This document shows, one piece after another, positions 1 through 32,799 of a stretch of DNA of 32,799 nucleotides. Origin of the DNA: Thermoplasmatota archaeon (GTDB taxonomy: Archaea; Thermoplasmatota; Thermoplasmata; Halarchaeoplasmatales; Halarchaeoplasmataceae); assembly GCA_018334835.1 (NCBI GenBank), contig JAGXLF010000012.1, positions 1-32,799 on the forward strand, given 5' to 3'. The notes under the pieces are model-generated. The model made no database searches. It was given only the letters and a program-made list of their open reading frames with translations, and was not told the origin of the DNA. Every line of letters begins with the position of its first letter. Position 1 is the first letter of the stretch. The translations under genes and the position numbers were made by a program.

Positions 1-2
1 AC

Positions 3-386
3 GGGGATAATGGCAGAGTGATGAAGAGGAAGCTGCACAGGTTTCCGCATTACGAGTTGAGAAGACAGCTGGAATACAAGGCACACTGGAACGGGATCGG
101 CTATGTTGAAGTGAGCGAGGCCTGGACATCGCAGCTTTGCTCAAGGTGCGGAACGAAGGGCGAACGGAACGCCGGCGTGTTCAGATGCGACAACTGTGGA
201 CTTGAGGTACACTCGGACAAGAACGGTGCACACAACATCGGACGACGGGCTCTTGGAAAGTTCTTGAAACCTCTTTCAAGAGCAGGGGGCTTCGTGGCTA
301 GTCCCGGAGCTGGAAGCGATGACCTGACCGCTCTGAGGGATTTTTACTCCCTCATGAAGTCAGCGAGCGGAATGCAACCTCATTAG
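3..386 (+). CDS. tnpB: TnpB-family RNA-guided nuclease of an IS200/IS605-type element, C-terminal part (5' truncated by window)
   Basis: The open frame runs in from the left window edge, so only the C-terminal ~128 residues are visible. They contain the TnpB zinc ribbon, with CSRCG and CDNCG pairs, preceded by the usual EAWTSQLCSRCG context. The RuvC-III motif follows as HSDKNGAHNIG, whose Asp is the third catalytic acidic residue of the family. The first two RuvC motifs lie outside the window, so I cannot tell whether the enzyme is active. TnpB proteins use an RNA made from the 3' end of their own gene and the element's right end to cut target DNA and help retain the element. The frame ends with TAG, followed by a right-end hairpin. 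Its codon use is more GC-rich than that of neighbouring genes, as expected for a mobile element. The family call is firm; activity is unknown. Confidence 0.9.
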   Translation, partial: GDNGRVMKRKLHRFPHYELRRQLEYKAHWNGIGYVEVSEAWTSQLCSRCGTKGERNAGVFRCDNCGLEVHSDKNGAHNIGRRALGKFLKPLSRAGGFVASPGAGSDDLTALRDFYSLMKSASGMQPH

Positions 387-432
387 CTTTGACCGGAAGC
401 TCCGTCCTTCAGGGCGGAGAGGAAGTCACTTT
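300..432 (+). ncRNA. Probable 3' end/scaffold of the TnpB guide RNA (reRNA/omegaRNA)
   Basis: In this family the guide RNA is known to come from the 3' end of tnpB plus the element's right end, with the guide lying just beyond the element boundary. Here the right end carries a hairpin at 400-419 and the typical terminal string GAGGAAGTCAC, so the scaffold would end near 430. The 5' limit given is only a guess. Inference from family knowledge and position; no transcript is visible. Confidence 0.45.
400..419 (+). mobile_element. Right-end hairpin of the IS200/IS605-type element
   Basis: CTCCGTCC (400-407) pairs with GGGCGGAG (412-419) across a four-base TTCA loop, with one G-T wobble. It lies 14 nt after the tnpB stop and is followed by GAGGAAGTCAC. 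Subterminal hairpins of this kind are recognised by the TnpA transposase, and the same sequence forms the last stem of the guide RNA. The left end of the element lies outside the window. Confidence 0.75.
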
Positions 433-450
433 TGACTTTAACCGTTCATT

Positions 451-459
451 TTTTATATA
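451..459 (+). promoter_or_regulatory. TATA box of glnA
   Basis: TTTTATATA lies about 26-30 nt upstream of the first possible glnA start codons, and no Shine-Dalgarno sequence is seen. This fits a leaderless or very short-leader archaeal promoter. The element's right end finishes only about 20 bp upstream, so the mobile element abuts this promoter. Confidence 0.6.
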
Positions 460-494
460 CCCCTCTTTTAACTTAGCTCCCCTAGGTGCATAAG

Positions 495-1769
495 ATGCCC
501 GATGATGTTGAAATACCGGATGAAGTCGATTCTGTAGCGTTGAAATTTTTAGATATCAAGGGAAAACCGAGAGAGATACGTATACCTCCGGAAACTTTTG
601 AGGTAGTGAAAAAAGAAGGTATGAGTTTTGATTCTTCTAACCTTGGCTTTTCAGATGTTTCTCAAAGTGACATGATAGCTGTCCCTGACTCTTCTACTAT
701 GAAGATACTAGATTATGGGACAGAAAAAGTTGCAGTTTTTTTATGCGAGATGAGATGGCCAAACGGAACTCCATTCGAGGGCGATCCAAGGTACCTGTTG
801 AGGAAGACCATGGAAGAACTCTCGGAAAGGGGTATAGATATCCACGTCAAACCTGAATACGAATTTCATATCTTGGATAGAGAAAATTTTGAACCTATAG
901 ATTCAGGTCAATATATTGACGGCAGGACCGACCAAACACGGATGGTCGGTGAGCTGTCCAAAGCAATGAAAGAATACGATTTCAAGATCGAAAAGATCCA
1001 TCATGAGGTCGCCCCCGGTCAATACGAGATAGAACCTCTTCCATACGATGACCCTTTGCAAGCCGCTGATGAGTTCGTTTTCATCCGTGAAATCGTAAAA
1101 GAGAAGGCTGCGGAAAACGGTGTTTTTGCGACTTTCATGCCGAAGCCATTACCTGGAGAGGCAGGAAACGGTTTTCATGTACACCTGGCTCTATTTGAGG
1201 AAGGGGAATACATGTTTTCTTCAGAAGGATTGAGTGATAGAGCGGCTGGATTCCTCGGTGGCCTCTTGGATCATGCCAAGGCATTGTCGGCTGTTGTATC
1301 CCCCACGATAAACTCCTACAAAAGGCTAGTTCCCGGTTATGAGGCTCCCGTTTACATCTCATGGGGCGGAGAGAACCGGAGCGTGTTAGTAAGGATCCCT
1401 GCGTACGGGACTAAAGAGCAGAAAAAAGGAAGGATCGAGTATAGAGCTGGAGATGCTTCTGCGAACATCTACTTTATGTTGAACTCGCTGATACAGGCGG
1501 GTATCGATGGAATGAAGAACTCTTCAGATCCTGGTGAAGAGGTGAGAGAGGATCTCTTCACCTTAAGTGACGAAGAGATTAAAGATATGGGTATTGAATT
1601 TTTACCAGCAAATCTCTCTGAGGCTCTTGATGAGCTTGAAAAAGACGGAGTGGTCAAAGATTCCCTCGGAGAATCATACGAACACTATCTCGAGATGAAG
1701 AGAGATGAAGTGGTCGAGTTTAATCAGGATATCACGGACTGGGAACTACGGAATTACCTAGATTACTGA
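495..1769 (+). CDS. glnA: Glutamine synthetase, type I
   Basis: ATP-dependent ligation of ammonia to glutamate, the main nitrogen-assimilation step, in the cytoplasm as a dodecamer. Family signatures appear in order: the N-terminal beta-grasp segment ending in SDMIAVPD, the metal-binding EYEFHIL, HHEVAPGQYEIE, the glutamate/ATP-site GFHVHLAL, the signature NSYKRLVPGYEAP, and the C-terminal RIEYRAGDASANIYF with its substrate and metal ligands. At about 424 residues it is slightly shorter than usual (440-470). No tyrosine adenylylation signature is evident, so it is probably the GSI-alpha type controlled by feedback or PII-like proteins. A GTG at 486 is in frame; I prefer the ATG at 495, but both fit the TATA box. 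Its last 7 bp overlap the convergent gene downstream. Confidence 0.95.
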   Translation: MPDDVEIPDEVDSVALKFLDIKGKPREIRIPPETFEVVKKEGMSFDSSNLGFSDVSQSDMIAVPDSSTMKILDYGTEKVAVFLCEMRWPNGTPFEGDPRYLLRKTMEELSERGIDIHVKPEYEFHILDRENFEPIDSGQYIDGRTDQTRMVGELSKAMKEYDFKIEKIHHEVAPGQYEIEPLPYDDPLQAADEFVFIREIVKEKAAENGVFATFMPKPLPGEAGNGFHVHLALFEEGEYMFSSEGLSDRAAGFLGGLLDHAKALSAVVSPTINSYKRLVPGYEAPVYISWGGENRSVLVRIPAYGTKEQKKGRIEYRAGDASANIYFMLNSLIQAGIDGMKNSSDPGEEVREDLFTLSDEEIKDMGIEFLPANLSEALDELEKDGVVKDSLGESYEHYLEMKRDEVVEFNQDITDWELRNYLDY

Positions 1770-2611
1770 TATTTCCACTCGTTGTAAAGGAATACGTAAA
1801 GCTTTACTATCCCTACCAAAGCGATAACTACGGTAAGATTTAGAAAGAGCAAAGAAAAATCTTGTATAGTTTGATATAAAAGGAAACCTGTCACTCCGAA
1901 CAGCAAAAGCGGGATCAAACCTTTGATGTATTCGGATTTTGTTCCTTCCTTGATCCTCATCATCCGTAGGCTTTCGAGATGTTCGTTCGACTTAGAAGTT
2001 TTTTCTTCAATATGAGTGACTATCTCCAAGAAATCCTTAATATTATCTGAGATACTATCTTTGTCTAGATCGATCTTGAAAGTACTGAACATAGCAAGCC
2101 CGGGTTCGAATATAACAGCTCTAAAATCTTCTTCATTTCTTTCGATCAGTTTGTTGATTTTACGGGCAATTTCACTTGAAAAAAGACTATCCGCCTGATC
2201 TTCATCGATCTCTCCTCTGCTGTAAATATTGAGGTTATATTTATTGATATTTTGGACCTCTAACTCATCAGTACCTTCTGGTTGGTTAACTTCCGACTTG
2301 TTTATGATAAGATCGTTCGACAGATCAATCTTGTTTTTGACGGCGAATATAGTTTTAGATGGGCTCTTTCTTCCCCCTCTATCGGGATGGACATAGACCT
2401 TCTTTCCATCTATCTCCCCATAAAGATTCGGCCAGTTTGAGAGGAGATTTAAACTTTTTTTAACTTCTAAATTTTTATTTTCGAAAACTTGTTCATAAAC
2501 ATCCCAGATTTTCTTTCCAAGCCTATGATTATAGATGACTCTCAACAGATAGAAGATTCCTATTATGATTATGAGAAAGCTTCCTATTATCTCAAGCCAG
2601 CTTGGTAACAT
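1763..2611 (-). CDS. Membrane protein of unknown function
   Basis: 282 residues. There is one N-terminal membrane segment at about residues 5-26, rich in Ile/Leu. A long polar, lysine- and glutamate-rich cytoplasmic-looking region follows (about 30-225), then two adjacent membrane segments near the C terminus (about 228-275). The middle contains a short basic stretch (DRGGRKSPSK) but no catalytic motif I recognise. It starts 8 nt after the stop of the AhpD-like gene in the same direction, so the two are probably cotranscribed. Its 3' end overlaps glnA, which is convergent, by 7 bp. The reading frame and membrane pattern make it a believable gene. I do not recognise the family and assign no function. 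Confidence 0.7.
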   Translation of the reverse strand: MLPSWLEIIGSFLIIIIGIFYLLRVIYNHRLGKKIWDVYEQVFENKNLEVKKSLNLLSNWPNLYGEIDGKKVYVHPDRGGRKSPSKTIFAVKNKIDLSNDLIINKSEVNQPEGTDELEVQNINKYNLNIYSRGEIDEDQADSLFSSEIARKINKLIERNEEDFRAVIFEPGLAMFSTFKIDLDKDSISDNIKDFLEIVTHIEEKTSKSNEHLESLRMMRIKEGTKSEYIKGLIPLLLFGVTGFLLYQTIQDFSLLFLNLTVVIALVGIVKLYVFLYNEWKYQ

Positions 2612-2619
2612 ATTTTCTC

Positions 2620-3177
2620 TTAATAGTCATATCCTTTCATCTCTTCCTCGGAAAAATCTACGCCTAACGTCAAAGCTATCCTGTTCACGAAGTTGAAATA
2701 ACTGGTGATCATCACTATATTCAAAATTTCTTTATCCGAAAACCCTACCTCTATGAGACCATCAATATCTTTTTGTTCGACAGAATCCGGCTTTTCAGTC
2801 GATCTTTTTACAAAGCCCAGCATGTTTTTCTCTTTTTTTGAAATATCAACATTTCTGTAGTCCTCTTCTAGTTCTTTTACTTTTTCTTGATCTCTCCAGA
2901 AATGATCTAACGCTTCAGCATGATGGTTGACGCAGTAATCACAGCCGTTGATAGAAGAAACTACGACCCCTATCATCTCGCACTTCTCTCTGCTCAAGCT
3001 TCTATCTTCGAACATTATAGAGAGATAGAGATCGAGGTGATGATCCATAGCTTCAGGCATCAGACTTTGGACTTTCATTATATTCGAGAGCTTTCCTCTC
3101 TGATTTCTGATCTTATCATAGACTTCTTTTGTTTTTCCTTCTGCTTCCTCGTATTCCACTTCATCGATCCAAGACAT
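2620..3177 (-). CDS. AhpD/carboxymuconolactone-decarboxylase-like peroxidase-related protein
   Basis: 185 residues. The AhpD-family active-site pattern is present as GCDYCVNHHAEAL, giving redox cysteines C79 and C82 and the downstream H86. In this family the CxxC pair reduces peroxides or acts as a disulfide-exchange partner. Length and the EKCEMIGVVVSSINGCDYC context fit the 'uncharacterised peroxidase-related' subgroup better than true AhpD. A TATA-like ATATTAATATACC on the minus strand (about 3202-3214) lies roughly 26 nt upstream of the ATG, suggesting its own leaderless promoter within the tail of the preceding gene. Likely role: antioxidant or thiol redox chemistry in the cytoplasm; substrate unknown. 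Confidence 0.85.
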   Translation of the reverse strand: MSWIDEVEYEEAEGKTKEVYDKIRNQRGKLSNIMKVQSLMPEAMDHHLDLYLSIMFEDRSLSREKCEMIGVVVSSINGCDYCVNHHAEALDHFWRDQEKVKELEEDYRNVDISKKEKNMLGFVKRSTEKPDSVEQKDIDGLIEVGFSDKEILNIVMITSYFNFVNRIALTLGVDFSEEEMKGYDY

Positions 3178-3216
3178 GATTTAACCCCTTATCTTGAAGT
3201 TGGTATATTAATATTG

Positions 3217-4353
3217 TTAGAATGCAGCTCGCAAGTCATCTATAAGATCATCGGCATGCTCAATCCCGACAGATAATCTTAAGAGATTTTTCGGTGTTTG
3301 GCTCTCTTCTCCCTCGATGGATGATCTATGGTCGATCAGACTTTCTACACTTCCAAGACTGGTCGCTCTGGTAAATATTTCAACATCGGAGGTGACATCG
3401 AAAGCCTTGTCTTTACCGCCCTTCAATTGGAACGACAACATCCCGCCGAAAGAGTTCATCTGTTCTTTTGCGATCTCATGTCCAGGATGAGTTTTCAATC
3501 CGGGATAATAAACTTTCTCGACTTCGGAGTGATTCTGAAGAAATTCAGCGATATTCATCGCATTCTTAGAATGTTTCTTCATCCGGAGAGTGAGCGTTCT
3601 AATACCTCTACTAATCAACCAGCAGTCGAAAGGTGATGGGCATGCACCTCCTTCTACCTGTATATTTCTTATTTCATCGAAGATATCTACATTTTTGTTT
3701 GCAACTACAGCCCCTCCCACTGCATCGCTGTGACCGCCAAAATATTTCGTTGTAGAATGGACAACTAAATCGCATCCAAGTTCTAACGGCCTCTGAAGTA
3801 TGGGTGTTGACCAAGTGTTATCGCATGCAGATATTATATCATGCTTTTTTGCGACCATAGCTGTTCTTTTGATATCCGTTACTTTCAAGAGAGGATTAGA
3901 AGGGGTTTCAATCCAGATCAGCTCAGTATTGTCCCGTATCCCCTCTTTCACTTCTTCGGTATCGGTAAAATCTATGTAACTGACCTCGAGATCCCATCTT
4001 TTCATTATATCATCGATCTGTTTTTTTATACCATGATACATATCTTCTGGACAGATGATGTGATCTCCTGTAGAAAGACTTTGAAAGACGGCCATCGCGG
4101 CCGCTGTGCCTGATGAAAAAGCTGCGCATCTTTCTCCCCTTTCCAGAAGTTTGATACATTCTTCCAACGATTCCCTGTTTGGATTATTATTCCTAGAATA
4201 GATGTAACCTTTTGGATAGCTCCCGTCTTCCGCTCTTTCAAAGGTAGTCGAAAGATTGATCGGAGATTTGATAGCTCCTGTACTCTCTTCGACCTTTCTT
4301 CCTGCGTGGACCGATAAAGTCTCCATCGATTCTTCGTCGTTTTCTTTAGCCAT
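3217..4353 (-). CDS. Cys/Met-metabolism PLP-dependent enzyme (cystathionine gamma-synthase/lyase or O-acyl-homoserine sulfhydrylase type)
   Basis: 378 residues covering the whole fold. The PLP lysine is K203 in HSTTKYFGGHSD. SSGTAAAM near residues 80-86 is the phosphate-binding loop, IETPSNPLLKVTD (148-160) is a strong family signature, and the Asp that contacts the pyridine nitrogen is in ACDNTWSTP (176-184). The C-terminal LRLSVGIEHADDLIDDL is also typical. These enzymes interconvert cysteine, cystathionine, homocysteine and methionine. The sequence alone does not separate gamma-synthase, gamma-lyase and sulfhydrylase. GGTG lies 4-7 nt before the ATG, supporting this start. It is transcribed divergently from the DUF998 gene. 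Confidence 0.9.
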   Translation of the reverse strand: MAKENDEESMETLSVHAGRKVEESTGAIKSPINLSTTFERAEDGSYPKGYIYSRNNNPNRESLEECIKLLERGERCAAFSSGTAAAMAVFQSLSTGDHIICPEDMYHGIKKQIDDIMKRWDLEVSYIDFTDTEEVKEGIRDNTELIWIETPSNPLLKVTDIKRTAMVAKKHDIISACDNTWSTPILQRPLELGCDLVVHSTTKYFGGHSDAVGGAVVANKNVDIFDEIRNIQVEGGACPSPFDCWLISRGIRTLTLRMKKHSKNAMNIAEFLQNHSEVEKVYYPGLKTHPGHEIAKEQMNSFGGMLSFQLKGGKDKAFDVTSDVEIFTRATSLGSVESLIDHRSSIEGEESQTPKNLLRLSVGIEHADDLIDDLRAAF

Positions 4354-4377
4354 ATGACACCATCTATATCAAAGAGA

Positions 4378-4534
4378 AATTGAAGGGGAGGATAAAAAAG
4401 TTCTTTCAATAATCGTAAATGTTTTGTCTTCTTTAGTATCTATAATATATGTGTTGATTTTGATAAAAAATAATATTGATAAACTTTTTAATATAGCAGT
4501 ATATTATACAACTTAAATTGTATTCGGAGGGCTC
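4378..4534. promoter_or_regulatory. Divergent promoter region between the PLP enzyme and the DUF998 gene
   Basis: This AT-rich stretch separates two divergent starts. For the plus strand, TTTTTAATATA at about 4487-4497 is a good TATA candidate, and GGAGGG at 4526-4531 is a strong Shine-Dalgarno for the ATG at 4535. For the minus strand, CTTTTTTATCC near 4393-4403 could be the TATA element of the PLP enzyme gene. The intervening sequence has several AATATT-type words but no clear operator. Confidence 0.5.
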
Positions 4535-5110
4535 ATGATGGAAATCGAAATAGAGGAATTGGTGCCTGAAAGTATCGGCGGGTACTGTGGCCTTCTAGCT
4601 CCTTTGGTCGGCTACGTCTTAATAATCGTTTCTATACTGATGCATGATGATTTCACTCTTGCCGGCAGCGCTTTGAGTGATCTCGGCGAGGTAGGCGTCT
4701 TCAACATCGCTCTCATCCTGTCAGGTATACTTTTTTTTATATTCACCTTGTCTATGTTGAGCAGAGTTGAGACCATAGTTGGAGATATAGGTTTGGCAGG
4801 GCTGGCTTTTGGCTCTATCTTCTTGGTACTCACAGGTATTTTTCCAAAAGGAACTACACCGCATACGGCGATAGTTATACTATTTTTTTCCTTTTTTGTC
4901 GCCGGTTTGTTCATGTTCAGTCTGGAAAAGTTTCTTGAATTTGAACCTGTGTGGGCGGTTCTCATCTGGTCGAGCCTTGTATTCGCTGGGATATCTATAG
5001 GTCTGGTTTCTATCCTAGATCCGGGCGGGATCGCCATATACGAGATAATAGGTACCCTGCCATTGGTTCAGTTCAGCCTGGTGTATGGAACTCGACTCCT
5101 CACTGATTGA
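4535..5110 (+). CDS. DUF998-family membrane protein
   Basis: 191 residues with about six membrane segments and an acidic N-terminal tail. The DUF998 hallmark SALSDLGEVGVFN lies at about residues 46-58. FPKGTTPHTA in the middle (about 109-118) is the second conserved loop of the family. Function in the family is unknown; members are integral membrane proteins of bacteria and archaea. The start is set by GGAGGG seven bases before the first ATG, with a second ATG directly following. It stands alone between a divergent and a convergent neighbour. Confidence 0.8.
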   Translation: MMEIEIEELVPESIGGYCGLLAPLVGYVLIIVSILMHDDFTLAGSALSDLGEVGVFNIALILSGILFFIFTLSMLSRVETIVGDIGLAGLAFGSIFLVLTGIFPKGTTPHTAIVILFFSFFVAGLFMFSLEKFLEFEPVWAVLIWSSLVFAGISIGLVSILDPGGIAIYEIIGTLPLVQFSLVYGTRLLTD

Positions 5111-5210
5111 TCTCTAGATGGCGTATTGATCTAGGCCTAGTAAAAATAAATCAAGTAAAACTGATACTACAATTCTAGTTGAATATCACTTCTATGCCGA
5201 CAACATAAAG

Positions 5211-6545
5211 TTAGAAATTGAGATTTCCGGATTCCAACTGTTTTTTGAGTTGTTTTCTCATCTTTCTGTTGCCGGAAAAACCCTGAATCGCTTTTTTGGT
5301 CTTTTTATAATGAGATATTAGTTTTCTGATATCCTTTGGTCTTCTTCCGCTGCCCATAGCTATTCTCTTTATGCGGTCGCCCTTTATCTTATTCGGATTC
5401 TCCATCTCATACTCCGTCATACTGTCCATTATGATCCTGAACTCGTCCAGTTTTTCTTGAGTATTCATGATCTCCTCTTCTGAGATAGAACTCGGTCCCA
5501 TCGGCAGCATATCGACTATCTTCTGCAGAGGTCCCACGCCTGTTAACATCTCCATCTGTTCGTACATATCTTTCAGGTCGAAATCACCGGCCAGCATCTT
5601 TTTGGCGGTCTCCTCTGCCTTGTCTTCGTCTATGGCTTCTTCAGCTTTCTCCAGAAGTTTTTCTATGTCGCCCATGCCTAGAAGTCTAGACGTGAAACCC
5701 TTCGGATCGAACTCTTCCAAGTCCCGTATCCTTTCACCATTTCCGATGAAAGCAACCGGGGCATCGGTTTCAGCAACTGCACTGAGCGCCCCTCCGCCTT
5801 TTGCAGAGCCGTCCATCTTCGTAATGATGGTCTTGGTGACATTAACAGCGTCATGGAATGCCTTAGCCTGGGGGCCGGCCTGCTGCCCGATAGAAGCATC
5901 AACGGTAAGGATCACTTCGTCGGGGTCGGCTACATTTTTTATGAGCTGTATTTCTCTGATCAATTCCTCCTCTAGAGAGTGTCTTCCGGCAGTATCTATT
6001 ATTACCACGTCGTAATCCTCGAATTTTTCCATACCTTCACGGACTATCCTGGGCGCTTTCTCTTCGTCCGGATCTCCATAAACCGGTACGCCTGCGTCTT
6101 CAGCTACCTGCGAAAGTTGGTCATAAGCTGCAGGCCTGTGAGTGTCTCCGGCTATCAATGCCGTATTGAGTCCTCTTTTCTGAAAATATGCAGCTAGTTT
6201 GCCACAAGTTGTCGTTTTACCCTGACCGTAAAGCCCGACCATCATTATAGTTTGAGGTTTCAGTTCAAGTTCCACACCATCTCCTAAGATCTTAACGAAT
6301 TCTTCATGGATTATGCGGATCAGGTGTTCTCTCGCACTCATGCCGGAGGGTGGTTTTTCTTCTATACCTCTTTCCTTTATCTTTTCAGTGAGTTCTAGAG
6401 CCAGCTGAACTTCTATGTCCGCTTCGATCATGGCTCTCTGGATATCTTTGCTGATATCTTTGATCAACTCTTTGTCTACGTGACTCGCTTTCGTGACTTT
6501 TTCAACAGCATTTCGTAGTCCGTCTTTCAGACTTTCAAGAGCCAT
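5211..6545 (-). CDS. srp54: Signal recognition particle GTPase SRP54
   Basis: 444 residues in the usual N-G-M order. The N domain is a four-helix bundle (about 1-90). The G domain has the P-loop GLYGQGKTTT at 104-113, GDTHRPAAYDQL, the DTAGR switch and TKMDGSAKGG. The M domain (about 300-444) includes LTGVGPLQKIVDMLP and a basic C-terminal helix that binds SRP RNA and signal peptides. It targets ribosomes making membrane or secreted proteins to the FtsY receptor. Length is normal for archaeal SRP54. No Shine-Dalgarno is seen before the ATG. A TATA-like AAATATTAATAA on the minus strand about 6570-6582 would give a transcript start within a few bases of the ATG. Confidence 0.96.
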   Translation of the reverse strand: MALESLKDGLRNAVEKVTKASHVDKELIKDISKDIQRAMIEADIEVQLALELTEKIKERGIEEKPPSGMSAREHLIRIIHEEFVKILGDGVELELKPQTIMMVGLYGQGKTTTCGKLAAYFQKRGLNTALIAGDTHRPAAYDQLSQVAEDAGVPVYGDPDEEKAPRIVREGMEKFEDYDVVIIDTAGRHSLEEELIREIQLIKNVADPDEVILTVDASIGQQAGPQAKAFHDAVNVTKTIITKMDGSAKGGGALSAVAETDAPVAFIGNGERIRDLEEFDPKGFTSRLLGMGDIEKLLEKAEEAIDEDKAEETAKKMLAGDFDLKDMYEQMEMLTGVGPLQKIVDMLPMGPSSISEEEIMNTQEKLDEFRIIMDSMTEYEMENPNKIKGDRIKRIAMGSGRRPKDIRKLISHYKKTKKAIQGFSGNRKMRKQLKKQLESGNLNF

Positions 6546-6647
6546 GGAAAAAAGGATTGACTCAAAGGGTTATTAATATTTTTGGTTCCTGGATCTTTTA
6601 AGGCCGAAAATGTAATGTACTCTTTACGATATATAATTATGATTGTC
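6546..6647. promoter_or_regulatory. Divergent promoter between srp54 and the PRC-barrel gene
   Basis: The AT-rich core TTATTAATATTTTT (about 6569-6582) reads as a TATA element on both strands. On the minus strand it sits about 28 nt from the srp54 ATG. On the plus strand it would give a leader of about 40 nt. A second candidate, ACGATATATAATTA (about 6625-6638), is too close to the plus-strand start to serve it in the normal way. Confidence 0.45.
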
Positions 6648-7241
6648 ATGGCTGAAGATGAAAGGGAGGACGAACCGCAGGAAGGTAGAACAACATTCAA
6701 CAGGATCAGGGGTATGGATGTGTACGATGCTGAGGGAGAACCTTTCGGACATGTGCATGACATAGAGATCAACAAAACCACGTTGAATCCGACGAAATTG
6801 ATCATCCATAAAGGTTTCTTTGGGAAGTACATGAGAGTCAATCTGAAATATATAGATAAGATCACTGAAGACGCTATCTATCTTTGGATCAGTCCCGCAA
6901 AAAATCTTATCGGAACGAGGGTGATCGATGCCGAAGGAGATGAGATGGGAAATGTAAAAGAAGCGGAAAGAGGAAAAGACGGCGGGTTGGAATATATCAA
7001 GGTGGAAACAAGGGTGATAAGGACTAAAGATGACGAGGAGCAACAGATCGATAGTTATGCTGTTCCCATGTTGTCCTTCGAAGATATGAGCGTGACTTTA
7101 CCGACGCCGTTGGAAGAAGGAAATGTCGCGACCAGGATGGATATGATGAAAGAGAGCATCTACATAGAAGCCGACGATATAATAGATGTAGGTAAAGACT
7201 GTGTCCGTCTCAAAAAAAGGAAAGAGGAATATATAAATTGA
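6648..7241 (+). CDS. Protein with two PRC-barrel domains
   Basis: 197 residues from the ATG at 6648; an ATG at 6639 and a longer frame from 6582 are possible but add unconserved residues. There are two PRC-barrel-like units. The first is FNRIRGMDVYDAEGEPFGHV with the following strands, about residues 15-75. The second is LIGTRVIDAEGDEMGNVKEA, about 82-150. The C-terminal ~45 residues resemble the short tails of archaeal PRC-barrel proteins. Some archaeal PRC-barrel proteins take part in cell division (CdpB type) and others are of unknown role; nothing here decides between them. It is divergent from srp54 and followed by purD with its own promoter. Confidence 0.75.
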   Translation: MAEDEREDEPQEGRTTFNRIRGMDVYDAEGEPFGHVHDIEINKTTLNPTKLIIHKGFFGKYMRVNLKYIDKITEDAIYLWISPAKNLIGTRVIDAEGDEMGNVKEAERGKDGGLEYIKVETRVIRTKDDEEQQIDSYAVPMLSFEDMSVTLPTPLEEGNVATRMDMMKESIYIEADDIIDVGKDCVRLKKRKEEYIN

Positions 7242-7257
7242 GATCTCAACTATCCTT

Positions 7258-7285
7258 GAAATTTTTTTAACTAAACCTTATATCT
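7258..7285 (+). promoter_or_regulatory. T-rich terminator followed by the purD TATA box
   Basis: A run of seven T (7262-7268) lies 20 nt after the PRC-barrel stop and fits archaeal intrinsic termination. CTTATATCT (7277-7285) follows and is centred about 35 nt before the purD ATG, predicting a leader of about 10 nt without a Shine-Dalgarno. Confidence 0.45.
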
Positions 7286-7315
7286 CACAAGTCAATTATC
7301 AAAGTCGAGATAAAC

Positions 7316-8650
7316 ATGAAAGTATTAACCGTCGGTGGAGGAGCTAGGGAGCATACTATCGTTAGAAAGCTTCACTTTGATGGGGCAGATATCTACGCCG
7401 TGATGAGCAACGAAAATCCGGGCATAGCAAAGATCGCAGAGGACTATCTTTTGAAGAGCGGTAGAGAAATAGATGAAGTTGCAGAATGGGCGGAGGAAAA
7501 GGATGTTGATATTGGGGTCATCGGTCCCGAAGCCCCTTTAGGTGATGGTATAGTTGATGTTCTAGAAGAGAGAGGGATTAAATGCGCGAGTCCAAAAAAA
7601 GCTGCGGCCGAAATAGAGACTTCTAAAGAATTCATGAGGGATCTTCAGACTAAATATGATCTCCCGGGGAAAGTCGAGTATAGACCCTTTGAACAGATAG
7701 AGGAGGTTGAGGATTTTCTCGCTCACTATGAAGGTGAACTGGCTGTCAAACCGGTTGGACTAACAGGCGGAAAAGGAGTCAAAGTCATGGGCGATCATCT
7801 TGAAAACAAAAAAGAGGTCATAACTTACTGTGAAAAGGTGTTGGAAGAAGAGATAGGTGGAAAATCAAGACTACTGCTCGAAGAAAAACTTCAAGGGGAA
7901 GAATACACCCTCCAAGTCTTCACTGACGGAGAGGAGATGATACCGATGCCTCTTGTCCAGGACCATAAAAGACTCTTTGAGGGAGATAAAGGTCCAAATA
8001 CGGGAGGCATGGGTTCCTACTCCCAGGCCGACGAACTCCTTCCATTCGTGGATCAGTCGTTATATGATGAGAGTGTTAAGATAATGAGAGAGACGCTCAA
8101 AGCTCTGAAGGCGGAAGACATACCCTACAAAGGAATCCTATATGGTCAATTCATGCTGACTGCAGAAGGTCCAAAAGTAGTCGAGTTCAACTGCCGCTGG
8201 GGCGATCCGGAAGTCATGAACGTTTTGCCTTTGCTCGAAACGAATTATGTGGAACTGTGTGAAAAGATGGCAGAAGGAGATATTTCCGGGATTGATATCT
8301 TATTTGAAGAAAAAGCCAGTGTCTGTAAATATGTTGTACCTGAAGGATATGGAATAGATCCTGAAGGAGGTAATTTAATCACATTAAATGAAAAAGCTAT
8401 CGAGGAAGAAGGGGCTCAGCTTTACTATGCGTCCGTGGAAGAAAGAGGGGGAGATATTTATACGACCACTTCGAGGTCTCTCGCAATTGTAGGCTTCTCT
8501 AAGAAATTGGAGGAAGCAGAGTTAGTAAGTGAGCGAGCTCTTAGACATGTAAAAGGAGATAAGATACATATGAGGCACGACATAGGAAAACCGGAAAGTA
8601 TAAAGAGAAAATCGGATAACATTAAAGATATAAGAGGCGATATGACATGA
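7316..8650 (+). CDS. purD: Phosphoribosylamine-glycine ligase (GAR synthetase)
   Basis: ATP-grasp enzyme joining phosphoribosylamine and glycine, the second step of purine synthesis. The N-terminal MKVLTVGGGAREHTIVRKL is diagnostic. The ATP-grasp core shows AVKPVGLTGGKGVKVM, the GxEYTLQVF strand, GPNTGGMGSYS (a PurD signature) and the metal-ligating VVEFNCRWGDPEV. At 444 residues it is full length. The stop overlaps the start of the translin gene by 4 nt (ATGA), so the two are translationally coupled. purB, another gene of the pathway, is at 15547-16887 in the same window but not in this operon. Confidence 0.96.
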   Translation: MKVLTVGGGAREHTIVRKLHFDGADIYAVMSNENPGIAKIAEDYLLKSGREIDEVAEWAEEKDVDIGVIGPEAPLGDGIVDVLEERGIKCASPKKAAAEIETSKEFMRDLQTKYDLPGKVEYRPFEQIEEVEDFLAHYEGELAVKPVGLTGGKGVKVMGDHLENKKEVITYCEKVLEEEIGGKSRLLLEEKLQGEEYTLQVFTDGEEMIPMPLVQDHKRLFEGDKGPNTGGMGSYSQADELLPFVDQSLYDESVKIMRETLKALKAEDIPYKGILYGQFMLTAEGPKVVEFNCRWGDPEVMNVLPLLETNYVELCEKMAEGDISGIDILFEEKASVCKYVVPEGYGIDPEGGNLITLNEKAIEEEGAQLYYASVEERGGDIYTTTSRSLAIVGFSKKLEEAELVSERALRHVKGDKIHMRHDIGKPESIKRKSDNIKDIRGDMT

Positions 8651-9276
8651 GCGATATAGATAGACTTCGAGATATAGTGAAAAAGGTGGACGAGCGATTA
8701 GAAGACAAGGACATGGTCCGTGAACTTGCGATGAAATCCTCTCGAGCTATAAGGAGGATATCTAAGAACGTAATAAAAGATATACATCGAGATAACGATA
8801 CCGATGTATCGCTTAAAGAAGTTCAGGAAGAGATCAACAAACTGAAAAGTATCATCGAAGGTCATCCGGAATTGCATCACTCTGGATTTCTTAGAAACGG
8901 TTATCAGGAGTACGCCGAGGCTCATATACTGCTTTCTCTTTCTGAGGGAAAAAAGCCGAAATCTCCTAAAGAACTGGACATCACACCAAGTTCATATGTG
9001 CTCGGTCTGGCAGATGTGGTTGGCGAACTTAGAAGGATGATACTCGATGAACTCACCGAAGGTGAAATAGAAAGAGCTAAGGAACTGCATGAGAAAATGG
9101 AAGATGTAAAGGATATGATAATGGACTTTGACTACCCCAATGCGATAGTACCTATAAGGAATAAACAAGATACTGCTAGAACGCTAGTAGAAAAAACTAG
9201 AGGCGATATAGCCAATTCGGTAAGGAATGAAAAACTGATAGAAAAGATTGATGAAATCAAGGACGAGTTCGGTTGA
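8647..9276 (+). CDS. Translin-family (archaeal) nucleic-acid-binding protein
   Basis: 209 residues, almost all alpha-helical and charged. The recognisable translin features are QEYAEAHILL in the first half, SYVLGLADVVGELRRMILD in the centre, and RNKQDTARTLVEKTRGDIA in the C-terminal part. Translins form ring-like oligomers that bind single-stranded RNA or DNA, and with TRAX partners act as RNases. The archaeal members are little studied. No separate TRAX-like gene is seen nearby. It overlaps the purD stop by 4 nt and has an SD-like GAGGCGAT just upstream, so it is made from the purD transcript. A functional link to purine synthesis is not evident. Confidence 0.85.
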   Translation: MSDIDRLRDIVKKVDERLEDKDMVRELAMKSSRAIRRISKNVIKDIHRDNDTDVSLKEVQEEINKLKSIIEGHPELHHSGFLRNGYQEYAEAHILLSLSEGKKPKSPKELDITPSSYVLGLADVVGELRRMILDELTEGEIERAKELHEKMEDVKDMIMDFDYPNAIVPIRNKQDTARTLVEKTRGDIANSVRNEKLIEKIDEIKDEFG

Positions 9277-9280
9277 AACA

Positions 9281-9529
9281 TCAGGAATCATCCATTTTCT
9301 CTCTCTCAAAAATTATTTCCCCCTCGTATTCTATTTTAAAAACCCGATGATAAGGTATTTGGGCTTCTTCAGTCTTGATGAACGATCGGTTTAGTTCTTC
9401 GATTTCACTACCATTCATGACTCTGAAATCTCCCGGAGCACCGCGGTGGACATAATATATTTTTGCCTTATCTAGAGATCTTTGGTACCTCCATTTCAGC
9501 TCGTTGAGTACGTCCCGGGGCGTTTCCAT
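9281..9529 (-). CDS. MJ1316/DUF504 (UPF0248) domain protein
   Basis: 82 residues, the normal size of this archaeal family. The conserved features are LNELKWRYQRSLDKAKIYY, the VHRGAPGDFRVM loop with its HRGA core, and IPYHRVFKIEYEGEIIFERE near the C terminus. The domain has been proposed to recognise RNA ends (cyclic phosphate) and is sometimes fused to nucleotidyltransferases or phosphoesterases. Function here is therefore probably RNA-related but unproven. TTTTTATCC (+9551-9560 region, minus strand) lies 26 nt upstream of the ATG, so the gene is probably leaderless. It converges with translin, with a 4-nt gap, and is divergent from the creatininase-family gene. Confidence 0.85.
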   Translation of the reverse strand: METPRDVLNELKWRYQRSLDKAKIYYVHRGAPGDFRVMNGSEIEELNRSFIKTEEAQIPYHRVFKIEYEGEIIFEREKMDDS

Positions 9530-9626
9530 GGTAACTCATAACACAGATCGGGATAAAAAGTTGTCCAAGTTCAAGGTGAGGGGTAAAGATGGCAAAAAAA
9601 TAAAAATATGAAGAAGATACCGCTGT
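9530..9626. promoter_or_regulatory. Divergent pair of leaderless promoters (MJ1316 gene / creatininase-family gene)
   Basis: Minus strand: CTTTTTATCC centred at about 9555, 26 nt from the ATG at 9529. Plus strand: AAAAAATAAAAATATG (about 9595-9609), centred 25 nt from the ATG at 9627. Neither gene has a Shine-Dalgarno at a normal distance. Both fit leaderless transcription. Confidence 0.55.
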
Positions 9627-10397
9627 ATGAACGAGAAAATAGAATGGGGTGAGATGAATCGATGGGAATTGGACCAGAGGTCGGAGATGGTCGATACCGC
9701 TATCTTACCTATCGGAAGTTTGGAACAACACGGACCCCACCTTCCTCTAGATACCGATTCTTTTGATGCAGGATATATCGTGGAAAAAGCAGTTGGAAGA
9801 CTCGATCCGCCTAAACCTCCGATATTACCAACGATACCTTATGGTGTCAGCGATCATCACATGTCCTTCCCAGGTACCGTTACTCTGAGATCAGACACCC
9901 TTGAAGATATCATAGTGGATGTAGGTCGATCGGTGTTACAGCACGGCTTCTTCAAATTGTATATTTACAATGGACATGGAGGCAACGAAGCCGCGATAAG
10001 AACTGCAGCACAGAAATTGAAAAAAGAGACCGGGATGCTGGTCGTTACCGATTCGTTTGAAAGCCTTTCTCCCGAAGCGGAAGAACTAGTAGAGACCGAC
10101 AATGACGTTCATGCAGGAGAATTCGAGACCTCGTTAGTATTAGCCGTCAGAGGGGACATGTTAGATGAAAGAACGATACCGGAAAAAGAATTCGAATTTC
10201 CCGACCCGAAGATGGAATTCGATCATAAACCGGAGTTCAATTACACTTGGAATACTCACGATATAACAAAAACTGGAGTTATAGGTGATGCGACGAAGGC
10301 GAGCAAAGAGAAAGGGGAGAAGTTGTGGGAAGCTGGCATAGAAAGATTGAAAAAAAGATTAGAAACCGTTATTGATATATCCCACCGGTTCGAATAA
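9627..10397 (+). CDS. Creatininase-family amidohydrolase
   Basis: 256 residues. The metal-binding motifs of the creatininase family are complete: GSLEQHGPHLPLDTD (Glu, His and Asp ligands, about residues 32-46), YNGHGGNEA (His ligand, about 115-122), and DVHAGEFETS (Glu ligand, about 160-169). Family members hydrolyse cyclic or formyl amides. In methanogens one is ArfB, the formylamino-pyrimidine deformylase of riboflavin/F420 synthesis; others act on creatinine or peptides. The neighbours carS and pyrE do not settle the substrate. An 18-nt gap separates it from carS, suggesting one transcript. The family is certain, the substrate open. Confidence 0.88.
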   Translation: MNEKIEWGEMNRWELDQRSEMVDTAILPIGSLEQHGPHLPLDTDSFDAGYIVEKAVGRLDPPKPPILPTIPYGVSDHHMSFPGTVTLRSDTLEDIIVDVGRSVLQHGFFKLYIYNGHGGNEAAIRTAAQKLKKETGMLVVTDSFESLSPEAEELVETDNDVHAGEFETSLVLAVRGDMLDERTIPEKEFEFPDPKMEFDHKPEFNYTWNTHDITKTGVIGDATKASKEKGEKLWEAGIERLKKRLETVIDISHRFE

Positions 10398-10414
10398 GAG
10401 GGCAGGAGAATTCG

Positions 10415-10957
10415 ATGATAGGACCTTTGATAGCTATCTTGGCGTTCATACCTGCGATGCTAGCGAACTCTCTAGCTGTAGTTTTCGGCGGAGGACCTCC
10501 TATCGACAGCGGGAAAAAATGGAACGACAATAGGGTACTTGGAGATGGTAAGACCTGGAGAGGACTTTTCGGCGGAGGGATCTCGGCAGCGATAGTCGGT
10601 GTAATTCTCTACTTTATTTTTTCCCTACGGTTCTATCTTTACCCTTCTTTCCCAGGAGGTCTCCTGGTGATATTCACTCTTTCTTTTGGTGCTCTTCTAG
10701 GTGATATTGGGGCAAGCTTTGTAAAAAGGAGAAGAGGAGTTCCTAGAGGAAAGAACTCGCCTATAATGGACAGGTATGATTTCATCGTCGGAGCTTTTTT
10801 ACTTATCATTTTGATAGATGCAGATTGGTTTTACCAAACCTATATTGAAGGTGATGGCTGGATCGGAACGATAATTATAATAGTTGGCGTTCCTTTTTTG
10901 CACCGCGCGGTAAATATATTGGGATACAAACTCGGTTTGAAAGATGAACCTTGGTGA
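10415..10957 (+). CDS. carS: CDP-archaeol synthase
   Basis: Integral membrane enzyme that transfers CMP from CTP to unsaturated archaetidic acid, giving CDP-archaeol for archaeal polar lipids. The family pattern is clear: an N-terminal membrane helix, then GGPPIDSGKKWNDNRVLGDG followed by KTWRGLFGGG (about residues 25-55), then three to four further membrane segments. The basic loop KRRRGVPRGKNSPIMDRYDF (about 107-126) holds conserved metal/CTP-site residues. 180 residues is normal. The Shine-Dalgarno AGGAG lies 7 nt upstream of the ATG. The TGA stop is immediately followed by the pyrE start region. Confidence 0.93.
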   Translation: MIGPLIAILAFIPAMLANSLAVVFGGGPPIDSGKKWNDNRVLGDGKTWRGLFGGGISAAIVGVILYFIFSLRFYLYPSFPGGLLVIFTLSFGALLGDIGASFVKRRRGVPRGKNSPIMDRYDFIVGAFLLIILIDADWFYQTYIEGDGWIGTIIIIVGVPFLHRAVNILGYKLGLKDEPW

Positions 10958-10963
10958 ATGAAG

Positions 10964-11470
10964 ATGTTAAAAGATATGTTAGAGGAATGTGGCGCTATAA
11001 AGTACGGTGAATTCACCTTGACTTCCGGCAAGAAGAGCGATTATTATGTGGATATAAAATTGGCGAGCACTAGACCTGACATTTTAAAAGAGATAGCTGT
11101 CCAGATGGCAGAACATGTGGATGGGGATAAGATAGCAGGGATGGAATTAGGAGCGGTCCCTATAGCTTCCGCCGTTTCCCTCGAGACTGGTTTACCTTTC
11201 CTTATGGTGAGAAAAAAGAAAAAGGGTCACGGTACCGCTGGGAGGATCGAGGGAGAATTTGAGGAGGGCGATAAAGTGACGGTGGTGGAAGATGTCACCA
11301 CTACAGGTGGTTCCGCAGTTGAGACTGTAAAAGTACTCAGAGAAGCTGGTACTGAAGTCGAAAAGGTTTTGGTAGTCGTGGATAGAAAGGAAAGTGCAGA
11401 AAAAAGATTGGAAGATGTGAGCGTGGAACTGATACCACTAATTACTGCCGACGAACTCGTAGATGAATAA
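10964..11470 (+). CDS. pyrE: Orotate phosphoribosyltransferase
   Basis: Converts orotate and PRPP to OMP in pyrimidine synthesis. It has the SGKKSDYYVDIKLA N-terminal motif, the substrate loop around MVRKKKKGHGTAGRIEG, and the PRPP-binding signature VTVVEDVTTTGGSAVETV. About 168 residues, as expected for archaeal PyrE. Two ATGs are close together. The first (10958) touches the carS TGA. The second (10964) is 6 nt after GGTGA (10953-10957), the better Shine-Dalgarno spacing, so I chose it. It is coupled to carS. Confidence 0.94.
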   Translation: MLKDMLEECGAIKYGEFTLTSGKKSDYYVDIKLASTRPDILKEIAVQMAEHVDGDKIAGMELGAVPIASAVSLETGLPFLMVRKKKKGHGTAGRIEGEFEEGDKVTVVEDVTTTGGSAVETVKVLREAGTEVEKVLVVVDRKESAEKRLEDVSVELIPLITADELVDE

Positions 11471-11503
11471 TGAGCCGGCATTCTCTTAGAAGTAAGAGCA
11501 AGG

Positions 11504-12229
11504 TCATCTCTTAGCATTCAGTTCATATTGAGCACCCGAGACAACTTTCTTTTTTTCTGTAGAGCTAATTATATCCCGTAACTTCTTTTTCAGAGCCGCA
11601 CCCAGATATTCTTCTTCGATCAGCTCAATGTTTTCTAAAATAACCTCTTCATGTTCTTTCAACAGTTCATCAGACCACGGTAGCTCATCCCGAAAGATAG
11701 AATGCGTCACATCTCCAAATCCAATAGATCTCAATTCATCTTTCAGCAATTCAGGAGAATATTCTTCAAGATGGCCCTCACCTAGAAGCTCAAAAACAGC
11801 TTTTTCCAACCTCCAGAGTTCAACTTGATGCTCGTCTAAAGGAACAGGAGAACTCTCTTCCTCAAAAGGATAATAGTCGATTATCGTAAGCTGTCCGCCG
11901 TTCTTCAAAATTCTATGTAACTCTCTCAATACCGACGTGACGAAAAGAGTTTTGTTTATAGAGAGTGCACTCACCGTGCCTTTACAAAAAACATGATCAA
12001 AGCTTTCTGATTCTATGAAGCGCATGTTTGAGAGATCAGCCTGTAGAAAGTCAGTAGATTCTGTTTGAGATCGACAGTCTATCATCCTTTCTCTTTCGAT
12101 ATCTACAGAGACAACTTCAGCTCCTTTATCTTCAAGAATTTTCGTCATACCGCAGGCTCCTGTCCCCGCATCTAACACCTTTTTCTCCTCTAGATCCACT
12201 TCTTTGAACCGCGCCATTGAGTCAGTCAT
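11504..12229 (-). CDS. Class I SAM-dependent methyltransferase
   Basis: 241 residues. SAM-binding motif I is KKVLDAGTGACGMTKIL (about 16-32). It is followed by the acidic end of strand 2 (VVSVDIERER) and a motif-II/III region with LQADLSNMRF and SFDHVFCKGTVSAL. ILKNGGQLTIIDYYPFEEES matches the post-III part of 'type 11' methyltransferases. The C-terminal third is helical and charged, probably for substrate recognition. The substrate cannot be read from the sequence. An internal ATG at 12217 would fit the nearer TATA-like TTTTAAATA (about 12242-12250). A second TATA candidate (about 12258-12270) fits the start given. Divergent from PCNA. Confidence 0.85.
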   Translation of the reverse strand: MTDSMARFKEVDLEEKKVLDAGTGACGMTKILEDKGAEVVSVDIERERMIDCRSQTESTDFLQADLSNMRFIESESFDHVFCKGTVSALSINKTLFVTSVLRELHRILKNGGQLTIIDYYPFEEESSPVPLDEHQVELWRLEKAVFELLGEGHLEEYSPELLKDELRSIGFGDVTHSIFRDELPWSDELLKEHEEVILENIELIEEEYLGAALKKKLRDIISSTEKKKVVSGAQYELNAKR

Positions 12230-12355
12230 TTAGTCCGGCTCTATTTAAAATAGTCGGTTTTTAAAATTTACAGGGATAAATACCTCTTGAAAACCATAAT
12301 CCTTATATCATCATCCTCTTATTTACATTCAAATCAAATTTCCAAGGGGATTTAT

Positions 12356-13093
12356 ATGTTAAACGCTGAAATCAAGTCAGATGTGTTGAAAGAGTTAGTA
12401 GAAATAGTTGGGACCATCGTGGACGAGGTCAAGATCAATATGGACGAGGATGGGCTTTCGCTGAAAGCCGTCGATCCGGCCCACGTAGCCATGGTGGATC
12501 TAACCCTGAAAAGCGATGGTTTTGAGAGCTATGAGGCGAACGAAACCGAGTTAGGGCTGAATTTGAACAAGATCGAACAGTTCTTAAAGTTATCCGGCCC
12601 GTCCGACATAATAAAGATAGTACACGAAGAAGAAGAGAACCGCCTTACTATGAATGTTAGAAATATAACGCAGAAGATGCCTCTACTCGACACGGCAGGT
12701 ATGACTGATCCGAACGTGCCGAGTTTGGACCTCCCGATAAACCTGCGGATCAAAGGTGAGCATCTCCTGAACGGTGTAAAAGCTTCAGAAAACATATCAG
12801 ATCACATCTCCATAACTGTTACCACTGACGGATTTGAGATCTTCTCAGAAGAGGATGAAAATGAAGTGGAGATGTCGCTCGGCGAGGATGAACTTGAGGA
12901 ATTGAATGCAAATGAAGAGGTCAGATCCCTCTTTGCCCTAGATTACTTTTCAGACATGGTGAAATGCGTTTCTAAAGACACGATACTTGATATAGAAATG
13001 GGAGCAGACTATCCTATAAAGATACAGTTCGATTTCGCCGATGATAACGGCAATGTGAGGTATCTTTTAGCTCCGAGAATAGAGAGTACATAG
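12356..13093 (+). CDS. pcn: DNA polymerase sliding clamp PCNA
   Basis: Ring-shaped processivity factor for DNA replication and repair, binding PIP-box proteins. 245 residues from the ATG at 12356. The longer frame from 12287 adds a non-conserved serine-rich stretch and lacks family support. Recognisable parts are LKELVEIVGTIVDEVKINMD, LSLKAVDPAHVAMVDLTL (a PCNA signature), and the C-terminal LLAPRIES typical of archaeal and eukaryotic clamps. Very acidic, as usual for the inner and outer clamp faces. AAGGGGAT lies 6 nt before the ATG, and CTTATATC at 12302-12309 is the probable TATA box. The stop is TAG exactly at the normal family C terminus. Confidence 0.96.
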   Translation: MLNAEIKSDVLKELVEIVGTIVDEVKINMDEDGLSLKAVDPAHVAMVDLTLKSDGFESYEANETELGLNLNKIEQFLKLSGPSDIIKIVHEEEENRLTMNVRNITQKMPLLDTAGMTDPNVPSLDLPINLRIKGEHLLNGVKASENISDHISITVTTDGFEIFSEEDENEVEMSLGEDELEELNANEEVRSLFALDYFSDMVKCVSKDTILDIEMGADYPIKIQFDFADDNGNVRYLLAPRIEST

Positions 13094-13310
13094 ATCTCAC
13101 GCTTTTTCAAAGTTCATAGAGAGGGACGGGATGTGTAAAAAACCTCTATTTAACAGGTTTCACGGCTCGAGACATGCATAAATAATGACTTAAAGCGCCC
13201 CCTATATCCTTAAAACATTCAATTACACTCTTATTTCCCTCTAGCGAACGTTTCTATAAAGTTCATTAAGGACAAAATAAAAATACTTGAGATACACTAG
13301 GTGAACAAAC

Positions 13311-13751
13311 ATGATAATTTACGGGGTAATACTGATAGCTCTCGGGATTCTACTGGCGATCTTTGAAGCTGCTGATCCAGGATTCTTCATAGCGATACCA
13401 GCTGGTGTTCTCTTAACATTGGGAATCATCACTATCGCTTTTCCAGGTATACTGTTTACGTGGATGACTCCGCTGATAGTTGCAGCGATAGTTATACCGC
13501 TGATGTTTCTCTCGATGAGATACTATCAGCATATCTCGCCCCCCTCGAAACCCACGACTACGATGACGACTTCTTTGAAAGGTCAGGAAGGTAAGGTAGT
13601 AAAAGAGATAGATCCAGACAATATCTCGGGGAAGATAAGAGTGGGTAGTAAATATTGGAGTGCCACAGCAGATGAGAATATAGAAGAGGGGGCAAAGGTT
13701 AAGATAACCGAAGCAAAAGGCGTGCACGTCGTGGTAGAAAAGATAGAATAA
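13311..13751 (+). CDS. NfeD-family membrane protein
   Basis: 146 residues. Two to three membrane segments fill about residues 1-70. A basic-polar linker follows (PPSKPTTTMTT), then the small NfeD C-terminal beta-barrel (about 88-146: GQEGKVVKEIDPDNISGKIR, then GSKYWSATADENIEEGAKV). This is the short NfeD form without the N-terminal ClpP-like protease. NfeD proteins are encoded next to stomatin/SPFH genes, are thought to bind them, and help organise membrane microdomains. The stomatin gene follows after 23 nt. AGGTGA sits 7 nt before the ATG. A TATA-like AATAAAAATAC is at about 13275-13285. Confidence 0.85.
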   Translation: MIIYGVILIALGILLAIFEAADPGFFIAIPAGVLLTLGIITIAFPGILFTWMTPLIVAAIVIPLMFLSMRYYQHISPPSKPTTTMTTSLKGQEGKVVKEIDPDNISGKIRVGSKYWSATADENIEEGAKVKITEAKGVHVVVEKIE

Positions 13752-13774
13752 ATAAAAATGAAGGTGAAAGAAAA

Positions 13775-15004
13775 ATGTTAGATGCGTTAGTATGGCAGAT
13801 ATTAGGAGGAGCGGCATTATGGATAATAGCCCTAGTGATCATTATAATTATCTTCGCAGTGGTCGCAGGTAGAACAGCGTTCCATATAATCCAGCCTTAT
13901 GAACAGGGAATATGGATCGTCTTAGGTAATTTCAGGAAGACTTTGGAACCCGGAGTGAATATAGTTCCACCGTTCATATCTGAGGTTATAACTATAGATC
14001 TTAGAACCCAGGTTCTGGACGTTCCCAGACAGGAGGTCATCACGAAAGATAACTCTCCGACCAATGTAGATGCGATAATCTACATAAAAGTCGTAGATGT
14101 AGAAAAGGCGTTCTTCGAAGTTACAGACCACAAGGCGGCGACGATCAATCTTGCTCAGACCACGCTCAGGTCAGTGATAGGTGATATGGAACTTGATGAG
14201 ATACTCTACAACAGGGAAAGGATAAACACCCATCTTAGAGAGGTTCTCGACGAGGCAACAGATGACTGGGGAGTCAGGGTCGAATCAGTAGAGATCAGAG
14301 AGGTAGATCCTGTGCCGCAGGTTAAAGACGCGATGGAAGAGCAGACAGCTGCGGAGAGAGAAAGAAGAGCCGCGATCTTGAGAGCGGACGGTCAAAAACG
14401 CTCTGCGATACTTGAGGCAGAAGGTAACAGGAGATCGAAGATCTTGAACGCTGAAGGTATGAGACAGAGCAGGATCCTGAACGCCGAAGGTACCAGGATG
14501 AAGAAGATACTGGAAGCTCAGGGTGAAGGACAAAGGTTGCGAGTACTGTCCCTAGGAGCTAATACGCTAGACGAAAAGGCACTTACATACCTATCTTTAG
14601 ATACGCTGAAAGACATGTCTGAAGGAGAGGCGACCAAGATACTCTTCCCATTCGAAGTTTCACGGCTGATGGAAGGCGCCTCGGATTATCTAGGTGCATC
14701 TAGAGAAGTTCCGAGCAGAGAACCCACTGAAATAGAATCGCTTGAAGATATAGTGGGTAAAGCCGATGAGATACTAGGTGAGATACCGGGGAGATCAGAG
14801 ATGAAGGAAAAGATAGACAAGATCGAAAAGGAAGTCCGAGAGGAGGGAAATAAGGATAGAAAAGAGATTCAGGAAGAAGCAGAGAAAGATGCTAAGGAAG
14901 TACTAGAAGATGTTAAAGGCGATATAGATGAGAGTGAGGTCGAAGAAACAAACGTTGGTACGTGGAGAAGTGAAGAAGAGGAAGAAGAAGAGGAAGAAGA
15001 CTAA
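13775..15004 (+). CDS. SPFH/Band 7 (stomatin-like) membrane protein with long charged C-terminal extension
   Basis: 409 residues. One N-terminal membrane helix (about 8-31) is followed by the SPFH domain (about 35-185), with YEQGIWIVLGNFRKTLEPG and KDNSPTNVDAIIYIKVVD typical of slipins. Next comes a five-fold 11-residue repeat whose Ile-Leu pairs fall at residues 201, 212, 223, 234 and 245 (ILEAEGNRRSK type). The C-terminal ~110 residues are a charged predicted coiled coil ending in a run of glutamates. Stomatins form membrane-bound rings or scaffolds; in archaea the partner NfeD protease can cut the stomatin C terminus. The core is ordinary, but the charged tail after residue ~310 is longer than in classic stomatins. 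GGTGA precedes the ATG. Confidence 0.9.
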   Translation: MLDALVWQILGGAALWIIALVIIIIIFAVVAGRTAFHIIQPYEQGIWIVLGNFRKTLEPGVNIVPPFISEVITIDLRTQVLDVPRQEVITKDNSPTNVDAIIYIKVVDVEKAFFEVTDHKAATINLAQTTLRSVIGDMELDEILYNRERINTHLREVLDEATDDWGVRVESVEIREVDPVPQVKDAMEEQTAAERERRAAILRADGQKRSAILEAEGNRRSKILNAEGMRQSRILNAEGTRMKKILEAQGEGQRLRVLSLGANTLDEKALTYLSLDTLKDMSEGEATKILFPFEVSRLMEGASDYLGASREVPSREPTEIESLEDIVGKADEILGEIPGRSEMKEKIDKIEKEVREEGNKDRKEIQEEAEKDAKEVLEDVKGDIDESEVEETNVGTWRSEEEEEEEEED

Positions 15005-15009
15005 AAAAC

Positions 15010-15033
15010 TTTTTTAACTCCTTTTTAATTTTT
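15010..15033 (+). terminator. T-rich terminator after the NfeD-stomatin operon
   Basis: Three T tracts (15010-15015, 15022-15026, 15029-15033) start 6 nt after the stomatin stop. Archaeal RNA polymerase terminates at such runs without a stem-loop. Confidence 0.55.
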
Positions 15034-15118
15034 ACTGATTTATTTACGAGCTGATTAAGTTGACATCCTCTTAAAACCGGCATAAAACTAAATTATCACA
15101 GATGTAATGTTATAATCG

Positions 15119-15550
15119 ATGAACGAAGAAGTACAAAGATCTCCAAAGATCGAGATACGGGATAAGAAGTTCTCCAGAGAGCTTGTACAGATATTGATGG
15201 GAGACGAAAACGCAGATTCTCTTAAAGAGGAATGGCTACCTATAGCGGAAGCCATCGAAGATCCTGATCGATTACCTTTTCTTGTTTCTGAGATAATGGA
15301 CATGGAAAAGACTAAGGAGTTGAGACAGGCACTAGTGAGAGTACAGATCAATGCCCAGTTGAAGAGATCTGAAGCTCTAGATCTGTACAAAAAACAGTTG
15401 TTCGCGGCAACCACCATCGAGATTTTACTTTACGGACGATTAAGATTGAAACCAAAGCCGAGAAAAAGGAAGAAGGGTAAGTCAGAGGAACAAACTTCCG
15501 AGACCAGTGTTATGAAAGAAAGTGATGAAGAAGAAATGGAAGAGGGTTAA
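15119..15550 (+). CDS. Conserved-looking protein of unknown function with basic C-terminal patch
   Basis: 143 residues. The first ~105 are helical and acidic-neutral (KFSRELVQILMG, then LPFLVSEIMDMEKTKELRQ). A strongly basic segment, RLRLKPKPRKRKKGKS, lies at about 109-124 and is followed by an acidic tail (SDEEEMEEG). The basic patch suggests nucleic-acid or ribosome contact, but this is inference. No known domain is recognised. A TATA-like ACTAAATTAT (about 15088-15097) sits 26 nt before the ATG and no Shine-Dalgarno is seen, so it is probably leaderless. Its last 4 bp overlap the end of convergent purB. Confidence 0.65.
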   Translation: MNEEVQRSPKIEIRDKKFSRELVQILMGDENADSLKEEWLPIAEAIEDPDRLPFLVSEIMDMEKTKELRQALVRVQINAQLKRSEALDLYKKQLFAATTIEILLYGRLRLKPKPRKRKKGKSEEQTSETSVMKESDEEEMEEG

Positions 15551-16887
15551 TCCACCACTTCCTCCACGATCTCCTCAGATCTGCCCAGATACTCTTCAGG
15601 ATCGAAGACCGTCTCCAACTCTTCTATAGAGGTGATCTCCATTACATCTTCCTTTTTCAAAAGTATCTTTAACAGAGGTTTCTCCTCCGCTCTAGCTTTC
15701 ATGGACGCTTCTCGGATTATCTCATGGGCCTCCTGTCTGCTCATTCCCTTTTCCGTCAGGTGGATCATCACGGATTCCGCCATGACCAGGCCGTTGCTCA
15801 TCTCGATATTTTTTCTCATGTTTTCCGGGAAAACTTCCAGGTTTCTGAACAATTTTTCGCTCTTCTTCAAAATATCGTCTAAGAGAACTAAGACGTGAGC
15901 AACCGTGATCCTCTCTGAGGAGGAGTTGGTAAGGTCTCGTTCGTGCCAAAGTATATTGTTTTGATAGGTGGGTGTTACAAAACCTCTTAGCGTTTTGGCC
16001 AAACCGCATATGTTTTCCGCCAAGATAGGATTCTTCTTGTGAGCCATGGTCGAACTTCCCACCTGCTTTTCCGTCTCGAATGACTCAGCGGTCTCCATTA
16101 TCTCAGGGCGTTGGAGATTTCGAACTTCGGTGGAGAATTTTTGTAGTGAAGTTGAGATGTTAGCGGCTAAAGATACTAGTTCCGCGTACCTGTCCCGGCC
16201 GACAATTTGACCAGTTGCTCTATCGACGTTCAATCCTAGATCGTCCATAACCAGTTCCTGTATATCTTTCGCGTCTTTGCCGAAAGCGGCGCCGCTTCCC
16301 ACCGCACCGCTCATCTTTCCGACCAAGATGCGTTTTTTTGCCTCTCTAAGACGCTCTAAATGTCTTTGAATTTCTGCAGTATAAACTGCCATCTTTAGAC
16401 CAAAAGTCATCGGTATCGCGTGTTGACCATGAGTTCTACCTATCATGACAGTATCTTTGTGCTCTCTAGCCCTCTTAGAGAGTGTTGATTTCAGCTCCTG
16501 AATATCTTCTTCTAGTATATCCACGGTTTCCTTGAGTTGAAGGGCCATGCCTGTATCTATTATGTCATTGGAAGTAGCTCCCAGATGGATATATTTTTCT
16601 GCATCTCCACAGTGTTTACCGAGGACTTTGACGAGGGCCATGATATCGTGTTTTGTCTCTTCTTTCTCAACTCTCTCGACTTCTTCCCAGTCTACTATTT
16701 CAGTAGTGGCGTTCTTCGTTATCGTTTCAGCGGCTTCTTCAGGCACGTTTCCGAGTTTTGAGTGTGCTCTTGCTAGAGCTGCTTCGACTTTCAATAGCTT
16801 ATCGGTCTTGTTTTCCTTGCTGAAGACCGACTTCATCTCCTCTCTACCATACCGATAGTCTAAAGGGCAGACCAGCATATATCTCAC
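15547..16887 (-). CDS. purB: Adenylosuccinate lyase
   Basis: Fumarase/aspartase-superfamily enzyme acting twice in purine synthesis (SAICAR to AICAR; adenylosuccinate to AMP). N-terminal VCPLDYRYG, HLGATSNDIIDTGMALQ (substrate loop with catalytic residues), GRTHGQHAIPMTFG, and the signature loop GSSTMAHKKNPI are all present. 446 residues, full length. Translation may begin at the GTG that overlaps the GAPDH stop (TAGTG) or at ATG 16878, three codons later. I keep the first because coupling by one-base overlap is common. It follows GAPDH in one transcription unit. Confidence 0.95.
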   Translation of the reverse strand: MRYMLVCPLDYRYGREEMKSVFSKENKTDKLLKVEAALARAHSKLGNVPEEAAETITKNATTEIVDWEEVERVEKEETKHDIMALVKVLGKHCGDAEKYIHLGATSNDIIDTGMALQLKETVDILEEDIQELKSTLSKRAREHKDTVMIGRTHGQHAIPMTFGLKMAVYTAEIQRHLERLREAKKRILVGKMSGAVGSGAAFGKDAKDIQELVMDDLGLNVDRATGQIVGRDRYAELVSLAANISTSLQKFSTEVRNLQRPEIMETAESFETEKQVGSSTMAHKKNPILAENICGLAKTLRGFVTPTYQNNILWHERDLTNSSSERITVAHVLVLLDDILKKSEKLFRNLEVFPENMRKNIEMSNGLVMAESVMIHLTEKGMSRQEAHEIIREASMKARAEEKPLLKILLKKEDVMEITSIEELETVFDPEEYLGRSEEIVEEVVD

Positions 16888-17891
16888 TACTCTATACCCA
16901 TCGCTTCATTAGTACGGCGAATACTTTTCATCGGGTCCTCTTCAAGTTCTGTCATAGCTCTTATAGCATCGATATTTTCAGGTATTATGTCGCTCTCCTG
17001 ATGTATCGCCTGGTAATAGTAAAGTGTAGACCCCTCTACTTTTATCGCATCGTCCCAAACGGCTATCTCATTTAAGTCTCCTCTGGTATTATCTCTGTCC
17101 TTGGCATATTCCATGATTTTTGCAGTGGAATCTACACCCTGTGAAGCGTTGAAGAACCTAACTCTCGGTGTTTTATCCCAGATATCGATGACCTCTTCCG
17201 CATCTACCTCCTCTTCGAGTTCCACTATATTGCTGTGTAAGTGCATTATGGTCGTAGGAACTTTCACGGCAGTGGTTTGAATGTTTATTTCCGGAACGAC
17301 GCTCTGTACGTCCGGACCGTGGTGAGAAGGGATATCTAAAACTGGATTTATAGAATTTATCGGGCCTCTCGAAGTGTCCCAGGGATCGGCTCCTCTTCTG
17401 ACCATCACCGCCCTGCAGTTGTCGATGCCTATATCGCGGTGAAGAGGATAAAGCGTTCTCAAAAGCCCAGTTGTATTGCAAGAGACGACTCTGAGATAGT
17501 CGGCACCTAAAGCTTCTTCGTAATTTGCCATTGAATTGAAAGATAGGCCGGTTAGTTCGTGGTCTTCGCCTCCCTGCCAGATCGCCTTTACTCCGGCCTT
17601 TTCGTACATGGATTTGTAACCTGATTTTTTTGGTGTTCCGTCTATTATTATGTCCGCTTCTTCCAACAGATCTTCAAGCATCCCTTCCACCAGGATCTCT
17701 TTTTCTTCAAAATTGTCTAGATATTTGTCCGAAGCGGCGTAAAATGGAAAACCTTTTTTTACGGCTATCTCGGCTTCGTAGGTCGGACTCCTTTTGGCCA
17801 CACCTACGATCTCCATATCATCTTGTTGGTCAACCGCGTCAGCCACTCTCTTTCCCACTGTTCCGTATCCGTTTATTCCAACTTTTACCAT
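16887..17891 (-). CDS. gap: Glyceraldehyde-3-phosphate dehydrogenase, archaeal type II
   Basis: NAD(P)-dependent interconversion of glyceraldehyde-3-phosphate and 1,3-bisphosphoglycerate in central carbon metabolism. The Rossmann motif is VGINGYGTVGKRVADAV at residues 4-20. The catalytic cysteine is C138 in RVVSCNTTGLLRTLYPL, the archaeal form of the motif. IDGTPKKSGY (83-92) and the C-terminal half also match the archaeal family. 334 residues. The ATG at 17891 is preceded, with 6 nt spacing, by GGTGATC (17898-17904), a perfect match to the 16S 3' end. The in-frame GTG at 17903 lies within that signal and is rejected. A TATA-like AAATATTTTTA is at about 17919-17930. Confidence 0.95.
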   Translation of the reverse strand: MVKVGINGYGTVGKRVADAVDQQDDMEIVGVAKRSPTYEAEIAVKKGFPFYAASDKYLDNFEEKEILVEGMLEDLLEEADIIIDGTPKKSGYKSMYEKAGVKAIWQGGEDHELTGLSFNSMANYEEALGADYLRVVSCNTTGLLRTLYPLHRDIGIDNCRAVMVRRGADPWDTSRGPINSINPVLDIPSHHGPDVQSVVPEINIQTTAVKVPTTIMHLHSNIVELEEEVDAEEVIDIWDKTPRVRFFNASQGVDSTAKIMEYAKDRDNTRGDLNEIAVWDDAIKVEGSTLYYYQAIHQESDIIPENIDAIRAMTELEEDPMKSIRRTNEAMGIE

Positions 17892-18037
17892 AATCTCGAT
17901 CACCGATTGGGGTAACAGTAAAAATATTTAAGTAGATTTCGGTCGAATAAAAAAATTCGAAAAAACGGTTGATTCTATCCTTACTTTCTGTATAATCCGC
18001 TCTTGTTTTATCTCACAAATCAAACACTAGCTGTTTC

Positions 18038-18802
18038 TCAGTAATGACCGAGTAAACCTCTCTTCTTAGCGCTTTTTTCCATTAGACTGAAGATGAATAA
18101 TCCAACGAACAGGTAAGCGAAGGAATTGACGATAAGTATCGTGTAATCGATCATTGTAAAATCAAGAAGTGATAGACCGTCGATCATCATCCTGTTTATC
18201 ATGTTGTTCCCCCATGATATCGGCACGAAATAGATTATTTTGTGGTCCGTGATCGTTGGAAGTACCAACAGCAGGATGAACAAAAATTGTAGTATCTGGT
18301 TGCCGGCCTGGACTTTTTTTAATACCAATGAAAGTCCGCCCATGATATAACCGATACCGTAGATGGACATTAGGGTTAGAACTATCAAGATGATCACTCC
18401 GGGGTTCAAACTCAGATACTGTCCGGTTACGACCATCATTATCGAAAGAAAGGTTAGGAACAGTACAAATTGAAATATAAAAGAGCCGAAAACACGGTAT
18501 GCGGAGATCCTTCTGAAAGTCGAAGGGGTCAGATATAACTGTTCTAAAGTGCCGTCTCTTGCCTCTCTAAGCAAACCCCATGACATCTCACTGTAAGCCA
18601 TGACCGCGAAGATCCACATGGCGAACCCGACGATGGTCCCCTGTAATGTATCGGTACCGGCTTCGAAACTCTTCAATCCGAAAAACACCAGCATGAACAA
18701 TATGAATATCCCGCCCATGGTCATGAGTGTATTCAGGAAGTATCTTTTCAATTCTATGAAGTATTTTTTTACTACGGAGTAGAAGATGAGATGTTCTTTC
18801 AT
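18038..18802 (-). CDS. ABC-2 type transporter permease
   Basis: 254 residues with six membrane segments in the ABC-2 arrangement: short cytoplasmic N terminus, helix 1 at about 25-45, helix 2 at about 55-75. The coupling segment GLLREARDGTLEQLYLTPST (about 76-95) is the typical ABC-2 signature loop, and four more helices follow. It forms the membrane part of an exporter with the ATPase gene upstream; the two overlap by 4 nt (18799-18802), so they are coupled. The substrate (drug, lipid or other) cannot be read from the sequence. Confidence 0.88.
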   Translation of the reverse strand: MKEHLIFYSVVKKYFIELKRYFLNTLMTMGGIFILFMLVFFGLKSFEAGTDTLQGTIVGFAMWIFAVMAYSEMSWGLLREARDGTLEQLYLTPSTFRRISAYRVFGSFIFQFVLFLTFLSIMMVVTGQYLSLNPGVIILIVLTLMSIYGIGYIMGGLSLVLKKVQAGNQILQFLFILLLVLPTITDHKIIYFVPISWGNNMINRMMIDGLSLLDFTMIDYTILIVNSFAYLFVGLFIFSLMEKSAKKRGLLGHY

Positions 18803-19785
18803 CTTACGGCCTCCTCTTTCTCGATGACTTCCATGAAGATCTCCTCCATATTTTTATCTAGATTATTGACTTCTTCCAATTTTACATCCTTTTTTTGAAG
18901 ATGATTTATCAGATCGTAAAAGGAATCGGAATCCTTCAAAGACGCTCTCAGCTTTGTCTTACCATCCTTTCGTTGAATATCGGTAACATCATATTTTTCC
19001 TTTAGTCTAGGAAGTCTTTGTTCACCCTTGAGGATGAAATCATAGAGATGCACGTTGAACACATCTTTCAAGTTGTTCACGCTGTCATTTGCCAGGATCT
19101 TTCCCTCATTCATGATGATCACCCTTTCACAGACGTCTTCCACAACGTTCATGTCGTGACTGCTCAATAGGATCGTTTTTCCCATGTCAGATGTCAACCG
19201 TTTTACGAACTCTCTCATCTCTTTGGAAGTTTTGACATCTAACCCAAGAGTCGGTTCATCCAAAAGTAGAAAATCGGTCCCTCTAATCAGAGCGCAACTC
19301 AACGCTAATTTCTGCTGCATACCTCTTGAAAGTTTTCTAGCCGGCACGTCTTCTTTTTCCTGGAGATCGAACCTTTTTAGCAGACTTTTGATCTCGTGTT
19401 CTGCCTCCTTTAACCTCCTTCCATGCAACCTGGCGAAAAACTCTAGATTTTCTCTAGTGGTCAATCTCCAGTAAATGTTCCTGTTGCCTTCGAGGACCGC
19501 ACTTGTATTACTCACCGCTTTTCTAGTATCATTTACGGCGTCGATACCGAATATGTTTATCTCTCCTTTTGTGGGCTCCACAAGACCACAGATGCATTTG
19601 ATAGTCGTGGTTTTTCCAGCGCCGTTGGGGCCGAGAAAGCCCACTATTTCTCCCTCATCTACTGAGAAAGAGATTCCATCCACAGCTCTCGTGGATTTCT
19701 TTCTCCACTGAGGGTATGTCTTCTCTAGGCCGTTCACGGTCAATGATTTCTCTGTAGATCTTTTTGTTCGACCTTGAGTCATCAT
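18799..19785 (-). CDS. ABC transporter ATP-binding protein (ABC-2 exporter type)
   Basis: 328 residues. Walker A is GFLGPNGAGKTTTIK, the ABC signature is LSRGMQQKLALSCAL, Walker B is FLLLDEPTLGLD, and the switch His lies in LLSSHDMNVVEDVCERV. The first ~225 residues are the nucleotide-binding domain. The last ~100 are a charged accessory domain common in CcmA/NatA/drug-exporter ATPases. It powers the permease encoded by the overlapping downstream gene. The gene starts with two consecutive ATGs; the first is used here. Two unknown genes 150 nt upstream in the same direction may belong to the same unit. Confidence 0.92.
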   Translation of the reverse strand: MMTQGRTKRSTEKSLTVNGLEKTYPQWRKKSTRAVDGISFSVDEGEIVGFLGPNGAGKTTTIKCICGLVEPTKGEINIFGIDAVNDTRKAVSNTSAVLEGNRNIYWRLTTRENLEFFARLHGRRLKEAEHEIKSLLKRFDLQEKEDVPARKLSRGMQQKLALSCALIRGTDFLLLDEPTLGLDVKTSKEMREFVKRLTSDMGKTILLSSHDMNVVEDVCERVIIMNEGKILANDSVNNLKDVFNVHLYDFILKGEQRLPRLKEKYDVTDIQRKDGKTKLRASLKDSDSFYDLINHLQKKDVKLEEVNNLDKNMEEIFMEVIEKEEAVR

Positions 19786-19934
19786 TATGCCTCGAGCATG
19801 TATAAGATGTTTAATCTATTTTTTGATATAGAACATCTCCTCCTATCGGTTGATCGCTTCTTTAAATTCCTGTTCCTCTATCTCTTCCTTCTCGCTCATC
19901 GTATAGCCCCGAAGATGAGTTTTCTTACAGACCT

Positions 19935-20174
19935 TCAAAGATTGTTCGAGACCAGATCTCTGATACTAAATTCTGGTAACTCTTCGGAGAGCTCTTCTGC
20001 GACCTTTTCCCTTAGACCTTCCTTCTTCAAGGTCTTCTTGAATATCTTCTTTCTCTTCTTTGCAACTCTTTTATACTTCAGGAAGACGAAAGCGAGTTTA
20101 AGAAGGAGAGGTAGAGAGGAAACTAACACTTTCAACGCTAGTAGTGGTTTTCCGTCTCTCTTCCCTTTTTGCAT
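19935..20174 (-). CDS. Small basic protein with one hydrophobic segment, unknown function
   Basis: 79 residues. A hydrophobic stretch (about 12-32, rich in Leu/Val) is followed by a strongly basic run, KYKRVAKKRKKIFKKTLKK, and then an acidic-helical end. This looks like a single-span membrane or membrane-anchored protein with a cytoplasmic basic face. Its ATG directly follows the TAG stop of the upstream gene in the same frame, with GAGGA about 10 nt before it as a possible Shine-Dalgarno. No family is recognised. It may be a partner of the upstream gene, or one gene may have been split by a stop (see findings). Confidence 0.55.
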   Translation of the reverse strand: MQKGKRDGKPLLALKVLVSSLPLLLKLAFVFLKYKRVAKKRKKIFKKTLKKEGLREKVAEELSEELPEFSIRDLVSNNL

Positions 20175-20534
20175 CTATTCCCATTCCTCGTCCATCTTCT
20201 TCTCTATTTTATCTTTAATTTTTTCACCAATGTCCTCATCGAAGTTTTCTCCGCCGAAACCACCCTTTTCGCTCAAGATATTTTTCACTACTGAAGTCAC
20301 GTCACGGCTCTGCATGAATTCTTCGGTCAGGTTGTAAGCCTTGTCTTCCTCCATACCAGCGTTGACCAATTCTTTGTAAAAGTTGGCAGTGCTCTTCGCC
20401 AAGTTCTTGCTGTCTTCAACGTTGTATACTGCGTCAACGATCCCTGATATCAAATCAGGCACAGTCTCGTTCAAAGTCTCCATCACTTCCTTCAATTCCT
20501 CAACATCGTCCATATCTTCGGTATCTATATCCAT
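20175..20534 (-). CDS. Acidic helical protein of unknown function
   Basis: 119 residues from the ATG at 20534. The GTG at 20543 is part of the AAGGTGA Shine-Dalgarno, so the ATG is the better start. The protein is strongly acidic at both ends. Its centre, VPDLISGIVDAVYNVEDSK, is a helical segment, and FYKELVNAGMEEDKAYNLTE resembles small helical domains seen in uncharacterised archaeal proteins. It ends in TAG, directly followed in frame by the ATG of the next gene. The two and the ABC transporter point the same way. No function is assigned. Confidence 0.6.
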   Translation of the reverse strand: MDIDTEDMDDVEELKEVMETLNETVPDLISGIVDAVYNVEDSKNLAKSTANFYKELVNAGMEEDKAYNLTEEFMQSRDVTSVVKNILSEKGGFGGENFDEDIGEKIKDKIEKKMDEEWE

Positions 20535-20695
20535 CTTTTTCACCTTGTACCATAAGGGCGACCAATGTATTTGTTTTTACCGAGCATTTCTGCCCGCTAA
20601 TTGATCATATAATGGTTCTGTTCCGAGGGGTTTTACACACATTCACGTAAATTATTAATAATGCCTTTTAAAATAAAAAAAAGAGACTGTTAGAG

Positions 20696-20911
20696 ATGTG
20701 GATGACTTTGCTGATATACATAGGGATATTACTTTTGCTCGTGCTGTTGGCATACGGATTTATATATGTTGCACCGGTTATGATAATAGTACTAGCGATA
20801 TTAACGGTACTAGAGTTGTTGGGATACAGCTTACTAGGATGGTTGGGAATTGAGTTACCAGAGGTTTGGATTTTAGAGTTGATGGGTTTGAGTGAGCTTC
20901 TAATCTACTGA
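20696..20911 (+). CDS. Small two-span membrane protein, unknown function
   Basis: 71 residues, almost entirely hydrophobic, with two or three predicted membrane segments (about 4-22, 24-46 and possibly 48-60) and only a few charged residues. An AT-rich stretch (ATTATTAATAATGCCTTTTA, about 20653-20672) upstream may contain the TATA element. No Shine-Dalgarno is clear. It lies between the ABC operon, which is divergent, and the YeeE/YedE pair. It could be a real small membrane protein or chance; the continuous hydrophobic pattern favours a gene. Confidence 0.45.
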   Translation: MWMTLLIYIGILLLLVLLAYGFIYVAPVMIIVLAILTVLELLGYSLLGWLGIELPEVWILELMGLSELLIY

Positions 20912-21061
20912 GGATTAAGAACAAGTTTCTATTTACCCATAACCAAAGTGAATTTGTTCTGTGAAGATTAAGACACCTAGTGGTATTTTGAGAATTGAAT
21001 CCTCGAAAACCCACTAGCCTACTCTGCAAATTTCTCTAGATAATTTCTACTTTCAGATAAA

Positions 21062-21070
21062 TTTTATATA
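21062..21070 (+). promoter_or_regulatory. TATA box of the YeeE/YedE operon
   Basis: TTTTATATA is centred about 30 nt before the ATG at 21096 and 36 nt before a second in-frame ATG at 21102. With transcription starting about 26 nt downstream, the transcript would be leaderless or nearly so. The later genes of this operon instead have clear Shine-Dalgarno sequences. Confidence 0.6.
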
Positions 21071-21095
21071 AATTGCAGACTATTATGCTGTGTAG

Positions 21096-21617
21096 ATGAT
21101 CATGAATATATTGACTTCGGAATTATGGTCGCCTTATGTTGTGGGGATCGGCATCGGTGTGTTGGTTTGGATTAGTTTTATCATATCTAACAAGGCGATA
21201 GGTTGTTCTACTGCTTACGCTAGAACATTTGGCATGGCTGAAAAGTTGGTCAGAGGGGAGAAGGTGAAGGAGAAGGAGTACTACAAAAAATTCATACCAA
21301 AAATAGACTGGGAGTGGATGCTCGTTCTCGGTATTGTAGTGGGAGCCTTGATCTCATCGGTGTTATCTGGGAGTTTCAGGTTTGAGAACGTACCGCTGAT
21401 CTGGAAAGAGACCATCGGTGGAGGACCTCTTCTTAGGTTTGCAGGTGCATTTATCGGGGGTCTGCTGTTGGGTTTCGGTGCTAGGATGGCCGGCGGTTGT
21501 ACCAGCGGGCACGGTATAAGCGGTACTATACAGTTGGCTTTATCAAGTTGGTTGGCCTTCATCGCATTTTTTGTAGGAGGTATCTTGACCGCTTTGTTTA
21601 TTTATGGAGGTATATAG
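21096..21617 (+). CDS. YeeE/YedE-family sulfur-compound transporter, first half
   Basis: 173 residues with four to five membrane segments. The family's conserved cysteine motifs are AIGCSTAYARTFGM (about 34-47) and RMAGGCTSGHGISG (about 143-156). YeeE/YedE proteins (for example TsuA) move thiosulfate or other sulfur species, with conserved cysteines along the pathway. Here the transporter is split into two genes. This one ends in TAG, immediately followed by the ATG of the second half. The rhodanese gene downstream supports a role in sulfur acquisition or sulfur-transfer chemistry. Confidence 0.88.
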   Translation: MIMNILTSELWSPYVVGIGIGVLVWISFIISNKAIGCSTAYARTFGMAEKLVRGEKVKEKEYYKKFIPKIDWEWMLVLGIVVGALISSVLSGSFRFENVPLIWKETIGGGPLLRFAGAFIGGLLLGFGARMAGGCTSGHGISGTIQLALSSWLAFIAFFVGGILTALFIYGGI

Positions 21618-22169
21618 ATGCTGGAGAGACTTTATGAAGACAGAAAAAAACAGCTTTTGTTCGGTTTCTTGATCGGTGTAGCTTTCGGCTTCCTGCTTGA
21701 TAGAGGTGGCGCTACTGATTTCGACGTGATAGTTAAACAACTTCTTTTAAAAGATTTCACCGTACTGAAGATCATATTTTCGGCCATAATAACCGGCATG
21801 ATCGGGGTTCATCTGATCGTGAGGTATCTACCTGCTGAACTGCAGCCTAAACCCTGTTTCTGGAAACCGATAATGATCGGAGGATTGATCTTTGGTGCCG
21901 GTTTCGCGCTCCTTGGACTCTGTCCTGGAACAGCGGCTGGCGCCTTAGGTACAGGGTCGGTCCACGCTTTGTTCGGTGTTTTGGGTATGCTTGTGGGAGC
22001 GGGATTATTCGCTTCGATTTATCCAAAATTGACAGGTTTCATAGACAGGAGTAATATGGGTGAAGTCACCATAGATGGTGTTTTGGAAATAAATAAATGG
22101 TGGATAATAACTTTGATATCATTGATATTGGCCGTTATCATGTACTATCTGGAAATGATAGGGCTGTGA
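21618..22169 (+). CDS. YeeE/YedE-family sulfur-compound transporter, second half
   Basis: 183 residues and about five membrane segments. GVAFGFLLDRGGATDFDVI near the N terminus and LLGLCPGTAAGALGTGSV (about 94-111) are characteristic of the second YeeE/YedE half; the Cys of LCPGTA is the conserved one. A GGAGGT Shine-Dalgarno lies 6 nt before the ATG, inside the end of the first-half gene, so it is separately initiated and coupled. It probably assembles with the first half into one transporter. A ZIP-like membrane gene follows 22 nt downstream. Confidence 0.88.
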   Translation: MLERLYEDRKKQLLFGFLIGVAFGFLLDRGGATDFDVIVKQLLLKDFTVLKIIFSAIITGMIGVHLIVRYLPAELQPKPCFWKPIMIGGLIFGAGFALLGLCPGTAAGALGTGSVHALFGVLGMLVGAGLFASIYPKLTGFIDRSNMGEVTIDGVLEINKWWIITLISLILAVIMYYLEMIGL

Positions 22170-22191
22170 ACAAGATATAGAGGAGATATAT

Positions 22192-22896
22192 ATGATGATG
22201 ACTTGGATGGAAACTTTAGTTTTGATCTATGCTGTATTCCTGAGCACATTTCACCTTTTCTGCCATAAATTGACCTTTTGTATTTCCCGTTCTCACACGT
22301 TCTTCCTAAGCTATGGCGGCGGATCTCTTTTAGCTATAATATTTTTGGTATTTCTGCCCGAGGCAGTACATTTCACACCTACGATGGCTGTTTATCCGCT
22401 GATGCTCTTCGGGTTCGTCGCTTTTTTCTTATCTGAAAAATATCTTTACCAGCATGTAAAAGATCCAAAAGTTTTGGATGAAGAGCTTTATCATCTGCAC
22501 GTAGCAGGTTTCTTCATAGACCATTTTATCAAAGGTTTCATCCTTGTGACGATCATCGTGCTCCGCCCTATCTTGGGCTTTCTCACAGCGATACCATTTT
22601 TCATACACTCATTGTCATCCTCTATCGCTTTGGACGAGATCCACAAATATACGGGTCGAAAGATAGATAGGATATTGATGTCAAGTTCTACTGTGCTCGG
22701 CACCATATTCGGGATATTTTTTACGATAGGCCCACATCTTGAAAGGAGTATCATAGCATTCATTTCGGGGATGATGTTGTTCATGGTCAGTAGAGATGTA
22801 CTGCCTAAAAGGAAAGAAGGCAAGCCTTTGTTTTTCTTACTGGGTGTCCTGACGATATTTTTTATCTGGCTAGGACTTGAATATCTCTTCATTTGA
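22192..22896 (+). CDS. ZIP-like multispan membrane protein lacking usual metal ligands
   Basis: 234 residues with about eight membrane segments. The layout recalls ZIP metal transporters: YGGGSLLAIIFLVFLPEAVH after helix 2, then a loop, a helix with HVAGFFIDHFIKGF where ZIPs have HSxxDG, then FFIHSLSSSIALDEIH where ZIPs have HExPHE, and SGMMLFMVSRDVLP near the end, like the ZIP LxExxPE. The canonical His/Glu metal sites are altered, so metal transport is uncertain. GAGGAGAT precedes the run of three ATGs that begins the gene. It is cotranscribed with YeeE/YedE, so a sulfur-linked or metal-sulfide role is possible. Similarity is judged by eye. Confidence 0.6.
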   Translation: MMMTWMETLVLIYAVFLSTFHLFCHKLTFCISRSHTFFLSYGGGSLLAIIFLVFLPEAVHFTPTMAVYPLMLFGFVAFFLSEKYLYQHVKDPKVLDEELYHLHVAGFFIDHFIKGFILVTIIVLRPILGFLTAIPFFIHSLSSSIALDEIHKYTGRKIDRILMSSSTVLGTIFGIFFTIGPHLERSIIAFISGMMLFMVSRDVLPKRKEGKPLFFLLGVLTIFFIWLGLEYLFI

Positions 22897-22957
22897 GTTG
22901 TGAACAGTTTTTAGTTAATTATTTATAATAAGTTGAACTTGGTTTGTAAGGGATATC

Positions 22958-23545
22958 ATGAGTCTGATAATAGATGTGAAGACCAGGGAAGAGTACTATA
23001 TGAACCATATCGAAGGGGCATTGAATATACCAGTATGGGACCTCGGCTTTTATCTTGACTTCTTGAAGGATAAATCGATCAAGGTTTACTGTGGTCCTAG
23101 AAGAAAAAGAACTGAGATGGCACTTGAATTTTTGGAGGACAAAGAAGTAGATGCTGAAGAGCTCCCGGTAGAGGAATTCGAGGAGTATGAATGGATCGGA
23201 AAACCGATGGTTAGCGCATTGAATTATCTATCGGTCAAACCGGGACATGAAGAGGAAGTGGAGGAGATGATGGAAGAACTCTGCGAGTTCACGATGGACA
23301 AGGAAGGTTTTATTGGAACAAAAGTGGTGAAAGCCACCGACGTAGCTTATGGCGGCTCTATGTTGAGAGGAGAACGTGAAGAGATAAAGATCAAACCGAC
23401 CAAATACATAATGATTACCTACTGGGACAGTAGAGAAAGCCACGAAAAGTTCCACGACATCGAAGAGATAAGAGAGGGCTTCAAAGAGATGATGCCTCAC
23501 CTCTCAGTTATGCCGTTCGAAGAGCACGCGGAGATCATACACTGA
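22958..23545 (+). CDS. Rhodanese fused to an antibiotic-biosynthesis-monooxygenase (ABM)-like domain
   Basis: 195 residues. Residues 1-80 are a compact rhodanese: IDVKTREEYYMNHIEGALNI, then the active-site loop VYCGPRRKRT with the sulfur-carrying cysteine C45. Residues ~86-195 look like a dimeric alpha-beta barrel of the ABM type: ALNYLSVKPGHEEEVEEM at the start, then FIGTKVVKATD, and TYWDSRESHEKFHD near the end. Rhodaneses transfer sulfane sulfur from thiosulfate or persulfide. ABM folds act as small oxygenases, heme-degrading enzymes or regulators. AGGGATATC lies before the ATG, and a TATA-like ATTTATAATA is at 22921-22930. It follows the YeeE/YedE genes in the same direction, consistent with use of imported sulfur. 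Confidence 0.8.
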   Translation: MSLIIDVKTREEYYMNHIEGALNIPVWDLGFYLDFLKDKSIKVYCGPRRKRTEMALEFLEDKEVDAEELPVEEFEEYEWIGKPMVSALNYLSVKPGHEEEVEEMMEELCEFTMDKEGFIGTKVVKATDVAYGGSMLRGEREEIKIKPTKYIMITYWDSRESHEKFHDIEEIREGFKEMMPHLSVMPFEEHAEIIH

Positions 23546-23939
23546 AAAACTCTTTTTCTTTTTTTGTATCCCTTAAAAAGGTTCTTAGTAAGAGATGCGT
23601 AGTTGATGTTTACCGGATGTGAGATGCGTTTTATGGCAAATGGTTATTGTGATCTGAGAGTAGGTTGTTGGTAAATTGGAAGATCTTTGAAGCGGGTGAA
23701 GAGTAGCTTTAATATATAATTTTTTTCTGAAGTTGGAAAGTTCCGATCGATATCAAAATACCTCTCAACTTTTTTATCCCAAATCTTATATTAGAAATGG
23801 CACCTTCTGATGACGAAGGCTCGTATTATTAGTTAAACATCTTCAAATTTTCGCATTAGGAAAAATCTTCGCTAGAAGGAAATAAGAGAAACCTAAGTTA
23901 ATCTTTATTTTTTATTATTAGGTTTATTTGAGCGATATT
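23546..23939. other. 394-bp intergenic region, no gene recognised
   Basis: It begins with T tracts (23553-23557 and 23559-23565) that probably terminate the rhodanese transcript. The rest is AT-rich with no reading frame, tRNA or repeat that I can support. A minus-strand T-rich stretch next to the DMT gene end (A/T runs at 23903-23925) may terminate that gene. Confidence 0.5.
23553..23565 (+). terminator. T-rich terminator after the sulfur cluster
   Basis: TTTTT-C-TTTTTTT lies 8 nt after the rhodanese stop. The position and composition fit archaeal intrinsic termination. Confidence 0.5.
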
Positions 23940-24806
23940 TTAAGCACGTTTGAAAGAGAGAACGATTACCGCTAGTATCGCCAGTAGGATTCCGATCATC
24001 TTAGAGATGAATAGACTTTCATTGAGAAGTACAACTCCTAGAGTTACAGTGGTGATCGTCGCCAGGACCATCATCGGTTTAGCGGTGCTAGCTCCTACTG
24101 TTTTGAGCCCTTCACAGAACGATATGAAAGCCAAAGCACCGAATAACCCATTTATCGCGGGATAGGCGATCTGAAAACTGAAAGAGCCCGCGAGATTCGT
24201 CAAGCCGTACAGCGCGATGACGGCGGTCGCGATTATTATCGTCTGCATTAGAGATCTGAAGAATCTGGTTTGATCGGCACCTTTTCTCAGTATTCCCATC
24301 CTCAGAAAGACCGTCGATAGACCCAAGGTGAAAATAAGGCCTAAAAGATAAAAATGTTTTAGAGAAAGATCGAATAGAGCGGAGTTTATGGGATAAAGGA
24401 GGAAAAAAGCGGTGAGAGCTAAACCGATTCCTAGAGATTTTTTGACGGTCATCTTTTCTTTTAAAAATAATATCGATAGAAGTACGGTGATAAGGATGCT
24501 CAATCTCTGTATTGGTTTCACCAGGCTGACTTCGTAGACGCTGAGTGCGAACCTGGAGAATATGATGCCCAGCCCTACACAAACGCCCGCCAAGATGGGA
24601 TAAAACGAATTTTTGTCGAATACGATATCGAGGTCTCTCTTGTGAAAAACGTAGATCATCACTATCGGTAGAAAGAATATGGATCTAAAGAAGATAGCTG
24701 GCCAGGGGCCTAACGCGGTGACTCCTATTTTGGCGAAAAGATCACCAATACCCCACAACAGAGCGGCGGCGATTATGAAGACCATCCCGCTTTGTTCTTT
24801 TTTCAT
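23940..24806 (-). CDS. EamA/DMT-superfamily permease
   Basis: 288 residues with ten membrane segments in two EamA repeats. The first repeat opens with ALLWGIGDLFAKIGVTALGP and includes SLVKPIQRLSILITVLLSIL, FLKEKMTVKKSLGIGLALTA. The second starts near residue 150 and ends with VLLNESLFISKMIGILLAIL. These are the family's typical helix-3/helix-4 and helix-8/helix-9 patterns. Members export amino acids, nucleosides or other metabolites; the substrate is unknown. A TATA-like CATTAAATCAT (about 24830-24840, minus strand) gives a short leader. The gene stands alone. Confidence 0.88.
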   Translation of the reverse strand: MKKEQSGMVFIIAAALLWGIGDLFAKIGVTALGPWPAIFFRSIFFLPIVMIYVFHKRDLDIVFDKNSFYPILAGVCVGLGIIFSRFALSVYEVSLVKPIQRLSILITVLLSILFLKEKMTVKKSLGIGLALTAFFLLYPINSALFDLSLKHFYLLGLIFTLGLSTVFLRMGILRKGADQTRFFRSLMQTIIIATAVIALYGLTNLAGSFSFQIAYPAINGLFGALAFISFCEGLKTVGASTAKPMMVLATITTVTLGVVLLNESLFISKMIGILLAILAVIVLSFKRA

Positions 24807-24870
24807 CTTCGCTTGCTCGTGATAAGAAAGGATGATTTAATGATTGGCGTGATTTTTGAGAAGCTAATCG

Positions 24871-25761
24871 CTAGTGGAATCTCTCGTCTTTTGAAAGGAT
24901 ATCTACAGCTTTTAGGGCGCTCTTTTCTTTATCCTTGATCTCCAGCATAAGATCGAAATCATGAGGTCTAGATAGTTCTATGAAGTCTCTAAAATCGTTT
25001 TTGTCGATTGTCTCTGCGTGTTTTCCTTCCTTCTTATTTGCTTCCTGAGAACTGTAATCCACCATTGGTATCCCGTCCTTTTCACTCCATGTGTTGTTTG
25101 ATTTTTCCAAAGCTTTTTCTAGACCTTCTCCAGAGCTGTTTACTCTATGATGAAGATTGTCGAACAGTACAGGCACTCCACTGTGGTGGTGGATATCCAA
25201 ACAATCTTTTAGTGAATAAGAAGTGTCGTCGTTTTCGATGACCAATCTCCTTTTTATTTTCTCATCTAGTCTTTGGAATCTCTTAACAAACCGTCTCTTA
25301 CTCTTGTCTTTATCTCCGTAGACCCCTCCGACATGGAGCTGTATCTTGGCGGTACTGTCTAAACCAAAGAGGTCCAAAACGTCGGCGTGATATCGAAGCT
25401 CTTCGATACTTCTTTTCACAACATCTTCCTTCTTGGAATTTAGAACTATGAACTGGTCAGGATGCATCGAGATACGGATGTGGTTGTCTTTGATGAAATT
25501 TCCTATTTTTTGGAATTCGTTTCTGAAGTGCGACTGCCAATCATGGTCGTTGACTTCGTGAGAAGCAAAGGGGATTAAATCCGAAGTTATCCTGAAGAAA
25601 TAGATATCGTGTTCGATATTGAATTTTAACATCTCTTCTAAACAATTTAAGTTATTCTGTACAGTCTCTATCAATCTGTCTTCAGAATACGAATCCAAAC
25701 GGAAAGTCTTGTTTCCTCTGCACTCCATAGACCGATTTATGCAGGGATAACCGACTTTCAT
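24871..25761 (-). CDS. uvsE: UV damage endonuclease UvsE/UVDE
   Basis: TIM-barrel nuclease that nicks DNA 5' of UV photoproducts, starting an alternative excision repair. 296 residues. Family landmarks are KVGYPCINRSMECRGNKTFR at the start, FFRITSDLIPFASHEV, RISMHPDQFIVLNS, IQLHVGGVYGDK, RLVIENDD, VLFDNLHHRVN, PMVDYSSQEA and LEIKDKEKSALKAV, with the His/Glu/Asp metal ligands in the expected places. I choose ATG 25761, not 25785. The TATA element TTTATATG (25783-25790, minus strand) lies 26 nt upstream, giving a leaderless message, and the decayed second copy (28955-29159) is conserved up to exactly this ATG. Ends in TAG. Confidence 0.94.
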   Translation of the reverse strand: MKVGYPCINRSMECRGNKTFRLDSYSEDRLIETVQNNLNCLEEMLKFNIEHDIYFFRITSDLIPFASHEVNDHDWQSHFRNEFQKIGNFIKDNHIRISMHPDQFIVLNSKKEDVVKRSIEELRYHADVLDLFGLDSTAKIQLHVGGVYGDKDKSKRRFVKRFQRLDEKIKRRLVIENDDTSYSLKDCLDIHHHSGVPVLFDNLHHRVNSSGEGLEKALEKSNNTWSEKDGIPMVDYSSQEANKKEGKHAETIDKNDFRDFIELSRPHDFDLMLEIKDKEKSALKAVDILSKDERFH

Positions 25762-25782
25762 GGCTTTGATAGAGAACCGCTG

Positions 25783-25790
25783 CATATAAA
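25783..25790 (-). promoter_or_regulatory. TATA box of uvsE
   Basis: TTTATATG on the minus strand is centred 26 nt before the ATG at 25761. The matching ATATAAACTT-containing stretch is preserved upstream of the uvsE remnant (about 29184-29193), so promoter and gene were duplicated together. Confidence 0.6.
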
Positions 25791-25867
25791 CTTAAAGGAG
25801 GATCGTTAGGAGGTAGTAACTTCAAATCCGGATATAGATCTAGTTTTTTAGTCTCGAGAGATAATTC

Positions 25868-25890
25868 TGATTAGTATAATGGTGATTATT
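25868..25890. repeat. Direct repeat bracketing the ATPase gene, downstream copy
   Basis: TGATTAGTATAATG at 25868-25881 is identical to 27109-27122. Extending both to 23 bp (25868-25890 and 27109-27131) gives 20 matches by manual comparison. This copy overlaps the ATPase stop codon; the other overlaps its start codon. Confidence 0.7.
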
Positions 25891-27109
25891 TTAGATCTTC
25901 AATATCGTTGATCTCTAATTCATCTGATTCGACTTTTTCTTCGTCAGGAACGAACAAGAATCGTTTGTCCACCTCATATTGTGTAAGTACCTCTTCAGCT
26001 CGTTGGACATCGCTCTGGGAAATTTCATCCTTCCACTTGACTTCTCCTATGATCTGTGGTTTCTGAAATCTGAGAAGACAAACATCGACATCATGTTCCG
26101 GTTTCTCTATTATACCTTCCGTTAATCCGTTTTTTTTAGCAAGATGTTCCCTTATCTGGTCTTCGACGAGATGAGGCATGACATCATCGACGATCCTATC
26201 CATCTCTTCCATTAAGGGATGCCTTTCAGAGATATTGTAGTGCTCGTCCGCATAATAATAAAGGTGGATCAGATGTGATGAATGAGAATATCTCTTCTTT
26301 CTCTTATTGTAGATTTCTGTCTTTTTGAGAACACCGAATTCCACCATATTGGCGAGATACTGCTGTACTAGGCTAGGGTCGTTTTTATCGATCAATCTGT
26401 TAGAGAAGAGATAGTCTGCTATCGATCCTGAGCTTGTATTGCCGGTAGCTATAGCTCTTAGAACCCCCTCGTATTTATTCGAAAGCTGTCGATTTTCCTC
26501 CTGAAAGATCTCTCCCACAAGAGCAGGAATAGTTCTCAAGGTAGAAGTGAGAACTTTTAGAAGAGTCTCTCTAGCATCATTAGAGCTATCTAAATAATCT
26601 ATCGTGATCGGTTCTCTTAAGGTTATAGCTAGTTCCATCGTATCCTTCTTGTTGAAATGTTTTGAGTCTAGAGCATCGAGCGTATTTGAGAGGTCTATTA
26701 TCGGAACGGGCACCTCTGCGAAAAGTCCTAAAAGGGGAGATCTTTTGTCGAGTAGTTTTTTTGAAAAAGATAAGGTCGAAGAAACGAGTATCAATTTTCC
26801 AGATTTTTCCATACTATGCAAGAGATCAAAAAATTCATCTCCCAGTCTGTGAAACTCATCTACGACAATGGTTTTACCGTTATTCAGTTCTCTCTGGAGT
26901 ATCTCGGTGAAGGTGTCTATCACGAGGTTTTTCATCTTGCCATTATCTTCAGTTAAAATGCTTCTATCTCTCTTAACGAAGAAATATTCATCGTGAGGTA
27001 TGAATTCCCTCAGAAGGAACGTCTTACCGGTTTTTCTTCTCCCAAATACCATGATCCATTTGTCCAGCTCTTTTATACGGCGGGTGAGCTCCGGTCTTTG
27101 AATAATCAT
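25886..27109 (-). CDS. Archaeal STAND/AAA-like ATPase with nuclease-like C-terminal domain (ATPase_2/DUF234)
   Basis: 407 residues. Walker A is GRRKTGKT (23-30) and Walker B is KTIVVDEFHRLG with D84/E85. The sensor region is KLILVSSTLSFSKK. The middle holds a winged-helix-like region (about 230-285: VLRAIATGNTSSGSIADYLF). Near the C terminus, HDVDVCLLRF with IIGEVKWKDEIS (about 345-375) gives the D...ExK pattern of DUF234, a PD-(D/E)XK-like domain. These ATPases are abundant in archaea, often in mobile or defence regions, and of unknown function. Start ATG is 26 nt from the TATA-like GTTTAAATTT (about 27132-27141), leaderless, with an operator-like element in between. It lies next to the AbiE pair. 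Confidence 0.88.
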   Translation of the reverse strand: MIIQRPELTRRIKELDKWIMVFGRRKTGKTFLLREFIPHDEYFFVKRDRSILTEDNGKMKNLVIDTFTEILQRELNNGKTIVVDEFHRLGDEFFDLLHSMEKSGKLILVSSTLSFSKKLLDKRSPLLGLFAEVPVPIIDLSNTLDALDSKHFNKKDTMELAITLREPITIDYLDSSNDARETLLKVLTSTLRTIPALVGEIFQEENRQLSNKYEGVLRAIATGNTSSGSIADYLFSNRLIDKNDPSLVQQYLANMVEFGVLKKTEIYNKRKKRYSHSSHLIHLYYYADEHYNISERHPLMEEMDRIVDDVMPHLVEDQIREHLAKKNGLTEGIIEKPEHDVDVCLLRFQKPQIIGEVKWKDEISQSDVQRAEEVLTQYEVDKRFLFVPDEEKVESDELEINDIEDLK

Positions 27110-27141
27110 GATTAGTATAATGACTATTATTGTTTAAATTT
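27101..27141 (-). promoter_or_regulatory. Promoter and possible operator of the ATPase gene
   Basis: On the minus strand, TTTAAA-type TATA DNA (about 27132-27141) is followed by AATAGTC (27122-27128) and TATACTA (27113-27119). The ATG then lies inside a perfect 12-bp palindrome, TAATCATGATTA (27103-27114). The same two words in the same order occur before the second ATPase gene. Likely a binding site between TATA and transcription start, which would repress when occupied; inference. Confidence 0.5.
27109..27131. repeat. Direct repeat bracketing the ATPase gene, upstream copy
   Basis: This is the partner of the repeat at 25868-25890 (14 bp identical, 20 of 23 overall), in the same orientation about 1.24 kb away. 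It includes the A of the ATPase ATG and the promoter words. Confidence 0.7.
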
Positions 27142-27188
27142 GTTTTGGTGTGTTAGAGAGTTGGTGGAGGAATTTTAATATTCGATAA

Positions 27189-27941
27189 TCAAAAATCGTT
27201 CATCAAGCTTTTTATCTCTTCCATCATCTTCTTTTTTTCAGGCGGTCTATGGATAAGATCTCGCATATCTCTTTTCCAATCTTCTTCTAACAAATGATAA
27301 TCGGAAAGGACGTCCATCGGTGATTTAGGAGTCATGTTTAGATCTTCGAATTTTTGATTGAGCAGATCAGGATCAAGTTCTGTTCCTTTTTTCAAGATAT
27401 ACCAAATGTCGTACAGATCTCTCGGCGCGTTTCTCTGCACTAAAGATCTGAATTTTTCTGTCAATATCTCTTCCAGATCCATCACTTTTACACTGTAGGT
27501 TCCTGTATCTGGGTAAGTTCCGAGTATCGTCTCCCAGGAGGGCTTATTATGTATCTTGTGTTTTGATATATTTATCTTCAAAGTACCCTCTGAAAGTTTT
27601 GTGCCTTCATGTAAAGGTCCTCTATATCTTATCTTAGCGAGGTAAACATCTTTTCTATCATCGATGTGTGTGAGTTCAGCGTCGATGCCGGTCTTTTCCA
27701 ATCCCTTGATCCCAGACATCAATATCTCTTCGGCGTTCTTTCCGACTATATTGAAGTCTAGATCTTCGGAAAAACGATCTAGATTGTGGACTTTTCTTAA
27801 GGAGGTACCCCCTTTAAATACTATAGAATCGTGTTTCAGGTAGATATGTTTTAAAATTATGCTTTGAAGGTAGTCAAGTTCGATCATATGAAGAGGGACG
27901 TTTTCTTCATGGAATTCTTTTAATTGAGTTTTCGTCAGCAT
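27189..27941 (-). CDS. abiEii: AbiEii-family nucleotidyltransferase toxin
   Basis: Toxin of a type IV toxin-antitoxin/abortive infection system. 250 residues. The nucleotidyltransferase core is FKGGTSLRKVH (about 43-52) followed by RFSEDLDF, giving the GG-T/S...D-x-D pattern with D60 and D62 as metal ligands. APRDLYDIWYIL further on is the typical AbiEii/DUF1814 motif. Family members modify RNA (tRNA in MenT) or other targets with nucleotides. The ATG at 27941 overlaps the abiEi stop (ATGCTGA) and is preceded by AAGGTGG at good spacing, so the upstream in-frame ATG at 27974 is rejected. Cotranscribed with abiEi. Confidence 0.9.
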   Translation of the reverse strand: MLTKTQLKEFHEENVPLHMIELDYLQSIILKHIYLKHDSIVFKGGTSLRKVHNLDRFSEDLDFNIVGKNAEEILMSGIKGLEKTGIDAELTHIDDRKDVYLAKIRYRGPLHEGTKLSEGTLKINISKHKIHNKPSWETILGTYPDTGTYSVKVMDLEEILTEKFRSLVQRNAPRDLYDIWYILKKGTELDPDLLNQKFEDLNMTPKSPMDVLSDYHLLEEDWKRDMRDLIHRPPEKKKMMEEIKSLMNDF

Positions 27942-28672
27942 TTTTTCCACCTTAAGTTGTCTATTACATTCCATCTATTGTCTTTAGTTCCTCCAGATCT
28001 TGAAGGATCTAACGGGATAGGAGATTTTGAGATATTTTCCTTGAGTCGTTCTTCATCAAAATTTTTGTCAGTTTTTTGTAAGAGGTACCCGAGTCTAGAG
28101 CACAGGGATTTTTTATCAACTTTTAACGCGTAATCGACTATCTTCTCTCCGTCTATAGCGGCTTCAATTATCGAGTTTTTTATTTCTTGTATACCGCCTG
28201 CGTATTTCGGATAGAGAAGACAATCGATGAACAGTTTTTCAGGCTCAGCTATGACTAGTTTTTTTTCCGAAGTATATCCAAAGAAATGGCTTGTTTTAAC
28301 GAACCTTATATCTTGATTTTGTAGCGATATTGATTCTTTTGAGTTGGAAACCATCACATAAACTGTCCTCGGGACTTGTGTTGTAAAACCATAGTGGTGT
28401 AATGCAGACCAAAGGGAGATGTAAGAAGGAGTTACTATATTGGAGGCTATATGGTAAATATGGGTCTCTTCTAGTTTTTCAGTGGAGATGTATTTTCCTT
28501 TCTCTATTCTGTGGATGAGATCTTTAGATTCCATCCTGTTTAAAATACGGTAGGTGTTCTCTCTGCTTTCATCCAAGATGTTGGAGGCCTCTATCGGATT
28601 GAATACTAAGAGGTCTCTTCTGGACAGCTCGTTCAGGAGTTTCCTCTCTCTCGACGACATCCCATAACTCAT
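27935..28672 (-). CDS. abiEi: AbiEi-family antitoxin/transcriptional regulator
   Basis: 245 residues. An N-terminal winged helix (about 1-72) has LSRRDLLVFNPIEASNILDE, NTYRILNRMESKDLIHRIEK and GKYIS. It is followed by the AbiEi C-terminal antitoxin domain: SYISLWSALHHYGFTTQVPR, TVYVMVSN, HFFGYTSEKKLVIAEPEKLF and IDCLLYPKYAGG. In this family the N domain binds inverted or repeated sites in its own promoter and represses the operon, and the C domain counters the toxin. GAGGTTAG lies about 7 nt before the ATG. Three 8-bp repeats sit by its TATA box (28692-28715). Overlaps the toxin by 7 nt. Confidence 0.9.
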   Translation of the reverse strand: MSYGMSSRERKLLNELSRRDLLVFNPIEASNILDESRENTYRILNRMESKDLIHRIEKGKYISTEKLEETHIYHIASNIVTPSYISLWSALHHYGFTTQVPRTVYVMVSNSKESISLQNQDIRFVKTSHFFGYTSEKKLVIAEPEKLFIDCLLYPKYAGGIQEIKNSIIEAAIDGEKIVDYALKVDKKSLCSRLGYLLQKTDKNFDEERLKENISKSPIPLDPSRSGGTKDNRWNVIDNLRWKKC

Positions 28673-28691
28673 TAGTCTAACCTCTCAATAT

Positions 28692-28721
28692 ATGAGATAA
28701 TGAGTTGTTGAGTTATATATC
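28692..28721 (-). promoter_or_regulatory. abiE promoter with three 8-bp tandem repeats (candidate operator)
   Basis: On the plus strand ATGAGATA, ATGAGTTG and TTGAGTTA stand directly one after another (28692-28715). They run into a TATATAT stretch (28715-28721) that is the minus-strand TATA box. They lie between TATA and the predicted transcription start (about 28691), where a bound AbiEi would block initiation. Role inferred. Confidence 0.5.
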
Positions 28722-28954
28722 GTTTTTGGCTGAGTCCGAAAGTAAGAGTCCTTTGGATCTTATCGCTCCAAAAGACTAGCCTCGTACTTGGAGATCGCTT
28801 TTTAATTCATATCCTGTTTTTGTAGATTTTTCATCATTACGGCATATCTTTTGTAGTATAGTAAATTGTCGAGCGCGTGGGTCGTGAGTGAGATCTCTAT
28901 ATGTTCTGGAGCTATGAATTAAAGAAAATATCAATTAGAAACATCAGTGGAATG

Positions 28955-29159
28955 CCTTCTCCGGAGCTGTTTACTCTATGATGAAGATTGTCGAACAGTA
29001 CAGGCACTCCACATTTCTGGTGGATATCCAAACAATCTTTTAGAGAATAAAAAGTGTCGTCATTTTCGATGACCGATCTTCAGAATAGGAATTCAGACGG
29101 AAAGTCTTGTTTCCTCTGCACTCCATAGACCGATTTATGCAGGGATAACCGACTTTCAT
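28955..29159 (-). pseudogene. Decayed partial second copy of uvsE
   Basis: Two uvsE pieces are joined. 28955-29078 matches 25124-25247 of the intact gene (about 115 of 124 bases by manual count). 29079-29159 matches 25681-25761 (about 78 of 81). The 433 bp between these pieces are missing, which shifts the frame, and everything after codon ~213 is also gone. The start codon and the ATATAAACTT promoter stretch are kept. It cannot encode a working UvsE. Confidence 0.88.
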
Positions 29160-29281
29160 GTTGCTAGGTAAGAGGTTCGGGTGATATAAACTTGAAGGGA
29201 AAGGTGTGGAATCCATTTCGTTTTAAGCAGTCCAAATCTTCAGTCGAGATCACTGTTTAAGAAAAAGGGAACAAAGGGATT

Positions 29282-31441
29282 TTAGAAGCTGTATTGGTCG
29301 ATCATACTGCGAAGGTTATCCGTTAGCCCGGATAGTTGCTGTGCAGATTCTGATAATTCTTCTACGGAAGCATTCTGTTCTTCTGCAGAAGCCGCCACGG
29401 ACTCCGCTTGACCAGAGTTTTCATCAGCTATTTCCGTTACAGATTTCACTTTTTCAGCGGACTGTTGAAGCTGATTGGAAACCTCATCTACAGCTCTAGA
29501 TATCTGGTGTATAGAGTTGGAAACTGAATCTGTTGCTTCTCTTATCTGTTGAAGAGCATTGAGGTTTTCTTGTGTAACAGAATCTACATTTTCAGCCTTT
29601 TCACTCACATCCTGGACACCATGTACTACTTTAGACGCATTACTCTGTGTCTTTTCTATTACTTCTTTGATGTTTTCTGTTTCTTTCTGTGTTTCCTCAG
29701 CGAGCTCCCTGACCGAATCTGCTACAACAGCAAATCCTTTCCCGTGTTCTCCCGCTCTAGCCGCCTCTATAGAGGCGTTCAAGGCAAGTAGGTTGGTCTG
29801 TTCGGCAATGTTTGATATCGTGTCTATTACCTTTCCAATTCTATCTGATTGGTCATCTAAACGGTGTACTTTTTCGGCAGTCAAGTCCAGTATTTCTTTC
29901 AATTCTTTTACTTCCTCTGAAGCCTTTTTAGCACTTTCTTCGCCCTCATCAGTTTGAGCAGCAACCTCTTCAGCGGAAGCGGCGATGTCTTCGACTGAAG
30001 CAGAGGTTTCTTCCATGCTTGCTGCTCCATCTTCGATTGTATTTGAGAGACTTTCTGCCATTTCTGCTTGTTCGTTTGTTCCTTTGGAAATGCTCTGGAC
30101 TGATTCGGTCACATTTTCTGAAGTAGAACTCAGTTCCTCGGATGATGCAGCAACAGTTTCTGATGCTTGGCTTAGTTCCACTACGGATTCTCTCAATTCT
30201 TTGATATTCTCCCTGGTGTTTTGCATGCTTTTATTGATGGATTTGCCGATCGTAAGGTACTCACCCTTTAGATCTTTCAAATCTATTTCTTGGTCCAATT
30301 CTCCTTGAGCAAGAGCATCCATAACAACTTTTATTTCTTCTATAGAACGTTTTATAGCTGATAGTGTCTCGTTGACCGATTCGCCCATGTCTTTGTAATC
30401 TCCTAATAGTTCTTCAGTGTCAACATCTTCATCGAACTTCCCCTCTGATAGGTCTTTCATCACTTTATTTATCTCATGCATTGATTTTTTGATAGCGTTT
30501 ACACTTTGGTTGACAGAGTGAGCCATATCTTTGTAGTCTCCTCTTAATTCACTATCATCTATAGTCGCGTCAAGTTCGCCCCTTGCGAGAGAGTTCATCA
30601 CTGTTTTTATGCCGGTGATAGAATATCTGGCCTTTTCTATACTTTCATTCACATCTTCTGCCATCTCTTTGTAATCTCCTTTGAGAGTGTCAGTATTGAT
30701 TTCAGAGGAGAGATCACCATTTTTCAATCTAAGCATGGATTGGTTAATTTTATCGAAAGATTCTTGGATTGCTTCTATACTTTCGTTTATGGATCTACCG
30801 ATCTCTTCATATTCTCCTTCAAGATTTTCTAGTTTCACTCTCCTTTGGAGATTGCCGTCCTCTAAATCAATCATCACATCTTTGATCTCGTTCAAAGAGC
30901 TTTCTATACCATCTATACTTCTGTTAATGGTCACGGCCATATTTTTATAATCTCCATGAAGATTCTGAGCTGAGATCCTTTCATTCAGTCTTCCTTCTGA
31001 AAGAAGAGTAAGAGTAGTTTGAATTTGGTCGATGCTGTTGACAAAATCATTTTTCATTTTTTTGAAAGAATCAACTAGATCTCCAACTTCGTCGTCTCTT
31101 GCTTTGACATTTATATCAGATGTGAAATTTCCTTCTGCTATTTCTTTAGTGTTTTTTTTCAGTTCAGCGATCGGTCCGATTATGAAATTTTTAACATATA
31201 TCGTTATTCCAATAGCAACAAAAACATTTGTTGAGATGACAATAACTATTCTATATATGCGGGGAAGTGGGATCATAACAGTACCCATGTAATAATAAGA
31301 CCCACACAGTATAAATGCTAAAGCTACAGTTTTAAAGATCAAACTCTTTCGATATATTGCATACCACACTCCAATAAATATAATCAGTGTGATAATTGAC
31401 ACAACAAGCGTACCTAGATTGAGGTCATACATGGTTATCAT
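29282..31441 (-). CDS. Methyl-accepting chemotaxis protein with six 46-residue HAMP-like repeats and no extracellular sensor
   Basis: 719 residues. Three hydrophobic segments fill about residues 8-84 with only very short loops, so there is no extracellular ligand domain. A canonical HAMP (about 86-140) is followed by six tandem units whose G-D/E-Y motif falls at residues 163, 209, 255, 301, 347 and 393, an exact 46-residue period (LxxGDYKxMAxSINxSI). Residues ~420-719 form the signalling coiled coil, with [21 protein letters not shown] at the CheA/CheW-contacting tip and many Glu-rich methylation-type positions. Signals probably enter from the membrane or cytoplasm. TATA GGTATAAATA (31465-31474) is about 26 nt from the ATG, so leaderless. 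No che genes are in the window. Confidence 0.9.
30188..31021 (-). repeat. Six tandem 138-bp coding repeats in the chemoreceptor
   Basis: They encode residues ~141-418, six units of exactly 46 codons. The amino-acid pattern is conserved, but DNA identity between units is only moderate, so these are old duplications kept by selection on structure rather than recent slippage. Confidence 0.8.
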
Positions 31442-31464
31442 CTATAAAACATCCTTTTGGTCAG

Positions 31465-31474
31465 TATTTATACC
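31465..31474 (-). promoter_or_regulatory. TATA box of the chemoreceptor gene
   Basis: GGTATAAATA on the minus strand, about 28 nt before the ATG at 31441, predicts a leaderless or near-leaderless transcript. Confidence 0.55.
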
Positions 31475-31640
31475 TTTTTTTAAAAAACAATGAGTAAAAG
31501 TTATCACTCGGCGGTCCTTCTAGAGATATTTTGTTCGATCATAAAGTGGAAAAGAAATGAACAAGTTTTTCTTCCAATCAATCTAGGTGTAAAGTTTGCT
31601 CGAAAGAGGATAGGACGTTTGTGAAAGGGACTGCCGACTC

Positions 31641-31802
31641 GGGGAACGAGTTCCCCTACGCCCTCGAAAGCTTCGCTTTACACGGAACAAGTTCCGTGAA
31701 TCGAAGGAAAATCCTAGATTTTCCTGTAGATTCTGCGGACTGCGCTAGCTCTTCGCTCCCAAGAGCCTGCTCGGGGAGGAAAGGTTTTACTTACGAGTAA
31801 GT
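31641..31802. repeat. Cluster of six closely spaced hairpins
   Basis: Inverted repeats: GGGGAAC/GTTCCCC (31641-31656); AAAGC/GCTTT (31667-31679); CACGGAAC/GTTCCGTG (31681-31698); AGGAAAATC/GATTTTCCT (31705-31725), enclosed by GAATC/GATTC out to 31733; GCTCTT/AAGAGC (31748-31766); and ACTTAC/GTAAGT (31789-31802). Three share a centre of the form AC-(G/A)A-GT. GC content is higher than in the surrounding intergenic DNA. The cluster could be a structured RNA, a REP-like repeat or a non-autonomous mobile element end. Confidence 0.65.
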
Positions 31803-31845
31803 CACTCCAAGATATGGTTGTGATAGGGCTTTAAAAAGCAAAAGT

Positions 31846-31884
31846 CTTAAATAAAATAGTCTATACTATTATAGTCATGACTAT
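31846..31884 (+). promoter_or_regulatory. Promoter and possible operator of the second ATPase gene
   Basis: CTTAAATAAAA (31846-31856) is the TATA box, centred 26 nt before the ATG at 31877. AATAGTC (31855-31861) and TATACTA (31862-31868) follow. The ATG sits in the centre of a perfect 14-bp palindrome, ATAGTCATGACTAT (31871-31884). The arrangement mirrors that of the first ATPase gene at 27101-27141. Confidence 0.55.
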
Positions 31885-32799
31885 GTTTATCGATCGAGAA
31901 GATGAAATTAAGAAGTTGGAGGAATGGGAAGGAGATGTTGCCCTCATATTCGGAAGAAGACGTGTAGGAAAAACTAGGTTGATAAAAGAATTCATAAAAA
32001 ATAAAAAAAGTCTCTATCTACTATGTGCAGATAAGGGAAGCGAATATAACCTAAAGAATTTTTCAAATATTATATCTGAAAGATACGGCATACCTGGCCT
32101 GCGATTTGAGAGTTTTAAAGAGATGTTTCAATTTTTAGCAGGTCAAGAAACGGAGTTCATATGTATAGATGAGTTTGGATATCTGGTTAAATCAGGAGTC
32201 GTTCCCGAATTTCAAGAGATAATTGACGAGATATTGGAACAGAGATTGATTTTGTGCGGTAGTAATGTATCTACTATGAAATCAAAGATCACCGGCTATG
32301 AAAGTCCCACATATGGAAGGATGGACTTGATAAAGAAGATAAATCCTTTGAAATTCAAAGATGTTCTTGAATGGTTTCCCGATATGGGTATGGAAGACGG
32401 AGTTATGCTTTACGGAGCTACAGGAGGTGTTCCTAGATACCTGGAGTTTTTCGATGGTAAGGACGCTGAAAAGGAGATAAGAGAAAAGATGTTCGATCCC
32501 GACCTCATGTTGTACAGAGATACGAAGCTCCTTCTTCAAGAAGAGATGCCAGAACCCACCAGGTACTATCTCATACTGGAGTCTATCGCATTGGGCAAAA
32601 ACTCGTTGACCGATATAGCTAACTACTCTAAGATCGATCGGAACCAGATACCATATTATCTGAACACTCTTAAAGATCTAGGTTTTGTAAAGCATGAAAA
32701 ACCCCTTCTGGCAAAAAAGAGAGGCGTTTACGGTATAACTGATAATTACATGAAATTTTGGTTCAGGTTCATATCTCCTTTCTATGAGGAGATCGACAG
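31877..32799 (+). CDS. Archaeal ATPase (ATPase_2 family), 3' truncated by window
   Basis: 307 residues are visible and the frame is open to the window edge. Walker A is GRRRVGKT (26-33) and Walker B is EFICIDEFGYL (about 94-104). LILCGSNVSTMKSK is the sensor strand. MDLIKKINPLKFKDVLEWF and YGATGGVPRYLEFFDG are hallmark lid motifs of this family. A winged-helix segment follows (LTDIANYSKIDRNQIPYYLN), and a C-terminal DUF234-type domain would be expected beyond the edge. It is a different subfamily member from the ATPase at 25886-27109 but shares its promoter design. An in-frame ATG at 31883 is an alternative start; the first fits the TATA spacing. Confidence 0.9.
   Translation, partial: MTMFIDREDEIKKLEEWEGDVALIFGRRRVGKTRLIKEFIKNKKSLYLLCADKGSEYNLKNFSNIISERYGIPGLRFESFKEMFQFLAGQETEFICIDEFGYLVKSGVVPEFQEIIDEILEQRLILCGSNVSTMKSKITGYESPTYGRMDLIKKINPLKFKDVLEWFPDMGMEDGVMLYGATGGVPRYLEFFDGKDAEKEIREKMFDPDLMLYRDTKLLLQEEMPEPTRYYLILESIALGKNSLTDIANYSKIDRNQIPYYLNTLKDLGFVKHEKPLLAKKRGVYGITDNYMKFWFRFISPFYEEID

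Follow-up and report, generated by a model that had tools for sequence, protein, structure and literature searches.

Toxin-antitoxin genes can stabilise the genomic islands that carry them, and AbiE on ICESa2603 serves as an example (PMC11062541). The archaeal locus analysed here resembles that arrangement in that an AbiE pair lies beside DNA that appears to be acquired. It comprises an intact and a decayed uvsE gene, between which stand an ATPase gene and an AbiEi/AbiEii pair. A first-pass annotation had read the whole as an islet that may have entered by duplication and insertion, with a promoter-uvsE unit duplicated whole. We consider it rather probable instead that toxin-antitoxin genes were layered here next to a uvsE-EamA unit that was already resident.

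The window, that is, the whole stretch of DNA analysed (G000:C15, 32,799 bp), comes from a metagenome-assembled genome of 1.71 Mb (84% complete, 3.6% contamination), most likely that of a halophilic member of the Thermoplasmatota. All close relatives used for comparison are incomplete draft genomes, and the searches drew on one genome per species. G001 is a congener of the window genome, G002, G003 and G004 belong to the same genus, whereas G006 and G012 are each from a genus other than that of the window.

An intact uvsE and the remains of a second copy

As the first-pass annotation had proposed, an intact uvsE encoding UV damage endonuclease is present at 24871-25785 on the minus strand. Its product contains the UvdE TIM-barrel domain (PF03851 score 218 bits, cut-off 24), and the start common to its homologs is at 25761. 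Like UvsE/UVDE proteins, it gives a full-length match and carries the group motifs, which we found in the homologs as ASHxxN, MHPDQF, HVGG, ENDD, DYSS and LEIKDKE. Near residue 241, the group to which it belongs reads M-V/I-D-Y-S/T in most of the 80 homologs kept. Nothing in this signature is peculiar to the window genome.

Repeat searches and alignment of the two regions also confirmed a fragmentary second uvsE in the same orientation, at 28955-29159 (-). This pseudogene consists of two pieces, both in direct orientation relative to the intact gene: 29077-29159 corresponds to the initial 83 nt of the intact gene with 96% identity, and 28955-29079 is 93% identical over 125 nt to 25124-25248. 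The segment corresponding to 25249-25678 of the intact gene is missing (430 bp, not a multiple of three, so that the frame is shifted), and this deletion sits at a CAATCT/CGATCT microhomology. Everything 3' of intact position 25124 is absent as well. A protein search of the genome itself recovered the two pieces at E values of 1.3e-19 and 1.6e-13, far beyond chance, and the same whole-genome search returned no uvsE besides the intact copy and this remnant. Only the intact copy, which is linked to EamA, is predicted to be still able to make UvsE. We had considered whether the 3' end of uvsE might also be retained in the remnant, as CATTCCACTGA resembles the intact ...TTCCACTAG; this was rejected, since the sequence is the end of an abiEii gene of another AbiE type (type A, below) with its 3' flank.

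The two uvsE copies have unrelated leaders

The first-pass annotation held that the second uvsE had kept its promoter. The start codon and a TATA-like box are indeed retained, but the sequence upstream of the ATG does not match that of the intact gene: in the leader alignment, homology between the two copies stops at the start codon and the upstream regions are unrelated. The promoter and leader of the pseudogene (29160-29226, minus strand) instead resemble those of G001 (L139:4264-4446). The remnant is 84% identical to the G001 uvsE locus over 29077-29198 and 89% over 29191-29226, and its leader, TTTATATCACCCGAACCTCTTACCTAGCAAC-ATG, is nearly the same as the TTTATATCACCCGAACCCCTCACCTAGTAAC-ATG of the single intact G001 uvsE. 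The leader of the intact window copy matches neither.

These observations bear directly on the model of the first-pass annotation, in which a promoter-uvsE unit was duplicated whole and an ATPase-AbiE block was then inserted between the copies. The model would explain why two copies in direct orientation surround the block, and why one of them keeps its start codon and TATA-like box. Because the leaders are unrelated and that of the remnant groups with the G001 locus, duplication of a complete promoter-gene unit fails; moreover, the block is not one unit, as described below. We therefore regard this model as very improbable. A composite element bounded by uvsE repeats does not describe the pair either, as the leaders differ and one copy is truncated at its 3' end.

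The coding sequences tell a different story from the leaders. Both window copies agree against G001 at 29 of the 208 coding sites. At the 12 sites where they differ from each other, the remnant has the G001 base at 8 and a change private to itself at 4. In their coding parts the two are therefore closest to each other. These counts, taken with the leader alignment, indicate that the coding parts descend from a common ancestor that postdates the G001 split and that the leaders do not. One could suppose that a second uvsE-AbiE unit arrived by transfer from a closely related congener and that the two loci never exchanged sequence, the likeness of the copies simply reflecting a related donor. This would suit both their divergence (5.8%, compared with about 18% to G001) and the patchy occurrence of AbiE units in the family. 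Yet it requires that the EamA-linked copy and the AbiE-linked copy of the donor, which differ in leader and linkage, became sisters once G001 had split off, and we think it hardly likely.

The intact gene is linked to EamA

The EamA transporter gene lies next to the intact uvsE, at 23940-24806 (-). The same linkage occurs in G006, where uvsE is single and has no AbiE or ATPase gene upstream. The window also has genes at 21096-22169 that we take, from reading their sequences, to be YeeE-like, and the same genes stand beside the G006 uvsE. In G001, EamA stands alone. Outside the TATA box, the leader of the intact window gene resembles that of G006 at chance level (counted by eye); the support for regarding the EamA locus as the older one is therefore the linkage seen in this single other genome.

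None of the relatives had an empty site in which a single uvsE is flanked, as the window locus is, by a chemotaxis gene and EamA; the nearest to one is the G006 locus, in a partly different setting. The methyl-accepting chemotaxis gene of the window (29282-31441) encodes at least five HAMP repeats; at the DNA level it is most similar to another gene of its family within the window genome (69%), and it has no clear ortholog in the relatives.

Within the genus of the window, uvsE is patchy. G003 and G004 have none, and G002 retains only an 80-bp 5' remnant (G002:C11, L131:8809-8888), an independent one that adjoins a subtilase-like gene and is 2.8 kb away from an AbiE pair of type A. Decay of uvsE is recurrent in this genus.

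One AbiE pair stands on the remains of another

The AbiEi/AbiEii pair of the first-pass annotation is confirmed. The putative antitoxin gene abiEi (27935-28672, minus strand) scores 27.7 bits against PF09407 (cut-off 22.2) and matches PADLOC AbiEi at 1.2e-57, while the putative toxin gene abiEii (27189-27974, minus strand) scores 102.5 bits against PF08843 (cut-off 22.5), matches PADLOC AbiEii at 3.1e-47 and contains a GGTSL...DLDF motif. abiEi is upstream in the same operon, and the two genes overlap at 27935-27974. With its promoter, the unit spans 27187-28730 (-). It is 80% identical in DNA to G002:C40 over 27187-28728 and 83% identical to G012:C90 over 28585-28730. We refer to this pair as type B; it is approximately 33% identical to the type A pair that follows uvsE in G001, in the order uvsE, AbiEi, AbiEii.

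Between the uvsE remnant and the type-B pair lie two remnants of type A that the first-pass annotation had overlooked. The first, at 28913-28954 (-), comprises the last codons of abiEii (..AFH*) and its 3' flank; over 48 nt (28913-28960) it is 90% identical to G001:C59 6953-7000, the end of the G001 abiEii. The second, at 28732-28875 (-), is the 5' end of abiEi, approximately its first 43 codons, with an in-frame stop and a frameshift; it is 75-80% identical to G001:C59 5383-5512 and G002:C11 4358-4501 and was recovered by blastx at E = 3e-8. The junction is sharp: both type-B matches end where this remnant begins, homology to type B running to 28728/28730 and homology to type A starting at 28732. 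A related junction exists in G012:C90, where a decayed type-A abiEii is found just upstream of a type-B abiEi, so that in two genera type B is found on what is left of type A. The remnants, their order, their homologies and their boundaries can be read directly from the DNA. Since the end of abiEii precedes the start of abiEi in the window, the reverse of the G001 order, a tandem copy or a further rearrangement must be assumed.

The earlier proposal of a block that may have entered by duplication and insertion stands only in part. An intact and a decayed uvsE do bracket the ATPase and AbiE genes, and the islet looks acquired; it is not a single block. It consists of at least three layers with separate histories, namely the type-A remnants, the type-B pair and the ATPase gene. 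We also examined linkage of uvsE and AbiE as a general pattern and rejected it: among the 80 uvsE loci kept, many of them short, a search for types A and B placed AbiE at G001 alone.

The ATPase gene is bracketed by direct repeats

The third layer is an ATPase gene at 25886-27109 (-). The earlier label, ATPase_2/DUF234, has to be replaced: ATPase_2 scores 16.6 bits, below its cut-off of 33.2, and DUF234 was not listed at E<=1, whereas AAA_14 scores 31.1 bits against a cut-off of 27. In an alignment of eight homologs, GRRKxGKT, DEFxRL, D342 and GEVKW are invariant. The conserved D...GEVKW C-terminus is typical of PD-(D/E)XK nucleases, making the protein a candidate nuclease. No viral relatives of the ATPase were confirmed.

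Repeat and pattern searches revealed a feature absent from the first-pass annotation. Direct 30-bp repeats flank the gene, the 5' copy (27102-27131, minus strand) lying over the start codon and the 3' copy (25861-25890, minus strand) over the stop codon, approximately 100 bp upstream of the intact uvsE; each contains a promoter motif of about 21 bp. Within the window genome, the core ATAATNNNCATTATACTAATC occurs exactly at these two places only. In G003 it is found only at the ATPase ortholog, in three copies, one of them by a duplicated 137-bp 3' end of the ATPase gene. Across 21 genomes, a copy with one mismatch accompanies a decayed ATPase gene in G009, and every other match has two mismatches. 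We asked whether the 3' repeat might be the promoter of a lost tandem copy, and rejected this, since the sequence beyond it is unlike the start of an ATPase gene.

In G003, the duplicated 137-bp ATPase 3' end (G003:C53, L133:4020-4156 and 4896-5031, 97% identical) surrounds a small nucleotidyltransferase gene and is accompanied by the third copy of the motif. Here, too, direct repeats of part of a gene enclose a gene that resembles a toxin-antitoxin component.

We then surveyed 94 related ATPase genes for repeats shared between start and stop, with a score threshold of 12 and with cross-pairings of different genes and 162 other genes as controls. Twelve of the 94 scored at least 12, compared with 0.4% of the cross-pairings and 4 of the 162 other genes; some of the repeat-bearing genes had prompted the survey, and those of G020:C3, G020:C6 and G070 came from sequence obtained afterwards. 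Besides the window, start/stop repeats were found at L131:667-2046, L188, L186, L238, L266, L258, L219 and L313. In the 12 genes they lie near the start and stop codons; the exceptions are G001:C8, with a repeat approximately 80 bp upstream, and G020:C6, with one located 30 bp beyond the stop. G070 is the one further Thermoplasmata gene of this kind in genomes reached via uvsE loci; none of the 22 other ATPase genes in those genomes scored 12.

The motif varies from gene to gene, but its copies at the two ends of any given gene match each other. In G002, G005, G009 and G011, a search of each genome for close matches found the motif of each gene only at its two ends; in G007 the full-length 20-bp pattern is present only at the 5' end, the 3' repeat being a shorter, 19-bp copy. 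Orthologs that diverge by 25-31% in protein sequence retain the 3' copy. Several of the repeats, placed after a TATA-like box and before the start codon, are palindromic like operators and are candidates for such sites. For the ATPase repeat of the window itself, a palindrome test was not significant.

Terminal repeats, as a one-gene mobile ATPase cassette would have, are thus present in the window, in G003 and in others. A filled and an empty site are seen only in G005:C44 (L309, approximately 3697-5125) and G009:C76 (L308, approximately 765). These contigs, from two genera, are otherwise 96-98% identical and differ by one ATPase gene of approximately 1.4 kb, a related gene (34.5% identical) without a 3' repeat. 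This difference suggests that single ATPase genes come and go, unless the two contigs are contaminated. A single-copy motif was also considered as a mark of an empty site and rejected: the window motif has no exact one, and the single G010 match of another motif is an ATPase 3' remnant.

We propose tentatively, with slightly more doubt than conviction, that, in a subset of the archaeal ATPase-nuclease genes, the gene's own promoter operator stands at both ends in the same orientation, one copy between TATA box and start, the other at the stop. The copies might be the ends of a one-gene mobile unit, or two operators forming a loop or roadblock through which the protein would control or insulate its gene. 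With the terms used, we found no literature report of such repeats, which is weak evidence of absence.

Elsewhere in the window, near another ATPase gene, there is an intergenic stretch rich in hairpins (31640-31760), such as ACGGAAC..GTTCCGTGAATCGA and its like, which many genomes of the family match in part. A palindrome, ATAGTCATGACTAT, lies at 31863-31890 over the start codon of an ATPase_2 gene at 31877 and looks operator-like, as in relatives. The hairpin stretch has no Rfam match, and neither has any other part of the window.

A model for the assembly of the locus

For the layered locus, we infer the following order of events. An older unit of promoter, uvsE, AbiEi and AbiEii (type A), similar to that of G001, would once have stood at 28732-29226, of which decay has left fragments. 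The unlike type-B AbiE pair would have come to abut the abiEi-A remnant, and the ATPase-nuclease gene with its own flanking repeats to adjoin AbiE-B. After the split from G001, the uvsE coding sequences would have been exchanged or homogenised, either by gene conversion or by a single crossover at uvsE through which the unit entered. Such an exchange would account for coding parts that are 93-96% alike beneath unrelated leaders.

The single crossover can also be taken as the whole explanation: circular or linear DNA carrying uvsE and AbiE would have recombined once with the resident uvsE, in a Campbell-type insertion, leaving direct repeats with different leaders. G001 shows that a uvsE-AbiE unit exists, and the event would yield the direct orientation, the different leaders and the near-identical coding parts; it would also place AbiE DNA between the two genes, with EamA following the second of them. 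On its own, it accounts neither for the replacement of AbiE-A by AbiE-B nor for the ATPase gene. In addition, the G001 uvsE combines the 'resident' leader with the 'incoming' AbiE-A, and no integrase or circular form was seen. We consider this account unlikely, albeit worth keeping in mind, and retain the layered model.

Under the layered model, the AbiE-B genes would form a type IV toxin-antitoxin module that regulates itself and makes its own loss costly. Recombination between the uvsE copies, whose shared tracts are only 84 and 125 bp long at 93-96% identity, may possibly delete the block, as the first-pass annotation had suggested; that the AbiE toxin counter-selects such a deletion is conjecture.

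Comparison with known systems

The uvsE story is largely ordinary, although it illustrates how a direct-repeat signature can mislead: the leaders, together with the neighbours in relatives, place the two copies at different loci. The AbiE genes appear to have been caught in the replacement of one family by another at one spot, with the related decayed-A/intact-B junction in a second genus. As in described AbiE type IV systems, both proteins of the window pair exceed the curated cut-offs, the antitoxin gene comes first and the genes overlap. The pair, with its putative toxin-antitoxin activity, differs in being archaeal and in standing on the remnants of an older pair. Compared with islands of the ICESa2603 type (PMC11062541), the window has no recognised integrase, relaxase or att sites among its ORFs, and looks like the product of stepwise turnover.

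Of the findings here, it is the ATPase pattern that merits further attention. If the proposed bracketing is true, self-bracketed units occur among the archaeal ATPase genes, a very abundant but poorly understood group, and may explain their spread or point to two-operator control. The window gene shares with the archaeal AAA_14 ATPase-nuclease genes the Walker A and B motifs, the D...GEVKW C-terminus and the many copies per genome, and the direct copies of its motif at start and stop place it in a subset of that family.
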